A stretch of DNA of 47,410 nt from Bacillota bacterium (GTDB lineage Bacteria > Bacillota > Bacilli > Alicyclobacillales > SLC66). Below, piece after piece: positions 1 to 47,410 of the stretch. The position numbers and the translations under genes are program-made. Location: positions 1 to 47,410 of the forward strand of contig JAJYOE010000008.1 of the NCBI GenBank assembly GCA_021785975.1. The letters run 5' to 3'. Within the stretch, counting starts at the first letter, position 1; each line of letters starts with the position of its first letter. Below the pieces are notes generated by a model. It was given only the letters and a program-made list of their open reading frames with translations, was not told the origin of the DNA and searched no databases.

Positions 1-2123
1 AAGATGATTTTGCACGGATAAGTGAATGCGATTGGATCATTGAAGTAGTGGTAGAAAATCTGGCAGTGAAGCAAAGCGTGCTCGCGCGAGTCGATGAATT
101 TCGTTCCCTAGGCTCGATCGTCAGCTCCAACACTTCCGGTGTATCGATTACAGCAATGTCTGAGGGAAGGTCTGAGGATTTCCTACAGCATTTTCTTGGT
201 ACCCATTTTTTCAACCCTCCACGATACATGAAGTTGTTGGAGATTATCCCGACTTCGCATACGCTTCCCACAGTCGTGAAAGGCATGCAGGAATTTTCGG
301 AAGTGGTGCTTGGCAAAGGAGTCGTGGTGGCGAAAGACACTCCTAATTTCATTGCCAACCGCATCGGTACTTATGGATTGCTGGTAACGCTTCAGGAAAT
401 GAAGAAGACGAGTTTTGGCGTCGATGAAGTGGATTTGCTGACAGGACCAGTACTTGGTCGCCCCAAAAGTGCCACCTTCAGAACCCTAGATATCGTGGGT
501 CTTGATACTTTCGTTCATGTCGCGCGCAATGTGCTGGAAAACACTGACGATGCTGAGGAAAAAGTCGTGTTTGAAGTTCCTTCCGAATTGCTTGAAATGG
601 TGGAAAAGGGCTGGATTGGCGACAAGCGCGGCCAGGGCTTTTTCAAACGTGAAAAAACGCAAAGTGGGCGCGAGATTCTCGCTCTTGATCTGACGACGAT
701 GGATTATCGCCCGCGTCGCAAGCTGACTTCTGCATCATTTGAAGCAGCAAGAAACGCGAGTAATCTAAATGATAAGTTGAAAGCGCTTGTTTACGGTAAG
801 GACCCGGCAAGCGTGTTTATCTGGAACGTGCTGAAGCGAGTCCTTATCTACAGCGCCAATAGGTTAGGGCAAATTGCAGATACAGTCACCGCGATCGACG
901 ATGCCATGAAATGGGGTTTCAACTGGGAACTCGGCCCTTTTGAAACGTGGGATGCGATTGGCGTCGAGAAGTCGGTAAAGCGAATGCAGGAAGAAGGGGA
1001 TGTCATTCCCGACTTTGTGCTAGAGATGCTGAAAAATGGCAAAACCTTTTATGACCGCAGCAAACCAGGCAATCGCGTCTTTTTTAACGGTGCGAGCTTT
1101 GTTTCTGCGCCAAACGATGCACGTAAAATTGACCTTGCCGCATTAAAGGAAAGCGGCAAGAAAGTGTTTGGCAATAACGGTGCCAGCCTGATTGATCTCG
1201 GGGATGGGGTCGCGTGTCTGGAACTTCACTCACCGAAGCAGGCGATTGGTGCTGACATCATCAACATGATGTACAAATCAGCTGATGAAGTGGAGAAAAA
1301 TTTTGAGGCATTGGTGATTGGCAGCGAAGAAGTCAATTTCTCTGTGGGCGCCAACCTGATGCTCATGTTGATGGAAGCCCAGGATGATAATTGGGACGAA
1401 ATCAATCTCGTGATCAAACAATTCCAATATGCGAATATGCGAATGAAATATTTGAAAAAACCTGTGGTGGCAGCGCCTTATGGACTAACGCTTGGAGGCG
1501 GCACGGAAATTGTGGTTTCGACACATGCCGTGCAGGCTTCGGCTGAAACCTACATGGGGCTCGTCGAAGTTGGCGTAGGACTCATCCCTGGTGGCGGTGG
1601 CAACAAGGAACTGCTTATTCGCATGATGGAAAAAGCGCCAGCTGGTGTTGATATCCCAGTGATGCCGCTCGTCCAGCAAGCGTTTGAAACGATTGCGCTG
1701 GCTAAGGTGTCGACAAGCGCAAGGGATGCGCAGAAACTCGGCCACCTGCGACCAACGGACGGTGTGACGGTGGGACGCGATTATCTGCTTTACGATGCAA
1801 AACAGAAGGCGCTCTCTATGGCAAAGAACTTTGTGCCCAAAAATCCAGCAAAGATCAAGGTGCAAGGGGAAAATGGCGCTGCGCTTCTGAAGATTGGCGT
1901 GTTTGGAATGAAAAAGAGCGGATATTTGAGCGACCACGATGAAAAGATCGCCAAGCACTTAATTCGCGTTTTGACAGGCGGAAGTGTGGCGGAGGGAACC
2001 ATGGTGAGCGAAGACTACCTGCTTGATCTCGAGAGGGAAGCGTTCCTTTCGTTGATTGGCGAACCGAAAACGCAAGCGAGAATGCAGCACATGTTGCAAA
2101 AAGGCAAACCACTTCGCAACTAA
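1..2123 (+). CDS. fadN: FadN-type 3-hydroxyacyl-CoA dehydrogenase / enoyl-CoA hydratase (5' partial)
   Basis: This is the bifunctional beta-oxidation enzyme that hydrates 2-enoyl-CoA and oxidises 3-hydroxyacyl-CoA with NAD. The frame is open from base 3 (DDFARISECDWIIEVV...), so the ORF-track GTG at 48 is not the true start. About 85-90 N-terminal residues, including the GxGxxG NAD motif, lie outside the window (B. subtilis FadN is 789 aa). Visible are the end of the NAD-binding domain (SSNTSGVSI), the 3HCDH C-terminal domain (HFFNPP, KDTPNFIANRIG), and a C-terminal crotonase domain with GLTLGGGTE and GLVEVGVGLIPGGGG. It is followed after 31 nt by fadA and then fadE, the Bacillus fadNAE order, so it is the first or an early gene of that operon. 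The family call is secure. Confidence 0.95.
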   Translation, partial: DDFARISECDWIIEVVVENLAVKQSVLARVDEFRSLGSIVSSNTSGVSITAMSEGRSEDFLQHFLGTHFFNPPRYMKLLEIIPTSHTLPTVVKGMQEFSEVVLGKGVVVAKDTPNFIANRIGTYGLLVTLQEMKKTSFGVDEVDLLTGPVLGRPKSATFRTLDIVGLDTFVHVARNVLENTDDAEEKVVFEVPSELLEMVEKGWIGDKRGQGFFKREKTQSGREILALDLTTMDYRPRRKLTSASFEAARNASNLNDKLKALVYGKDPASVFIWNVLKRVLIYSANRLGQIADTVTAIDDAMKWGFNWELGPFETWDAIGVEKSVKRMQEEGDVIPDFVLEMLKNGKTFYDRSKPGNRVFFNGASFVSAPNDARKIDLAALKESGKKVFGNNGASLIDLGDGVACLELHSPKQAIGADIINMMYKSADEVEKNFEALVIGSEEVNFSVGANLMLMLMEAQDDNWDEINLVIKQFQYANMRMKYLKKPVVAAPYGLTLGGGTEIVVSTHAVQASAETYMGLVEVGVGLIPGGGGNKELLIRMMEKAPAGVDIPVMPLVQQAFETIALAKVSTSARDAQKLGHLRPTDGVTVGRDYLLYDAKQKALSMAKNFVPKNPAKIKVQGENGAALLKIGVFGMKKSGYLSDHDEKIAKHLIRVLTGGSVAEGTMVSEDYLLDLEREAFLSLIGEPKTQARMQHMLQKGKPLRN

Positions 2124-2154
2124 CAATAGCGATGAGGAAGAGGAGGTTAACGCG

Positions 2155-3333
2155 ATGAAAGAAGCAGTGATCGTGGCGATGGGGCGTAGCGCGATCGGGA
2201 AGGCTGGCAAAGGCTCGCTTCGTCAAACCCGTCCGGACGATTACGGCGCTGCCGTACTCGAAGGCGTTTTGAAGCGCGCTGGACAATTGGACCCGGCATT
2301 GATCGAGGATTTGATCATTGGATGCGCGACACCGGAAGCGGAGCAAGGGATGAACATGGCTCGCATCATTGCGCTGCGCGCAGGATTGCCAACATCCGTT
2401 GCAGGGATGACGGTCAATCGCTTCTGCAGTTCCGGATTGCAGACGATTGCAATCGCCGCCCAAAGCATTCAGACGGGCATGAACGAAGTGTTAGTGGCGG
2501 GCGGCGTAGAAAGTATGAGTCGACTGCCTATGGGGGGATACAATATTTCTCCTAACCCGTATTTGGCGGAAAATTACCCGGAATCGTATATGTCGATGGG
2601 GCATACCGCAGAAGAAGTGGCAAGGCGTTTTGAAATATCCCGCGCGGAACAGGACGAATTTGCGCTTCGCAGCCACCAACGCGCTGCAGCGGCGATTGAA
2701 TCCGGGAAATTTAAAGAAGAGATCATTCCTTTTGAAGTGACCTTGTCCGATACGGATGAATCAGGGAAACCACGTGCTAAAAAGATGGTCTTTGATACAG
2801 ATGAAGGAGTTCGCAAGGACACTTCTCTTGAAGCGTTGGCCAAATTAAAGCCTGCCTTCAGCGTGACAGGAACGGTAACGGCCGGCAATTCATCGCAAAC
2901 CAGTGACGGTGCTGCCGCGCTAGTAATGATGTCAGCAGATCGCGCGGCAAAAGAAGGGCTCAAACCACTAGGCGTGTTTCGCTCCTTTGCGGTAGCTGGC
3001 GTGGACCCAGACATTATGGGGGTCGGTCCAGTAGCGGCGGTACCGAAAGCACTGGAAAAGGCCGGTCTTACAATTGATGACATGGACCTCATCGAATTGA
3101 ACGAGGCGTTTGCTTCGCAATCGCTTTATGTGATCCGGGAACTCGGAATGAATCCTGACAAAGTGAACGTAAGTGGCGGTGCTATCGCGCTTGGTCATCC
3201 GCTTGGATGCACAGGTTCCAGGCAAACCGTCACACTGCTCCACGAACTTGCCCGCCGCAATGGGCGCTATGGGCTTGTCACCATGTGCATTGGCGGCGGC
3301 ATGGGTGCGGCAGGTGTCTTTGAACGCGTATAA
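2155..3333 (+). CDS. fadA: Acetyl-CoA C-acyltransferase (3-ketoacyl-CoA thiolase)
   Basis: This thiolase performs the last step of beta-oxidation, cleaving 3-ketoacyl-CoA with CoA to give acetyl-CoA. I chose ATG 2155 because AGGAGG sits just upstream and the product begins MKEAVIVAMGRSAIG, the usual thiolase N-terminus. The ORF-track start at 2056 lies inside fadN. The product is 392 aa, matching the family. The nucleophilic Cys is C91 (NRFCSSG), followed by NEAFASQ, GGAIALGHPLGCTG (catalytic His) and CIGGGMGAAG (second Cys). It is the middle gene of fadNAE and probably works with FadN as a trifunctional set. Confidence 0.96.
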   Translation: MKEAVIVAMGRSAIGKAGKGSLRQTRPDDYGAAVLEGVLKRAGQLDPALIEDLIIGCATPEAEQGMNMARIIALRAGLPTSVAGMTVNRFCSSGLQTIAIAAQSIQTGMNEVLVAGGVESMSRLPMGGYNISPNPYLAENYPESYMSMGHTAEEVARRFEISRAEQDEFALRSHQRAAAAIESGKFKEEIIPFEVTLSDTDESGKPRAKKMVFDTDEGVRKDTSLEALAKLKPAFSVTGTVTAGNSSQTSDGAAALVMMSADRAAKEGLKPLGVFRSFAVAGVDPDIMGVGPVAAVPKALEKAGLTIDDMDLIELNEAFASQSLYVIRELGMNPDKVNVSGGAIALGHPLGCTGSRQTVTLLHELARRNGRYGLVTMCIGGGMGAAGVFERV

Positions 3334-3375
3334 TCAAGGAATGGGTAGCCTGATATTGAGAGGAGATCGACGATA

Positions 3376-5148
3376 ATGAGTGAACAAAGGGAATATGGCG
3401 CTGCGTTTTTTGTCAAAGCGACCACACCAGATCTGGTTTTTACACCAGAAGAGTTCAATGACGAGCACAAAATGATTGCCAAAACCACGATGGATTTTGT
3501 GCAAGGGGAAGTGCTGCCGGTTGGTGAGCAACTTGAGCATCAGGATTGGGACCTCACGGTTAAATTGATGAAAAAAGCGGGCGACATCGGACTTCTCGCT
3601 GCTGATGTGCCGGAAGCGTATGAAGGACTTGGCATGGATAAAGTCAGTTCAGCTCTGATAACGGAGTACCTCACACGCGGTGGTTCCTTCGCACTGTCGC
3701 AAGGCGCCCACGTGGGGATCGGAACATTGCCGATTGTGTTTTTTGGCAACGAGGCACAAAAGAAAAAATACCTTCCTGATTTGTCATCCGGCAGAAAGTT
3801 TGCCGCCTATGCATTGACCGAACCTGGTTCTGGTTCTGATGCGCTTGGCGCGAGAACCACGGCCAAATTGTCTGAAGACGGGAAGTACTATGTCCTCAAT
3901 GGGACGAAACAATACATCACCAACTCCGCGTTTGCAGACGTGTTCATTGTCTATGCGAAAATCGATGGGGAGCATTTCTCAGCGTTTATTGTGGAACGAG
4001 AAACTCCAGGACTCTCGACAGGTCCTGAAGAGAAAAAGATGGGCATCAAGGCCTCTTCCACTCGCCCGCTCATTTTGGAAGACGTGAAAGTGCCAGTTGA
4101 AAATCTGCTTGGAGAAGCGGGAAAAGGACATCAAATTGCCTTTAACATCCTGAACATCGGCAGATACAAATTGGCAGTTGGTTGTGTTGGTGGTTCGAAA
4201 GCGGCCATCGAGGCTTCGGTGACGTACGCAAAAACCAGGGAACAATTTAAGCAACCGATTTTCAACTTCCCCCTCATGCAATCGAAGATTGCGGATATGG
4301 CCGCCCGCACCTATATTGCTGAGAGCGCCGTTTACCGTACGACAGGCGCGATTGATAAAGCACTATCTGAACTCGATCTCAGTGGCGAATATTCTGGTAC
4401 CGAATCGGCCAAAGCGATCAGCGAGTTTGCCATTGAATGTTCTATCAACAAGGTACTCGGCTCTGAAGTGCTCGACTATGTGGTTGATCAGGGCGTACAA
4501 ATTCATGGGGGCGCGGGGTTTATTCAGGATTACCCGGTCGAGAGGATGTATCGTGATTCAAGAATTAATCGGATTTTTGAAGGGACCAACGAAATTAATC
4601 GCCTGCTGATACCTGGTACCTTGATGAGAAAAGCGATGAAAGGCGAAGTCGCACTGCTTCCAGCAGCCCAGGCATTGCAAAGTGAACTGATGGGCATGAT
4701 CGAACCAGCCGACGAATCCGCCGTGCTTGGCCGCGAAGCGTTTGCCGTAGAAATGACGCGCAAATTGATTTTGCTTGTCGGCGGAATGGCAGTTCAGAAG
4801 TATGGCACCAAACTCGACCAGGAGCAGGAACTCCTCTCGAATATGGCAGATATGGCCATCTATCTCTACGGAATGGAAAGCGGTCTGGTGCGTGCGCAAA
4901 AAGCTTTGGCAAGCGGTGCTGCTAATGCGGAACTGCAAGCAGACTATGTGCGCCTCTATGTTGCTGAAACCTTCCCACTTGTGGAGCAGTTTGCAAAAGA
5001 TTCTGTCGGAGCGATGGAAGAGGGAGACACCCTTCGCACTACGCTTTCAGTAGTCAAAAAGCTGACCAGATACACCGCACCAAATACGGTGACACTTAAA
5101 CGCAACATTGCAAAGCGCCTGGGTGACGCGGAAAAATACCTGGCATAA
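3376..5148 (+). CDS. fadE: Acyl-CoA dehydrogenase
   Basis: This FAD-dependent acyl-CoA dehydrogenase catalyses the first oxidation of beta-oxidation, giving trans-2-enoyl-CoA and reducing ETF. It is 590 aa, close to B. subtilis FadE (594 aa) and longer than the 380-aa short type because of a C-terminal helical extension. Family signatures are YALTEPGSGSDA, VLNGTKQYITNSAFADVF, the IHGGAGFIQDYPVERMYRDSRI block and FEGTNEINR. ATG 3376 follows GAGAGGAGATCG. It lies 42 nt after fadA and ends at a strong terminator, so it closes the operon. The electron-transfer flavoprotein genes are not in the window. Confidence 0.95.
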   Translation: MSEQREYGAAFFVKATTPDLVFTPEEFNDEHKMIAKTTMDFVQGEVLPVGEQLEHQDWDLTVKLMKKAGDIGLLAADVPEAYEGLGMDKVSSALITEYLTRGGSFALSQGAHVGIGTLPIVFFGNEAQKKKYLPDLSSGRKFAAYALTEPGSGSDALGARTTAKLSEDGKYYVLNGTKQYITNSAFADVFIVYAKIDGEHFSAFIVERETPGLSTGPEEKKMGIKASSTRPLILEDVKVPVENLLGEAGKGHQIAFNILNIGRYKLAVGCVGGSKAAIEASVTYAKTREQFKQPIFNFPLMQSKIADMAARTYIAESAVYRTTGAIDKALSELDLSGEYSGTESAKAISEFAIECSINKVLGSEVLDYVVDQGVQIHGGAGFIQDYPVERMYRDSRINRIFEGTNEINRLLIPGTLMRKAMKGEVALLPAAQALQSELMGMIEPADESAVLGREAFAVEMTRKLILLVGGMAVQKYGTKLDQEQELLSNMADMAIYLYGMESGLVRAQKALASGAANAELQADYVRLYVAETFPLVEQFAKDSVGAMEEGDTLRTTLSVVKKLTRYTAPNTVTLKRNIAKRLGDAEKYLA

Positions 5149-5162
5149 CATTTGGAATCACA

Positions 5163-5203
5163 CAGGGTTTGAGAGGGGAAAGAGCTCAAACCCTGTTTTT
5201 TTA
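5163..5203 (+). terminator. Rho-independent terminator of fadNAE
   Basis: A perfect 11-bp stem, CAGGGTTTGAG / CTCAAACCCTG, has an 11-nt loop and is followed directly by a run of eight Ts. It lies 15 nt after the fadE stop. The T-run continues to the stop of the convergent LysM-3D gene. There is no U-run in the minus direction, so it acts mainly for the plus strand. Confidence 0.93.
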
Positions 5204-6115
5204 TGCGTATTTTTGACTGTCATTGATGATGGAATGAATGAGCGGCAGCCAGACTTTTTGTTCGACAGTCACATCGAAAGCGGACATCACATCGATCGAT
5301 GGAGAAGCGTTTACAGTACGAATGCCTGGTAACTGTGATGCGTGACGATAGGGGCTGCCAAACCTTGAAATTGTCGAATTGAATGCCTGGTATTTCCTTG
5401 TCAAATCACTAGGGTACACCGTTGTGCGTGAGATGTTCCTTCTTGCGCGAAGTGATAATTCGGGATGTAAAAGTGTATTGCGTAAGATAGGAAATTCACC
5501 ACGAAACATGATATCCTTTTTAGGTAGTAAATAAATGATGACGTTTCTCTTCACACCAAATTTTAATGCGGTTTGAACCTGGTTGTAAAATACATCAATT
5601 CGATTGCCGATGATGGCGCCTCCCGTATCATCCGCGATGCGAATGCCAAGCCCAGGGATGTATACTGGTGTCCCATAGGGAATGATTTGCGGATCTACCG
5701 CAATGGTTAGTCCCTGAATGGCTTTTTGGCCAGTAGAAGTAATATCGTACCCTGGTTGTCCGGGTAATTTGCCGGTTGACTCATAACCTGCGGTATATGC
5801 CGTCAATGTGCACATCATGGCTTTCGCTGTCGCTGGCAGCACGGATATTCTGTCTGGTATTTTCAATCGCTCGCCCGCAAATATCAAATCTGGATTACTC
5901 AGAGTGTTTAATTTGACGATATTCTGAACCGTCGTGTGAAATGCACCCGCAATGGCAGACAGTGTGTCACCACGATGTACAATGTAAGTGGCGGTTGCGG
6001 TCTGTACATTGATCAATGGATTTGCGTTTTTACCCATAGCAACTTTCAAGGAATAACTGCCAAATGTAAGCAAGACACACGCAATCATGAATATATGCTG
6101 ACGATTAAGTCTCAT
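5201..6115 (-). CDS. LysM and 3D-domain cell-wall protein (YocH/YabE-like)
   Basis: This is an exported or membrane-anchored cell-wall protein, probably a peptidoglycan hydrolase. I chose ATG 6115 because AAAGGAG lies 7 nt upstream; the ORF-track start adds 21 residues with no ribosome site. The product is 304 aa. It has an N-terminal hydrophobic segment (IFMIACVLLTFGSYSL), one LysM domain (YIVHRGDTLSAIAGAF ... LKIP) at about 45-90, and a 3D domain (TIAVDPQIIPYGTPVYIPG, DDTGGAIIGNRIDVF) at about 120-210. About 95 C-terminal residues have no recognisable domain. LysM binds glycan strands and 3D domains resemble the MltA catalytic fold. It is one of three 3D proteins in this window. Confidence 0.88.
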   Translation of the reverse strand: MRLNRQHIFMIACVLLTFGSYSLKVAMGKNANPLINVQTATATYIVHRGDTLSAIAGAFHTTVQNIVKLNTLSNPDLIFAGERLKIPDRISVLPATAKAMMCTLTAYTAGYESTGKLPGQPGYDITSTGQKAIQGLTIAVDPQIIPYGTPVYIPGLGIRIADDTGGAIIGNRIDVFYNQVQTALKFGVKRNVIIYLLPKKDIMFRGEFPILRNTLLHPELSLRARRNISRTTVYPSDLTRKYQAFNSTISRFGSPYRHASQLPGIRTVNASPSIDVMSAFDVTVEQKVWLPLIHSIINDSQKYA

Positions 6116-6196
6116 AAGTTGACTCCTTTCTTCATTTTCTTGGCAGTATTTACTAAATTGATAAATTGTAAACCTCATAGGTGATTATTTTTATTG

Positions 6197-6631
6197 ATGG
6201 GAGCGGTTATTTTGCATTTCAGTGTCATCATCGGGATTGTCATTGTCATTATTTTGGTAGTGTTTGGTTGGGGGGCGTTGCGCTTTCACCGCAAAGGAGA
6301 TTTCGCATTTCGCATCAGAAAACTGCAAAAAAGGACGTCCGAGCTTATTTCCAAGGTGATGAATTTTGAAAGCGAGTCGGATTATTTCGCTCTATACGAA
6401 AATGCGGAAGAAAAGCGCTTGATCAAAGAGGTGGAGGCGATGATAGGCGAAGTGAATCAATTGGCGGTTGATACCAGTGAACATTTAGGGACGTTATTAA
6501 AACGCGCCAACAGTTGGTTTGATTTTTCTGATTTGTATGTGGATATAGGTATTCAGGAAGAAAACTTGGAAAAAGCGGAGTCCGCTTACCAATCGGCCGC
6601 TGAGAAACTGCAAAAGCTGCCCAAAATATAA
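6197..6631 (+). CDS. Uncharacterised membrane-anchored small protein
   Basis: I do not recognise this family. The product is about 144 aa with one N-terminal transmembrane helix (FSVIIGIVIVIILVVFGW), a short basic stretch, then about 100 charged, helical, probably cytoplasmic residues rich in Glu and Lys that could form coiled coil. The start is uncertain. TTG 6194 and ATG 6197 are weakly served by AGGTGA at 6179, while TTG 6212 is preceded by GGAGCGG at good distance and would give MHFSVIIG. It stands between a divergent LysM-3D gene and a TetR gene that has its own probable promoter. Confidence 0.7.
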   Translation: MGAVILHFSVIIGIVIVIILVVFGWGALRFHRKGDFAFRIRKLQKRTSELISKVMNFESESDYFALYENAEEKRLIKEVEAMIGEVNQLAVDTSEHLGTLLKRANSWFDFSDLYVDIGIQEENLEKAESAYQSAAEKLQKLPKI

Positions 6632-6657
6632 GCCGACGAACGACAAAGCGGTCGAAA

Positions 6658-6686
6658 ATGACTGGTTGAATTGCATGGTTTATGAT
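6658..6686 (+). promoter_or_regulatory. Possible sigma-A promoter of the tetR-icmF operon
   Basis: ATGACT (4/6 to the -35) is 17 bp before TATGAT (5/6 to the -10), 45 bp ahead of the TetR start. A GAGCGCTC palindrome lies just downstream, before the ribosome site, and could be an operator for autoregulation. The -35 is weak, so this is tentative. Confidence 0.4.
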
Positions 6687-6731
6687 AAGATAAATTTGAC
6701 TGAGCGCTCGATCGGCGAAGGAGGAGAACCT

Positions 6732-7364
6732 TTGAGCGGAATGGGACCTATTTCAACACCAGTGAAGGACCCTGAATTAGTTCGTGTCCGTCGCGAACAG
6801 ATCGTGATGGCGGCAACCAAACTTTTTGCCGAAAAAGGTTATCACAAAACCACCACACGGGAAATTGCACGTGAAAGTGGTTTGGGGACAGGTACTTTAT
6901 ACGAATACGTCAATTCCAAAGAGGATATTTTGTATCTGGTTTGCGACATGATTCACACACAGGTGGAAGATCGACTGAGAATGGTCACTTCACAGGGTAA
7001 TACGCTGGTAGAGAGAATGCCGCTTATTTTTAATGGCTTTTTTAGGGTAATGGATGAATTGCAAGAATGGGTACTGCTTATCTATCAAGAAACCAAATCA
7101 CTTCCCGGAAATTATATGGAATATGTGCTTGCCAGGGAAGAAAAAATCACGGAATTTTTTGCGGAACTGATACGCGCAGGAATGGAAGACGGTTCGTTTG
7201 TCATTGAACCGGAAGTGGTATCTTTGATGGCCCATAATATTGTGGTATTGGGGCAGATGTGGGCTTTCCGGCGCTGGTCGTTACAGAAGAAGTATTCTCT
7301 TGAAACATTTATCGAGACTCAGACGTCATTGCTGATGAGAGAACTGGTGGCACAAGAAAAATAA
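6732..7364 (+). CDS. TetR/AcrR-family transcriptional regulator
   Basis: This is a 210-aa repressor with an N-terminal TetR HTH ([28 protein letters not shown], then [14 protein letters not shown]) and a C-terminal helical ligand domain. I chose TTG 6732 because AAGGAGGAG lies 5 nt upstream; the track start at 6666 overlaps the promoter. It is 13 nt before icmF, so the two are co-transcribed. Known TetR regulators of Bacillales fatty-acid degradation (FadR/YsiA) sense long-chain acyl-CoA. Proximity to icmF and fadNAE suggests this one senses an acyl-CoA and controls both, which is inference. Confidence 0.9.
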
Positions 7365-7377
7365 GGGGAGGATTTAT

Positions 7378-10300
7378 ATGGAAACAGAACGATATCTGCC
7401 GCAACATCTTGTTCGTTTTGTCACCGCAGCGAGCCTGTTTGACGGGCATGATGCTTCTATCAACATTTTTCGCAGACTGTTGCAAGCGAGCGGTGCTGAG
7501 GTAATTCATTTGGGGCACAACCGTTCGGTGAAGGAAATCGTCGACGCTGCCATTATGGAAGATGCGCAAGCGATTGCGATCAGCTCATACCAGGGCGGAC
7601 ATATGGAGTTTTTTAAGTACATGGTGGATATGTTAAAGGATCGGGGAGCAGGTCACATCCGTGTTTTTGGCGGTGGCGGCGGAGTGATTGTTCCCCGTGA
7701 AATAGAGGAACTTCACGAGTATGGGGTGGCGCGCATTTACTCTCCTGATGATGGCCGCGCCATGGGGCTGCAGGGAATGATCAACGACATGTTGAGAAAT
7801 TCTGACTGGCCAACTCCCAAAGCTCGTGCAGCGGCTTTTATGGATGGCAATGGGAAGCTAGCAAAAGACGATTTACTGACGATTGCCGAACTGATCAGCC
7901 TCGTAGAAGAGAAGGTGGGTGATCGTGAGGCTTCGACGAGTGTACTTCAGAAAATAGTGCATGAACCGGCGCTAGATAGCGTCGTCGTAGGAATAACGGG
8001 TACAGGCGGTGCGGGGAAAAGTTCACTGACCGATGAACTGGTCAGGCGCTTTTTACGGGATTTTAAGGACAAAACAGTTGCCATCTTATCCGTGGACCCG
8101 TCCCGGCAGAAAAGCGGCGGAGCACTGCTTGGCGATCGCATTCGCATGAACGCGATCCACGATGGGCGCGTGTACATGCGTTCACTCGCGACGAGAAAAT
8201 CCCATTCAGAACTGTCCCTCGCGATTCAGGACGCCATTCAGGTCGTAAAAGCTGCGGGATTTGACCTGATCCTTGTAGAGACAAGCGGAATTGGCCAAGG
8301 GGATGCCGCTGTGTCTGAAATTGCTGACGTCAGCATGTACGTCATGACTGCGGAATTTGGCGCCCCTTCGCAACTCGAAAAAATCGATATGCTTGATTAT
8401 GCGGACCTAGTTGCGATTAACAAGTTTGACCGCAAGGGCGCAAACGATGCGCTTAGGCATGTGCAAAAACAGATTCAGCGCAACTTCAATCGTTTTCACG
8501 AAAAGCTTGAAACAATGCCGGTCTACGGTACGATTGCGAGCCAATTCAACGATATCGGCACCAATACGCTCTACCTGGCGCTGATTAATTCCATTAACGA
8601 GAAAAAAGGATATTCATGGCAAAGTGGGTTATCTCTCGTGACAGGGATACCGAGCCGCACGTCGTTGATCCCAGGCGATCGGGTGCATTATTTGTTGGAT
8701 ATTGTGCAGAAAGTGCGCGGGTATCGAGCGGAGGTCGAAGAGCAGGCAAAGTATGCGCGAACCCTGTTTCAATTGGAGGGGGCAAAGGCCGCTTTGCAAG
8801 ATGAGGGTGAGACGACGAAAAACGCTATTGACCGCAAATTGGAGGAAACCAAATCCAGGTTAAAGCCAAAATCACTCTCGGACATTGCGGAATACGCTGA
8901 AGTGGTCAGTCATTACAGGGCAAAAGAACTGGTGACCGTCATACGTGGTAAAGAACACCGGCAACCACTTTATCACAAGTCTTTATCTGGACTCGACATT
9001 CCCAAGGTGGCAGTGCCAACGCTGCATGATTATGGCGATATTATCCGGTATATGGGCCTTGAAAATGTGCCGGGATCATTTCCTTATACTGCTGGTGTAT
9101 TTCCTTTAAAACGCACAGAAGAAGAGCCCCGTCGACAATTTGCGGGAGAAGGAACCCCTGAGCGAACCAATCGCAGGTTTCACTTTTTATCTAAAGAAGA
9201 CAAGGCCAAAAGATTGTCCACCGCGTTTGACAGCGTCACGCTTTACGGTGAGGACCCTGCAGAAAGACCGGATATTTACGGGAAAATAGGAGAGAGCGGT
9301 GTCTCTATCTGCACCCTTGAAGATATGGAGAAGCTTTATTCGGGGTTTGACCTCGTCGATCCAAATACTTCCGTTTCGATGACGATCAATGGGCCAGCGC
9401 CAATGATCCTTGCCATGTATTTGAACACCGCGATCAATCAGCAAGTGCGCATAAAAGAGAGTGAACTGGGAAGGTCCCTCACCGGCGAAGAACTGGCCGA
9501 AGTGAAAGAACAGACGCTGCAAGTGGTGCGAGGAACCGTCCAAGCCGATATCCTAAAGGAAGATCAGGGCCAGAACACTTGCATTTTCTCTACGGAATTT
9601 GCGCTTCGTTTGATGGGTGACATTCAGCAGTACTTTATCGACCATAAAATGAGAAATTACTATTCAGTGTCGATCAGCGGCTACCATATTGCAGAGGCTG
9701 GAGCCAATCCGATTACACAACTTGCGTTTACGCTTGCCAATGCATTTACGTACGTTGAGTATTACCTCAGTCGCGGCATGAACATTGATGAATTTGCACC
9801 GAATCTGTCCTTCTTTTTTAGCAATGGGATGGATCCTGAGTACACAGTGATGGGGCGCGTGGCGCGCAGGATCTGGTCCGTCGTGATCCATCACCTCTAT
9901 GGTGGGAATGAGCGAAGCCAAAAATTAAAGTACCATATTCAAACCTCTGGCCGATCGCTTCATGCGCAGGAAGTAGATTTTAACGACATCCGTACAACGC
10001 TACAGGCGCTGCTTGCGATCTATGACAATACGAATTCTCTCCACACCAATGCGTATGACGAGGCGATCACCACGCCGACAGAAGGTTCTGTGAGACGGGC
10101 AATGGCGATCCAGATGATTATCAATCGGGAATTTGGCCTGACAAAAAATGAAAATCCCATTCAGGGAGCCTACATTGTCGAAGAATTGACCGACCTTGTC
10201 GAACAGGCAGTGCTTGAAGAATTTCTCCGTTTGCATGAGCGGGGCGGCGTGCTTGGTGCGATGGAGCTACAATACCAACGTGGAAAAATCCAGGAAGAAT

Positions 10301-10638
10301 CGCTTTATTATGAAACCCTCAAGCATTCCGGGGAGTTGCCGATCATCGGCGTAAACACGTTTATCAATCCTTTAACGCTGCAGGAAGACTACCAGGCTCC
10401 AGAACTGGAACTCGCAAGGGCGACAACGGAAGAAAAAGAATTACAGATCAACTCTCTCAGAAAGTTCCAGGCTACGCACAAAGAAGAGTCACAAATTGCG
10501 CTTGAACGTCTGAAAAAAGTAGCAGAAACTGACGGCAACGTGTTTGCGGAACTGATGGAAACGGTGAAAGTGGCTAGCCTTGGTCAGATCACCGCTGCAC
10601 TCTATGAAGTTGGCGGACAATATCGTCGAAATATGTAA
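7378..10638 (+). CDS. icmF: Fused isobutyryl-CoA mutase IcmF (B12 domain, G-protein chaperone, mutase)
   Basis: This adenosylcobalamin enzyme interconverts isobutyryl-CoA and n-butyryl-CoA by carbon-skeleton rearrangement. Its 1086 aa have the IcmF order. First comes a B12-binding domain at about 12-140 ([16 protein letters not shown], with the cobalt-ligating His). Next is a MeaI-type GTPase at about 200-410, with P-loop GTGGAGKS at 208-215, [17 protein letters not shown] and NKFD at 348-351. After a linker comes the TIM-barrel mutase ([37 protein letters not shown]). The single-chain order separates it from methylmalonyl-CoA mutase. IcmF relatives with pivalyl-CoA activity exist, so substrate range is not fixed by sequence. 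AAGGGGAGG precedes ATG 7378. The product butyryl-CoA could feed the nearby FadNAE enzymes. Confidence 0.95.
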
Positions 10639-10640
10639 TA

Positions 10641-10649
10641 TGGTACAAT
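10641..10649 (+). promoter_or_regulatory. Extended -10 promoter of uppP
   Basis: TGGTACAAT is an exact TGn extension plus a 5/6 -10 box (TACAAT). It starts 2 nt after the icmF stop and 35 bp before uppP. There is no good -35, as expected for extended -10 promoters. It would let uppP be expressed independently of icmF. Confidence 0.5.
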
Positions 10650-10683
10650 ACGGGCGAAACGGTTTCTAGGAGGAATTGAATAG

Positions 10684-11523
10684 ATGTCGCTCTTGCAGAC
10701 ACTGATTTTCGCCCTTGTACAAGGCATTACGGAATTATTCCCCATTAGCAGTGTGGGCCATGGGGTATTGATTCCATTTCTTTTTCATTGGCCCAACATT
10801 CAGTCGAGCCCCTCATTTTTACCGTATATCGTCATGTTGCATGTGGGGACCGCTGTGGCACTGCTCATCTTTTTTATCGTGGACTGGCTGGTGTTTTTGC
10901 GCGCTGTATTTGTACCGTCCAAAGCGCCTAGCAAGCACGAGGCGAGGATGGCTCGAAAAGAGTTTTTCCTGATTATTGTTGCTACCATCCCGGCAGTGAT
11001 TTTGGGAGGACTTTTTACTCATAAATTTGAAACACTTTTTGGGAATCCCCGTGTGGCGATGATTTTTTTGATTGTCAACGGCATCATTTTGCTTTACGGA
11101 GACCGTTTAATGAAACGCGCGGGCAGAAGGGAAGCGCATGATTTATCCTATGGACAAGCTTTGGTCATAGGCATTTTGCAGTCATTTGCCCTGATTCCGG
11201 GATTTTCAAGATCCGGTATGTCGATGATTGGCGGACTTGTGTACGGTCTTCGCTACGAAGCAGCGGCAAGATTCAGCTTTTTGCTCGCCACTCCGATCAT
11301 TCTCGGGGCGGCAGTAAAGGAACTTCCCAAGCTTCATCATGCGGCTCACGGCATGATGACAATGGCCCTGATTGGCGGGCTGGTTGCAGGAATTGCCGCG
11401 CTATTTAGCACTTGGTTTTTGATGCGATACTTTAAGACCAGAGAAGTGAGAGCACTACGTCCGTTTGGGATTTACTGTCTGGTAGTAGGCGTAGGAACGT
11501 TGATTCTCAGCTTTTTTATCTAA
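10684..11523 (+). CDS. uppP: Undecaprenyl-diphosphatase UppP (BacA)
   Basis: This integral membrane enzyme dephosphorylates undecaprenyl pyrophosphate to recycle the lipid carrier of peptidoglycan synthesis, and overexpression gives bacitracin resistance. The 279-aa length fits the family. Both active-site motifs are present: QGITELFPISSVGHG (Glu17, His26) and PGFSRSGMS. About eight membrane segments are visible. ATG 10684 follows TAGGAGG. It sits 45 nt after icmF but has its own extended -10, so functional linkage to icmF is doubtful. Confidence 0.95.
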   Translation: MSLLQTLIFALVQGITELFPISSVGHGVLIPFLFHWPNIQSSPSFLPYIVMLHVGTAVALLIFFIVDWLVFLRAVFVPSKAPSKHEARMARKEFFLIIVATIPAVILGGLFTHKFETLFGNPRVAMIFLIVNGIILLYGDRLMKRAGRREAHDLSYGQALVIGILQSFALIPGFSRSGMSMIGGLVYGLRYEAAARFSFLLATPIILGAAVKELPKLHHAAHGMMTMALIGGLVAGIAALFSTWFLMRYFKTREVRALRPFGIYCLVVGVGTLILSFFI

Positions 11524-11559
11524 TATATTCGCCTATATTTAAGAACGGTGGATAAAAAT

Positions 11560-11636
11560 ACTGCCTGATTGCAAACCTCTAACCAAGGGGGGATGATATG
11601 CGAACCTTGGGATGGTTGAATATGCAATCAGGCAGT
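11560..11636 (+). promoter_or_regulatory. Long inverted repeat enclosing the ribosome site and start of the MFS gene
   Basis: ACTGCCTGATTGCA (11560-11573) is the perfect reverse complement of TGCAATCAGGCAGT (11623-11636), which lies inside the coding sequence. Between them AACC/GGTT (11574-11577 with 11614-11617) and CCAAGG/CCTTGG (11583-11588 with 11605-11610) can also pair. That gives about 24 bp with the start codon 11598 in the apical loop and part of the GGGGGG ribosome site in the inner stem. There is no T-run, so it is not a normal terminator. Translational control is an inference. Confidence 0.6.
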
Positions 11637-12827
11637 TCGCTTTTGATCTGGCTGAATTCATTGTTTTTGGCGGCGATGGCGCTGTCCGGAACATTTATCA
11701 ACATTTACATATTTCGTGTAGACCACTCGGTTGCCGCCATTGGGCAATTTAATTTTTTTGAATATATTGCCTATCCCTTTGCTTTTTTGGCAGCAGGCAA
11801 AGCGTCTTCTTTTGTCAAGGAAATATGGTTTTTAAGGGCTGGCGTGGTCTTGCTCACCGGTTTCTTTCTATGGATTATCATGCAGGGGAATGCGCCAATG
11901 GTGGACCTCTCTCTGTTGGGTATTTTATACGGGTTTGGGCAAGGGATTTATTGGTTTGGATTCAATATCCTCAGTTTTGATTGGACCACATGGGAAACGA
12001 GACCTTCTTTTCAAGGGACGCTAGGTTTTGCCGGGTCTATTGCCACTACTGCGTTTCCGTTTGTGGCTGGTATTCTTATTTCAAAGGCAAAAAATTTTTC
12101 TGGATACCATCTCGTCTTCATTATTTCTTTGATGCTATTTGCGTTCTTATTGCTTCTCACTGCGAAAGCAACGCACAGTCGCAAAGAGAAAACATATCAT
12201 CTTCGAGAAGGATTTCGCTTTCGGGCTGACCCGGATTGGTTTCGTTTGTGGGTAGGGACCATCGCGTTTGGTCTTCGTGAAGGGGTCTATGCGTTTTTTA
12301 TCAGTATCGTGGTGTATTCCTTGACAAAAAGTGAAGAATTTTATGGCATGTTTAGCTTGGTCATAGGCACTTTATCGTTTTGTGCGTTTTTTTTAGCTGG
12401 TAGGCTTCAAAAATGGAAAGTTTCAAAAAAAGCTCTACTATTCGTTGCGGCAACGTTACTGGGTGTGCTGTCGCTACTTTGGCTGGTGTTTGAGAACATC
12501 AGGACGCTATGGGTGTTTGGCGTATTTACTGCGTTATTTTTTCCGGTTTTTATGGTTCCTTATCAAACGATATTATTAAACGAAATTGAAGAGACGAGGC
12601 GTTCTATTCAACATCGCACCGCGTATTTCATCAGCCGTGAGGTTGCATTGGCATTAGGGCGATTGACGGGGGTGGGATTGATTTGGTGGGTGGCCGCGAA
12701 TTATAGGTGGCCACAAGTCATTCACACCTACAGTTTGATCGGGCTTGGCTTTATTATCACTGCTTATGCGATCAGAAAGGTTGAATTTAAAACCAAAAAG
12801 GAACCATCCATCAGTGGGGCAGACTGA
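11598..12827 (+). CDS. MFS transporter (possibly YqgE-type)
   Basis: This 409-aa integral membrane protein has about 12 hydrophobic segments and a major facilitator pattern: IYIFRVDHSVAAIGQFNFFEYIAYP near the N-terminus, a central basic loop (HSRKEKTYHLREGF), then a second six-helix half beginning GTIAFGLREGVYAFF. It resembles Bacillales MFS proteins of the uncharacterised YqgE type. No substrate can be named. ATG 11598 follows AAGGGGGGATGAT. The start region is enclosed by a long inverted repeat, described separately, which may control its translation. Confidence 0.85.
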   Translation: MRTLGWLNMQSGSSLLIWLNSLFLAAMALSGTFINIYIFRVDHSVAAIGQFNFFEYIAYPFAFLAAGKASSFVKEIWFLRAGVVLLTGFFLWIIMQGNAPMVDLSLLGILYGFGQGIYWFGFNILSFDWTTWETRPSFQGTLGFAGSIATTAFPFVAGILISKAKNFSGYHLVFIISLMLFAFLLLLTAKATHSRKEKTYHLREGFRFRADPDWFRLWVGTIAFGLREGVYAFFISIVVYSLTKSEEFYGMFSLVIGTLSFCAFFLAGRLQKWKVSKKALLFVAATLLGVLSLLWLVFENIRTLWVFGVFTALFFPVFMVPYQTILLNEIEETRRSIQHRTAYFISREVALALGRLTGVGLIWWVAANYRWPQVIHTYSLIGLGFIITAYAIRKVEFKTKKEPSISGAD

Positions 12828-12856
12828 TCGACTCGGCAAATTGTCGGATCGATCAG
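12824..12856. terminator. Weak hairpin after the MFS gene
   Basis: CTGATCGA and TCGATCAG form an 8-bp perfect stem overlapping the MFS stop codon, with a 17-nt loop. No T-run follows, so termination is doubtful. Between here and the ferredoxin gene there is only an AT-rich stretch with short inverted repeats (AATCTT/AAGATT, AGTCTT/AAGACT). Confidence 0.3.
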
Positions 12857-12918
12857 GTTGTCCCATCTTCTGTAGGCACCTTATGGTCTCGTAATCTTAG
12901 TCTTGGAAATCTTAAAGA

Positions 12919-13155
12919 TTAAGACTTAAAGAAGTTGCGGTTCTTTTCAATGAATGATTTTTCGGAATCTGGCACAAAATCTTCCTGGAAAATGGCAGAA
13001 ACCGGGCACACAGCTTCGCAAGCGCCGCAGTCAATGCAGGTATCAGGATCGATAAAGAACTGATCTCCACCGTCGTGGATAGCGTCAACCGGGCATGTTT
13101 CCACGCAATCGGCTGCTTTTTCATTGATGCAAGGTGATGTAATCACGAATGCCAA
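12919..13155 (-). CDS. 7Fe ferredoxin ([3Fe-4S][4Fe-4S])
   Basis: This is a 78-aa soluble electron carrier. Its seven cysteines are C9, C17, C21 (CINEKAADCVETCP) and C40, C43, C46, C50 (CIDCGACEAVCP). In the 7Fe family C9, C17 and C50 hold the 3Fe cluster and C21, C40, C43 and C46 hold the 4Fe cluster. The start is TTG 13155, with GAGGAG 9-10 nt upstream and a good promoter behind it. It is monocistronic. It is a plausible electron acceptor for the two KorAB enzymes at 40-47 kb, which is inference. Confidence 0.94.
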   Translation of the reverse strand: MAFVITSPCINEKAADCVETCPVDAIHDGGDQFFIDPDTCIDCGACEAVCPVSAIFQEDFVPDSEKSFIEKNRNFFKS

Positions 13156-13189
13156 GAAAAATCACTCCTCTACTTTTACTTTCTTATTC

Positions 13190-13218
13190 ATCATATAATA
13201 CACCTATCTTTTCTTCAA
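13190..13218 (-). promoter_or_regulatory. Sigma-A promoter of the ferredoxin gene
   Basis: Read on the minus strand, TTGAAG is followed after exactly 17 bp by TATGAT, ending 35 bp ahead of the TTG start. A GACACA-AA-TGTGTC inverted repeat lies 17 bp upstream of the -35 (13235-13248). Confidence 0.6.
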
Positions 13219-13340
13219 CTGTATTGACAAGATAGACACAAATGTGTCCTTAACTTGCGGGGGATTTCCGGTTGGGGTAAACTGATATAGTAAGTTTCCA
13301 ATACATCCTAGAGGCGCTAACAGGTGGAATTGCATGTGAC

Positions 13341-13601
13341 ATGCCAACGTCGAAGGGATGGGTGTCCGTGTTTCAATGTCCGATCTGTGGTGAGCTAATG
13401 GAAGCATTGACAAACAATCATTGTCAAAGCCGCCATCAGATGTCTCGTAACGAACTCATTGGCCGATACGGTGTGCCCAAATACGTAATACCGGCAATGA
13501 AGCGGGAGATTCAACAATGGATACGTTCTTCACAAGTCATTACGAAGTTGGATTTTGAGGTGGCTCAAGGTGCTGTGAGGAATCAAATCCGGCGGCCATG
13601 A
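13341..13601 (+). CDS. Small MucR/Ros-like zinc-finger protein
   Basis: This 86-aa protein carries one zinc-finger-like motif: CPIC, ten residues, His, four residues, His (CPICGELMEALTNNHCQSRH), followed by QMSRNELIGRYGVP. That layout resembles the MucR/Ros finger, in which CxxC and two His precede an H-x-M-[ST]-x-E-[YL]-x-x-[KR]-Y-G-[LV]-P tail. The C-terminal half is basic. The start is uncertain: ATG 13341 has AGGTGG 13 nt upstream, and GTG 13368 is preceded by AAGGGA. It stands alone, ahead of a strong terminator. DNA binding is an inference. Confidence 0.72.
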   Translation: MPTSKGWVSVFQCPICGELMEALTNNHCQSRHQMSRNELIGRYGVPKYVIPAMKREIQQWIRSSQVITKLDFEVAQGAVRNQIRRP

Positions 13602-13634
13602 ATTCTTAATCTTTTGGCTAGAAACCCTTATTTC

Positions 13635-13669
13635 CCCAAATCTCAAACCGAATGAGATTTGGGTTTTTT
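13635..13669 (+). terminator. Rho-independent terminator
   Basis: A perfect 11-bp stem, CCCAAATCTCA / TGAGATTTGGG, with a 7-nt loop is followed by six Ts. It ends the transcript of the zinc-finger gene and isolates the ymfF operon. Confidence 0.92.
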
Positions 13670-13747
13670 GAATTGCTTTGCTACCAACACGCAAAATAAG
13701 CGTATGATGAAGTGTAAGCAATCCACTTGCAATGGAGGAAATTTATT

Positions 13748-15046
13748 TTGGAAAATGAATGGGTAACGCTTTTTGAAGAAGGCATTGATGCACAGGTGAA
13801 AAGCACTGGCAAGTATAAAACCACCACGGTTTACGCGGTGATTGATCTGCCGCTTGAAAAATCTACAGTAACGAAAAATGCTTTAATGCCAGCACTTCTT
13901 TTGCATGGGACGTCCAGCAAACCCGCACCGGAATTGTTGATGAGAGCGATCGAGGAATTGTACGGAGCTAGTATGCATGCAAGAGTGGGGAAACATGGCG
14001 ATGTTCAAACGTTTGAATATATTTTACAGGTGCCTGATGAAAACATTGTCGGTGAATCAGGATTATTTGAACAAGCCCTTCAATTGTTTGCAGAAATGAT
14101 TTTTGATCCATTGCAGGAGGATTCAGGATTTTCCCGGCGAGCGCTTGACATTGAGCGAACGCTGCATGAGCAAAAGATATTGAATTTGATCAACGATAAA
14201 ATGAGCTATGCGGCAGAGAAATGCCTGGAAATCATGGCTGAGGGTGAACCATATGGGATTCCGAGGCTTGGATATGCAGAAGACTTGCAGGATCTTGATG
14301 CAAAGACTCTTTTGCAGGATTATGTGAATATCGTCAAGCATCGACCGCTTCACATTTATATTGTGGGAAATGTGGATTTTGACATGGTAAAAAGTGTGGT
14401 GGGACGAGTGTTTGGCCGTTACATCAACCTGCATCATACTGTCGAGGGCAGCGAATTACCTCGCCAAATCGCAAAGCGCAAGGAATCCCTGGAGGAAAAG
14501 CAAAAAATAGAGGAAATGGATGTCAATCAAGGCAAATTGAATCTGGGGCTGCGCACAGGGATCAATTATGCATCGGACGATTATCCGTCGCTTCTTATGT
14601 ACAATGGCATTCTAGGTGGATTTCCTCACTCCAAGCTGTTTTTGAATGTCAGGGAAAAAGCCAGCCTGGCCTACTATGCGTCAAGCAGATTGGAAGGACT
14701 AAAAGGTTATTTGTACATTTATGCAGGTATCGACTCTCAGCGCTATGACGATGCGCTAACCGTGATTAAAGAGCAGTTGGCTGAAATCAAACAAGGCCAC
14801 ATTTCTGATGATGAGATCGAATTCACAAAAGTCGGTTTGATTAATCAGTATATGCAATCTGATGATCCTCCTTTGACGGGCGCAGCATTACAGATGTATG
14901 CGCGTTATACGGGCAGGGCCTGGTCTGTCAAGGAATTGATTGACGCAATTGAGAAAATGGATAAAGAGGATGTGGTTCGGGTCGCCGCGCAGGTCCAACT
15001 GGACACCATCTACTTTCTGAAAGGCAAAGAGGGGGATGCAAGGTGA
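13748..15046 (+). CDS. ymfF: M16-family peptidase-like protein YmfF (inactive partner)
   Basis: This is a 432-aa insulinase/processing-peptidase fold protein. I chose TTG 13748 because GGAGG lies 9 nt upstream; the track start at 13727 precedes that site. The N-terminal half lacks the zinc motif HxxEH (the region reads GTSSKPAPELLMRAIEELYG), so it should be catalytically dead. The C-terminal half keeps GGFPHSKLFLNVREKASLAYYA. In B. subtilis YmfF pairs with YmfH, and the pair has been tied to EF-P modification. It overlaps ymfH by 4 nt, implying coupled translation and a heterodimer like other split M16 enzymes. Confidence 0.92.
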   Translation: MENEWVTLFEEGIDAQVKSTGKYKTTTVYAVIDLPLEKSTVTKNALMPALLLHGTSSKPAPELLMRAIEELYGASMHARVGKHGDVQTFEYILQVPDENIVGESGLFEQALQLFAEMIFDPLQEDSGFSRRALDIERTLHEQKILNLINDKMSYAAEKCLEIMAEGEPYGIPRLGYAEDLQDLDAKTLLQDYVNIVKHRPLHIYIVGNVDFDMVKSVVGRVFGRYINLHHTVEGSELPRQIAKRKESLEEKQKIEEMDVNQGKLNLGLRTGINYASDDYPSLLMYNGILGGFPHSKLFLNVREKASLAYYASSRLEGLKGYLYIYAGIDSQRYDDALTVIKEQLAEIKQGHISDDEIEFTKVGLINQYMQSDDPPLTGAALQMYARYTGRAWSVKELIDAIEKMDKEDVVRVAAQVQLDTIYFLKGKEGDAR

Positions 15047-16347
15047 CAACATGGACGGAAAAGCAATCAGAACGTTTGCGTGAAAAGATATATGAGGCAG
15101 AGTTCGCGAACGGATTAAAAGTTTTTATTCTCCCTAAACCCGAATTTCGACAAACTTATGCCACTTTCACCACCAAGTATGGATCACTCGATAACGAGTT
15201 TATCAGTGCATCAAGTGGTAAGCGCGTACGAGTTCCAGATGGGATTGCCCACTTTCTCGAACACAAGATGTTTGAGGAAGAAGATGGCGACGTGTTTAAC
15301 CAATTCGCGAAGTTTGGCGCTCAGGCTAATGCCTACACCACATTTGATAGTACGACCTATCTGTTCTCTTCTACCAGTCACGTTGAAGAAAATTTGCGTG
15401 TGTTGCTGGACTTTGTGCAAAACCCGTATTTCACAGACCAAAACGTCGATAAGGAAAAAGGGATTATTGCACAGGAAATTAAAATGTATGAAGATACCCC
15501 TAACTGGCGCTCCTATTTTGGCCTGTTGAAGGGGTTTTATGGAGATCACCCTGCTGCAACGGATATCGCTGGTACCGTGGATTCAATTGGTCAAATCACC
15601 AAAGAAGACCTGTATGAATGTTACCGTACCTTCTATCACCCATCGAACATGATTCTGTTCATCGTGGGGCCTGTACATCCGGAAAAAGTATGGGATTGGA
15701 TCCAAAATAACCAAGAAGCCAAGGCATTTCAAAAGCGGCAAGAGATCGCTAGATTCTACCCTGATATGCCCCAAAAAGCAGTGCACCAAAGCTTGGAATC
15801 GCGTTTGGCGATAGCTCAGCCCAAGGTTCTCTTTGGGTATAAGGATATTTTTTATCATACCGATCCGATGGTGAGAAATCGTCACGAGGCGGCGATGGAA
15901 TTGTGGATGGACGCACTCCTTGGACGTGGATCCAAATTGTTTCACGACTTAATCGAAGAGGGATTAACCGATCAGGGATTCAGTGTAGAATACGAAATGA
16001 CTGAGCGCTATGCGCATTCCATCTTTGGCGGAAACTCCAAAAAGCCAATGGACCTCGTTTTGCGTGTGCAAAATGCGCTGACTAATACAGCAAAGAGCGG
16101 CTTAAACCAAGATGATTTTCTTCGGGCAAAGCGAAAAGCGATCGGACGGTTTGTATCGTTGCTTGATTCGCCGCAGGGAGTGGCGCATGTGTTTACCTCC
16201 CAAAAACTTCGCGGTATCGATATTTTTGATACGATGCAAGTACTTGAACAAATAGACTTGACAGAAGTGAATGATGCATTAAGGGCCCATCTGCAAAATG
16301 ATCAGCATGCGGTTTCCTTGATTCGTCAACTTGATGGGGAGGCGTGA
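15043..16347 (+). CDS. ymfH: Zinc M16-family peptidase YmfH
   Basis: This is the active partner of YmfF, 434 aa. The inverted zinc motif is intact (HFLEHKMFEEEDGDVFNQF), and the third ligand Glu follows in GIIAQEIKMYED. The C-terminal M16 half carries GRGSKLFHDLIEEGL. It starts at GTG 15043 inside the ymfF stop (GTGA overlap). M16 enzymes work as paired clamshell halves that digest small peptides in the cytosol. Downstream is a pseudouridine synthase starting just past its stop. Confidence 0.93.
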   Translation: MTTWTEKQSERLREKIYEAEFANGLKVFILPKPEFRQTYATFTTKYGSLDNEFISASSGKRVRVPDGIAHFLEHKMFEEEDGDVFNQFAKFGAQANAYTTFDSTTYLFSSTSHVEENLRVLLDFVQNPYFTDQNVDKEKGIIAQEIKMYEDTPNWRSYFGLLKGFYGDHPAATDIAGTVDSIGQITKEDLYECYRTFYHPSNMILFIVGPVHPEKVWDWIQNNQEAKAFQKRQEIARFYPDMPQKAVHQSLESRLAIAQPKVLFGYKDIFYHTDPMVRNRHEAAMELWMDALLGRGSKLFHDLIEEGLTDQGFSVEYEMTERYAHSIFGGNSKKPMDLVLRVQNALTNTAKSGLNQDDFLRAKRKAIGRFVSLLDSPQGVAHVFTSQKLRGIDIFDTMQVLEQIDLTEVNDALRAHLQNDQHAVSLIRQLDGEA

Positions 16348-16366
16348 AAAGCTGGCGGAGCGAAAA

Positions 16367-17305
16367 GTGGAACTCGTCATTCCCAGAGAAGACAGCGGCA
16401 AAAAACTTCATCGATATTTAAGACAGGCGCTACCTGGGATGCCGCTCAGCGGCATTTATAAAATGATCCGGGTGGGACGAATAAAGATCAATGGAAAAAA
16501 AGGTAAAATGGATTCTCCGTTAAACGCGGGGGATCAACTCGTCATTTTTATGTCGAGTGACGATTATCAGGAACTCAAAAAAGAGCAGCCAAAGTATGTG
16601 GGCATTCCTACTTCCATCGATGTCGTTTATGAAGACGAATCCATATTGGTGGTGAATAAACCTGCCGGCCTGTTGACTCATCCGGATGCAAAAGAACAAA
16701 AAGATACGCTGGTGAATCGCGTGCTGGCTTATCTTCATGAAAAAGGGGAGCTTGGGGCAATGCGCACCTTCATGCCGGCCCCCGTCCATCGATTGGATCG
16801 CAATACATCTGGAATTGTGCTCTTCGGTAAGGACCAGTCTACCCTAAGGTCACTGACTGCCTCTGTTCGTGATCGAAATATACAAAAAATCTATCTGGGA
16901 ATTGTATGGGGGAACTGGGATGGCACAGGTGACATCAAGGTCAATTTGGTAAAGGAAAATAAGCCAGGCGGAACAGTGCTTATGAAAGTAAATTCCGCTG
17001 CTGAGGGAGTGAACGCGCACACCAGGTATCAGGTGCTTGGCACTACGTCATCGTATGCACTGGTAAAGTTAGATTTGATTAGCGGTAGGACTCACCAGTT
17101 GAGATCTCATCTGGAAAGCGTAGGGCATCCGCTTGTCGGAGACATCAAATATGGTGGGCAGGCGGGTTTGGGGGTCAACCATCAACTGTTGCACGCCTAC
17201 TCGCTGACGCTTCCAAATGGCGAGAAATGGGTGGCAGCGCCTCCAGCACCATTTATGGAGGCGCTAAAACGCGCGAAATTAATTAGATATCTTCCGCAGG
17301 ATTAA
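16367..17305 (+). CDS. RluA/RluD-family pseudouridine synthase
   Basis: This enzyme isomerises uridine to pseudouridine, usually in 23S rRNA. It has an N-terminal S4 RNA-binding domain (KKLHRYLRQALPGMPLSGIYKMIRVGRIKING-like) and the catalytic motif VHRLDRNTSGIVLF with the conserved Asp, then SGRTHQLRSHL and HPLVGD. I prefer GTG 16367, preceded by GGCGGAG at 6 nt, giving 312 aa. The track start at 16331 overlaps ymfH by 17 nt and lacks a ribosome site. Which RNA position it modifies cannot be told. Its stop overlaps that of the convergent tcdA. Confidence 0.9.
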   Translation: MELVIPREDSGKKLHRYLRQALPGMPLSGIYKMIRVGRIKINGKKGKMDSPLNAGDQLVIFMSSDDYQELKKEQPKYVGIPTSIDVVYEDESILVVNKPAGLLTHPDAKEQKDTLVNRVLAYLHEKGELGAMRTFMPAPVHRLDRNTSGIVLFGKDQSTLRSLTASVRDRNIQKIYLGIVWGNWDGTGDIKVNLVKENKPGGTVLMKVNSAAEGVNAHTRYQVLGTTSSYALVKLDLISGRTHQLRSHLESVGHPLVGDIKYGGQAGLGVNHQLLHAYSLTLPNGEKWVAAPPAPFMEALKRAKLIRYLPQD

Positions 17306-18039
17306 CGCCCAATCAATTGTCTCACAATGTAGCTTGCCAGAATCAATCCGGCGACGGGCGGAACAAATGCGATACTAGCAGGTGGTGTTGCCGCTTTTCG
17401 GGGCAGTTCCTGATCTATATCCAACGTATTAACGCGATATTGATGAACTGGGGTAAGCGGTGTTTCTGTGGAGCATACGACAGGCAAAGGCTCGGAAAAT
17501 CCGCGTTTTTTTAACTCTCGTCTCATTACTTTTGCGATCGGATCGACACTTGTTTCAAACAAATCAAGGACTTCAAATTTTGTCGGGTCCAGTTTGTTCG
17601 CCGCCCCCATGCTTGAAATGATGGGGATGCCACGTGAATTCGATTCAAGGATAAGTAAAATTTTAGAACTGATCGTATCAATGGCATCAGCGATGAAATC
17701 TAGTGGATCTGCGAACACTTCGTTCACGCTGGATGCCTCAAAAAACATTTTTTTGCGAATGACCTGGCACTCTGGATTGATCTGGCGAATGCGTTCTGCC
17801 ATCACGTCCACTTTTGCTTTTCCGATCGTGTCGTCAAGGGCGATCAATTGGCGATTGATGTTGGTGACGTCTACCACATCCTTGTCGACGAGAAGCAAAC
17901 GGCCGATGCCAGCGCGGGCAAGCGACTCTGCCGTAAACGACCCTACGCCGCCAAGCCCAAAAACGGCCACGCTAGACTCTTGCAGGCGCGACATGGCTTC
18001 ACTGCCAAGCAATAATTCGGTGCGCATAAAACGATTCAT
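17302..18039 (-). CDS. tcdA: tRNA threonylcarbamoyladenosine dehydratase TcdA (YgdL/YrvM)
   Basis: This E1-like ATP-dependent enzyme cyclises t6A37 of tRNA to ct6A. The 245-aa protein has the Rossmann ATP site VFGLGGVGSFTAESLARAG and LLVDKDVVDVTNINRQ, typical of the YgdL/CsdL branch of the ThiF/MoeB superfamily. It ends with a hydrophobic segment (VAGLILASYIVRQLI) as usual. The start is ATG 18039 with AAAGGAGGT 5 nt upstream. It is convergent with the pseudouridine synthase, sharing 4 nt at the stops (17302-17305). Confidence 0.92.
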   Translation of the reverse strand: MNRFMRTELLLGSEAMSRLQESSVAVFGLGGVGSFTAESLARAGIGRLLLVDKDVVDVTNINRQLIALDDTIGKAKVDVMAERIRQINPECQVIRKKMFFEASSVNEVFADPLDFIADAIDTISSKILLILESNSRGIPIISSMGAANKLDPTKFEVLDLFETSVDPIAKVMRRELKKRGFSEPLPVVCSTETPLTPVHQYRVNTLDIDQELPRKAATPPASIAFVPPVAGLILASYIVRQLIGR

Positions 18040-18119
18040 TGAGTACCTCCTTTAACGCTGCGAACATGATACTTAGTATAGACGATGATGAGATTTTGTC
18101 GATGGTGGGATGGGTGGTT

Positions 18120-18449
18120 ATGGGTTTTAAGCCTTGGCAATTGGCATTATTGCGTTTTTTGGCCATTTATGTTTCAATCAACGTCATTTTAATTGTCGAT
18201 TTGTTGCTTTTTGGTCCATTCACCATGACGGGTTACAATGAAAGAGCGACAGTAATCGGCATTGGCGGCATCGCTGTCGCGCTGATGATGACTAGATTCG
18301 GCGGGGGATCAGCGGAAGACGGAACCTTTTACGCTGCCGATGAGGAAGCGGAAATCAGGCGCAAAAGCAGAAGAGGTTGGATGTATGCCGCTTTATGGGT
18401 GGCCATCGTGCTGCTTTTTACAGCGGGAATCAGTCAATGGTATTTTTAA
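18120..18449 (+). CDS. Uncharacterised three-helix membrane protein upstream of murT
   Basis: I do not recognise this family. From ATG 18120 the product is 109 aa with three hydrophobic helices (ALLRFLAIYVSINVILIVDLLLFG; ATVIGIGGIAVALMM; MYAALWVAIVLLFTAGISQ) and a charged loop EEAEIRRKSRRG between the last two. The track start 18039 overlaps the divergent tcdA start and would precede any promoter. ATG 18102 is an alternative. The upstream GGTGGGATGGGTGG is a loose ribosome site. It is 17 nt before murT, so probably in the same operon and possibly linked to envelope synthesis. Confidence 0.72.
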   Translation: MGFKPWQLALLRFLAIYVSINVILIVDLLLFGPFTMTGYNERATVIGIGGIAVALMMTRFGGGSAEDGTFYAADEEAEIRRKSRRGWMYAALWVAIVLLFTAGISQWYF

Positions 18450-18466
18450 TTTAAGGAGTTAACTTT

Positions 18467-19819
18467 GTGCGTATTCGCTCATATTTCGGGCTATGGCTGG
18501 GGAGGGCGACGAAATTCGCTCTGCGAATCAGCGGACGATCAGGGACTAGCCTTCCAGGGCTCGTGGCGGGGAAATTGGCTCCACATTTGTTGCAGGATTT
18601 AATGACACAACTCACCGATTGCGTGATGGTGACGGGGACGAACGGCAAAACGACGACCACCGCTATTTTATACGCATTTTTAAGTGAAGACACGAAGTGG
18701 CTGACGAATCGCGGAGGAGCGAATTTACATCAAGGCTTGTTAGCGACTATGCTTGGCGCCAGCACGCTTTCGGGTAAGTTGCTGGTCAAAAAAGCGGTGC
18801 TAGAAGTGGATGAGGCCACTCTTCCTAAAATCACTGCCTTTTTTCATCCTACAGCGATACTCGTGACCAACGTGTTGCGAGATCAACTGGACCGCTATGG
18901 CGAGGTGGATCAGACACTGCGTCTTTTAAGTGAGGGGACAAGCTATCCGGGAACTGCGCTCGTAACGAATGGCGATGACCCGTTGGCGATGTCGCTTGGC
19001 ATCCATCGGTCAGAATTGACCTACTATTATGGATTCACCCATAGTCCTGAAGTTACTACGACTAGGGCCGATGTTCGCGATGGGGCGTTTTGTCTTCTAT
19101 GCGGCCAGGAACTGGTATATGATTACTTTATTTATGGACAAGTCGGATCCTACCATTGTCCGAATGGTCATTTTCAACGACCAGTTCCGGATTTTGGCGG
19201 TCAGTATGATGGAATCACCGGACAGTTGCTGGTTGAAGAATTTAAATCACGACCCAATCCAGTCTTTGCAATTCAGTCGCCGGTAAGAGGAATCTTTAAT
19301 CAATACAACCTGCTTGCCGCTATCAGTGTCGCGAGAGTGCTTGGCATCTCACCTTCAAAGATCCAAAAGGGAATTGTCAATTATGAAGCGCCTACGGGAA
19401 GGTTTCAGGTGTTTCAGGGCACACCATCGAGAATTTTGGCACTAGTTAAAAACCCCACCGGTGCCAATAGTGTGCTTCGTGCGATAGAAGAAGATGAAAA
19501 CGATAAAGTAGTGTGTTTTATAATCAATGACGATGACGCAGACGGACGGGATGTATCCTGGTTGTGGGACATTAACATTGAAGAATTCTTTCCCAGGTCT
19601 GTTTGCAAATCGTGGATTTGTGCCGGCACGCGTAGTCTGGACATGGCGCTTCGACTCGCTTACGCCGGAGTAGATCGAAACAGCATCAAAGTAGTTGAAA
19701 AGCTTTCTCAATTGGTGGATGCCACGTCAGTAAATGTCCATACAGTATATTTGTTATCCACGTATACTGCCCTTTATCCGCTTAATGAGATCCTTCGGGA
19801 AGGTGTGAAAAATGGCTAG
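18467..19819 (+). CDS. murT: Lipid II isoglutaminyl synthase, Mur ligase subunit MurT
   Basis: MurT activates the alpha-carboxyl of D-Glu in lipid II, and GatD supplies ammonia for amidation to D-iso-glutamine. The 450-aa protein has the Mur ligase P-loop VMVTGTNGKTTTTAILY, the DUF1727 C-terminal domain, and a zinc-ribbon insertion with C209, C212 and C231. The fourth ligand position, Cys in the characterised S. pneumoniae protein, is Gly234 here with His235 beside it (CPNGHF). GTG 18467 has AAGGAG upstream. It overlaps gatD by 8 nt, the usual two-gene arrangement. Confidence 0.94.
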   Translation: MRIRSYFGLWLGRATKFALRISGRSGTSLPGLVAGKLAPHLLQDLMTQLTDCVMVTGTNGKTTTTAILYAFLSEDTKWLTNRGGANLHQGLLATMLGASTLSGKLLVKKAVLEVDEATLPKITAFFHPTAILVTNVLRDQLDRYGEVDQTLRLLSEGTSYPGTALVTNGDDPLAMSLGIHRSELTYYYGFTHSPEVTTTRADVRDGAFCLLCGQELVYDYFIYGQVGSYHCPNGHFQRPVPDFGGQYDGITGQLLVEEFKSRPNPVFAIQSPVRGIFNQYNLLAAISVARVLGISPSKIQKGIVNYEAPTGRFQVFQGTPSRILALVKNPTGANSVLRAIEEDENDKVVCFIINDDDADGRDVSWLWDINIEEFFPRSVCKSWICAGTRSLDMALRLAYAGVDRNSIKVVEKLSQLVDATSVNVHTVYLLSTYTALYPLNEILREGVKNG

Positions 19820-20558
19820 GACTTTGCGTTTTGTGCATCTCTTTCCTGAACTGTTGAATTTATATGCAGACCAGGGGAATCTTTCTGTACTAATGTCAAG
19901 GGCAAAATTACGTGGCATCGATGCAGAAATTGTGCCCATTAAGCTGGGCATGAAGATTGATTTTGATCAAGCCGATTTTGTGTTGCTAGGCGGAGGGTCC
20001 GACAGGGAGCAGGCGATTGTCGGAAAAGAACTACTTGCCTATCGCCAGGATTTCTTAAACGCTATTGATGGAGGACTTCCCTTACTCGCTGTTTGTGGCG
20101 GATATCAATTGCTTGGTGAATATTATGAACTCCCTACTGGTGAAAAAGTGCCTGGATTGCATTTACTTGAAATGACAACTCGTGCGGGGGGCCAACGTCT
20201 CATTGGAAATATCGCCATCGAGTGGATCAAGAGTGATCAAGGACCGAAAAAGACGCTGGTAGGTTTTGAAAATCACGGTGGCAGAACCATTCACGATTAT
20301 CCGCCCCTGGGTACTGTGGTGAAAGGTTATGGCAATAACGGTGTCGATCGGAAAGAAGGGGTGCAATACAAAGGCATAGTCGGCACCTATATTCATGGTC
20401 CACTGTTGCCCAAAAATCCTCACTTGGCGGATTATCTCATCAAAAATGCATTGAGATACCGCGGATTTACGGACGAACTCGACGAACTTGACGATCAATT
20501 GGAATGGCGCGCTCATCAAAGGGTATTAGATCGAATGCAAGTCACTCAAAGTCACTAA
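19812..20558 (+). CDS. gatD: Lipid II isoglutaminyl synthase, glutamine amidotransferase subunit GatD
   Basis: GatD hydrolyses glutamine and channels ammonia to MurT. This is a 248-aa class I amidotransferase of the CobB/CobQ type. The nucleophile is the Cys in LAVCGGYQLLG, the oxyanion region is LLGGGSDREQ, and the catalytic His is in GTYIHGPLLPKNP. ATG 19812 lies within the last codons of murT, so translation is coupled and equal subunit synthesis is likely. No clear terminator follows. The next gene has its own promoter. Confidence 0.94.
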   Translation: MARTLRFVHLFPELLNLYADQGNLSVLMSRAKLRGIDAEIVPIKLGMKIDFDQADFVLLGGGSDREQAIVGKELLAYRQDFLNAIDGGLPLLAVCGGYQLLGEYYELPTGEKVPGLHLLEMTTRAGGQRLIGNIAIEWIKSDQGPKKTLVGFENHGGRTIHDYPPLGTVVKGYGNNGVDRKEGVQYKGIVGTYIHGPLLPKNPHLADYLIKNALRYRGFTDELDELDDQLEWRAHQRVLDRMQVTQSH

Positions 20559-20595
20559 CACTCGATAGTGGTTGTAAAAAAAAGAATTTATTCTT

Positions 20596-20623
20596 ATTGC
20601 TTATTTTTTAATAGTGACTATAA
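20596..20623 (+). promoter_or_regulatory. Sigma-A promoter of the dioxygenase gene
   Basis: TTGCTT, a 16-bp spacer and a perfect TATAAT lie in an AT-rich stretch after gatD, ending 82 bp before ATG 20706. The ORF-track start at 20568 would lie upstream of this promoter and is rejected. Confidence 0.6.
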
Positions 20624-20705
20624 TAAAGTTATCAAAATAAAGTTAGTGATACGTAGTTTATTGCATGAAAGTTCAACGAATGCACAAAGTGAGGAGAACA
20701 TACGG

Positions 20706-21482
20706 ATGATGCCAGCTTTATTTATTGCGCATGGAGCACCGTTACTTGCCATCGAAGAAAATGAATATACCAGTTTTCTGGCAGGTCTCAGCCAACAATT
20801 TCCCAAACCCAAAGCGGTGGTGGTATTTTCTGCGCATTGGCTTGCAGAGGAGCAAAATATTAGCGAAGTGGACCATTACTCCACCATTTATGACTTTGGC
20901 GGATTTCCAGACGAGTTGTACCAAATTAATTACCCGGCATTCAATGATCTCGAGATCGTTCAAGAGATAAAAAGCCTGCTGTCAACACAACGGATAGGGT
21001 ATGATGCAGACACTGTGAGAGGACTCGACCATGGTGCATGGGTCGTGCTTCGGTTACTTTATCCTAACGCGGAGGTCCCGGTCGTGGCGATGTCCGTCAA
21101 TCCTTATTTGTCTCCTCAAGACCAGTATCGTATAGGAGTAGCTTTAAGTTCACTAAGAAAAAAAGACATTCTGGTAATCGCGAGCGGAGGGACCGTTCAC
21201 AATCTTGGCGCCATCAGGTGGGAAGGCAACTCGGTCGACGAGTGGGCGCTGCAATTTGACGAGTGGCTGGAAAAACGGCTGATCGAGTGGGATTTGACTT
21301 CACTATACCAATACCGGACATTAGCACCATATGCTAAATTTGCGGTTCCAACTTATGGTACAGAGCATTTTGTTCCAATTTTTTACGCGATGGGGGTCGC
21401 TCATGAAATTCAGAAAGCGACGTTGCTTTATCGCGGTTACCGTTATGGTAGTCTTAGTCACAGTGTTTGGCAGTTCGGTTGA
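20706..21482 (+). CDS. Class III extradiol ring-cleavage dioxygenase (LigB/DODA family)
   Basis: This is a probable Fe(II) or Zn-dependent enzyme of the 4,5-DOPA-dioxygenase/YgiD family, 258 aa. The start is ATG 20706 with GAGGAG 9 nt before it. Conserved histidines appear in LFIAHGAPL, VFSAHWLAE, GLDHGAWVVL and HFVPIFYAMG, the pattern of the family metal site and acid-base residues. The substrate is unknown; bacterial members cleave catecholic rings in vitro. It is a single gene between a good promoter and a bidirectional terminator, with no other aromatic-degradation genes nearby. Confidence 0.88.
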   Translation: MMPALFIAHGAPLLAIEENEYTSFLAGLSQQFPKPKAVVVFSAHWLAEEQNISEVDHYSTIYDFGGFPDELYQINYPAFNDLEIVQEIKSLLSTQRIGYDADTVRGLDHGAWVVLRLLYPNAEVPVVAMSVNPYLSPQDQYRIGVALSSLRKKDILVIASGGTVHNLGAIRWEGNSVDEWALQFDEWLEKRLIEWDLTSLYQYRTLAPYAKFAVPTYGTEHFVPIFYAMGVAHEIQKATLLYRGYRYGSLSHSVWQFG

Positions 21483-21505
21483 TATCAGAATTGATTTGTT
21501 AAATA

Positions 21506-21562
21506 AAAGTGCTACCGCATCGCTCTTTCAAAGCTTTGCGATAGCACTTTGTTCGTTTTTCA
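21506..21562. terminator. Bidirectional terminator between convergent genes
   Basis: AAAGTGCTA (21506-21514) pairs with TAGCACTTT (21542-21550), with extra CGC/GCG pairing inside. The plus direction is followed by GTTCGTTTTT and the minus direction by TATTTAAC. It separates the dioxygenase gene from the minus-strand hydrolase gene. Confidence 0.7.
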
Positions 21563-21577
21563 AACATGAAATCCAGC

Positions 21578-22519
21578 CTATGACTGGCGGTTTTTTCTAT
21601 CCTCATATATCATCAGGCCCTTGGCGTTGAGTTCCAAGTCTACCGCCATTTCGCTTAGTTCTTCTGACGGTTGAATCCCTGAATTCTGTAAATAGTGGCG
21701 GATATGGCTTCTAAGTTCATCCTGAATGCCTTCCCAGCCTCGGTTTGAAGCAAACACTCGATCACTCAATTCCTTAAATGCCATCGCGCCTTCTAACGTC
21801 CCACGATAGGCTTCTTCTGCAGGAGATGGGCCAAAGTGAGTATGATAGACAGTGTCCACATTCAACTTCTTTATTTTGTCTACCGTATAGGCGACTCCTT
21901 CAGGATCAAAATCTGTCGGACTGGTGGACGGAAATACAAATTCAGTGTTCCATCCTGTGAATGACTTTACGTAGCGAATGCCAAGTGAATCTCCTGAAAA
22001 CACCCCGGATATTTCCGGATCATGGACGACAAAATGATGTTTGGCGTGACCTGGAGTATCGAAAAACACCAATTTCCGGTCACCTATATCAATCGACTCG
22101 CCGTCTTCCCTAATCAATACTTGTTGCTCGGGAATAGGAAGGATATCGCCAAAAAGTGCATGCATTGCCTCGCCATATACTTGAGATGCACCTTGTATTA
22201 AACGCGAAGGATCAATCAGATGACGGGCAGCACGCGGATGGGCAACAAAAGTTGCATTTTTGGCCAACTTTGCCAGTTTTCCTGCTCCTCCTGCGTGGTC
22301 AAGGTGGACGTGGGTAACGATGACATAATCGAGGTCTTCCGCCGTAAGGTTTAACCGCTGTAAGCTGTCTAAAATGTGATCCAAGGAATTCGCTGAGCCT
22401 GTTTCAATCAAAGTTTTTTTGGGACCATTATATAAATACGCGCTGGACCTGCCGGCTTGTCCTTGTTCATATAGATCGAACATGTACAGAGAATCTTGAA
22501 GCAAAATCAAATCGCTCAT
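21578..22519 (-). CDS. Metallo-beta-lactamase-fold hydrolase
   Basis: This 313-aa protein has the binuclear metal site THVHLDHAGG (H70, H72, D74, H75), then DTPGHAKHHFVVHD, SGVFSGDSLGIRY and VYHTHFGP. The closest general types are glyoxalase II-like or flavodiiron-like MBL hydrolases. The C-terminal ~70 residues are helical and not conserved across the fold. Its ATG overlaps the stop of the upstream ftsW-like gene (ATGA), so it is translationally coupled to a cell-wall polymerase gene. The substrate is unknown. Confidence 0.88.
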   Translation of the reverse strand: MSDLILLQDSLYMFDLYEQGQAGRSSAYLYNGPKKTLIETGSANSLDHILDSLQRLNLTAEDLDYVIVTHVHLDHAGGAGKLAKLAKNATFVAHPRAARHLIDPSRLIQGASQVYGEAMHALFGDILPIPEQQVLIREDGESIDIGDRKLVFFDTPGHAKHHFVVHDPEISGVFSGDSLGIRYVKSFTGWNTEFVFPSTSPTDFDPEGVAYTVDKIKKLNVDTVYHTHFGPSPAEEAYRGTLEGAMAFKELSDRVFASNRGWEGIQDELRSHIRHYLQNSGIQPSEELSEMAVDLELNAKGLMIYEDRKNRQS

Positions 22520-23733
22520 CCTCTAAGCCTCCGTTTCTTTTTTAAGGTGTCTGATTTCAAAGTAACTGATTTCGCAGAACTTAAACGTTCTGCTAATGGC
22601 AATACATTATCGAAGGGAAAAACGTCTTCTTGAATTTGCACTTCTTCTCGTGTGTACCGCGATAGTGCCAATAAAATCCCCATGGCGGCCATTTTTGCAA
22701 CCAGAGCCGTTCCTCCATAACTGATGAATGGCAATGGAATTCCAGTGACAGGAATCAAACCAGTCACTGCTGTCACATTGATCAGGGTGCCCACTCCAAT
22801 CATGCCTGAAATGCCAAACGCAAGCAGTGAGGCAAATCGGTTCTGTAGATTCAGGCCGACTTTGATCCCTCTCCAGACAAGCGATGCGTAGAGGGCAAGC
22901 ACTACGAATGCGCCTACTACTCCTAATTCCTCCACGATGACAGCAAATATAAAGTCCTCGTGCGGGATGGGGAGGTACAGATATGGCGAGATGCCTTGCC
23001 CCAGACCTTGGCCAAACAACCCACCGTGATAAATGGCCATCAATGATTGCTGTATCTGGTATCCGCCTTTATTGACGAGCGCCTGGCTCCAAGGATGAAG
23101 GAATACCTGAATTCGAATGTTACGATATGACTCAAATACGGCAAAGGCGATCACCATCGGGATAAACATCAACCCGATGACAAGCAAATGGAGAAACCTC
23201 ACACCTGCTGCAATGACGATCACGATTCCGGATAACAGCAGGAGCATTCCGGTTCCCATGTCAGGCTCAAGTAGTACCAGTATGAACTGAAATCCGAGCA
23301 TCAATAATGGCGGCAATACACCATGTCTAAAGTCATGCAACTTTTTCTTGTTTTTATCGAATATATAGGCAAGATAAAACAAAATACCGATCTGCGCGAA
23401 TTCGCTGGGTTGGATAGGGCCGAGCCAACGCCTGACACCAGCCGCTTTATGGCCTATGCCCGGAATGAGAACAGCAATCAGCATTATAAGTGTGATGATC
23501 GAAAAAAACTTAGCCCACCTGCGAATGGTGTTTGGTCCGATATTCATTAAAATCAACATCAAAACCAATCCGATGATTGCAAAAATGATTTGCCGTTTCA
23601 CATAATAAGTGGGTGGTTCGCCCACCACCTGAACGGCCCACACCATACTGGCACTAAAGATCATCAGCAAACCGAACGCAACAAGGGTGAGCACAATGAA
23701 CAAGATAAGAAAATCAGGCTTGTGCCTTTTCAT
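22516..23733 (-). CDS. SEDS-family peptidoglycan polymerase, FtsW/SpoVE-like
   Basis: This polytopic glycosyltransferase polymerises lipid II with a partner class B PBP. The 405-aa protein starts KPDFLILFIVLTLVAFGLLMIFSAS as in FtsW/SpoVE, followed by GVRRWLGPIQPSEFAQ, LEPDMGTGM, PIPHEDFIFAVIVEELG and LPFISYGGTALV. The catalytic Asp lies in the LEPDMG-type region. The start is ATG 23733 with GGAGGTGACGC upstream. Whether it serves vegetative division or sporulation cannot be told. It is divergent from dedA and a rodA-like gene, and overlaps an MBL hydrolase gene. Confidence 0.93.
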   Translation of the reverse strand: MKRHKPDFLILFIVLTLVAFGLLMIFSASMVWAVQVVGEPPTYYVKRQIIFAIIGLVLMLILMNIGPNTIRRWAKFFSIITLIMLIAVLIPGIGHKAAGVRRWLGPIQPSEFAQIGILFYLAYIFDKNKKKLHDFRHGVLPPLLMLGFQFILVLLEPDMGTGMLLLLSGIVIVIAAGVRFLHLLVIGLMFIPMVIAFAVFESYRNIRIQVFLHPWSQALVNKGGYQIQQSLMAIYHGGLFGQGLGQGISPYLYLPIPHEDFIFAVIVEELGVVGAFVVLALYASLVWRGIKVGLNLQNRFASLLAFGISGMIGVGTLINVTAVTGLIPVTGIPLPFISYGGTALVAKMAAMGILLALSRYTREEVQIQEDVFPFDNVLPLAERLSSAKSVTLKSDTLKKKRRLRG

Positions 23734-23841
23734 GCGTCACCTCCGTATCTAATTTTAATTCGCTGTAAATGGAAGACCTCCTGCTCTTTTTTCGTTGTGG
23801 AGACAAAAATTACGCATCTTGTCCGAAAAATGTGAATGGCG

Positions 23842-23871
23842 TTATTTTCTTAAGTTTGCTAAGTTTATAAT
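23842..23871 (+). promoter_or_regulatory. Probable promoter of the dedA-rodA pair
   Basis: A perfect TATAAT (23866-23871) is preceded at 18 bp by a poor -35 (TTATTT). It lies 44 bp before the proposed dedA start. The -10 is convincing and the -35 is not. Confidence 0.45.
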
Positions 23872-23914
23872 TGGTTCCTCCATTGTAAGTGGAGCCAGGG
23901 AAGAGGTGTGAAGC

Positions 23915-24532
23915 ATCTCCCATATCAATCTTGCGGAATGGATCCACCATTATGGCTATTTTGGATTAACCGGAGCGATGGTACTTGGCATTGTAGGATT
24001 GCCATTGCCTGACGAAACGCTGTTAACGGCAGTCGGGTATCTGGTCTACCGTGGCCAAATGGCGTATTTCCCTTCTGTGATGGCAGGTATGCTTGGTGCA
24101 ATCTCAGGGATTACATTTAGTTACGTGCTAGGGAGTCTTGTTGGGAGAACTGTTTTGATGAAGTTAGGAAAATTCCTTCATATTAAGGAAAATAAGTGGG
24201 CGAGAGCGGAAAATTGGCTAGATAAATACGGTGGGTTTGCTCTGTTTGGAGGTTTTTTTATACCAGGCGTAAGGCATGTCACTGCGATCGTGGCAGGGCT
24301 TGGCAATTTTACGTTTCGGCGTTTTGTGTTTCCTGCCTATTTTGGAGCTTTCGTATGGGTTATTGTCTTTATTACATTGGGACGTTTTGCAGGGCCACAA
24401 GTAGAATCAGTGTCGATGATTCTTTATCGATACCTTGAATGGACCATTTACTTCAGTATTGCAGCGCTTCTTGTTATTGTGGTGGCATTCTGGCGTTGGT
24501 TCCGGATAGGTGCCACCCAGAAAAAGAGATAA
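23915..24532 (+). CDS. DedA-family membrane protein, apparent ATC start
   Basis: DedA proteins are membrane transporters linked to lipid-carrier flipping and membrane homeostasis. The first ATG in frame is 23978, but the frame upstream encodes SHINLAEWIHHYGYFGLTGA, the normal N-terminus, ending at a TGA at 23909-23911. No ATG, GTG or TTG lies in that stretch. ATC 23915 has GAGGTG 6 nt upstream and gives 205 aa, the usual length. The second DedA in this window (34341) aligns with this N-terminus (QYGIYAVF, IPLPSE). Family marks are GLPLPDETLL and FIPGVRHVTAIVAG. A CCC-run frameshift joining GTG 23908 is the alternative. Confidence 0.83.
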   Translation: MSHINLAEWIHHYGYFGLTGAMVLGIVGLPLPDETLLTAVGYLVYRGQMAYFPSVMAGMLGAISGITFSYVLGSLVGRTVLMKLGKFLHIKENKWARAENWLDKYGGFALFGGFFIPGVRHVTAIVAGLGNFTFRRFVFPAYFGAFVWVIVFITLGRFAGPQVESVSMILYRYLEWTIYFSIAALLVIVVAFWRWFRIGATQKKR

Positions 24533-24555
24533 TTGAAGGAAGTGGAGCGAAATCG

Positions 24556-25728
24556 ATGGAATCGATCATAAAAAGAAATATAAGAGATTTGGATTATCCA
24601 TTAATCATGGTCATGATCCTTATCTCTGTTTATAGTGTGATAGCGATTTATACCGCTACTTATGGGAAATCTGACCCCAATATTCCTTCTCATATCATCG
24701 TTCGTCAATTGATATGGGAAATGTTAAGCTATATTGCCATGTTTGCCATGATGTTGATGGACTATCACACGCTCTCCAAATACAGGTGGTGGATTTACGG
24801 TATCTCCATCTTTTTGCTGATAGCGGTTTTTGCGTTTTCAAGGGTCAACGGCGCTCACAGCTGGATACATCTGCCTGGCGGCGGCAGCATTCAGCCTTCA
24901 GAATTTGCGAAACTCACGTTTATCATTTGGACAGCGGATTATATGGCCAAAATGAACGAAAAGGAATTTCCTAATTATTCCTTCAAAGGATTGCTTCCTA
25001 TTTTAATCGCCTTTATCGTGCCCTTTTTATTGATCTTAAAAGAGCCGGCGCTTGGTCAGTCGCTTGTGTTGTTTGTCATTCTCTTCTCGATGTTGCTCGT
25101 TTATGTGAAACGAAGATACCTGCAAGTGTTAATTGCCATTGCAGCAGTTGTGGTGATGACGTTTGGCACTGCAGTGGCGATATATCCTAATCAGACGATT
25201 AAGATGTTGGAGCATCAGCATATCATGCCTCATTATCAAACCATGCGTCTAATCTCATTTATCGATCCCACCTATAGCCCCACTGGTTCAGGATACCAAG
25301 TGTTAGAGGCAGAAATAGCGGTAGGATCGGGCGGAGTATTTGGCGAGGGACTTTTGAAAGGCTCACAAACCAATGGCAGTTGGGTGCCATTTCAATGGAC
25401 GGACTTTATCTTTTCTGCCATTGCTGAGCAGTTGGGCTTTGTCGGTTCCAGTATTTTGATCATGTTATTTCTGGTGATGCTCTATCGGATGGTCAAAGTG
25501 GCAATGACATCATTAGATGACTTTGGCGCTTATTTGATTGCAGGTTCTGTGGGCATGTTTGCCTTTCAAATTTTTGAAAACATCGGAATGAATCTCGTGA
25601 TCAGTCCCGCTACAGGAATCACCCTTCCCTTTATCAGTTACGGGGGATCTTCACTGATTGTCAACTTTCTTAGCATAGGAATAGTTCTTAGTGTTTCTTT
25701 AAGGAGAAGAACGTTGCGATTTGATTGA
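24556..25728 (+). CDS. SEDS-family peptidoglycan polymerase, RodA-like
   Basis: This is a 390-aa SEDS glycosyltransferase, probably for cell elongation. I chose ATG 24556, preceded by GTGGAG; the track start at 24439 lies inside dedA. Features are LDYPLIMVMILISVYSVIAIYTATYG, SIQPSEFAKL, LKEPALGQS (where PDMG/PDLG is usual, so the catalytic-loop Asp is not at its normal place and reads Ala), QWTDFIFSAIAEQLG and LPFISYGGSSLIV. It is 23 nt after dedA and likely co-transcribed. The RodA label rests on the N-terminus and shorter length, so FtsW remains possible. Confidence 0.88.
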   Translation: MESIIKRNIRDLDYPLIMVMILISVYSVIAIYTATYGKSDPNIPSHIIVRQLIWEMLSYIAMFAMMLMDYHTLSKYRWWIYGISIFLLIAVFAFSRVNGAHSWIHLPGGGSIQPSEFAKLTFIIWTADYMAKMNEKEFPNYSFKGLLPILIAFIVPFLLILKEPALGQSLVLFVILFSMLLVYVKRRYLQVLIAIAAVVVMTFGTAVAIYPNQTIKMLEHQHIMPHYQTMRLISFIDPTYSPTGSGYQVLEAEIAVGSGGVFGEGLLKGSQTNGSWVPFQWTDFIFSAIAEQLGFVGSSILIMLFLVMLYRMVKVAMTSLDDFGAYLIAGSVGMFAFQIFENIGMNLVISPATGITLPFISYGGSSLIVNFLSIGIVLSVSLRRRTLRFD

Positions 25729-25764
25729 AATCATCCCTTGCGTCAGATAACCTTACATTTCTTG

Positions 25765-25794
25765 TTGACGTGTTAGGATTATTTCGCGTATACT
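25765..25794 (+). promoter_or_regulatory. Sigma-A promoter of glnA
   Basis: TTGACG, 18 bp, TATACT, ending 43 bp before ATG 25837. CGTCA (25741-25745) and TGACG (25766-25770) form an inverted repeat that overlaps the -35. I did not find a clear GlnR/TnrA box (TGTnAn7TnACA type). Confidence 0.7.
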
Positions 25795-25836
25795 GAGCCT
25801 AATACGATCGATAACAAAGGTAAGGGGATAGAAAAT

Positions 25837-27261
25837 ATGACGCCATCTGACATCTTGGCACTTATTCGTGAAAAAAACATACAAATGGTAGACTTTAGGA
25901 TTGTTGATCTTCCTGGCAGACAGCACCATCTGACGATACCTGCCGCGGAAATTGATGAAGAAAAGCTGACACTTGGCATTGCGTTTGATGGTTCCAGTTT
26001 ACAGGGATTTCGCAGCATTGAAGAAAGTGACATGGTCATGCGTCCTGACCTCAACACTGCTTATGTAGATGCATTCACTGCAGTACCGACCCTTGACCTC
26101 GTTTGCGACGTTTATGATCCAAGTGGTGTAAGGTACAATCGGGATCCTCGATATATTGCACAAAAAGCAGAAGACTATTTGAAAAAATCAGGCATTGCTA
26201 CGAATGCGTATTTTGGTCCTGAACTTGAGTTTTTCGTGTTTGATGATGTGCGTTTTGCAACTGAACAATCAGGGGCTTTCTATAGCATTGATTCCGTTGA
26301 GGCGAACTGGAACACTGGCAAAAATGAAGGTCCGAACCTGGCTTATAAAGTGAAAAATAAGGGCGGTTATTTCCCTGTACAGCCCACAGACACTCAGCAT
26401 GATTTGCGGACGGAAATGGTGCAGGAATTAATGAATGCAGGCATTCGGGTGGAACGTCATCACCACGAAGTGGCTTCGGCAGGGCAGGCGGAAATTAATT
26501 TCCGTTTTGAGTCATTGACCAAAGTGGCCGATGTGGTCATGCTGTATAAATACATCATCAGAAACGTAGCGAGACGTTATGGGAAAATCGCGACTTTTAT
26601 GCCAAAACCGCTTTTTGGCGATAATGGTTCTGGTATGCATGTACACCAAAGTTTGTTTGACGGCGACACCCCACTCTTCTTTGAAGAGGGTTCGTATGGG
26701 AATATGAGTAAGCTTGCGCTTCACTACATTGCAGGTATTCTGCATCATGCTCCTGCTATTCTCGCATTTGCCACGCCTAGTACCAACTCCTTTAAGCGTT
26801 TGGTGCCTGGTTTTGAAGCACCGGTAAACTTGGTCTTCTCGAGAGGCAATCGCAGCGCGGCTGTTCGTGTGCCAATTGCGGCGGTATCGCCAAAAACGGC
26901 CCGGATCGAATTCCGCACTCCTGATGCCACGTCCAATCCTTATCTGGCATTTGCCGCGATGCTCCTGGCTGGTCTTGACGGGATTAAGAAACAAATGGAT
27001 CCCACTGCGCTAGGATACGGTCCTGTCGATAAAAACATTTACGAGCTTTCTGATGAGGATAAAAAGAACATTAAAGGCGTCCCTGGATCTTTGGAAGAGG
27101 TATTGCAGGCCCTTGCTGACGATCATGAGTTTTTGCTGGAAGGCGGAGTGTTTGACAAAGAATTTATCCATACCTGGATCGAGTTCAAGCGGACCACTGA
27201 GGTGCAACCGATGGCGCTTCGTCCCCATCCGTACGAATTTCAAATGTATCTGGATCTGTAA
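25837..27261 (+). CDS. glnA: Glutamine synthetase type I (GSI-beta type)
   Basis: This ATP-dependent enzyme forms glutamine from glutamate and ammonia as a dodecamer. The 474-aa protein is longer than the 444-aa GSI-alpha of Bacillus and carries the GSI-beta features. These include the insertion region after the Asp-50 loop and the adenylylation-loop tyrosine Y402 in KNIYELSDED, equivalent to E. coli Tyr397. Core motifs are GIAFDGSSLQGF, GPELEFFVF, NGSGMHVHQS and RNRSAAVRVP-like. The start ATG has AAGGGG upstream, and the gene has its own promoter and terminator. Regulation by an adenylyltransferase is possible but no glnE is in view. Confidence 0.94.
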   Translation: MTPSDILALIREKNIQMVDFRIVDLPGRQHHLTIPAAEIDEEKLTLGIAFDGSSLQGFRSIEESDMVMRPDLNTAYVDAFTAVPTLDLVCDVYDPSGVRYNRDPRYIAQKAEDYLKKSGIATNAYFGPELEFFVFDDVRFATEQSGAFYSIDSVEANWNTGKNEGPNLAYKVKNKGGYFPVQPTDTQHDLRTEMVQELMNAGIRVERHHHEVASAGQAEINFRFESLTKVADVVMLYKYIIRNVARRYGKIATFMPKPLFGDNGSGMHVHQSLFDGDTPLFFEEGSYGNMSKLALHYIAGILHHAPAILAFATPSTNSFKRLVPGFEAPVNLVFSRGNRSAAVRVPIAAVSPKTARIEFRTPDATSNPYLAFAAMLLAGLDGIKKQMDPTALGYGPVDKNIYELSDEDKKNIKGVPGSLEEVLQALADDHEFLLEGGVFDKEFIHTWIEFKRTTEVQPMALRPHPYEFQMYLDL

Positions 27262-27291
27262 TCTTCCCGCGAATAAACAATTTAAAATTGA

Positions 27292-27323
27292 AGGCGTGCG
27301 CATATGGCGCGCGTCTTTTTTTC
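27292..27323 (+). terminator. Rho-independent terminator of glnA
   Basis: AGGCGTGCGC pairs with GCGCGCGTCT (10 bp, two G-U wobbles) around a 5-nt loop, followed by seven Ts. It lies 30 nt after the glnA stop. Confidence 0.88.
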
Positions 27324-27397
27324 TCTCAGTAAAAAATGAATTGTGGTAGACTAAGCACTACATACAAGGCTTATCTTATGAAGGATGGGGGATCCCT

Positions 27398-28261
27398 TTG
27401 CATATTGGAGCGAATGTTTCGATTGCTCAGACTGGACTCTTGCGCGCTGTTGAGGAATCGATCTCGTACAAAGCAGATACTTACATGATCTACACCAGAA
27501 GCAATCGTGGCGGACAAGCTAAGCCGATTGAAGGCTTTCACCGCGATGAGGCGCTTGCCTTAATGAATCAGCATGCATTGGCGGATCCGGTAGTTCATTT
27601 GTCGTACCTGGTCAACCTTGCCAGCCCCAAGGCAGAGACTTTCGAGTATGGCGTGATGGTACTGTCTGAAGAAATCAAGCGCGTGGAATACCTTGGCTTT
27701 AAGTACATTGTCATGCATCCCGGAAGTCATGTGGGGACTGGAATGGAGCAAGGGATCAAACGCATTGCTGAAGGGTTGAATGCCATTTTGACTGGTGACG
27801 AATCATTGTTTTTATGCCTGGAAACGATGGCGGGAGATGGTTCCAAAGTGGGCAATCGTTTAGAGGAAATCGCGGAATTGATTTCGCTTGTCGACCATAA
27901 GGAAAGGCTTGGAGTTTGTATTGACACCTGTCACAATTACAGTGCGGGGTATGACATTGTTAATGATTTTGACGGGTTCCTGCATCAATTTGATGAGTTG
28001 CTCGGACTGGAATCGTTAAAAGTGGCGCACATCAACGATTCAAAAACGCCATTCCATTCAAATAAAGATCGCCATGCCAATATCGGACGAGGGTCTCTCG
28101 GTTATGAGGCCATTAATTACATTGTACATCACCCTGCCATGCAGGATATTCCTTTGATACTCGAGACTCCAGGAGGATACTACAAAGAAGAGATTGCCCT
28201 GTTGCGCGGAGAGACCGATGAATTGCCACCTGATGGGAAAAGTGCAGATGAAGGAATGTAG
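27398..28261 (+). CDS. nfo: Endonuclease IV (AP endonuclease)
   Basis: This zinc enzyme cleaves DNA 5' of abasic sites in base-excision repair. The 287-aa TIM-barrel protein has LCLETMAG, GVCIDTCHNYSAGYD, VAHINDSKTPFHSNKDRHANIG and LILETPGG, the family metal-binding motifs, and His in VVHLSYLVNLAS. The start is TTG 27398 (MHIGANVSIA), with GGATGGGGGA upstream. The C-terminus (PPDGKSADEGM) is a short polar tail. It is convergent with the exported-protein gene 4 nt away, with no terminator between them. Confidence 0.95.
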   Translation: MHIGANVSIAQTGLLRAVEESISYKADTYMIYTRSNRGGQAKPIEGFHRDEALALMNQHALADPVVHLSYLVNLASPKAETFEYGVMVLSEEIKRVEYLGFKYIVMHPGSHVGTGMEQGIKRIAEGLNAILTGDESLFLCLETMAGDGSKVGNRLEEIAELISLVDHKERLGVCIDTCHNYSAGYDIVNDFDGFLHQFDELLGLESLKVAHINDSKTPFHSNKDRHANIGRGSLGYEAINYIVHHPAMQDIPLILETPGGYYKEEIALLRGETDELPPDGKSADEGM

Positions 28262-28265
28262 TGTC

Positions 28266-29810
28266 TTAGGACGTGGTATTGACATTGTCAGTGTTGATCA
28301 TGGAGAAGTTGGCCAAATCATGCCAACCAGCAAAGCCCGAAACGTCTAATTTGACGGAGAGGCCTGAGGTGGGGGTGTATTCGTACAAGCTCTCTGTGGG
28401 AGTCGCACTGCCCAGATTCCAGGCGAGCTTGATGTTTACTTCGCCGGATGGAGATACTGGTTGAAGCGGGTTTTGTTTGGAAAGTCCAATAAAACGGTTG
28501 AGTGTCACTTGGCTCGAAGGATCATTAGGACCAAACAGCGGTCCAAGGTTGTATAGCCAGCCATGCGTTCCCCAGGTGACATACCATGCCGGATTCCCCT
28601 TTTTGGAAGCGGTAAGCGACCAACGCATCCACGGACCACTTGATGATTGTAGAACAAATTGATGAACTACCTTTTGCTTACCAAAAAAAGAGGCAATTGG
28701 TTGCGAAGTGATGGTGGCAGTATTGGTGATGACACTTTTGTTGCTCGCATTTGCGATAAAGGAATTCAAGGTGTCGATCCAATTGGTATAGTCAGTGGTA
28801 CTGGTACTTTTTGAAGCATTGAAAACCTCCATCTTGTAACGGATACCTTCTGTCTTCGGAACCAGACTCAATGTATAGGAAGAGGAACTGTTGATCGTGG
28901 TAGTAAGTTCATAAGGCTGCCGAATCTGATTCTGAAAATAAAGGGATGGAAGCATCAGATAGTGAGAGTGCCACTGACGTGTAACCGTCGATACGAGTGG
29001 AGTGAATCCCTGAGGAATATAAGTATAAGGTTTGATGTCGTTATTGGTGGTGAAAAGATAGGTATCGGGCCCAGAAACCAGATAGATCTGTTGATTGAAA
29101 ACTACAATATTTAACGGCCAATACGGCAAATCCATTTGTTTTGCTCCCGCACCCTGCAGCGCATCGATCAGAATGGGGTCATACGGGAATTGGTTGGATA
29201 CGGAGGCGTATAGGTTATTGCCGTTCATATCAAAAGTATAGAGCGGTTCGCGGGGCGTCCAGGTTAACGTGAAAAGCTTTTGCACCGCTTGAGTTCCACT
29301 CACCTGATACAAATCTTTGTCCAGTTTTCCGTTGTAGCTAGTGGTAAAGAAAACGGAGGTGCCTCCATTAAACAGTTGAATAGAAGGTGCTTGAGTTTTA
29401 CCCACTGAAGTAGTGGTGTAAACCAGCCTAGTGGATAAGTTGGCAGTTCCGTTCCCGTTTTGCTGCAGCACACTAGTCCAAAGTTGCTGGGAAAGCGAGC
29501 CAGACAAGCTCCAGTAAATACGTTGATGTACTAGCACGTACTGAACATGCTGCCCAGGCTTCACTGGCAATTGAACGACGCCATTCCCTATATTAATTTG
29601 TCCGTTTTGGGACACTTGCGCAGGCGTGATGCGCACCCAGGACGGTGAAACATGGGGAAGAGGATTGATTAAAGTGGTGATGCTGGTTGATGGCTGCGAA
29701 GCTTTTGTAGAGGCAAATACCGGGTCGGAATGAGTACAACAGGCAGCGAACGCAAATGTAGCCGATAACAAAACTCCCGGAAAAATCATGCGCAATGTCT
29801 TGCTTTTCAC
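28266..29810 (-). CDS. Uncharacterised exported beta-rich protein
   Basis: I do not recognise this 514-aa protein. It begins with a hydrophobic signal (MIFPGVLLSATFAFAACC) that could be a signal peptidase I site near VFA-STKA or a poor lipobox at FAACC. The mature part is rich in Ser, Thr, Asn, Gln and aromatic residues, with many short alternating stretches such as QHVQYVLVHQRIYWSLSG, GNNLYASVSNQFPY and GPDTYLFTTNND, suggesting a beta-propeller or other extracellular beta fold. There is no catalytic motif I can name. The start is GTG 29810, with AAGGAAGGA upstream. It may follow the SpoIID operon but a terminator lies between. Confidence 0.75.
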   Translation of the reverse strand: MKSKTLRMIFPGVLLSATFAFAACCTHSDPVFASTKASQPSTSITTLINPLPHVSPSWVRITPAQVSQNGQINIGNGVVQLPVKPGQHVQYVLVHQRIYWSLSGSLSQQLWTSVLQQNGNGTANLSTRLVYTTTSVGKTQAPSIQLFNGGTSVFFTTSYNGKLDKDLYQVSGTQAVQKLFTLTWTPREPLYTFDMNGNNLYASVSNQFPYDPILIDALQGAGAKQMDLPYWPLNIVVFNQQIYLVSGPDTYLFTTNNDIKPYTYIPQGFTPLVSTVTRQWHSHYLMLPSLYFQNQIRQPYELTTTINSSSSYTLSLVPKTEGIRYKMEVFNASKSTSTTDYTNWIDTLNSFIANASNKSVITNTATITSQPIASFFGKQKVVHQFVLQSSSGPWMRWSLTASKKGNPAWYVTWGTHGWLYNLGPLFGPNDPSSQVTLNRFIGLSKQNPLQPVSPSGEVNIKLAWNLGSATPTESLYEYTPTSGLSVKLDVSGFAGWHDLANFSMINTDNVNTTS

Positions 29811-29862
29811 CTGTCGTAGTCCTTCCTTTTTGCTAAATTCCGCTCACTAATTTCATGATAAC

Positions 29863-29900
29863 AAAAAAAAAGACGAGTGGATAGCGAACATCTACTCGTC
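29863..29900 (-). terminator. Rho-independent terminator of the SpoIID-like operon
   Basis: On the minus strand GACGAGTaGAT pairs with ATCcACTCGTC (7 plus 3 bp around one mismatch) and is followed by nine Ts. It overlaps the stop codon of the carboxypeptidase-regulatory-like gene. Confidence 0.88.
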
Positions 29901-30462
29901 AGGGATGTTGGTAACCTTCGCCAAGTTGGGATTTCTGACGAAATCTATCCGCTAATTGGAGTAACCATAACCGATGATAAGGTTCCATGTAAAAAACAGG
30001 TTCAATTCTTGTGGAGCCTGTTTCTTCTATTTTATATTGCCAAATCGTTGTCCTGGTAGTGGCGCCTTCATTCATTCTCACCCCTGAGTGAATGGAGTCG
30101 CGATATCCATTTTTATAGGAAATCAATGTCAATTGCCCGTGGAGCTCGTTGACGAGCTTGCGATACCTTGCATTGCGCAGCACAGGCGCTTCAATCCATG
30201 GAGTCATGCCGTCCTTTCCGGTGCGGTATCTTTTTCCGTTTTCTACGATGACCACTTCTGCCCCAACAAGTGGTTCAAGCGTGCGCCCATCAATCACTTT
30301 AACCCTTAGATGACCTGCTTTTGAACTTTTTAATAAGGGATCATAAGATGTTCCTTCCTGTTTGGCGTATGCGAAGCTGGAATGTTGAATGGGAATGGCC
30401 ATTCCGAATATCAATTGAGCCAGCAATAGCGTCGACACTATGTGTATAAGGTGTCTTTTCAT
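29899..30462 (-). CDS. Exported carboxypeptidase-regulatory-like (beta-sandwich) protein
   Basis: This protein of about 187-189 aa has a signal peptide (HIVSTLLLAQLIFGMAIPIQHSSFAYA). Residues 50-95 resemble the carboxypeptidase regulatory-like fold: LRVKVIDGRTLEPLVGAEVVIVENGKRYRTGKDG, ending in an aromatic-rich region (IEPVFYMEPYHRLWLL). Two starts are possible: ATG 30468, 1 nt after the stop of the SpoIID-like gene, and ATG 30462. GGTGGGGGG lies upstream of both. The tight spacing shows co-translation with the SpoIID-like protein. Its function is unknown, and a structural or adhesive role in the envelope or spore is a guess. Confidence 0.78.
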   Translation of the reverse strand: MKRHLIHIVSTLLLAQLIFGMAIPIQHSSFAYAKQEGTSYDPLLKSSKAGHLRVKVIDGRTLEPLVGAEVVIVENGKRYRTGKDGMTPWIEAPVLRNARYRKLVNELHGQLTLISYKNGYRDSIHSGVRMNEGATTRTTIWQYKIEETGSTRIEPVFYMEPYHRLWLLQLADRFRQKSQLGEGYQHP

Positions 30463-30469
30463 TCGCATG

Positions 30470-31135
30470 TTACAGACCCCCCACCTTAGGAATTGTCGTC
30501 AACAGCTTGCCGGAGTAGTAGAAATTTAATATTTCTATCGGAGTTCTCCCTAATTCGGCCAGGTATTCAGAACCCCATTGAGACATTTTTTGCGCATTTC
30601 GATACTGCCAGTTGGGACTATTGGGGTAACCCGCACGATAGGGCAATTCGGTGATTTCCAGATTTGGATTGACAAAAGCTAGTTTTCTGGATTGGTAATA
30701 GGCTGTATCTGTAGAAGACTGTTCGGATTGTGCCCGATACAGTTGGAAGTTGATCGTATTGTCCACGTCGAAAGTAAAGCCTCCAATAGTCACGGGATGA
30801 AGATGGTGATACCACGCAAACATTTTCACGGCAATTGCTCCTGCCTCAAGCGCTGACGGTCGCCATGTGGGAAACCATTCATTAGGGAGAACGTTACGGC
30901 AATACTGGTCAAAGTTGACGGTTCTGACATAGATGATGGCCCCACGGGGGTCTGGTTCACCCCAGGGATTGTTCTCTCTGATCGCTACGCGAATGTAACT
31001 GGGAAATCCCGTGTTATTTAAGTTGAAAACTTGCGCACTCGCATGATGTGCTGGCATGATGGCAACGCCGGCAGTCAAGGCAGCAAACAAACTGCAAAGA
31101 GTCAAAAACCGGGTTGTTGTACGATACAAGCCCAC
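30470..31135 (-). CDS. SpoIID/LytB-domain exported protein
   Basis: This protein resembles SpoIID, the lytic transglycosylase of engulfment, and related LytB domains. From GTG 31135 (GGGGGTGG 6 nt upstream) it is 221 aa, with a signal-anchor (FLTLCSLFAALTAGVAIM). The domain reads NFDQYCRNVLPNEWFPTWRP-SALEAGAIAVKMFAWY, matching the SpoIID E-A-L-K-A-Q-A-V-A-A-R-T block, and ends KMSQWGSEYLAELGRTPIEILNFYYSG, matching the GMSQYGA...ILxxYYPG block. The catalytic Glu may be the one in PNEWF. The track start at 31273 lies in the divergent decarboxylase start region. It is followed 1 nt later by the next gene. Confidence 0.85.
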   Translation of the reverse strand: MGLYRTTTRFLTLCSLFAALTAGVAIMPAHHASAQVFNLNNTGFPSYIRVAIRENNPWGEPDPRGAIIYVRTVNFDQYCRNVLPNEWFPTWRPSALEAGAIAVKMFAWYHHLHPVTIGGFTFDVDNTINFQLYRAQSEQSSTDTAYYQSRKLAFVNPNLEITELPYRAGYPNSPNWQYRNAQKMSQWGSEYLAELGRTPIEILNFYYSGKLLTTIPKVGGL

Positions 31136-31213
31136 GCTTTTTCCACCCCCAAAATTCGGTTCGGTATTGTTCAATTTCCCCGAAGATAAAAAAATCATAC
31201 TCGGCCGATTTTT

Positions 31214-31221
31214 GTTATAAT
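31214..31221 (+). promoter_or_regulatory. Extended -10 promoter of the decarboxylase gene
   Basis: TGTTATAAT contains a perfect TATAAT with the TGn extension and is 40 bp before GTG 31262. No good -35 is seen. Confidence 0.55.
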
Positions 31222-31261
31222 GATCGAATTGAAAAGATTTCTGTAAAAGGTGTGACAGAAG

Positions 31262-32719
31262 GTGTTTGATCAAACAAAAACCCCATTATTTTCGGCGCTA
31301 AGGCGACATGCTGAGCGAAAACCGCTGCAATTTCACATTCCTGGGCACAAGGCAGGAAGGGCTATGGATCGCGAATTTCGGGATTTTATTGGCGAAGATG
31401 CCCTCAGTATTGACTTGATCAACATCGGACCGTTAGATGATCTGCATCACCCGGTGGGAATTATTGATGAAGCTCAGCGATTGGCGGCAGAGGCTTTTGG
31501 GGCGGACTATACCTTCTTCTCCGTTCAGGGTACGAGCGGTGCCATCATGGCGATGATTATGTCTGTGGTGGGACCGGGTGACGAGATTCTCGTTCCCCGC
31601 AACATCCATAAATCTGTGCTATCGGCGCTGATTTTATCAGGCGCGATACCGCACTTTTTGCAACCTGAAGTGGATCTGGAACTCGGCATTGCACAAGGGA
31701 TAAGGTTGGAAACCGTCGAAGAAAGCCTGAATCGTCATCCCAATGTGAAGGCCATATTACTGATTAATCCGACTTATTTTGGAATCTCCATGGACATGGA
31801 GAGTGTGGTGAAACTGGCTCATGCCAAAGGAATCGTCGTGATGGTGGACGAAGCGCACGGGGTGCTCACACATTTTCACCATCAATTGCCGATTTCGGCC
31901 ATGGATGCAGGATGTGATCTAGCAGCTACCAGTGTTCACAAGCTAGGTGGCTCACTCACTCAAAGCTCCATATTAAACGTGCGTGAAGGGTTGGTCCGCG
32001 CCCGCCATGTTCATTCCATCTTGTCGATGCTGACGACAACATCGACTTCGTATCTTTTGCTCGCATCACTGGATGCTGCAAGACGCAATTTGGCAGTTCA
32101 CGGGTATGAGCAGATTGAGCGCGCCATGATGCTTGCAGATAGTGCCAGAAAGAAATTAAACGAAATTCCCGGCATCTATTGTTTTGGGAAAGAAATCCTT
32201 GCGACTTCTGCCACATTTACCTTTGATCCTTTAAAGTTGACCGTACACGTTGCGGAAACCGGGTGGTCAGGTTATGAAGTGGAAAACCACCTGCGAGATG
32301 AATTCAACATCGAAGTGGAGCTTTCTGATCTCTATAACGTGTTGTGTATTGTCTCATTTGGAGATACGGAGGAAAGTGTTGAACGTTTGGTGAATGCATT
32401 TGCTGCGATTGCCAAAGAAGCGAGAGACACTGATCTCGCGCCAAAACGGATTTTTGTGCCGTCCACACCGATCCTCGCCATGAATCCCAGAGCGGCTTTT
32501 TATGCCGACACGGAGGTGGTCACGCTTAGGGAAGCGATCGGCCGCACCATTTCTGACATGATCATGGTGTATCCGCCTGGTATCCCCATTTTGCTTCCAG
32601 GGGAAATTGTGACGGAGGACAACGTTGCCTATATTGAAGAGAATCTGGATGCTGGATTGCCAGTTCAGGGACCTGACGATCCGACGATCAAAACAGTTCG
32701 GGTGATCAAAAATTTGTAG
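31262..32719 (+). CDS. Orn/Lys/Arg decarboxylase (SpeA/YaaO type)
   Basis: This PLP enzyme decarboxylates a basic amino acid, most likely arginine to agmatine for polyamine synthesis. At 485 aa it matches Bacillus SpeA and YaaO and lacks the N-terminal wing domain of the inducible E. coli type. Motifs are FHIPGHKAGRAMDREF, FFSVQGTSGAIMAMI, MVDEAHGVL and the PLP lysine K227 in ATSVHKLGGSLTQSS. The C-terminal domain carries GRTISDMIMVYPPGIPILLPGE. The start is GTG 31262 with AAAGGTG upstream. Exact substrate cannot be settled by sequence. It is divergent from the SpoIID-like operon. Confidence 0.9.
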   Translation: MFDQTKTPLFSALRRHAERKPLQFHIPGHKAGRAMDREFRDFIGEDALSIDLINIGPLDDLHHPVGIIDEAQRLAAEAFGADYTFFSVQGTSGAIMAMIMSVVGPGDEILVPRNIHKSVLSALILSGAIPHFLQPEVDLELGIAQGIRLETVEESLNRHPNVKAILLINPTYFGISMDMESVVKLAHAKGIVVMVDEAHGVLTHFHHQLPISAMDAGCDLAATSVHKLGGSLTQSSILNVREGLVRARHVHSILSMLTTTSTSYLLLASLDAARRNLAVHGYEQIERAMMLADSARKKLNEIPGIYCFGKEILATSATFTFDPLKLTVHVAETGWSGYEVENHLRDEFNIEVELSDLYNVLCIVSFGDTEESVERLVNAFAAIAKEARDTDLAPKRIFVPSTPILAMNPRAAFYADTEVVTLREAIGRTISDMIMVYPPGIPILLPGEIVTEDNVAYIEENLDAGLPVQGPDDPTIKTVRVIKNL

Positions 32720-32735
32720 ATGCCAATCATTACAA

Positions 32736-32764
32736 GTGACAAACTACGATATTTCCGTTATAGT
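32736..32764 (+). promoter_or_regulatory. Sigma-A promoter upstream of the c-di-AMP riboswitch
   Basis: GTGACA (5/6), exactly 17 bp, TATAGT (5/6), with transcription expected near 32771, just ahead of the aptamer. Confidence 0.65.
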
Positions 32765-32787
32765 CAGGGACGAAATGAAAGACCAAT

Positions 32788-32908
32788 AAATTAGTAAAAA
32801 TTGCCGAATCGCGCGAGCGTACGGAGGAACCAGTTTTGCTATTGGGGTGAATCCTGATCAATCAGGGGGGCTTCCCGTCCCAACCCGTCAGCTAACTCCG
32901 GAGGCATG
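32788..32908 (+). ncRNA. c-di-AMP riboswitch (ydaO/yuaA motif)
   Basis: The leader has the conserved ydaO blocks in order: ATTGCCGAATC, CGGAGGAACCA, GGGGTGAATCC, then GGGGGGCTTCCCGTCCCAACCCGTCAGCTAAC and GGAGGC. The CCGTCAGCTAAC block is a hallmark of the family. It ends about 10 nt before the start of a LysM-3D protein gene. Family members switch expression off when c-di-AMP is high, often upstream of cell-wall hydrolases and K+ transport genes. I see no terminator T-run between aptamer and gene, so control at the ribosome site (GGGAGG 32908-32913) is more likely. Ends are approximate. Confidence 0.93.
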
Positions 32909-32918
32909 GGAGGTTTTT

Positions 32919-33758
32919 ATGAAAAAGTTTCGTTTCTTAAGTGCAGGTTTGATCATGTCTTCCGCGCTCATTATGGGTACGGGATTTTCTTTTTCCGGGA
33001 CAAGTGCCATGGCAGCAACGTTGCCAAGTTCCCCTTATACCGTGGTATCTGGCGACACGCTATACAGCATCGCAAAACTTACCACTTTTCCGATCAATGA
33101 TTTGCTGAAAGTGAACGGTTTTACCCTTCAAACGACAATATATCCAGGCGAAAAAGTAGCATTGCCATTTGTTTATAAGGTGCAATCAGGTGATGCGCTA
33201 TGGTACTTGGCGCATCAATATCAAACGACGATAGGCAAAATTAAAGCGCTGAATGGACTAAAAAGCGATGTGATTTACCCTGGGATGAAACTCCTCATTG
33301 CGCGGGGAAGCAAATCGATCAGTGGGCAATCCCAACACATTGCTTTTGCCTCTGCCAACACCGCAGCTCATGTAACCAATCAGAATCCGGCTAAGCCGAA
33401 AAGCAGTGCGCCAAATAATACACCATCAAAACAGACTTCTTCGAATGTCATCGGTGCGGTGGCCACGGCTTATGACAGTTCAGTGGCTTCCAATGGCCCT
33501 TATGGCGCTGTCGATTATTTTGGGGATCCGTTGAAATTTGGAGATATCGCCGTGGATCCGAACGTCATTCCGCTTGGCACCAAAGTATTTATCAGCGGAT
33601 ATAATGACCCTGCGCTGCCAAAAGGCGGCTTTTACGCAACTGCAGTAGATACCGGAGGGGCGATCAAAGGGGATCGCATCGATATCTATCTACCATCTAC
33701 CTCAGCAGCGCTTCAGTTTGGCATCGAGAACGTCAAAGTGACGGTATTTAAGAATTAA
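32919..33758 (+). CDS. Secreted LysM-LysM-3D cell-wall protein under riboswitch control
   Basis: This is a probable peptidoglycan hydrolase of the YocH type. I chose ATG 32919, with GGGAGG 5 nt upstream, directly after the riboswitch; the track start at 32847 lies inside the aptamer. The 279-aa product has a signal peptide (KKFRFLSAGLIMSSALIMGT ... SAMA), two LysM domains (YTVVSGDTLYSIAKL; YKVQSGDALWYLAHQYQTT), a Ser/Asn/Pro linker, and a 3D domain (IAVDPNVIPLGTKVFISGY, VDTGGAIKGDRIDIYLP). c-di-AMP control links wall remodelling to turgor and potassium status. Confidence 0.94.
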   Translation: MKKFRFLSAGLIMSSALIMGTGFSFSGTSAMAATLPSSPYTVVSGDTLYSIAKLTTFPINDLLKVNGFTLQTTIYPGEKVALPFVYKVQSGDALWYLAHQYQTTIGKIKALNGLKSDVIYPGMKLLIARGSKSISGQSQHIAFASANTAAHVTNQNPAKPKSSAPNNTPSKQTSSNVIGAVATAYDSSVASNGPYGAVDYFGDPLKFGDIAVDPNVIPLGTKVFISGYNDPALPKGGFYATAVDTGGAIKGDRIDIYLPSTSAALQFGIENVKVTVFKN

Positions 33759-33814
33759 CTTCTCCTTGTTATACTGACAATGTATTGATTTGGTTCTGGC
33801 GAGGAGGAAAACAC

Positions 33815-34288
33815 ATGGCAGTAATGGAAGGACAAGCAGCACCCCATTTTGAATTAAAGGCAATTAATGCCGATCAACCCACGGTGACATTGGAAGAACT
33901 CAGAGGGCATTGGGTAGTGGTCTATTTTTACCCAAAGGATATGACTTCAGGATGCACTAGCGAAGCCAACGACTTTCAGGCTCATTTAGATGAGTTTGAA
34001 AGACGCGGCGCAAAGGTGATGGGAGTCAGTAAAGACAGTCTTTCGTCTCATGAAAAATTTGCTGCGAAATATGGTCTGAAATTCCCCCTTTTATCTGACG
34101 ATGAAGGTCAAGTGTGTGAAGACTACGGTGTTTTCAAGGAAAAGAAGATGTACGGCAGGACGTACATGGGAATTGAAAGAACCACAGTGCTGATCGATCC
34201 TGAGGGTAATGTCGCAAAAGTATTTCCAAAGGTGAAGGTGACTGGGCATGTGGAGCAAGTGTTGAAGGAACTAGCTAGTCGCATATAA
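33815..34288 (+). CDS. bcp: Thioredoxin-dependent peroxiredoxin Bcp/PrxQ
   Basis: This thiol peroxidase reduces hydrogen peroxide and organic peroxides. The 157-aa protein starts at ATG 33815 with GAGGAGG upstream (track start 33785 has none). The active site PxxxTxxC is intact in YFYPKDMTSGCTSEAN. The Cys five residues after the peroxidatic Cys, which is the resolving residue in E. coli Bcp, is absent. A Cys at GQVCEDYGV could serve as an alternative resolving residue. It is a single gene behind the LysM-3D gene, with a hairpin terminator after it. Confidence 0.93.
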   Translation: MAVMEGQAAPHFELKAINADQPTVTLEELRGHWVVVYFYPKDMTSGCTSEANDFQAHLDEFERRGAKVMGVSKDSLSSHEKFAAKYGLKFPLLSDDEGQVCEDYGVFKEKKMYGRTYMGIERTTVLIDPEGNVAKVFPKVKVTGHVEQVLKELASRI

Positions 34289-34303
34289 CTGGACACGCGG
34301 ATG

Positions 34304-34338
34304 AGAGCAGCCACCTTGGTTTTGGTGGCTGCTCTTTA
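34304..34338. terminator. Hairpin terminator between convergent bcp and dedA
   Basis: AGAGCAGCCACC / GGTGGCTGCTCT form a perfect 12-bp stem around an 8-nt loop. The T-tail is short (TTT), so efficiency may be modest. Confidence 0.72.
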
Positions 34339-34340
34339 TG

Positions 34341-34943
34341 TTAGCGGGAGGAAGGCCGTCGATTTTTAATCCAAAAGCCTACCACGGCTAAAATAAGGAT
34401 GATCGCAAAGATATAGGTGAGCGCATGGCTGTGCAGGTCGATGGTGGACCAATTCTTTCCGAGTTGATAACCGACTTCAGCCAGAATGTATACCCAGGGT
34501 ATCACACCGATAGTGGTGAAAATAGTAAATTTACCTAGATTCATTTTGGCAATTCCTGCAGGAAGAGAGATGAATGTTCGAATGGCGGGAAGTATCCGTC
34601 CAATTAGCACCGTGATGCTTCCATAGCGGGAAAACCATTTTTCCGCAGAGTTGAAATGTTTTTCTGAGAAAAAAATGTATTTCCCATATCTCGCAAGCAG
34701 TGGTCTTCCGCCCCATTTGCCCACAGCGTAGGCAATCAGTGAACCTGCCAGGTTGCCGAGGATACCGGCGATGACAGCTTCCCATAATGAAAGGTGGCCC
34801 AACCAAGCCTCAAACCCTGCGAATGGCATGATGACTTCACTGGGAAGCGGAATACAGGCACTTTCGAGAAGCATGGCTAAAAACACAGCATAAATCCCAT
34901 ACTGTGTAATAGCATGTTCAAGAAAGACTGACAAGTTATGCAC
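34341..34943 (-). CDS. DedA-family membrane protein
   Basis: This 200-aa membrane protein has the canonical DedA pattern: QYGIYAVFLAMLLESACIPLPSEVIM, GILGNLAGSLIAYAVGKWGG, then GRILPAIRTFISLPAGIAKM, containing the conserved Arg and Gly residues, and a C-terminal helix. DedA proteins are implicated in lipid-carrier flipping and membrane potential. The start is GTG 34943 with AAGAAGG upstream. It is a paralogue of the DedA at 23.9 kb, which is more diverged (GLPLPDET in place of CIPLPSEV). It is divergent from the glycosyltransferase gene. Confidence 0.92.
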   Translation of the reverse strand: MHNLSVFLEHAITQYGIYAVFLAMLLESACIPLPSEVIMPFAGFEAWLGHLSLWEAVIAGILGNLAGSLIAYAVGKWGGRPLLARYGKYIFFSEKHFNSAEKWFSRYGSITVLIGRILPAIRTFISLPAGIAKMNLGKFTIFTTIGVIPWVYILAEVGYQLGKNWSTIDLHSHALTYIFAIILILAVVGFWIKNRRPSSR

Positions 34944-35013
34944 AACAAACCTTCTTTCCAGTCAAAAGTTGAGTTTTCTCTTAAGTATAATGACTCAGAA
35001 ACATTACGTCTAC

Positions 35014-35043
35014 TTGTCCCGTTATTGGCTTACGTGATATAGT
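35014..35043 (+). promoter_or_regulatory. Probable promoter of the glycosyltransferase gene
   Basis: TTGTCC, 18 bp, TATAGT, about 50 bp before TTG 35095. A second TATAAT at 34986-34991 lacks a -35. Confidence 0.45.
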
Positions 35044-35094
35044 AGTTGAGTTTTGAATGGGGGATGACATTTCATCCGACAGGGGAGAATACGA

Positions 35095-36342
35095 TTGAAT
35101 TTATGGACATCACTGCTAAACGGCGCTTTTTTATTGATGCAGGTGATTACTGGCCTGATTGGCGCTTATCAAGTTGTGCTGTCCGTATTTGGACTGTTCT
35201 ATCGAAAACGGAAGATCAAGTATTTGCCGCAAAAAAGATTTGTAGTATTGGTGGCAGCACATAATGAGGAACGGGTCATCGGTCCTTTGATTGAGAATTT
35301 ATGGGAAATGGAATATCCCCGGAATTTGTTTGATGTGTATGTGATAGCAGACAATTGTACGGATCAGACGGCAGCGGTCGCAAGAAGCGAAGGGGCTATT
35401 GTGGCTGAACGCTTTGCTGAGACGGAACGCGGAAAAGGCTATGCCATTCGCTGGATGCTGGAACGTCTAAAAGAAATTCATGCTGATTATGATGCCGTCG
35501 TCATGTTTGATGCTGACAATCTTGTCGCCACCAACTTTTTGCGCGCAATGAACGATCGCCTGATGGATGGAGATAAAGTGATACAAGGCTACTTGGACAT
35601 TAAAAACCCATTGGATTCCTGGGTGAGTATTTCCATGGCTATTTCGTATTGGTATACTAACCGCATGTGGCAGTTATCGCGTCATCATTTGAAACTTGCT
35701 TCAGCACTCGGCGGTACAGGGCTGTGCATTGACATGTCGCTATTACAACAATTGGGTTGGCACGCTACGGGTTTAACTGAAGATGTAGAGTTCGGGGCCA
35801 GGTGCGTTAGCATGGGTGTCTATCCGGTATGGGCGCATGAGGCAAAAGTGTATGACGAAAAACCCATTACGCTTCTTGCATCACTTCGTCAGCGATTGCG
35901 CTGGATGCAAGGCCACTTCAATTGTGCAAAGCAATACATGATGCCGCTTTTTGGAGCAAGTGTCAAAGAGGGCAATTTAGCAAAAATGGATGCGGCGATT
36001 TATCTTTTTCAACCAATGAGATTCTTGATTTTGTTTTTGACAGGCTTCATGGTATTATTCCAGATTTATGTTCCTGACACATCATCGGTGGCGGTAGTTA
36101 CTGAACTTTTGCCAACCTGGTTTTGGGTCGCCATCAATGTATTCATACTAATCCAAATGCCGCTGGCCATGTGGCTTGAACGGGTTCCGTGGAAGGCTTA
36201 TCTCGGACTTCCGCTGTTTCCTATCTTCATGGTTACCTGGTTCCCGGTGACGCTAGTTGCTCTTTTTACCAGGCACAATCGGGTATGGCAGCATACGGTC
36301 CATACACGAGCTATTCGGTTGGATGACTTGCGCTCAAGATAA
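35095..36342 (+). CDS. Family 2 processive-type membrane glycosyltransferase
   Basis: This is a 415-aa membrane glycosyltransferase with an N-terminal helix, a cytosolic GT2 domain and three or four C-terminal helices. Motifs are VVLVAAHNEERVIGPLI, VIADNCTDQT (Asp of the UDP site), VVMFDADNLV (DxD-like), LTEDVEFGARC (TED) and SLRQRLRWMQGHF (QxxRW). That set belongs to processive synthases such as those for cellulose, hyaluronan or poly-GlcNAc, but neither sugar nor product can be named. The start is TTG 35095 with GGGGAG 7 nt upstream. No partner export or c-di-GMP gene is adjacent. Confidence 0.9.
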   Translation: MNLWTSLLNGAFLLMQVITGLIGAYQVVLSVFGLFYRKRKIKYLPQKRFVVLVAAHNEERVIGPLIENLWEMEYPRNLFDVYVIADNCTDQTAAVARSEGAIVAERFAETERGKGYAIRWMLERLKEIHADYDAVVMFDADNLVATNFLRAMNDRLMDGDKVIQGYLDIKNPLDSWVSISMAISYWYTNRMWQLSRHHLKLASALGGTGLCIDMSLLQQLGWHATGLTEDVEFGARCVSMGVYPVWAHEAKVYDEKPITLLASLRQRLRWMQGHFNCAKQYMMPLFGASVKEGNLAKMDAAIYLFQPMRFLILFLTGFMVLFQIYVPDTSSVAVVTELLPTWFWVAINVFILIQMPLAMWLERVPWKAYLGLPLFPIFMVTWFPVTLVALFTRHNRVWQHTVHTRAIRLDDLRSR

Positions 36343-36360
36343 TGCGGATTCAAGGATTAG

Positions 36361-36387
36361 AAAGAGACCAGTCATTCTGGTCTCTTT
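36361..36387. terminator. Hairpin terminator between convergent genes
   Basis: AAAGAGACCAG / CTGGTCTCTTT form a perfect 11-bp stem with a 5-nt loop, and the stem itself ends in T/A runs on both sides. It overlaps the yunC stop codon and probably works in both directions. Confidence 0.65.
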
Positions 36388-36695
36388 GAGTGTGCTATCA
36401 TCAACGCTAGTGCTTCCTTGCCTGACATCCCGACTAGAACGCCAATTTCAGCAGCAGCATCGGTAATGCTTTCAAGTGGAGCTGCGAGCAATTCCTCTGT
36501 GTTGTGAACGCCAACAGCTCTGCCGGCGATGATATGCCGGTCTTTCAGTTTTGTGTTTAAAAGATGTACATCCAGCGCACCGCACATGATATATCCAGTG
36601 GTCGCGCTGATGCTCACCAGTCTGGTTTTCGGCAGATCCACCTCGGTGGCAAAGCACGGTATGCCGTCAATGAAGACAGGCTTTATACTAATCAC
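36372..36695 (-). CDS. yunC: YunC-family protein (DUF1805)
   Basis: This protein of about 107 aa matches the small YunC/DUF1805 family by GYIMCGALDVHLLNTKLKDR and HIIAGRAVGVHNTEELLAAPLESIT. The function is unknown; structures in the family show a compact alpha/beta fold. I chose GTG 36695, preceded by AAAGGTGGAG at 6 nt, over the track start GTG 36707, which lies within that ribosome site. It is a single gene converging on the glycosyltransferase and divergent from the B12/radical SAM gene. Confidence 0.88.
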   Translation of the reverse strand: MISIKPVFIDGIPCFATEVDLPKTRLVSISATTGYIMCGALDVHLLNTKLKDRHIIAGRAVGVHNTEELLAAPLESITDAAAEIGVLVGMSGKEALALMIAHSKRPE

Positions 36696-36783
36696 AGCGA
36701 TCTCCACCTTTCCATCATTAATTTATGGCGCTAGTATGAGGATGTGAATCATTGCCCTGGTGACCGTTGGGAGGTAATTTGCC

Positions 36784-38538
36784 TTGGCGAAAGTGGTACT
36801 TAGCACATTGAACGCAAAATTCATACACTCCTCTTTGGCATTGCGTTATTTGCGGTCGGCGATCCAAGAGGAGCATCATGTTCGTTTATTGGAGTACACT
36901 ATTCATGACCCGCTTGATCTAATCGTCGCCGAATTTTACGAAGAAGAACCGGATGTCATTGGACTCAGTTGTTATATTTGGAACATCGAACAAATGAAGA
37001 AGCTTATTCCCCTGATAAAAAAAGTGTTGCCCGATGTATTTATTTTGTTGGGTGGTCCCGAGGTATCTTACGAAGCTCCTTTTTATATGAACATGCTTTC
37101 AGAAGTGGATGCAGTGGCGGTAGGGGAAGGAGAAGAATTGATTCAAGAACTTCTTGAGGCATTGCATTTGCAACTGCCTGTCAAGAGCGTTAGCGGGCTT
37201 TATTATCGAGAACAAGGTGATGTAAAATACTCAGGACCAAGAGGGTACGCGAACCTGGAGACATTGCCAACGCCTTATCCTGATGAATACATGGGTGAAC
37301 TTAAGCATCGAGTGGTGTATTATGAAGCCAGCAGGGGATGCCCATTTACCTGTCAGTTTTGTCTTTCATCCATTGAGGTGAGTGTACGGTACTTTCCATT
37401 ACAGCGTGTGTTGAGAGATTTGGAAAGGTTGATTCAAGCTGGCGTAAGGCAAATTAACTTTGTCGACCGAACATTTAACTTAAAAAAAGACTATGCCTTA
37501 CAATTATTTTCGTTTTTGGCCGAGCAAGAAGGAGATACCGCGTATCATTTTGAAATAACAGGTGATATTTTACACCCTGATCTGGTAGAATGGCTCGTAC
37601 AACACGCACCTGTTAATAAATTTCGCTTTGAGGTCGGCGTTCAATCCACCAATGAACTCGCCAATCAAGCAGTTCACAGAAGGCAGAATTTTGAGAAGTT
37701 GTCAGCTACGGTCAGAAAACTTAAGCACTCTGGGAAAATACATCAGCACCTGGATTTGATCGCAGGTCTGCCACACGAAGACTATGCTTCATTTCGCAAA
37801 ACATTTAATGATGTGTATGAGCTACAGCCTGATGAATTGCAACTTGGATTCTTAAAGTTACTTCGCGGTACCAATCTACGCGCTGACGCACAAAAATATG
37901 GGTATGTAGCGATGGATTCGAGTCCTTATGAAGTGCTTTCGAGTCATGTATTGTCCTATAAAGACTTAATTCGATTAAAAAGACTTGAAGATATTTTGGA
38001 GAAATATTATAATTCAGGACGCTTTACACATGTAGTTTCCTATTTGACCGAACATTGTTTTGAAACACCATTTGATTTTTATCAATCTTTTGGGGATTAC
38101 TGGCATGCAAAAGGCTGGACGAGGATTGGCCATCAACCGCTTGATCTTGTTCACAGGTTACGTGAATTCTTGCAGTTTGCGGGAGTATGGGATGAGATCT
38201 CGTATGCACTGCTACGCGTGGATTATACGCTTCGCGAAAAGCAAAGACCGCGCAGGCTATTTTGGCGAAGTGGCATGGAGGAAAAAGAACAGGATCGCTG
38301 GCTCATGTCGCATCAAAGTGAGCTGCGAGATATTTTTCCTGAGCTGTCACCAGTGCTGTCAGACACAGGATTTCCCTCAAGAGCGGTGATTGAACGTATT
38401 CCGAGAGATGCTTTTTTGAGGCTTTTACCGAGTATTCATGCTGTTGACTCGACTAGCGAAGAGTGGACAGCAGGCACCTTGTTATTCATGTTTCCCAAAA
38501 CCTCAGGGACTCCTAAAATTTATGGGTGGGTGCCATGA
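36784..38538 (+). CDS. B12-binding domain radical SAM protein (DUF4080)
   Basis: This 584-aa protein has an N-terminal cobalamin-binding Rossmann domain (about 1-140: DVIGLSCYIWNIEQM, LLGGPEVSYE, VAVGEGEELI). A radical SAM core follows with C186-x3-C190-x2-C193 (RGCPFTCQFC), then a C-terminal DUF4080 region. Such cobalamin-dependent radical SAM enzymes often methylate unactivated carbons, but members of this family are uncharacterised. The start is TTG 36784 with GGGAGGT upstream. It is followed by yuiD after 41 nt, perhaps in the same transcript. The class is secure, the reaction unknown. Confidence 0.92.
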   Translation: MAKVVLSTLNAKFIHSSLALRYLRSAIQEEHHVRLLEYTIHDPLDLIVAEFYEEEPDVIGLSCYIWNIEQMKKLIPLIKKVLPDVFILLGGPEVSYEAPFYMNMLSEVDAVAVGEGEELIQELLEALHLQLPVKSVSGLYYREQGDVKYSGPRGYANLETLPTPYPDEYMGELKHRVVYYEASRGCPFTCQFCLSSIEVSVRYFPLQRVLRDLERLIQAGVRQINFVDRTFNLKKDYALQLFSFLAEQEGDTAYHFEITGDILHPDLVEWLVQHAPVNKFRFEVGVQSTNELANQAVHRRQNFEKLSATVRKLKHSGKIHQHLDLIAGLPHEDYASFRKTFNDVYELQPDELQLGFLKLLRGTNLRADAQKYGYVAMDSSPYEVLSSHVLSYKDLIRLKRLEDILEKYYNSGRFTHVVSYLTEHCFETPFDFYQSFGDYWHAKGWTRIGHQPLDLVHRLREFLQFAGVWDEISYALLRVDYTLREKQRPRRLFWRSGMEEKEQDRWLMSHQSELRDIFPELSPVLSDTGFPSRAVIERIPRDAFLRLLPSIHAVDSTSEEWTAGTLLFMFPKTSGTPKIYGWVP

Positions 38539-38579
38539 TCAGCCTCATGGTGTAAGGTGTGAACAAGGAGGATTTCGTT

Positions 38580-39065
38580 GTGTGGCTAACCGCATTGGGA
38601 AGAGGTATATGGGATAATCAGGCGATATTAGCCTCTTTATCGTCAATCATTATCGCGCAAGTGATCAAAGTACCTATTTTTTTTGTGTCGAAAAGGAAAT
38701 GGGACTTTTCCAAAATGATAACGACCGGAGGAATGCCAAGTTCTCATTCGGCCGCAGTGTCTTCATTGGCAACCGTCATTGGCATTCGTTCCGGCGTACA
38801 ATCTCAAATGTTTGCACTGGCTGCGATCTTTGCCGTTATTGTCATGTATGATGCAGCAGGCATTCGGCGGCATGCGGGGGAACAAGCGATTGCCATCAAT
38901 AACCTGGAAGCGAAAATAGGCCAGTATATTGAGCGCCCTCCGACGAGTAATGCGCATGACTTTTATCAAAAGAAGCTAAAAGAAATGTTGGGTCATCGTC
39001 CCATTGAAGTCTTTGTGGGCTGTCTTTTTGGCATCTTAATTGGAACGTGGTTTGCATTGCGCTAA
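38580..39065 (+). CDS. yuiD: YuiD-family divergent PAP2 membrane protein (DUF212)
   Basis: This 161-aa membrane protein belongs to the acid phosphatase/vanadium haloperoxidase-related DUF212 group. It has IAQVIKVPIFF, GGMPSSHSAAVSSLAT (the PSSH phosphatase-type motif) and DAAGIRRHAGEQA. I chose GTG 38580, with AAGGAGG 8 nt upstream; the track start 38559 precedes that site. A lipid phosphate substrate is plausible from the motif. The C-terminus has a further helix (IEVFVGCLFGILIGTWFAL). Confidence 0.9.
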   Translation: MWLTALGRGIWDNQAILASLSSIIIAQVIKVPIFFVSKRKWDFSKMITTGGMPSSHSAAVSSLATVIGIRSGVQSQMFALAAIFAVIVMYDAAGIRRHAGEQAIAINNLEAKIGQYIERPPTSNAHDFYQKKLKEMLGHRPIEVFVGCLFGILIGTWFALR

Positions 39066-39068
39066 CAT

Positions 39069-39377
39069 TCAATCTTCATCGTCAGAAAAGTCTTGACGAA
39101 CATCTTCTCCGATTTGAAGTATATCAAGATTTTCTGCATCCCGATCGATTTTGCGAATGGTTTGATTCAGGGCTTTTACTGGATCATTGACGATACTGCT
39201 TCCATAGATCATTAGTTTATCCGTATTTACAGGAACTCCAATGGCATAATATTCATCTTTTGACGTTTCAAAAAGTTCTATGGTAAATTCTTGATCCGCA
39301 ATCCGGTACAAATACTGTTCTTTTCGCAACAACTCCGCACCTTCGCGGAGTTTTATCGTTTTCCAGGTGTTATCCAT
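39069..39377 (-). CDS. Uncharacterised small acidic protein
   Basis: I do not recognise this 102-aa protein. It has no signal or membrane segment, alternates beta-like strands (YLYRIADQEFTIELFETS, YYAIGVPVNTDKLMIYGSS) with a helix (DPVKALNQTIRKIDRDAENL), and ends in an acidic tail DFSDDED. The start is ATG 39377, with AAGGAG 11 nt upstream, slightly long. It converges on yuiD with a 3-nt gap and diverges from a lipoprotein gene. It may be lineage-specific. Confidence 0.72.
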   Translation of the reverse strand: MDNTWKTIKLREGAELLRKEQYLYRIADQEFTIELFETSKDEYYAIGVPVNTDKLMIYGSSIVNDPVKALNQTIRKIDRDAENLDILQIGEDVRQDFSDDED

Positions 39378-39451
39378 GGCGGTTTACACTCCTTATTTTG
39401 CTGTACTTCGTGTATAGTAATAGTAAGTCGATTGATCAAGAGGGTGATACT

Positions 39452-40192
39452 ATGCAGGTTCGTACACAGTATATAATCATCGGCGGAGTATTGCTATCTG
39501 CACTTTTATTGGCGGGGTGCGGAGTCAATTCTACATCTGGAAGCGGCCCGGTGACTCAGCCCATTACACAGCCTACTACCACCACAACTAACAATCATCA
39601 CAATACTGGCAAGACTGGAAAAAACCAGCCTTCGTCAAAAGGACAACAGGGTTCGACCTCGAATAACAACACTGGGAGCGGCAATTCGAGTAAGGGGAAT
39701 GCCAGTGGAAGTCAGACGAAACCGCCCTCTTCCTCGACAAGTAGTATAGGGGGTTCAGGAGGAGTCTCTTTAACGTCCATTCCGGTGAGCGCCAGTGGTA
39801 CAGGAAGTACTTTTGTTCCTGTCTCACAATCAGTCACTTCTGTCCAATTGCCGTCTGGTTGGTCGATGCAAACCAGTTCTTATGCAAGCACAGGTACCAC
39901 CGTCAAGTGGATCAACCCGAAAGATCCAACCCAATATGTCAGTGAGTCTATTCAACCTTTTGCGAGAAATTTAAGCGATTTTTATGCGGCTCAATCAGGC
40001 GCTGCCAGTTGGCTTGTTCAAAATCAAGTGGTCGAGTTTCATTTGACCAATCCTAACAATCCAAATCCGGATGTTGGGATCATGGCGAATAATAGTAGCG
40101 GCGGTTCGATTCGAGTGGATGTGTATCTGCCATCCTCCCAAAAGAATACGGCACAAAACATCATCAATAGTTTTGTTGGTGTTTCCAACTAA
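39452..40192 (+). CDS. Lipoprotein with low-complexity linker and C-terminal domain
   Basis: This 246-aa lipoprotein has the lipobox LLLAGC after IIIGGVLLSA, so Cys is about residue 23. A linker of about 85 residues follows, made almost only of Ser, Thr, Gly, Asn, Gln and Pro (TTTTTNNHHNTGKTGKN and similar). A globular C-terminal part of about 120 residues begins SVQLPSGWSMQTSSY and ends STAQNIINSFVG-like. I chose ATG 39452 with AGAGGGTGAT upstream; the earlier track start has no ribosome site. It is anchored outside the membrane. Its function is unknown, and the C-terminal part resembles small lipoprotein sensor or stress domains only in general. Confidence 0.8.
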   Translation: MQVRTQYIIIGGVLLSALLLAGCGVNSTSGSGPVTQPITQPTTTTTNNHHNTGKTGKNQPSSKGQQGSTSNNNTGSGNSSKGNASGSQTKPPSSSTSSIGGSGGVSLTSIPVSASGTGSTFVPVSQSVTSVQLPSGWSMQTSSYASTGTTVKWINPKDPTQYVSESIQPFARNLSDFYAAQSGAASWLVQNQVVEFHLTNPNNPNPDVGIMANNSSGGSIRVDVYLPSSQKNTAQNIINSFVGVSN

Positions 40193-40203
40193 ACCTTCTA
40201 TCG

Positions 40204-40247
40204 ACAACAAAGGCTGCCAATCAAATTTGGCAGCCTTTGTTGTTTTT
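40204..40247 (+). terminator. Strong Rho-independent terminator
   Basis: ACAACAAAGGCTGCCAA pairs perfectly with TTGGCAGCCTTTGTTGT (17 bp, 6-nt loop) and is followed by Ts. It ends the lipoprotein transcript 11 nt after the stop and faces the end of korB. Confidence 0.9.
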
Positions 40248-40258
40248 ACTCAATATTT

Positions 40259-41125
40259 TTATGCAAACTCGCTCATGAATTTTTCAAATTGGTCTTGTGT
40301 GATATGAATGTCCAAATCCGCAACAGGTGTTGGTTGGTAACCAGGAATCAGGTCTTCGAAAGCAGGACGGTCATTGTCTTCGTAAATGAGACCTGTGCAC
40401 AAACCGTCTGTTTCAATGACTTTAGTAGTGGCCGCTTTTTTGTTTGTAGGATCATACTCTGGGAATTGGTCTAAAGGCACAATGTGCTCTTTATACCATT
40501 CATAGGTGTTCACTTTGTTATAGGTTACACATGGGCTAAACACATTAATCAGGGAAAAACCCTTGTGCTGAATGCCTTTTGTGATCAACTCTGTCAGTTG
40601 GTTGACATCATGGGAAAAGCCCTGTGCAAGATAGGTAACGCCTGCCGCAAGCGCGATTTGAAGCGGACTGACTGCGTTCTCAATGTTGCCAGCCGGTGTG
40701 GTTTTTGCCTTGAATCCAAATGCGCTGGTGGGAGAATGTTGGCCTTTCGTCAAGCCATAAATCTGATTGTCCATGACAATATAGGTGATGTTCATATTAC
40801 GACGAGCTGCATGCATGAAATGGCCCATGCCAATTCCAAAACCGTCCCCATCGCCTCCGGCCGCAATGACCGTCAAATCGCGATTTGCAAGTTTGACGCC
40901 TTGAGCAAGCGGGAGTGAACGGCCATGAACACCGTGAAATCCATAAGCATTAATATAGCCAGAAATTCTTCCTGAGCAACCGATTCCAGAGATGACCGCC
41001 ACTTGCTCAGGTTCCAGATTCAAACTTCCCAGTGACCGCTGAATCGCGGCTTGTACAGCATAATCGCCACATCCGGGGCACCAATTAGGACGAACTTCAT
41101 TGCGGAATTCTTTTACTGTTGCCAT
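40259..41125 (-). CDS. korB: 2-oxoacid:ferredoxin oxidoreductase beta subunit (KorB-like, copy 1)
   Basis: This is the TPP-binding subunit of an enzyme that oxidatively decarboxylates a 2-oxoacid, probably 2-oxoglutarate, to acyl-CoA while reducing ferredoxin. The 288-aa protein has four Fe-S cysteines (WCPGCGD C16/C19, GIGCSG, FSPCVTYNK). The TPP motif is AAGGDGDGFGIGMGHFMHAARRN...DN. ATG 41125 has AAAGGAG upstream. It overlaps korA by 13 nt and is last in gntR-korA-korB. The 2-oxoglutarate assignment rests on similarity to KorB types; pyruvate or branched acids are not excluded. Confidence 0.92.
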   Translation of the reverse strand: MATVKEFRNEVRPNWCPGCGDYAVQAAIQRSLGSLNLEPEQVAVISGIGCSGRISGYINAYGFHGVHGRSLPLAQGVKLANRDLTVIAAGGDGDGFGIGMGHFMHAARRNMNITYIVMDNQIYGLTKGQHSPTSAFGFKAKTTPAGNIENAVSPLQIALAAGVTYLAQGFSHDVNQLTELITKGIQHKGFSLINVFSPCVTYNKVNTYEWYKEHIVPLDQFPEYDPTNKKAATTKVIETDGLCTGLIYEDNDRPAFEDLIPGYQPTPVADLDIHITQDQFEKFMSEFA

Positions 41126-42873
41126 GCGGGAACAGCTCCTTTCAAGTGGGCTTCCACTTCTTTTGGCATGAACGGCGTGCCATCATACTTCAGAAAACTG
41201 GTCATGGCTTTGTGTTGCAGTCCATGGAGTTGCATCAGGTGGAATAATTGTCCTGTCGCATTGCTTTCTGCAACAATAACGCGTTCAGCGCGGTTCATGT
41301 ATTCTTGCAGTGATTTCGCAGGGAAGGGTGATAACACTTTCACTTGCGCATGACCCACTTTGATACCTTGATTTCTTAGTCTTGTTACCGCTTCGTCGAT
41401 GGCACCGACGCTAGAACCTACACCAACCACCAGTACCTCCGGATCATTGTCCCCGTTGTAGGAGATGCTTCCGGGCAATTCGATGTCAGCAAATTTGTTC
41501 AGGCGTTTGTCCATCATTTTAATGTGGTTGTTCGTTGCTTCATCAGGGCGACCAATCTCATTGTGCTCAACCCCGGTGACATGGTGAATTCCACCTTTTT
41601 GTCCAGGGAAAACACGGGGGGAAATCCCGTCTTCTGTTCTTTCATACCGCTTAAACATCTTGCCAGGCTCCACTGCAGCCAATGCCTCAGGAGTTGCGAG
41701 ATTTCCACGGTCAATTTCCACGTAATTGTAATCAAATGGAGTAACAGATTGGCTGGCGAGAGATAATGCCAAATCTGTCAAGATAATTACCGGGCACTGG
41801 TACTTTTCTGCGTAATTGAAGGCATCCACAGTGGCATAAAAGCATTCTTCCGGTGTGGAAGGGGTCAAAACCACTTTTGGAATCTCACCATGATTGCCAA
41901 ACAGTGCGGCAAACATATCACTTTGCTCGTGCTTGGTGGGAAGACCTGTACTAGGACCACCGCGTTGCGTGTCAATAATCACCACGGGGGTTTCCGTCAT
42001 GCCTGCAAGCCCCATGGCTTCCATCATTAAGGCAAGTCCGGGTCCAGAGGTCGCTGTCAGCGCCCTGGTACCGCCATATGCAGCGCCAATAGTCATATTG
42101 AGAGCGGCAATTTCGTCTTCTGTTTGAACGACTACTCCACCCACGCTTGGAAGTTTTTTAATGAGGTACTCCATGATGTCAGACGCTGGAGTGATCGGAT
42201 AAGCCGGCATCACGCGAGCGCCAGCAGATAATGCACCAAAGGCCACCGCTTCGTTGCCGATCATCAGCAAATGGTGATCAGGAGTTGCAGGTGCCAATTG
42301 GAAGCTGGAAAAGTCAGCGTTTTGACCGGACATCGCATCAAAACCAGCGCGGATAGCAGCCATGTTTTGATCGACAATTTTTTGGCTCTTACGTCCAAAC
42401 ATGTTCTGAATCACAGGTGCGCAAAAATCCGGGGAGAGGCCCATGACGTAAGCGCTGGTGCCGAGTGCCACCATGTTTTTCATGATTGCGGCGCCATTCT
42501 CTTCCGCCAATTTTGTAAATGGTATGCTATAAAGGTGGACATTTTGAGCAACGTTATCAGGCAAAACCGGAGAAAACTTCGAATCGGCAATGACGATTCC
42601 GCCTTCTCTTAGTTCGTGTGCGTTGAGGTTAATAGTCTCTTGGTCAAATGCGAGAAGTATATCCAATTCATCAGCAAGGGAGTTTTTTCTGACGGTGCTG
42701 ATGCGTACGCGGTCGTTGGTGTGGCCGCCTTTAATGCGCGAAGAAAAGTGACGATAGGAATATATAAAATAACCCATGCGGTTGAGGGAAGTGGCAAAGG
42801 TTTTACCGGTAGAATCGATACCTTCACCTTGTTGTCCTCCCACTTTCCAGGAAAGCTCTTGCAGCATGTGCAT
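41113..42873 (-). CDS. korA: 2-oxoacid:ferredoxin oxidoreductase gamma-alpha fusion subunit (KorA-like, copy 1)
   Basis: This 586-aa subunit joins the gamma domain (about 1-190: WKVGGQQGEGIDSTG, SRIKGGHTNDRVR) to the alpha domain. The alpha domain begins near MIGNEAVAFGALSAGARVMPAYPITPASDIMEY and contains VQTEDEIAALNM and ATSGPGLALMMEA. YPITP is the family TPP/CoA-interaction motif. ATG 42873 has AAAGGAG 6 nt upstream. It is 27 nt after gntR, so they form an operon. It is about the same length as the second copy at 44.7 kb, with clear divergence (SLNRMGYFIYSYRHF versus TMHRLGYYVFAYRHF). Confidence 0.93.
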   Translation of the reverse strand: MHMLQELSWKVGGQQGEGIDSTGKTFATSLNRMGYFIYSYRHFSSRIKGGHTNDRVRISTVRKNSLADELDILLAFDQETINLNAHELREGGIVIADSKFSPVLPDNVAQNVHLYSIPFTKLAEENGAAIMKNMVALGTSAYVMGLSPDFCAPVIQNMFGRKSQKIVDQNMAAIRAGFDAMSGQNADFSSFQLAPATPDHHLLMIGNEAVAFGALSAGARVMPAYPITPASDIMEYLIKKLPSVGGVVVQTEDEIAALNMTIGAAYGGTRALTATSGPGLALMMEAMGLAGMTETPVVIIDTQRGGPSTGLPTKHEQSDMFAALFGNHGEIPKVVLTPSTPEECFYATVDAFNYAEKYQCPVIILTDLALSLASQSVTPFDYNYVEIDRGNLATPEALAAVEPGKMFKRYERTEDGISPRVFPGQKGGIHHVTGVEHNEIGRPDEATNNHIKMMDKRLNKFADIELPGSISYNGDNDPEVLVVGVGSSVGAIDEAVTRLRNQGIKVGHAQVKVLSPFPAKSLQEYMNRAERVIVAESNATGQLFHLMQLHGLQHKAMTSFLKYDGTPFMPKEVEAHLKGAVPAWQQ

Positions 42874-42900
42874 GCTTCACTCCTTTAAATGTCTTACGAA

Positions 42901-43860
42901 TCAGCGCTGTTGCAATTCTGCGAGCGCTGCCCGAAGTAAACTAATTGAAGCTTGGTCTGGCTTAAAAACAAATTCAATCAGTGTTTGATGATCTTTACAG
43001 TATTCCTCGACTTCCCTTCTTCGCCCAGGTGAAACCACAACCACATCCAGATCTCGAATATACGCCATGATTTCATCCTTATTTGTGACAGTTGTCACAT
43101 TCATTTGCAACTCATCAATACCAGCTTGCTTTAGCGCTGAATTGACTTTGCCTGCAAAATTACGGCTTCTGCATATGATACCTGCCCTTTTTCCCTTGGG
43201 AATACGCGCCATTTTTACAATGGTCTCCATTTCCGGGTCCAGTGCGATGGCCAACACGGAAAGATGAGGGCCGAGAATTTGACGAACCTCATCATAATGA
43301 AAAAAAGTGGTGACTGCAAGGTTGGCTTCTTTCACCAGATGGAGGGCATACGTGTGTTGATCGCGCAGATCATCAATCAACACCGGGGTGATGTGAACAC
43401 CACCAAATTCCAGCTTGCGAGACAAATACTCAACTTGTTCGCGATTGCACTCAATGAATACAATTTGGGCTTTATGTAGTTGGGCGGTTTTTTCTTCTGC
43501 GCGAAGTTCAGCCAATTCGAGAAAATCGTCAAACGTAAAACCCAATTGAATGCTTTCTTCAAGTGCAACGTCAATCACCTTTATAAGTAAATCGCGGCGA
43601 TTGCCAAAGCGTACATCGTCTTCTTGGTCTCTTACAAAAGTTCCTCGGCCTTGCCAGGAAATGACGACACCATCTATCTCGAGTTCGCGATAGGCCTGGC
43701 TTACCGTGTTGCGGCTGATGCCGATCATACGGGATAACAAGCGTTCGGTCGGCAACTGGGATCCTGGTTGATAAATGCCAGATTGTATATCAGCCAGAAT
43801 TTGTTCCTTTACCTGCAAGTAAAGAGGAATGCCGTTTTTGCGCTGAATGACCTGCGACAA
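42901..43860 (-). CDS. GntR-family regulator of the korAB operon
   Basis: This 319-aa regulator has an N-terminal winged HTH (GIPLYLQVKEQILADIQSGIYQPGSQLPTERLLS, then ISRNTVSQAYRELEIDGVV). The C-terminal part of about 210 residues looks like two Rossmann-like lobes (QIVFIECN, VHITPVLIDDL, LAVTTFFHYDEV, RAGIICRSRNF, DVVVVSP), similar to periplasmic-binding-type sensor domains. It is not a classic FadR, HutC or MocR arrangement. The start is TTG 43860 with GGGAGG upstream. It is co-transcribed with korA-korB, so it probably controls the operon in response to a small metabolite, possibly a 2-oxoacid (inference). Confidence 0.88.
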   Translation of the reverse strand: MSQVIQRKNGIPLYLQVKEQILADIQSGIYQPGSQLPTERLLSRMIGISRNTVSQAYRELEIDGVVISWQGRGTFVRDQEDDVRFGNRRDLLIKVIDVALEESIQLGFTFDDFLELAELRAEEKTAQLHKAQIVFIECNREQVEYLSRKLEFGGVHITPVLIDDLRDQHTYALHLVKEANLAVTTFFHYDEVRQILGPHLSVLAIALDPEMETIVKMARIPKGKRAGIICRSRNFAGKVNSALKQAGIDELQMNVTTVTNKDEIMAYIRDLDVVVVSPGRRREVEEYCKDHQTLIEFVFKPDQASISLLRAALAELQQR

Positions 43861-43921
43861 CTTGGATCCTCCCTACTGGACCTTTGGCTTAATCCATTGA
43901 TCCAAACCATCTCATCAACAT

Positions 43922-43927
43922 CATTAT
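43922..43927 (-). promoter_or_regulatory. Possible -10 of the gntR-korAB operon
   Basis: Minus-strand TATAAT lies 62 bp before the gntR TTG, with a poor -35 (CTTTCT at 17 bp). Between it and the gene, TTTGG-N14-CCAAA (around 43885-43910) is a loose inverted repeat that could be a GntR operator. Confidence 0.35.
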
Positions 43928-43957
43928 AGCGAATGAGCAACGGAAAGAAAGCCCTTC

Positions 43958-44524
43958 TTATCTTTTTTTCGTCCAATTTTTGACGGAATGAAAGACAATG
44001 ACTTTGACATGTCTTCTCACTCCGAATTGAACGGCTTCATTATCGGAAGGGAAGTACACATCAATATGTTCTCCTTTCACTGCGCCTCCGATATCTTCGG
44101 CAATCCGGTAACCAATGCCGTCGATGTAAACCAGTGAACCAAGGGGAATTAGTTTAGGGTCTACGGCAATGGTTCTTCTTGGAGTCGCCAGTTTGCCGCT
44201 TGCCGTTACCATGTATCCGGGATCGCCTGGCCTTTTCCCCGTTGACTCATAACCTGGTCCATACGCCGTCAGTTTACATATCATGGTCTTTGAAACCAAC
44301 AACTTCGGCATGCTTTCCACTGTCTTCAAGACGGGAGCCATCGTCGCGATCGCCTCGACTCGATGAAGGGATGTGCTTGAATTGCTTTTTTTTATTTGAT
44401 GATGAATCTTAGCGTGGAGTCTTGGCTGTGTGATTGTTTTAGCGATAATCGTGCTCTTTTGGCTTAATTCTGCCATCAGGATTGTTACGCATAGAATTGC
44501 AGCGCCAACCCCGGATAAATTCAT
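43958..44524 (-). CDS. Membrane-anchored 3D-domain protein
   Basis: This is a protein of about 188 aa with an N-terminal membrane segment (LSGVGAAILCVTILMAE), a basic linker, and one 3D domain (TIAVDPKLIPLGSLVYIDGIGYRIAEDIGGAVKGEHIDVYFP). The usual DTGG is DIGG here. There is no LysM. The domain block ICKLTAYGPGYESTGKRPGDPGY closely matches the first 3D gene (MCTLTAYTAGYESTGKLPGQPGY), so the two are paralogues. The start is ATG 44524, with GAGGTGAT upstream; GTG 44536 is the alternative. It is placed between the two korAB loci, without obvious metabolic connection. Confidence 0.85.
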   Translation of the reverse strand: MNLSGVGAAILCVTILMAELSQKSTIIAKTITQPRLHAKIHHQIKKSNSSTSLHRVEAIATMAPVLKTVESMPKLLVSKTMICKLTAYGPGYESTGKRPGDPGYMVTASGKLATPRRTIAVDPKLIPLGSLVYIDGIGYRIAEDIGGAVKGEHIDVYFPSDNEAVQFGVRRHVKVIVFHSVKNWTKKR

Positions 44525-44578
44525 ATGAAAAATCACCTCGAACTTACTTCTTTCGGGTTATCCTTTTCCTTTTTTTAC

Positions 44579-44607
44579 TTGAACTATGCATAAACAATAT
44601 TTATTAT
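44579..44607 (+). promoter_or_regulatory. Sigma-A promoter of the second korAB operon
   Basis: TTGAAC, exactly 17 bp, TATTAT. The -10 lies within the inverted repeat AAACAATA-TTTAT-TATTGTTT (44592-44612). Transcription would start near 44614, leaving about 85 nt of leader before TTG 44700. A second TAAAAT lies downstream near 44642. Confidence 0.65.
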
Positions 44608-44612
44608 TGTTT
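44592..44612. promoter_or_regulatory. Palindromic operator candidate over the korA2 -10 box
   Basis: AAACAATA and TATTGTTT form a perfect 8-bp inverted repeat with a 5-nt spacer covering the -10. A dimeric repressor bound here would block transcription. It does not match Rex (TTGTGA-N6-TCACAA) or Fnr (TGTGA-N6-TCACA) consensus. The regulator is unknown. Confidence 0.5.
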
Positions 44613-44699
44613 TCCCTCTTTAATTTTTTTAAAACAGTGATAAAATAGTCATGAAACAGCCAAAAATAAAAAAGTTGTTTTTCCTAGGGAGGGAGCGAC

Positions 44700-46460
44700 T
44701 TGATAAAAGAAATCGGATGGAAAGTCGGCGGTGAACAGGGCGAAGGGATAGATAGTACAGGTGAAATTTTTGCTTGGACTATGCATCGTTTAGGATATTA
44801 CGTGTTTGCTTATCGTCACTTTATGTCAAGAATCAAAGGCGGTCATACGAATTACAAGATTCGTGTCGCCAATCGTCAAGTGGGGCATCATGGTGATGAT
44901 GTGCATATATTGGTGGCCTTTGACCAGGATACCATCAATTACAACTGGCATGAATTAGTTGACGGTGCAGTTGTCATTGCGGATGGAACTACTGGAGAAC
45001 TTGTGCCTGCAAAAACCAATGATAAAGTTCATTTTTTCCAAATTCCGCTGGTTGGGCTTGCGAAGGAAGCTGGCAGCGCAATTATGAAAAATATGGTCGC
45101 CGTAGGCGTCACTGCTGCGGTGATTGGCCTTAAACCAGAAGATTTTCTGGCATTTATAGAAGAGAAATTCAAGAAAAAAGGCGATCAGGTAGTGCAAAGC
45201 AACTTGAATGCTGTAAGGCTTGGATTTAACTACTACAATGAGCACTTTGGCAATGTGCATTTTTCGTTACCTCCGCAACCGGCTAAAACGGATGAAAAAC
45301 ACCTCTACATTTCCGGCAATGAAGCCATTGCGCTTGGAGCGCTAGCTGGTGGGTGCCGCGTGCTTGCGGCCTATCCGATTACGCCTGCGACTGAAATCAT
45401 GTATGCCATGGTTAAATATTTGCCGATGTACGGCGGTGTGGTGGTACAGGCTGAAGATGAAATCAGTGCTGTCAATATGGCGCTTGGCGCTAATTACGCG
45501 GGTACAAGGTCGATGACATCGACGTCCGGACCAGGATTTTCATTGATGATGGAAACATTGGGTCTTTCTGGGATATCAGAAACTCCTCTGGTTATTGTCG
45601 ATGTTCAACGCAGTGGACCGAGTACAGGTTTGCCAACGAAAACAGAGCAAAGTGACCTGTTTGAGGCGCTTTACGGGTCTCACGGAGAATTTCCGAGGAT
45701 TGTCCTTGCCCCAACTTCAGTGGAAGAGTGTTTTCAATATGGTGCAGCAGCGTTTAACCTGGCAGAGAAGTATCAGTGTCCAGTGATTATCGCGAGTGAC
45801 TTGTACATGGGAATGAGTAAAGGTTCTGTTGATGGACTGGATATTTCTGCAGTGAGTATTGATCGCGGCAAATTGATTCATCAGGACAATTTGACGGGGG
45901 TGCAGCGCGGGGAATTCAAGCGTTATCAAATCACGGAAGACGGGATTTCCCCCAGAGCGATTCCAGGGCTTAAAGGTGGTAAATTTATTGCCCTTGGCAA
46001 CGAGCATGATGAATTCGGCATTGAAATGGAAGACCAAACGATGCGCTTTGAACAAATGAACAAGCGCGCTCGTAAATTAGACCAATTCAATGAATTGGTG
46101 GGAGCCACGGTCGATGGTCCGAAAGATGCACAAATCGCATTTGTAGGGTTTGGTTCAACGAAAGGAATTATCAATGAAGCGAAAGAAGCGCTTGAAGCCA
46201 AGGGAGTGCGAGTCAGTCATATTCAAATCAGTGTGTTAAATCCATTTCCAGAAGAATTGCTACGCTCTTACATTGAGGGGGCGGAATCGGTACTGGTGGT
46301 GGAACTGAACTCTACAGGCCAATTGGCGGATTTGCTTAAATTGCACTACGGTCATCAAGATCATATCGAATCATGCCTTAAATACAACGGCGATCCATTA
46401 ACGGTCAAAGAGATCTTAGAACGAGTGGAAGAGGTGATTCCAGTTGTCAACCATCAATGA
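44700..46460 (+). CDS. korA: 2-oxoacid:ferredoxin oxidoreductase gamma-alpha fusion subunit (KorA-like, copy 2)
   Basis: This 586-aa paralogue of the 42.9-kb gene has a gamma domain (IGWKVGGEQGEGIDSTG, SRIKGGHTNYKIR) followed by an alpha domain (ISGNEAIALGALAGGCRVLAAYPITPATEIMYAM, AEDEISAVNMAL, STSGPGFSLMMET). YPITP and GPSTGLPTK are kept. It starts at TTG 44700, with AGGGAGGGAGCGAC upstream. It overlaps korB2 by 17 nt. It has its own promoter with a palindrome, so it is likely regulated apart from copy 1. Different 2-oxoacid preference or expression conditions are plausible. Confidence 0.93.
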   Translation: MIKEIGWKVGGEQGEGIDSTGEIFAWTMHRLGYYVFAYRHFMSRIKGGHTNYKIRVANRQVGHHGDDVHILVAFDQDTINYNWHELVDGAVVIADGTTGELVPAKTNDKVHFFQIPLVGLAKEAGSAIMKNMVAVGVTAAVIGLKPEDFLAFIEEKFKKKGDQVVQSNLNAVRLGFNYYNEHFGNVHFSLPPQPAKTDEKHLYISGNEAIALGALAGGCRVLAAYPITPATEIMYAMVKYLPMYGGVVVQAEDEISAVNMALGANYAGTRSMTSTSGPGFSLMMETLGLSGISETPLVIVDVQRSGPSTGLPTKTEQSDLFEALYGSHGEFPRIVLAPTSVEECFQYGAAAFNLAEKYQCPVIIASDLYMGMSKGSVDGLDISAVSIDRGKLIHQDNLTGVQRGEFKRYQITEDGISPRAIPGLKGGKFIALGNEHDEFGIEMEDQTMRFEQMNKRARKLDQFNELVGATVDGPKDAQIAFVGFGSTKGIINEAKEALEAKGVRVSHIQISVLNPFPEELLRSYIEGAESVLVVELNSTGQLADLLKLHYGHQDHIESCLKYNGDPLTVKEILERVEEVIPVVNHQ

Positions 46461-47304
46461 TTTTAAGGGTGAAAAACCAACATGGTGCCCGGGTTGCGGG
46501 GATTATGGTGTTCTGAACGCTTTACAACGGGCCAGCGTTGAGCTTGGTCTTGATCCAGAAGAAATGGTAGTGGTATCGGGTATTGGTTGTTCGGGTAAAC
46601 TTTCTGCGTACTTTGGGTCTTACGGAATGCATACCATCCATGGCAGAAGTCTGCCTACAGCTCAAGGTGTAAAGATTGCGAACCGCGATTTAACCGTGCT
46701 TGCTGCTGGTGGAGACGGGGACGGATATGGAATCGGGATGGGACATTTTATTCATGCAATGCGCAGAAATGTGAACATCACTTACATCGTCATGGACAAC
46801 CACATTTATGGATTGACTACGGGCCAAACATCACCAACGAGTGATACAGGTTTTGTGACGAAGACAGCACCGAAAGGCGCTGTTGAGCATCCTGTTCACC
46901 CGCTACAATTAGCGCTGGCATCAGGAGCGAGTTTTGTTGCCCAAGGCTTCTCTGGGGATATTCCACAGCTTTCCATGTTAATGAAAGAAGCGATTTCGCA
47001 TAAAGGGTTCTCACTTCTGAATGTGTTCAGTCCCTGTGTGACGTTTAACAAGCAAAACACGTATGAATTCTACAAATCGCACATCGTCAAACTGACGGAC
47101 GATGCCACTTATGACCCTTCAAACAAAACACAAGCGTTATTGAAGGTATCGCAAGAAGATGCAATATACACTGGAGTAATCTTTCAAGAGGATCGTCCAA
47201 CCTATGAGGAAATGGCTCCGAATTTCTCAGAAGTCGGTTTGGCGACGCAAGAACATTCCCTCTCTACAGAAGAACTTGAAAAGCTGCTATTGCAATTTCA
47301 ATAA
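46444..47304 (+). CDS. korB: 2-oxoacid:ferredoxin oxidoreductase beta subunit (KorB-like, copy 2)
   Basis: This 286-aa TPP subunit pairs with the second KorA. Fe-S cysteines are in WCPGCGD (C15, C18), GIGCSGK and FSPCVTFNK. The TPP site is AAGGDGDGYGIGMGHFIHAMRRN...DN. It starts at TTG 46444, inside korA2, with GAAGAGGTGATTCCAG upstream, so the two are translationally coupled. The substrate-loop region (DNHIYGLTTGQTSPTS) is close to copy 1 (DNQIYGLTKGQHSPTS). It is the last gene before a terminator. Confidence 0.92.
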   Translation: MSTINDFKGEKPTWCPGCGDYGVLNALQRASVELGLDPEEMVVVSGIGCSGKLSAYFGSYGMHTIHGRSLPTAQGVKIANRDLTVLAAGGDGDGYGIGMGHFIHAMRRNVNITYIVMDNHIYGLTTGQTSPTSDTGFVTKTAPKGAVEHPVHPLQLALASGASFVAQGFSGDIPQLSMLMKEAISHKGFSLLNVFSPCVTFNKQNTYEFYKSHIVKLTDDATYDPSNKTQALLKVSQEDAIYTGVIFQEDRPTYEEMAPNFSEVGLATQEHSLSTEELEKLLLQFQ

Positions 47305-47349
47305 TGCAACGTGATTTTTACATGCAATTCAGTGATAATGAAGACACTA

Positions 47350-47382
47350 AGCAGAGGTGCTGATTTAGCGCCTCTGCTTTTT
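47350..47382 (+). terminator. Rho-independent terminator of korAB copy 2
   Basis: AGCAGAGGTGC pairs with GCGCCTCTGCT (11 bp, one G-U) around a 7-nt loop and is followed by Ts. The remaining 28 nt of the window hold nothing recognisable. Confidence 0.88.
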
Positions 47383-47410
47383 CAATTAGTTAAACGCTGG
47401 CCCGTTGTAA

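Follow-up and report, generated by a model that had tools for sequence, protein, structure and literature searches.

A hairpin at the start of an uppP-linked MFS transporter gene may restrain its translation

The MFS transporter gene that follows uppP begins within a long predicted hairpin. We propose, in a judgment poised between acceptance and doubt, that this hairpin is a cis-acting RNA structure that would clamp the initiation region of the uppP-linked gene into a loop and restrain ribosome starts. Because the fold persists in relatives, in one genus with quite different letters, a genuine brake on protein synthesis is probable. We infer that the hairpin would form in cells and lower translation, and that selection may act on the level of expression. 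The elements discussed here lie on the forward strand of the window, which is the whole analysed stretch of 47,410 nucleotides.

10684..11523, + strand: uppP (undecaprenyl-diphosphate phosphatase), upstream neighbour in 16/16 family genomes with the MFS gene
11550..11559, + strand: GGATAAAAAT, the window's copy of a 9-mer (GGATAAAAT) that precedes the structured leader in most genomes of the family; it may be a -10 element or an RNA/DNA motif
11560..11573, + strand: 5' arm of the basal helix, ACTGCCTGATTGCA, in the 5' UTR; same helix in L002-L004
11574..11577, + strand: 5' half of the middle helix, AACC, with its partner GGTT at 11614-11617 (MFE fold)
11583..11588, + strand: 5' half of the apical helix, CCAAGG, reaching into the 5' end of the Shine-Dalgarno (SD) sequence (MFE fold)
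11585..11592, + strand: Shine-Dalgarno-like AAGGGGGG, one half paired in the stem, the other in the loop (direct sequence reading)
11598..12827, + strand: MFS transporter gene (409 aa; Pfam MFS_1), with its start codon in the predicted apical loop
11605..11610, + strand: 3' half of the apical helix, CCTTGG, MFS codons 3-5 (MFE fold)
11614..11617, + strand: 3' half of the middle helix, GGTT (MFE fold)
11623..11636, + strand: 3' arm of the basal helix, TGCAATCAGGCAGT, in MFS gene codons 9-13

A sequence-only reading had described a hairpin around the ribosome site and start codon of an MFS gene. The gene is real, as judged from its Pfam match, and lies directly after uppP in every family genome that possesses it. 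No match to the protein was found in the PDB. In L002 (genome G001), an in-frame TAG ends the reading frame at residue 372 of 409. The geometry of the hairpin agrees with the description: the 14-bp arms are 100% complementary with 49 nt between them, the 3' arm falls on the named codons, both inner helices are present in the MFE fold, and ATG 11598 is located in the apical loop of that fold. Folding of positions 11540-11660 yields an MFE of -41.7 kcal/mol, compared with a shuffle mean of -26.4 (z -4.58; 0 of 200 shuffles as low). On the long transcript, the predicted helix encloses the initiation region in the manner of phage T4 gene e. The hairpin encloses the ribosome site and start codon, as described; of AAGGGGGG, only the GGGG half lies in the apical loop, and AAGG is paired in the apical stem. 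As also stated, no T-run follows position 11636 on direct reading, so the stem and T-run of an intrinsic attenuator are not combined here. Intrinsic attenuation from uppP, one of the functions suggested earlier, is therefore excluded at 11560-11636; the gap in another genus (g7) does contain a terminator. An out-of-frame 8-codon ORF starting at ATG 11593 is present in L002 and L004 and was dropped as a candidate because it is lost in L003.

The rarity of the structure was assessed in 357 kb of the same genome, taken as stretches, from which 300 gene starts were sampled. Each start was given a score for the helix that its 5' UTR can form with the initial 60 bases of coding sequence. The helix at 11598 is the top of the 300 (score 21; next 15.5; mean 8.7), and the ORF of the runner-up is antisense to a thioredoxin-like reading frame. 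Ranked by expected UTR-CDS pairs, the MFS gene is second of the 300. Perfect inverted repeats of at least 12 bp are rare in the 357 kb. Those of at least 14 bp with a short gap are few, mostly intergenic and terminator-like; only one other overlaps a called ORF start, sitting in the preceding gap with a terminator-like appearance. By our own estimate, a 14-bp exact repeat within 110 nt is expected about 0.14 times per 357 kb and therefore about 0.02 times per window, which bears out the earlier assessment of well under once.

The pairing is conserved in close relatives, the point on which the sequence-only reading had staked its proposal. Within the genus of the window (g1, L001-L004, where L001 is the window's locus), the hairpin is kept in 4/4 genomes; loci matched on the minus strand were reverse-complemented before comparison. 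The other three genomes carry the MFS gene after uppP with 82, 63 and 83% identity. In L003, where UTR identity is 75%, the hairpin is kept as GACTGCCCG/CGGGCAGTT and CATACCAAG/CTTGGTATG. One compensated pair in g1 changes from U-A to C-G, with a synonymous TCA to TCG change on the coding side that is matched in the UTR, and a second flips from A-U to U-A. Compensatory change in orthologous 5' regions is thus seen in these two pairs and in the different stem letters of a second genus, but the count of doubly changed pairs in g1 is reached in 104 of 500 shuffles, a weak control with four sequences, and covariation inside g1 alone is weak. Pairing in g1 falls from 92% to 43% or less when the partners are slid. 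When L001 was mutated at random by the observed numbers of changes, equal pairing was kept in 2.3, 2.9 and 4.4% of trials, one mutually non-independent value for each relative. High leader identity and conserved early codons are common among the genes of the window.

In the second genus (g4, L007 and L011), both genomes show the two-storey layout of g1 with different stem letters. The basal and apical helices surround the SD and start codon, and their 3' arms occupy +7..+44, in the same early codons. The folds reach -51 and -53 kcal/mol. A 13-residue N-terminus, ahead of the first conserved membrane segment, is common to g4 and g1. UTR-CDS pairing in L007 and L011 exceeds that of all 300 sampled starts of the window's genome, and against this sample every g1 and g4 genome ranks within the top 2%. 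The two genera are placed apart in a combined uppP and MFS tree; the layout is therefore either old and remodelled elsewhere, or it evolved twice.

The core of the ribosome-binding site (RBS, -20..+13) has an opening cost of 12.5 kcal/mol in L001, which is average for the genome (mean 11.6). Opening of the region -35..+19 costs 27.6-37.2 kcal/mol in the six g1 and g4 genomes compared with a mean of 17.7, placing them in the top 4%. The basal clamp leaves the core RBS uncovered, and only wider footprints are unusually closed. Since the wider region is costly to open though the core is average, we take the hairpin, with moderate confidence, to restrain initiation. The cis RNA hairpin would close the initiation region of the MFS gene into a clamped loop, and access of the 30S subunit to the wider footprint (approximately -35 to +19) would be hindered, lowering initiation. 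Read-through mRNA from uppP would be subject to this restraint, as possibly would the MFS gene's own mRNA.

Among known systems, the hairpin comes closest to the inhibitory initiation-region hairpins of the phage T4 genes e, soc, 49 and I-TevI (PMC3014915). In common with these, a helix encloses the SD and/or AUG and a possible promoter element is located at the 5' strand. Unlike the T4 hairpins, the present one serves a bacterial chromosomal transporter gene, its promoter is putative, a start at that promoter in L001 would remove only part of the 5' arm, and the start codon lies in an open apical loop. In the ISPpu9 transposase mRNA, a 5' UTR structure has been suggested to mask the RBS and reduce translation, with relief by an antisense sRNA (PMC8450116). 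The MFS leader resembles it in having a structure at the RBS with a proposed lowering of translation, but the gene is not a mobile element and has no known sRNA. Translational riboswitches and RNA thermometers likewise hold the RBS in a structured leader; the MFS leader differs from them in having no conserved aptamer or Rfam match and in that modelling up to 75 °C does not melt it.

It is unlikely that the hairpin is a true switch, opened or locked by a metabolite, protein or sRNA. The conserved structure at the initiation region would suit such a switch, as would L013 (g3), where the SD/AUG can pair in either of two mutually exclusive stems. However, an aptamer-like sequence common across genera was not found, and Rfam covariance models run at permissive E-values on the window and 16 family loci gave chance matches only, none of them relevant. 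The metabolite switch considered in the sequence-only reading therefore corresponds to no riboswitch family in Rfam. Its protein-controlled version does not hold for CsrA, which is absent from 18/18 family genomes while control genomes gave the expected result; a CsrA-controlled leader was thus rejected. A temperature switch is improbable, as the predicted UTR-CDS pairs decrease only from 35.8 at 37 °C to 28.1 at 75 °C (model only), leaving about 28 of 36 where a thermometer would be marginally stable and would open within a physiological range. We regard as very unlikely a role in mRNA stability or processing, be it as a 5' hairpin against RNase J or as an RNase III site that separates the uppP and MFS messages. 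Such an element would account for a long helix that lies close to a possible 5' end and between two genes that probably form an operon, but it requires neither the enclosure of the start codon nor a 3' arm in the early codons of two genera. Equally little weight is given to a functionless inverted repeat arisen by chance or hitch-hiking: the genomes are few, the covariation in g1 is weak and leaders in the genus are generally conserved, yet 11598 is the best of 300 starts, the structure is kept throughout g1 beyond the expectation from random change, and the layout recurs in a second genus with other stem letters.

The 9-mer allows a further explanation, which we also consider improbable, namely transcript-specific insulation in the style of T4 gene e. 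Here, the uppP read-through mRNA, with the complete hairpin on it, would be silent, while mRNA from an internal promoter, with GGATAAAAT as its -10 element, would start inside the 5' arm and be translated. GGATAAAAT or a close form precedes the leader structure in 13/16 genomes, standing at its 5' foot, and in T4 gene e, late promoters are found within the DNA that encodes the 5' strand (PMC3014915). In L010 (g2), uppP is followed immediately by a terminator, with GGATAAAAT beyond it, and the MFS gene there therefore needs its own promoter. With a start assumed 7 nt after the 9-mer, the basal helix of L003 is predicted to vanish entirely, and opening the RBS becomes cheaper in L009 (from 22 to 12) and L015 (from 21 to 11). 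Insulation fits g9, part of g3 and L003. The sequence of the window fits only partly: with the same assumed start, L001, L002 and L004 retain at least 9 basal pairs and the apical stem, so the opening cost in L001 is unchanged (12.5 before and after). Moreover, no conserved -35 hexamer was found near GGATAAAAT among the family loci, no consensus promoter was found in the g7, g5 and g2 gaps, and in g5 the presumed start precedes the whole stem. Across 864 kb of DNA from the family, the pattern GG[AG]TAA[AG]A[AT] has 8 intergenic matches before genes, 5 of which are the uppP-MFS locus, making GGATAAAAT nearly locus-specific among intergenic sites. Whole-genome counts of the pattern hardly differ from the reversed-pattern control in G005 and exceed it moderately in G001, and the intergenic matches form no clear regulon among the loci listed. 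On these figures, GGATAAAAT was rejected as a general promoter class.

In the remaining genera, the gap between uppP and the MFS gene is often structured otherwise, with SD-pairing stems, multi-stem leaders or terminators. L009 has an SD-pairing stem. In L014 and L016 (1375-1480), a stem of about 18 bp includes in its 3' arm the SD and what is probably the start codon, and TTCTTTTTTTT, which is coding sequence, comes next, possibly making a combined terminator and SD block; the RBS opening cost in these loci is higher than in every sampled gene of their genus. Multi-stem leaders are found in L012, L013 and L015. In g7 (L005, L006 and L008), a strong intrinsic terminator at approximately 1320-1420 in gene orientation, between GGATAAAAT and the MFS SD and immediately ahead of the latter, suggests transcription attenuation. 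No strong UTR-CDS hairpin was found in g2 and g3. ACAGCTACACACATTGAT, located just after GGATAAAATCC, is identical in three species (L012, L013 and L015) with otherwise different leaders, and is possibly an undescribed RNA motif.

The differences in architecture among genera (start-codon loop, SD stem, terminator) suggest that what is selected is the outcome, a restrained expression of the transporter, rather than a single ligand-binding fold. A family-wide extension of the proposed restraint is doubtful and we offer it tentatively: the uppP-linked MFS gene would be held down throughout by repeatedly replaced kinds of leader, whether a start-codon loop clamp, an SD stem or a terminator, and the adjacent locus-specific 9-mer would mark a shared, undescribed control input. 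If true, this would be a clean natural example of a leader that goes on restraining one gene although its structure is exchanged from genus to genus, one arm lying within coding sequence. It would likewise suggest that over-expression of the transporter is costly and that the transporter is tied to uppP, a gene of the undecaprenyl-phosphate cycle.

The start of uppP has a UTR-CDS helix of its own, which is milder and was not taken as a related element. In L013 and L015, an 11-bp helix, GAGTCTGCGTG/CATGCAGACTC, pairs the region just 5' of a TACAAT box with uppP codons 3-7. The RBS opening costs of uppP in these two loci are very high (28.8 and 23.5 kcal/mol, respectively). Elsewhere in the genome of the window, a hairpin AATCCCCCTTTC/GAAAGGGGGATT at L033:7016-7056 lies directly 5' of a 69-aa ORF (7062-7271).
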